From contig DASVDK010000101.1 of the NCBI GenBank assembly GCA_036381125.1, positions 1-6,911 on the forward strand: 6,911 nucleotides of DNA, in the 5' to 3' direction. Position numbers and translations under genes: made by a program. This DNA is from DASVDK01 sp036381125 [NCBI: Thermodesulfobacteriota bacterium] (lineage in GTDB: Bacteria > DASVDK01). Under the pieces are notes generated by a model, which saw nothing but the letters and a program-made list of their open reading frames with translations, had not been told where the DNA came from and made no database searches. Positions 1 to 6,911 of this stretch are shown one piece after another. The first letter of the stretch is position 1, and the number at the start of each line of letters is the position of its first letter.

Positions 1-1724
1 AGCTCGTGCGCGCCGCGCCGGACCACGAGCCAGCGCGCGTCCTCGTCGAAGCGGCATTGCGCCTCGCCGCGGACCGTGCGCCGCATTCGCAGCAGGTCGC
101 CGAACAGGCCGCGCAGGCGCTCGTCGCCGCGGCCGGTCAGCTTCGAGCGCGCGAACGTCGCCGGGTCCTGCGGATCGGGCACCTCCTCGCCGGCGAACTG
201 CGCGAACGCGGCGAACTCGCGCCGGCGCCCCTCGCGCGTCGCGTCGGCGATCTCGGCGTCGACGTGGTCGGTGAAGAACTGGAACGGCGCGTCCTCGCCG
301 TACTCCTCGCCCATGAACAGCAGCGGCGTGTAGGGCGAGAGCAGGATGCAGAACGCCGCCAGCGGCCGCGCCTCGCGCGGCAGCCGGTCGCCGAGCGCGC
401 GGTTGCCGACCTGGTCGTGGTTCTGGGCGAAGACGACGAAGCGCTCCCCGGGAAGGTCGCGCGACGGCGTGCCGTGGGGCCGGCCTCGGTAGGTCGAGCG
501 CTGCCCGGTGTAGACGAACCCCTCGGTGTACGCCTTGACGAGCTGGTCGACGCGGCCGAAGTCGGCGTAGTAGCCGCTCCGCTCGCCCGTCACGAGCGCG
601 TGGAGGGCGTGGTGGAAGTCGTCCGACCACTGCGCGGCGAGCCCGTAGCCGCCCGCCGACACCCGATCGATCACCCGCCGGTCGTTGAGGTCGCTCTCGG
701 CGATCACGTGCACCGCCCGCCCCGCGCGCCGGGCCGCCCGCTGCACGGCGTCGTTCAGCTCGCGCAGGATGTGCACCGGGCTGTCGTCCACGATGCCGTG
801 GACGGCGTCGAGCCGGAGCGCGTCGACGTGGAACTCGGTGACCCACCGGACGGCGTTCTCGACGACGAAGCGTCGCACCGGAGCCGAGTCCGGCCCGTCG
901 AAGTTCACCGCGTCGCCCCAGGGCGTCTTGTGCCGGTCGGTGAAGTACGGGCCGAACTCCGCGAGGTAGTTCCCCTCGGGTCCGAGGTGGTTGTAGACGA
1001 CGTCGAGGACCACGCAGAGCCCCTGCTCGTGGCAGGCGTCGACCAGGCGGGCGAGCCCCTCGGGGCCGCCGTAGCTGCGCTGGGGCGCGTAGAGCCCCAC
1101 GCCGTCGTAGCCCCAGTTGCGGTCGCCGGGGAAGCTCGCGACCGGCATCAGCTCGATCGCGGTCACGCCGAGCGCCCGGAGGTCCGCGAGGCGGCCGATC
1201 ACCGCCTCGAAGGTCCCCTCGGGCGTGAAGGTGCCGACGTGCAATTCGTAGACGACGTACTCGTGCAGCGGCCGGCCGCGCCACGCGGCGTCGCTCCAGA
1301 CGAACGCCCCCATGTCGACCACCTCGGCCGCGCCGTGGACGCCGTCGGGAAGGGCGCGCGCCGCCGGGTCCGGACGGGCCCGCTCGCCGTCGAGCACGTA
1401 GCGATACCGCAGGCCGGGCCCCCCCTCGACGACCGCCTCGTAGTACCCCTCGGCGTCGCGCGCCGCCGCAACGCGCACCGGCGCGCCGCCCGCCGGCGTC
1501 ACCTCCACCTCGAGCGAGCGGCAGCGGGGCGCCCAGACGCGGAACGCGACGCGGCCGTCCGGCAGCGGGGTCGCGCCGAGCGGCAGAGCGGCGCGGGCAG
1601 GTCGGTGGACCTCGGCAACACGAGCGGAACGGGACAACGGTCTGGTCTCCAGGGTACGGGCGCGGGTGTCGTTGTGTTGCACATCACATGCCGCCCCGGG
1701 CCGGGGGGTCCGATCGTTCGGCAT
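1..1724 (-). CDS. treZ: Malto-oligosyltrehalose trehalohydrolase TreZ (3' end cut by window edge)
   Basis: A GH13 alpha-amylase-family enzyme that hydrolyses the alpha-1,4 bond next to the terminal trehalosyl unit of maltooligosyl-trehalose, releasing free trehalose in the cytoplasm (second step of the TreY-TreZ pathway). The reading frame is open for 574 codons to the edge, so only a short C-terminal piece is missing. An N-terminal E-set/CBM48-like part (ALPLGATPLPDGRVAFRVWAP) is followed by the barrel motifs YELHVGTFTPEGTF, NWGYDGVGLYAP and VVYNHLGPEGNY. Counting from ATG 1724, the expected catalytic residues are D306 in LRLDAVH, E342 in VIAESDLND and D437 in NHDQVGNR; QWSDDFHHALH is also present. 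The start is uncertain. ATG 1724 is the outermost in-frame ATG but has no clear ribosome site. TTG 1637 has GGAG nine bases upstream (1650-1647) and gives a more family-like N-terminus; GTG 1682 is a third option. The partner treY is not in the window and may lie to the left. Identity is very sure; the start is not. Confidence 0.96.
   Translation of the reverse strand, partial: MPNDRTPRPGAACDVQHNDTRARTLETRPLSRSARVAEVHRPARAALPLGATPLPDGRVAFRVWAPRCRSLEVEVTPAGGAPVRVAAARDAEGYYEAVVEGGPGLRYRYVLDGERARPDPAARALPDGVHGAAEVVDMGAFVWSDAAWRGRPLHEYVVYELHVGTFTPEGTFEAVIGRLADLRALGVTAIELMPVASFPGDRNWGYDGVGLYAPQRSYGGPEGLARLVDACHEQGLCVVLDVVYNHLGPEGNYLAEFGPYFTDRHKTPWGDAVNFDGPDSAPVRRFVVENAVRWVTEFHVDALRLDAVHGIVDDSPVHILRELNDAVQRAARRAGRAVHVIAESDLNDRRVIDRVSAGGYGLAAQWSDDFHHALHALVTGERSGYYADFGRVDQLVKAYTEGFVYTGQRSTYRGRPHGTPSRDLPGERFVVFAQNHDQVGNRALGDRLPREARPLAAFCILLSPYTPLLFMGEEYGEDAPFQFFTDHVDAEIADATREGRRREFAAFAQFAGEEVPDPQDPATFARSKLTGRGDERLRGLFGDLLRMRRTVRGEAQCRFDEDARWLVVRRGAHE
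1673..1688 (-). promoter_or_regulatory. CRP/FNR-family-like palindrome near the treZ start
   Basis: On the minus strand the 16 bases read TGTGATGTGCAACACA, which matches the CRP half-site layout TGTGA-N6-TCACA at nine of ten fixed positions. It lies about 36 bases upstream of the TTG 1637 start of treZ, but inside the gene if ATG 1724 is used. It sits in a locally less GC-rich patch, next to a perfect GC inverted repeat (1694-1706). No convincing -35/-10 pair was found beside it. A regulatory role is inference from similarity to the consensus alone. Confidence 0.22.
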
Positions 1725-1801
1725 GCCACACGATAGCCGAGGAAGGCGGGCGGCGTGAACGCGTCCGGGTACGGGGCGAAAACGCCTGTATTGTCAGTGA
1801 C

Positions 1802-1894
1802 TTATGACTCAAACCCCCGCGCGGCCGGCTCCGGCCCGCCGATGGCCGCCATGAAGGGGCCGCCCTGCCGGCGGGCCGCCTCCGTCTCGCTCAT
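1802..1894 (-). CDS. Small hypothetical ORF (30 aa) overlapping the purK stop
   Basis: Thirty codons starting at an ATG that shares ATGA with the purK stop (ATG 1894-1892, TGA 1893-1891) and ending at TAA 1804-1802. The peptide begins MSETEAARRQGGPFM and ends GFES; it is rich in Gly, Ala, Glu and Arg, with no membrane segment, Cys pair or recognisable motif. The ATGA overlap would allow translational coupling to purK, and treZ begins 77 bases further on. It does not resemble PurE, the usual partner of PurK. It may be a real small protein, the remnant of a decayed gene, or chance: at this GC content stop-free frames are common, which weakens the case. No function can be given. Confidence 0.25.
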   Translation of the reverse strand: MSETEAARRQGGPFMAAIGGPEPAARGFES

Positions 1895-2997
1895 CGCTCC
1901 GCCTGCGCGACGATCGGCTCGATCGACGCAAGCCGCGCCGCGAGCCGGCCGGCGTCGGCCTCGACGAGCGTCACGTGCCCGATCTTCCGGCCCGGCCGCG
2001 GCGCCTTCCGGTAGAGGTGGAGGTGGAGCCCCTCGACGCGCAGCAGTGCCGCGGGATCCGGATGGCCGCCGACGAGGTTCAGCATGGCGGCGTGCCCCCG
2101 CGGCCGCGCCGCGCCGAGCGGCAGGCCGGCCACCGCCCGGACGTGCTGCTCGAACTGGCTCGTCTCGGCCCCCTCGATCGTCCAGTGGCCCGAGTTGTGG
2201 ACCCGCGGCGCCATCTCGTTGGCCAGGAGCCGTCCGCTCGCCTCGAACAGCTCGATGGCGAGGACCCCGACGTAGTCGAAGCGGGCCAGCACCGCCCGCG
2301 CGTAGCGCTCCGCCTCGGCCTGCCACCGCTCGCCCGACGGCGCCGGGGCGAGCGACCGCCTGAGGACCCCGCCGCGATGGACGTTCTCGACGAGCGGGTA
2401 GACCCGGACGTCGCCGTCGAGCCCGCGGGCGGCGAGGACCGACAGCTCGCGCTCGAACGGGACGAAGCCCTCGAGGAGGAGCGGCGAGCCGCCGAGCGCG
2501 CGCCACGCGGCCTCGACGTCCGCACCGTCGCGCAGCACCGCCTGCCCCTTGCCGTCGTAACCGCCGCGGCGCGCCTTGAGGACGGCGGGCAGGCCGATGC
2601 GCGCGAGCGCGGCGTCGAGATCAGCCCGGCTGTCGACCGGCGCGAAGGGAGGGATGGGGATGCCGAGCGCCTCGAACGTCCGCTTCTCGACCAGCCGGTC
2701 CTGGGCCGCCTCGAGGACGTCGGGCGCCGGGCGCACCGGCAGGCGCCGCGCGAGCGCCCGCGCGGCGGCCACCGGGACGTTCTCGAACTCGTAGGTGACG
2801 ACGTCGAGGCCCTCGGCGAAGCGGGACAGGGCGGCCTCGTCGGCGTACGGCGCCGCCTCGTGCGGGGCGACGTCGCCGGCGGGCGCCTCGGGCGCCGGGT
2901 CGAGGACGCGGAAGCGGAGGCCGAGCGGGTAGCCCGCCAGCGCGAGCATCCGGCCGAGCTGACCGCCGCCGAGGATGCCGATACGCATGCGGGTCAT
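1891..2997 (-). CDS. purK: N5-carboxyaminoimidazole ribonucleotide synthetase PurK
   Basis: ATP-grasp enzyme of purine synthesis. It converts 5-aminoimidazole ribonucleotide, bicarbonate and ATP to N5-CAIR, which the mutase PurE then rearranges. The 368 residues match the family's usual size. The N-terminal domain opens with GILGGGQLGRML (residues 7-18) and has VTYEFENVP (67-75). The ATP-grasp part contains LKARRGGYDGKGQ (140-152), EGFVPFERELSV (176-187), YPLVENVHRGG (200-210) and the metal/substrate segment NEMAPRVHNSGHWTIEGA (260-277). The C-terminal domain has LNLVGG (306-311). The frame stays open far upstream, across the opposite-strand gene, but homology begins at MTRMRIGILGGG. ATG 2997 and ATG 2988 are both possible and neither has a good ribosome site. 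No purE is adjacent; the short ORF behind it is not PurE. It is transcribed divergently from the ferritin-like gene. Confidence 0.96.
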   Translation of the reverse strand: MTRMRIGILGGGQLGRMLALAGYPLGLRFRVLDPAPEAPAGDVAPHEAAPYADEAALSRFAEGLDVVTYEFENVPVAAARALARRLPVRPAPDVLEAAQDRLVEKRTFEALGIPIPPFAPVDSRADLDAALARIGLPAVLKARRGGYDGKGQAVLRDGADVEAAWRALGGSPLLLEGFVPFERELSVLAARGLDGDVRVYPLVENVHRGGVLRRSLAPAPSGERWQAEAERYARAVLARFDYVGVLAIELFEASGRLLANEMAPRVHNSGHWTIEGAETSQFEQHVRAVAGLPLGAARPRGHAAMLNLVGGHPDPAALLRVEGLHLHLYRKAPRPGRKIGHVTLVEADAGRLAARLASIEPIVAQAER

Positions 2998-3020
2998 GGT
3001 AGCCGAGCGTGAGGTTCCAT

Positions 3021-3115
3021 GCCGGACGGACGTGCGCCCGCGTCCGGCGCCGGCCTGGCCGGCAGACCGCCCGACTCCGGGCCTCCTTCTTGCTGCACGG
3101 GGCGCCGAGCGGCAA
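3021..3115. promoter_or_regulatory. Divergent purK / ferritin-like spacer with GC hairpins
   Basis: The 153-bp space between two divergent genes (2998-3150) should hold both promoters, but no confident -35/-10 pair is visible on either strand. What can be seen is structure. An 8-bp perfect inverted repeat GCCGGACG/CGTCCGGC (3021-3028 with 3041-3048, 12-nt loop) is followed directly by a compact palindrome GCCGGCCTGGCCGGC (3049-3063). A third hairpin, TTGCTGC with GCGGCAA (3090-3096 with 3109-3115, one G-U pair), follows. These could be operator-like DNA or leader RNA structure for the plus-strand gene. In DNA this GC-rich some short palindromes arise by chance, so the functional call is weak. 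Confidence 0.3.
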
Positions 3116-3138
3116 CCCCGCGCATCCCTCGATTCGGT

Positions 3139-3146
3139 AAGGAGAG
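3139..3146 (+). promoter_or_regulatory. Strong Shine-Dalgarno that fixes the first ferritin-like start
   Basis: AAGGAGAG lies four bases before ATG 3151, a strong ribosome-binding site. The frame is also open upstream to an ATG at 3019, but the 44 extra residues from there are Pro/Gly/Arg-rich and carry no domain signal, so 3151 is preferred. The leader stretch CTCCTT (3083-3088) is exactly complementary to the AAGGAG core of this site. Confidence 0.8.
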
Positions 3147-3150
3147 CTCC

Positions 3151-4407
3151 ATGGCACTCACGACGCTGGACCCCTGGCGCGAGAAGGGGATCCCGCTCGA
3201 CAGGCAGATCCGCTCGTGGAAGCAGCGCGTCCGCTCCCCCTACGACAAGCGCGACGTCGACGCCTACACGCGCACGCGCGTGATCCTCATGAACGGCATC
3301 GAGAACGAGGCGTGGTTCAACAGCCACCAGCTCTCCCGGTGCACGGACAACACGGAGCTGAAGTCCCTCGCGGCGGTCACCCGGATGGTCGAGCAGCAGC
3401 AGCAGACGACCATCAACTGGCTCAACCCCGCCGACCAGTCGGTGCTCGAGACCACGGTCGCCTACGAGCAGGTCGCGATCGACCTCACCGCCTACCTGGC
3501 GCGCAACGAGCCCGACCCGTACGTGCGCGAGACGTTCAACTTCGGGCTCCTCGAGGACTTCGACCACCTCTACCGGTACAGCGAGCTGCTCGACTACCTC
3601 GAGGAGATCGACCCCGACACGATCCTCCAGGGCAAGACCGAGGTCCTGCCCGGCCGGCCGACGATCGACCACCACAACGACCCGATCGTGCGGCTCAGGA
3701 AGCACTACGAAAAGAACCGGGCGCTGCCGATCTCGAAGCTCCACATCCTCACGCTCATGTCGGCCGAGCAGCAGACGTACCTCTACTACAAGTCGCACGG
3801 CTTCGAGTACCCGCAGCGCATCGCCCGCGAGCTGTACGCCGAGATCGGCGAGGTCGAGGAGGAGCACGTCACCCAGTACGAGTCGCTGCTCGACCCGAAC
3901 GAGACGCCGCTCGAGCGGCAGGTCCTCCACGAGCTGATGGAGGTCTACAACTACATGCACTGCTACGCGCAGGAGCCCGATCGGCGGATCAAGCAGATCT
4001 GGGAGGAGTTCCTGCACATGGAGCTGACGCACCTGCAGCTCTGGGGGCAGATGCTCCGGAAGCACGAGGGGATCGAGCCGGAGGCGCTCTTCGGCCGCAC
4101 GCTCACGGTGGACTTCTCCTTCGAGGAGAACAAGCCGTACGTGCGCGAGGTGCTCGAGCGGCAGCGCGACCTCAGGCTGGTCGACCGGGGCTTCGCGCAC
4201 CGCGACGAGCTGCCGTCCGACTGGTCCTCGTACCGCTACCGCGAGGCGGTGCACGCGGGCGGCGTGCCGTCGGAGGAGATCGTCGACATCCAGGCCGAGC
4301 GCAACCTGCCGATCGAGCGGCCGGGGGACGAGCTACTCGCCCGGGCGAGGCGCGTGGCCCAGTCCATCGAGCCGGACCAGCGACCCCGGCTCCTCATGAG
4401 GGCCTAG
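3151..4407 (+). CDS. Double ferritin-like (tandem four-helix diiron bundle) protein, function unknown
   Basis: A 418-residue soluble, acidic, helical protein with no signal peptide or membrane segment. It contains two ferritin-like four-helix units. Unit 2 shows the full carboxylate-diiron ligand set: E206 (SAEQQTY), E236xxH239 (EEEH), E261 (or E264) and E291xxH294 (ELTH), with a further E286xxH289 one turn before. Unit 1 has the same layout exactly 155 residues earlier: E51, E81xxQ84, E106 and D136xxH139, with Gln in place of one His and Asp in place of one Glu. Within each unit the helix pairs are 30 residues apart and the two pairs are 55 apart. The last 100 residues or so (from about 318) are charged and not recognised. 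Such folds bind iron for oxidation, storage or redox chemistry, but no named family such as bacterioferritin, Dps or rubrerythrin fits the length or duplication. It is first of three co-directional genes, 74 bases before the next. The diiron fold is well supported; the function is not known. Confidence 0.88.
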   Translation: MALTTLDPWREKGIPLDRQIRSWKQRVRSPYDKRDVDAYTRTRVILMNGIENEAWFNSHQLSRCTDNTELKSLAAVTRMVEQQQQTTINWLNPADQSVLETTVAYEQVAIDLTAYLARNEPDPYVRETFNFGLLEDFDHLYRYSELLDYLEEIDPDTILQGKTEVLPGRPTIDHHNDPIVRLRKHYEKNRALPISKLHILTLMSAEQQTYLYYKSHGFEYPQRIARELYAEIGEVEEEHVTQYESLLDPNETPLERQVLHELMEVYNYMHCYAQEPDRRIKQIWEEFLHMELTHLQLWGQMLRKHEGIEPEALFGRTLTVDFSFEENKPYVREVLERQRDLRLVDRGFAHRDELPSDWSSYRYREAVHAGGVPSEEIVDIQAERNLPIERPGDELLARARRVAQSIEPDQRPRLLMRA

Positions 4408-4410
4408 CAG

Positions 4411-4460
4411 CCGCCGGGCCCCCGGCCGGATGCCGTCCGGCGCTCCGGCCGGGGCGGCGG
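4411..4460 (+). repeat. Long GC-rich hairpin between the two ferritin-like genes
   Basis: An inverted repeat of 17 paired bases: CCGCCG (4411-4416) pairs with CGGCGG (4455-4460), and CCCCGGCCGGA (4420-4430) pairs with TCCGGCCGGGG (4444-4454). There is a 3-base bulge (4417-4419) and a 13-base loop. It starts three bases after the stop of the first gene and ends ten bases before the AGGAGG of the second. No T-run follows, so it is not a standard intrinsic terminator. It could stabilise the upstream transcript end, partly attenuate read-through, or set different protein levels for the two genes. The structure is seen directly; the role is inferred. Confidence 0.6.
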
Positions 4461-4470
4461 CGTTCCGCTC

Positions 4471-4476
4471 AGGAGG
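4471..4476 (+). promoter_or_regulatory. Consensus Shine-Dalgarno of the second ferritin-like gene
   Basis: AGGAGG lies five bases before ATG 4482. It decides this start and shows that the second gene has its own strong translation signal rather than relying on coupling to the gene before it. Confidence 0.85.
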
Positions 4477-4481
4477 CGCGT

Positions 4482-5147
4482 ATGGAACGTCAGGTGCTCT
4501 TCGACAAGCTGTCCGAGTTCCTCATGGTCGAGCAGGGGGGGCTGCAGATCTACCGCGTCGCGGCCTCGCGCGCGCGCCGGCCCGACCTCAAGGCGCGCTA
4601 CGAGGCGTTCGGCCGCCAGACGGACCGCCATCGCCAGTGGCTCGTCGGCGCGATCACGAGCCTGGGCGGCGACCCGAACTACGTGAGCCCGACGGCGCGC
4701 ATCGCCCAGGCCAGGGCCGACGCCCTGCTCGGGACGGCGCTCCTCGCCGGGCCGCTCGCGCCCGACGAGGTCGAGGCGAACGACCTGCAGAACGTCCTCC
4801 TGGCCGAGACGGTCGACCACGGCAACTGGCAGGTCCTCAAGCGCCTGGTGCGCAGCACCGGCGACCTCGACGTCCGGCTCGCCCTCGAGGACGCCGTGCG
4901 CGAGGTCGAGGCCGAGGAGGACACCCACGTCGGCTGGGCGCGCGAGCGTTACGGCCAGCTCGCGCTCGAGATGATCGAGCGCGGCCCCGTGCCCTCGCCC
5001 GCGCGCTGGATGCACGCGATCTCGGGGCCGGTGCCGCCGATCGACCGCATCCACCCGTCGCCCGTCGACTCGGGGCTCCTCGGTCCGGCGTTGCAGGCCG
5101 CCTGGGGCGACACCCCGATCGCGCGCGACATGCGGCTCGCCGGGTGA
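4482..5147 (+). CDS. Ferritin-like domain protein with Pro-rich C-terminal tail
   Basis: A 221-residue soluble protein with the helical pattern of a single ferritin-like bundle. Candidate ligand positions are E17 (MVEQGG), H50 (in QTDRHRQW), E109 (LLAETVDHGNW) and E146xxH149 (EEDTH). The residue three before H50, where a Glu would complete an ExxH pair, is T47, so the site would lack one carboxylate unless E41 or D48 replaces it. Helices run roughly 5-30, 34-62, 95-125 and 130-162. A tail of about 54 residues from 168 is Pro-rich, repeats GPVP (168-171 and 182-185), and is predicted by eye to be extended or flexible. No close kinship with the 418-residue neighbour is obvious beyond the fold. 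Its TGA overlaps the GTG of the next gene (GTGA), which suggests one operon with translational coupling. The fold is likely; metal binding and role are inferred. Confidence 0.8.
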   Translation: MERQVLFDKLSEFLMVEQGGLQIYRVAASRARRPDLKARYEAFGRQTDRHRQWLVGAITSLGGDPNYVSPTARIAQARADALLGTALLAGPLAPDEVEANDLQNVLLAETVDHGNWQVLKRLVRSTGDLDVRLALEDAVREVEAEEDTHVGWARERYGQLALEMIERGPVPSPARWMHAISGPVPPIDRIHPSPVDSGLLGPALQAAWGDTPIARDMRLAG

Positions 5148-6040
5148 TCACGCTCGAGAACGGCCACCTCGTCCTCACGATTCGGCCCGACCTCGGCGGC
5201 CGGATCGAGAACCTCGTCGATCGCCGCACGGGCCGCACGTGGCTCTGGCACCCCGACGTCTACGAGCCGGCGCCGAGGACGCTGCCGATCGGCGCGTCCT
5301 TCGACGACCACTGGACGGGTGGGCTCGACGAGGTCTTCCCCAACGACGCGGCCGGCCGGTTCGGGGGGCGCAACCTCGTGGACCACGGCGAGCTGTGGAG
5401 CCGGCCGTGGACGGTGCTCGAGACGTCGCCGTACCTGGTGACGATGCGACTGGCCTGCCGCACGGTGCCGGTCGTCGTCGAGAAGGCGATCGAGGTCGAT
5501 CCCGACCGGCCGGAGGCCCGCCTGCACTACCGGCTCGATCACCGGGGCGACGCGCCCCTGCCGTTCCTCTTCAAGCTGCACGCGGCGGTGCGGGTGGCGG
5601 CCGGCGACCGGATCCTGCTGCCCCCGTGCACCGTGGAGCCGGTGACGCTCGACTTCAGCACCATCGTGGGCCGCGCCGAGCCGACCCCCTGGCCGATCGC
5701 GCACGACGCGGCGGGCGAGCCGGTCCGCCTCGATCTCGTCCCGCCGCGCGAGGCGAACGCGCAGGAGTTCCTCTACGCGAGCGGGCTCGGCGACGGGTTC
5801 TGCGGGGTCGAGGACGGGCGGGGCAACGGGGAACTCCTCTTCCGCTTCGACCTGGCGGCGTTCCCCTGCGTCTGGCTCTTCCAGAGCTACGGCCGGTGGC
5901 GCGGGCATTACGTCGTGGTCCTCGAGCCGGCGACGACGATGCCCTACGACCTCCACGAGGCGCTCGCGCGCGGGACCTGCGCGGTGCTCGAGCCCGGGGC
6001 GACGCGGGCGCTCGACGTCGCCGTCTCGCTCACCGCCTGA
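5144..6040 (+). CDS. Aldose 1-epimerase-like (galactose mutarotase fold) protein
   Basis: A 298-residue beta-rich protein of the aldose-epimerase/mutarotase superfamily, whose members interconvert sugar anomers or bind related carbohydrates in the cytoplasm. The N-terminus VITLENGHLVLTIRPDLGGRI (residue 1 is Met in the protein, as GTG is the start) is typical of the fold. Family-like motifs follow: GGLDEVFPN (59-67), DHGELWSRPW (80-89), LFKLHAAVRV (142-151) and VVLEPATTMPYDL (258-270), then a closing LEPGAT (282-287). H81, H146 and E261 are the likely catalytic or sugar-binding His/His/Glu by position in the family. The start is GTG 5144, which overlaps the previous stop by four bases; no better in-frame start exists. 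The 3' end overlaps the convergent debranching-enzyme gene by 11 bases. The substrate is unknown. The glucan neighbourhood suggests glucose or a maltooligosaccharide, and a non-catalytic sugar sensor is also possible. Confidence 0.85.
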   Translation: MITLENGHLVLTIRPDLGGRIENLVDRRTGRTWLWHPDVYEPAPRTLPIGASFDDHWTGGLDEVFPNDAAGRFGGRNLVDHGELWSRPWTVLETSPYLVTMRLACRTVPVVVEKAIEVDPDRPEARLHYRLDHRGDAPLPFLFKLHAAVRVAAGDRILLPPCTVEPVTLDFSTIVGRAEPTPWPIAHDAAGEPVRLDLVPPREANAQEFLYASGLGDGFCGVEDGRGNGELLFRFDLAAFPCVWLFQSYGRWRGHYVVVLEPATTMPYDLHEALARGTCAVLEPGATRALDVAVSLTA

Positions 6041-6911
6041 CGACGAGCCCGACGTCCCCCGACTTGTCGAGCACCTCGAGCGACGCGCCCTGCCGGCCGC
6101 GCCGGAAGCGCAGGTCGACCCGCCCCGGCCCGACGCGCAGGCCGATCACCTCCACCCAGTCGAGCCAGGGGGGCAGGTTCGGCGCGTCGAGGGAGACCGA
6201 GCGGCCGAGCGCGTCGATCTCGAGACCGAGGAGCGACCGCAAGAGCTCGAGCGGCGCGGCCGCGGCCCAGGCCTGCGGGGAGCAGGAGACCGGATAGCGG
6301 GTCGGGCCGAAGCCGGGCACGCGGTGGAAGCCGCAGAACAGCTCCGGCAGCCTGAAGTCCTCGAAGAAGAGGCTCGCCTCGAAGAGCGCGGTGGCGAGGG
6401 TCTCGAGGTGACCCGACTGCCCGTAGCGCTTGAGCCCCGCGCCGACGATGGCGTTGTCGTGCGGCCACACCGACCCGTTGTGGTAGGACATCGGGTTGTA
6501 GCGCACCTCGCGGTCCGCCAGCGTCCGGACGCCCCAGCCGCTGAACGACTCCGGCGAGAGGAGCCGCGCCCCGACGCGGGCCGCCCGCTCGGGCCGCGGC
6601 AGCCCGCAGTAGAGCAGGTGCCCCGCGTTGGAGGCGACGATCTGACAGGGGCGCTTGGCGCCGTCGAGCGCGATGGCGTACGTCCCCTCCTCCTCCCACC
6701 AGAAGGCCCGCTCCACCCGGTCGGCCAGGTCGGCCGCCTCCGTCTCGAGCCTCGCGGCGAGGCTCTCGTGGCCGAGGCGCGCCGAGAGGACGGCCATCCC
6801 GCGCTTGGCGGCGTAGACGTATCCCTGGACCTCGACCAGCGCGATCGGCGGCTCGGCGTCGCGGCCGCTCGCGTGGAAGATCGGGTCGCGCGAGTCCTTC
6901 CACCCCTGCTG
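6030..6911 (-). CDS. Glycogen debranching enzyme (amylo-alpha-1,6-glucosidase), C-terminal part, 5' end off the window
   Basis: The last 293 residues of a bacterial glycogen-debranching enzyme of the GDE_C/amylo-alpha-1,6-glucosidase type, which removes alpha-1,6 branch glucoses from glycogen or limit dextrin in the cytoplasm. The (alpha/alpha)6-barrel signatures are clear: QQGWKDSRDPIF at the window edge, ALVEVQGYVYAAKRG (24-38 of the part seen), SNAGHLLYCGL (94-104), SGWGVRTLA (124-132), RYNPMSYHNGSVWPHDNAI (137-155), RLPELFCGF (187-195) and YPVSCSPQAWAAAAP (206-220). A short beta-rich tail ends at TGA 6032-6030. Full-length members usually have 650-750 residues, so more than half lies to the right of the window. 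The Met at 6797 is internal, because family homology continues past it to the edge. It converges with the mutarotase-like gene, and the two coding ends overlap. Confidence 0.95.
   Translation of the reverse strand, partial: QQGWKDSRDPIFHASGRDAEPPIALVEVQGYVYAAKRGMAVLSARLGHESLAARLETEAADLADRVERAFWWEEEGTYAIALDGAKRPCQIVASNAGHLLYCGLPRPERAARVGARLLSPESFSGWGVRTLADREVRYNPMSYHNGSVWPHDNAIVGAGLKRYGQSGHLETLATALFEASLFFEDFRLPELFCGFHRVPGFGPTRYPVSCSPQAWAAAAPLELLRSLLGLEIDALGRSVSLDAPNLPPWLDWVEVIGLRVGPGRVDLRFRRGRQGASLEVLDKSGDVGLVVRR

What the first reader, a model, noticed from the sequence alone, without database searches (positions are those of the whole stretch)
3301..4032. Eight diiron-type ligand positions repeat in exact 155-residue register
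In the 418-residue protein, E51, E81, E106 and D136 line up with E206, E236, E261 and E291, each exactly 155 residues apart. The partner positions Q84/H239 and H139/H294 keep the same offset. Within each half the ligand spacings are 30, 25 and 30. This is a clear fingerprint of a duplicated four-helix bundle, giving one chain with two potential diiron sites and a further 100-residue tail. I do not recognise a named family with this layout. The positions were read from the sequence; the family expectation for E/ExxH/E/ExxH comes from ferritin-like diiron proteins.
Basis: partly seen in the sequence, partly recalled or inferred. Interest (0 to 1): 0.72.

Follow-up and report, generated by a model that had tools for sequence, protein, structure and literature searches.

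The report
Uncatalogued double ferritin-like metal protein
This gene belongs to an unnamed bacterial family in which a ferritin-like four-helix unit has been doubled within one chain, each copy keeping its own set of likely metal-binding residues, probably for handling iron, oxygen or peroxide stress.

Summary
Every named residue is where stated. The two halves of the 418-aa protein are homologous in a 155-residue register: profile score 124.7 against 11.7 +/- 2.1 for shuffled columns. Half-1 and half-2 sequences separate in a tree with 99% support, so the doubling predates the family. Both ligand sets are conserved across 18 non-redundant members. Two corrections. Half 1 is modified: position 84 is Gln in 14 of 18 and His in 4, and helix C has one Glu. 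The window protein matches no Pfam family; one remote member passes Pfam's Rubrerythrin cut-off. In 20 of 35 loci a second helical-bundle metalloprotein gene (ferritin-like/DUF892 or hemerythrin) lies alongside. Structure predictions were too weak (mean pLDDT 39.5 and 53.8) to show that the ligands converge. Best reading: a new tandem ferritin-like family with one complete and one modified dimetal site, probably acting in peroxide/iron stress; that function is inferred.

The parts
3151..4407 (+). tandem ferritin-like protein, 418 aa (P1); two homologous halves and a C-terminal tail
3238..3645 (+). half 1 (about residues 30-165): E51, E81xxQ84, E106, D136xxH139; modified dimetal site
   Evidence: alignment and conservation; four helices in a low-confidence model
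3703..4110 (+). half 2 (about residues 185-320): E206, E236xxH239, E261xxE264, E291xxH294; complete sulerythrin-like seven-residue set
   Evidence: residue order compared with sulerythrin passages
4111..4404 (+). C-terminal tail (residues 321-418), not similar to either half; 10 positions at 70% or more identity among 21 members
4482..5147 (+). second ferritin-like/DUF892-like gene (P2, 221 aa), directly downstream; same pair in L001, L002 and L003

Best explanation
The protein is a tandem ferritin-like protein: an ancestral four-helix bundle of the rubrerythrin/encapsulated-ferritin kind was doubled within one gene before the family spread. Each half should fold as a bundle whose four helices supply E, ExxH, E, ExxH to a dimetal centre. 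Half 2 carries a complete seven-residue set and is the more likely catalytic site: two carboxylate bridges (E236, E291), terminal E206, H239, E261 and H294, and E264 placed as the extra Glu that in sulerythrin contacts the oxygen species. Half 1 keeps the carboxylates and H139 but has Gln in place of the first His and no second helix-C Glu, so it probably binds metal differently or supports the other site. The most likely role is reaction of a reduced iron (or manganese) centre with peroxide or oxygen, as scavenger or ferroxidase, together with the co-encoded ferritin-like protein P2, a partner replaced elsewhere by DUF892 or hemerythrin proteins. Shown: the duplication, ligand conservation and gene neighbourhood. 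Inferred: the fold in detail, metal binding, joint action with P2, and the peroxide/iron-stress role (about 0.4 on its own).
For: Half-half homology far beyond controls; half-1/half-2 split with 99% ultrafast bootstrap. Ligand conservation in 18 non-redundant members: E51 17, E81 17 (+1 Asp), E106 16, D136 14 (2 His, 2 gaps), H139 18, E206 18, E236 17 (+1 Asp), H239 18, E261 15 (3 Gln), E264 17, E291 15 (+3 Asp), H294 17. Residue order equals sulerythrin's Glu20, Glu53, His56, Glu92, Glu95, Glu126, His129 (passages), and the E-to-ExxH spacing of 30 equals encapsulated ferritin's Glu32, Glu62, His65 (passages). L023 passes Pfam Rubrerythrin (26.1 bits, cut-off 22.8). Partner genes beside the gene in 20 of 35 loci: P2 family in window and L001-L003, hemerythrin in 13 (Pfam-checked in three loci), a hemerythrin-DUF892 fusion in L010, Ferritin and DUF892 proteins in L012, DUF892 in L036.
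Against: No Pfam match for the window protein up to E 10; only sub-cut-off NCBIfam matches; consensus sequences of the two halves match no ferritin-like Pfam family. Profile search of solved structures: best EncB, E 0.017. Models weak; Foldseek has no match with E <= 0.001, and in the second look the top rows are mitochondrial ribosomal proteins (Z 8.8) with EncB lower (Z 7.5), all within the range expected by chance for helical bundles. P2 resembles the halves only weakly (hhalign probability 26% and 20%). No partner was seen beside L032 and L033 (by eye). No test of metal, substrate or activity.
Confidence: 0.6

Rival explanations
1. A dimanganese catalase-like enzyme: the site disproportionates peroxide using Mn rather than acting as an iron peroxidase or ferroxidase.
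For: Manganese catalases (KatB of Anabaena, Thermus) are among the Foldseek rows for half 2. The carboxylate/His set could hold Mn.
Against: None of those matches is significant (E 0.47 or worse). No Mn-catalase Pfam match in the window protein or in the 21 members.
Confidence: 0.12
2. A ferritin-like oxygenase or oxidase for a dedicated small-molecule or membrane-lipid substrate, with half 1 as a structural domain.
For: The complete dimetal site is compatible with oxygenase chemistry. Weak sub-cut-off COQ7 matches in two members.
Against: No shared biosynthetic neighbourhood: outside the helical-bundle partner, the genes around window, L001 and L003 differ. Half-1 ligands are nearly as well conserved as those of half 2, which a purely structural domain would not need.
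Confidence: 0.13
3. An iron-storage cargo for an encapsulin compartment, since EncB/EncFtn are the best sub-threshold relatives.
For: EncB_fam profile matches in 12 of 21 members, best E 6e-5; same 30-residue E-to-ExxH spacing as EncFtn.
Against: The encapsulin shell profile PF04454 was found in only 4 of 16 family-bearing genomes, not in G001-G003, the three closest relatives (genomes may be incomplete). No EncB match reaches its curated cut-off in the window protein.
Confidence: 0.05
4. Half 1 is a degenerate, non-metal half, and only half 2 is a metal site.
For: Q84 replaces the canonical His in 14 of 18 non-redundant members, and helix C has one Glu instead of two.
Against: E51, E81, E106 and H139 are conserved in 16 to 18 of 18; four divergent members keep His at position 84. 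Relaxed sites would drift further.
Confidence: 0.25

Closest known systems
Rubrerythrin / sulerythrin (Pfam PF02915 clan of ferritin-like diiron proteins)
   Same: Half 2 has the same seven residues in the same order: E, ExxH, ExxE, ExxH; a remote member (L023) passes the Pfam cut-off in half 1.
   Different: Two bundles per chain, shorter spacing (30/22/27 against 33/36/31 in sulerythrin), no rubredoxin cysteines (only C64 and C271 in the whole protein), and no Pfam match for the window protein.
Encapsulated ferritin EncFtn / EncB
   Same: E-to-ExxH spacing of exactly 30 in all four hairpins; sub-threshold EncB profile matches in 12 of 21 members.
   Different: EncFtn is a two-helix unit that builds its site across a dimer; here there are four such units in one chain, and no shell gene in 12 of 16 genomes.
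DUF892 / YciE-YciF-like stress proteins
   Same: Ferritin-like relatives found beside this gene (L010, L012, L036), and the P2 ortholog in L001 passes the DUF892 cut-off.
   Different: They are single bundles; the tandem protein itself does not match DUF892.
Hemerythrin HHE proteins
   Same: A helical metal-binding partner beside the gene in 13 of 35 loci; fused to DUF892 in Tistrella.
   Different: A neighbour, not a relative: no Hemerythrin match in the tandem protein.

Membership tests
Ferritin-like superfamily (dimetal four-helix bundle) | conserved E / ExxH / E / ExxH ligand pattern | tested here: met
   met in half 2; in half 1 with Gln (14) or His (4) at position 84 of 18 non-redundant members and Asp at 136 in 14
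Ferritin-like superfamily (dimetal four-helix bundle) | four long helices with the ligands converging in the core | tested here: inconclusive
   helix order fits in both models, but mean pLDDT is 39.5 and 53.8; no coordinates to measure
Ferritin-like superfamily (dimetal four-helix bundle) | structural match to solved ferritin-like proteins | tested here: inconclusive
   ferritin-like rows present but none significant
Rubrerythrin (PF02915) | profile match above the curated cut-off | tested here: not met
   window protein: no match; remote member L023: 26.1 bits against 22.8
Rubrerythrin (PF02915) | rubredoxin-type cysteine domain (absent in sulerythrin-type members; recalled) | tested here: not met
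   only two cysteines, C64 and C271, none in the tail
DUF892 (PF05974) | profile match above the curated cut-off | tested here: not met
   window tandem protein: no match; not among the families matched by the 21 members
Encapsulin cargo ferritins (EncFtn/EncB) | encapsulin shell gene in the same genome | tested here: not met
   4 of 16 genomes have PF04454; the three closest relatives do not
Encapsulin cargo ferritins (EncFtn/EncB) | two-helix subunit completing its site across a dimer | tested here: not met
   one chain holds four helix hairpins
Manganese catalase | dimanganese centre and catalase activity | not testable with these tools
   only non-significant fold rows

The most novel reading that the evidence does not exclude
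A bacterial protein with two deliberately unequal dimetal centres in one chain: a complete rubrerythrin-type site and a Gln-modified site kept under selection since before the family spread, working as a pair (for example one loading or reducing the other, or relaying electrons or peroxide) and with an exchangeable third helical-bundle metalloprotein as partner.
Probability: 0.25. Interest if true: 0.62.

Novelty: new variant of a known kind. Interest (0 to 1): 0.42.

Why it matters
Ferritin-like proteins have been proposed to arise by duplication of a two-helix ancestor (PMC5012862, passages). This family carries a further doubling in one chain, with both sites still conserved, so it offers a natural test of what a second, altered dimetal centre is for. 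It would also give a name to proteins that two plasmid records here list as 'hypothetical', and it points to a small stress module of helical-bundle metalloproteins whose partner gene changes between lineages.

Tried and rejected
Glu-Glu register alone as evidence: rejected, because other offsets give more pairs in this Glu-rich chain.

Full-length structure and half 2 with half-1 rows as extra depth: too low in confidence to use for ligand geometry. Foldseek on the half-2 model found nothing significant. In the second look unrelated helical proteins outrank ferritin-like ones.

Hairpin-level symmetry (A-B against C-D): scores 15.4 and 13.4 lie above the control means (8.1 and 8.9) and are in register, but a shuffle reached 15.6 in one case and 12.7 in the other, so it is suggestive only.

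P2 as a direct sister of one half: weak.

Relatives in viral contigs: none confirmed. Majority-consensus scan: no ferritin-like match.

Weak genome matches not used as family members: G043 (E 9.6e-4, four stops), G943 (E 2.9e-5, partial), G560 (one stop), and G872 (gene in two pieces).

Full report
Observation. The gene is window 3151-4407 (+) and encodes 418 aa. All twelve named residues are in place. The Glu-Glu register on its own is not decisive: 155 gives 7 pairs while three other offsets give 10. But 155 is the best of 280 offsets for identity, and the halves align with score 79 against 29.6 +/- 4.7 in 500 shuffles.

Relatives. No Pfam family matches up to E 10, only sub-cut-off NCBIfam matches, and no solved structure by sequence. 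One scan of genome contigs confirmed 3 close relatives (72-76% identity) in Chloroflexota and Actinomycetota assemblies. Protein searches gave 4 of 400 genomes in the phylum of G001, one of them doubtful, and 14 of 396 in the phylum of G002. Profile searches gave 6 of 36, 2 of 41, 11 of 150 and 9 of 149 genomes in narrower groups (these sets overlap the earlier ones and include weak or broken matches). In plasmid records there were 7 of 72,556: Nonomuraea, Tistrella, Streptantibioticus (2), Pandoraea (2) and Subdoligranulum. None was confirmed in viral contigs. The family is thus broad but patchy.

Duplication. Half 1 and half 2 match as profiles with E 5.3e-20 over 134 columns (21 sequences). 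On 35 sequences the score is 124.7, against 11.7 +/- 2.1 and a maximum of 18.1 for 60 column shuffles. A tree of both halves of 18 non-redundant members separates all half-1 from all half-2 sequences with 99% ultrafast bootstrap, so one doubling preceded the family. The 98-residue tail resembles neither half.

Ligands. In 18 members below 80% identity (drawn from 35 loci; L039 and L045 are the same gene, and L051 appears to be the Streptantibioticus gene of L011) the counts are: E51 17, E81 17 plus 1 Asp, position 84 Gln 14 and His 4, E106 16, D136 14 with 2 His and 2 gaps, H139 18, E206 18, E236 17 plus 1 Asp, H239 18, E261 15 with 3 Gln, E264 17, E291 15 plus 3 Asp, H294 17. Half 2 therefore has E, ExxH, ExxE, ExxH. 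Sulerythrin uses Glu20, Glu53, His56, Glu92, Glu95, Glu126, His129, with Glu95 and Glu92 close to the dioxygen species (PMC9589262, passages): the same residues in the same order, though with longer spacings. Encapsulated ferritin uses Glu32, Glu62, His65 (PMC5012862, passages), the same spacing of 30 seen in all four hairpins here. Half 1 lacks the first His in most members and the second helix-C Glu.

Family signal. At E <= 1, 6 of 21 members match Pfam Rubrerythrin (best 1.3e-5) and 5 of 21 EncFtn-like; 12 of 21 match the EncB family profile (best 6e-5). One remote member, L023, passes the Rubrerythrin cut-off. The consensus sequences of the halves match no ferritin-like family. A profile search of solved structures gave EncB first, at E 0.017.

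Structure. The four-sequence full-length model has mean pLDDT 39.5, and the half-2 model 53.8. Both show the expected helix order, four long helices per half, with the ligands of half 1 in H38-64, H68-90, H98-119 and H123-151 and those of half 2 in about 194-216, 223-245, 253-274 and 278-306. Neither supports a claim on ligand geometry. Foldseek rows include manganese catalases, encapsulated ferritins and EncB, none significant. The second look puts unrelated helical proteins first.

Neighbourhood. P2 (4482-5147) follows the tandem gene. It matches Rubrerythrin and DUF892 below cut-off, and its L001 ortholog passes the DUF892 cut-off. The same pair stands in L001-L003. P2 conserves E17, H50, E109 and E146xxH149 in four orthologs (read). 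A hemerythrin gene lies beside the tandem gene in 13 of 35 loci (the search model was built from six of them). Pfam confirms Hemerythrin in three loci, a hemerythrin-DUF892 fusion in Tistrella (L010), Ferritin and DUF892 proteins in Pandoraea (L012) and DUF892 in L036. That makes 20 of 35 loci with such a partner, 19 of 33 after dropping the two repeats. For the remaining loci the neighbours were not all scanned; L032 and L033 showed none by eye. Other neighbours of the window, L001 and L003 do not recur. The encapsulin shell was found in 4 of 16 genomes, not in the three closest relatives.

Interpretation. The evidence supports a tandem ferritin-like family with a complete site in half 2 and a modified but conserved site in half 1. 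The peroxide/iron-stress role is inferred from the rubrerythrin-type residue set and the company the gene keeps. No tool here tests metal or activity.

Novelty. The two plasmid annotations that cover the gene in records read here call it 'hypothetical protein'. Literature searches (listings and abstract beginnings seen) showed no paper that I could tell describes it. One search found no paper holding two or more of 'ferritin-like', 'two ferritin-like domains', 'tandem ferritin' and 'fused ferritin-like'. This covers open-licence papers only. The fold is of a known kind; the doubled, unequal arrangement appears uncatalogued.

Noticed in passing
window 4482-5147 (+) and 5144-6040 (+): P2 is followed by a gene overlapping its stop by four bases (GTGA); that gene matches DUF4432 just below cut-off (32.4 against 32.5 bits).
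   Followed up: partly
window 3-1724 (-), 1891-2988 (-), 6030-6911 (-): Neighbours: alpha-amylase/CBM48 protein (cut by the window end; probably a trehalose-forming enzyme, by inference), PurK-type ATP-grasp protein, and a glycoside hydrolase of MGH1-like type cut by the window end.
   Followed up: partly
window about 4315-4362 (+), residues 389-404: The tail motif ERPGD[ED]LL.RAR is shared by the window and L001-L003 only within alignment A1; meaning unknown.
   Followed up: no
L010 9281-10420: Tistrella plasmid pTM1 encodes a hemerythrin-DUF892 fusion directly after the tandem gene; egtB and egtD (ergothioneine) lie a few genes upstream.
   Followed up: partly
L039 7643-8095 (-): A rubrerythrin-family gene lies within 1 kb of a very divergent tandem gene, on the other strand.
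   Followed up: no
L059 and L060 (G872:C44): One genome carries the tandem gene in two pieces in different frames, apparently a broken copy or a sequencing error.
   Followed up: no
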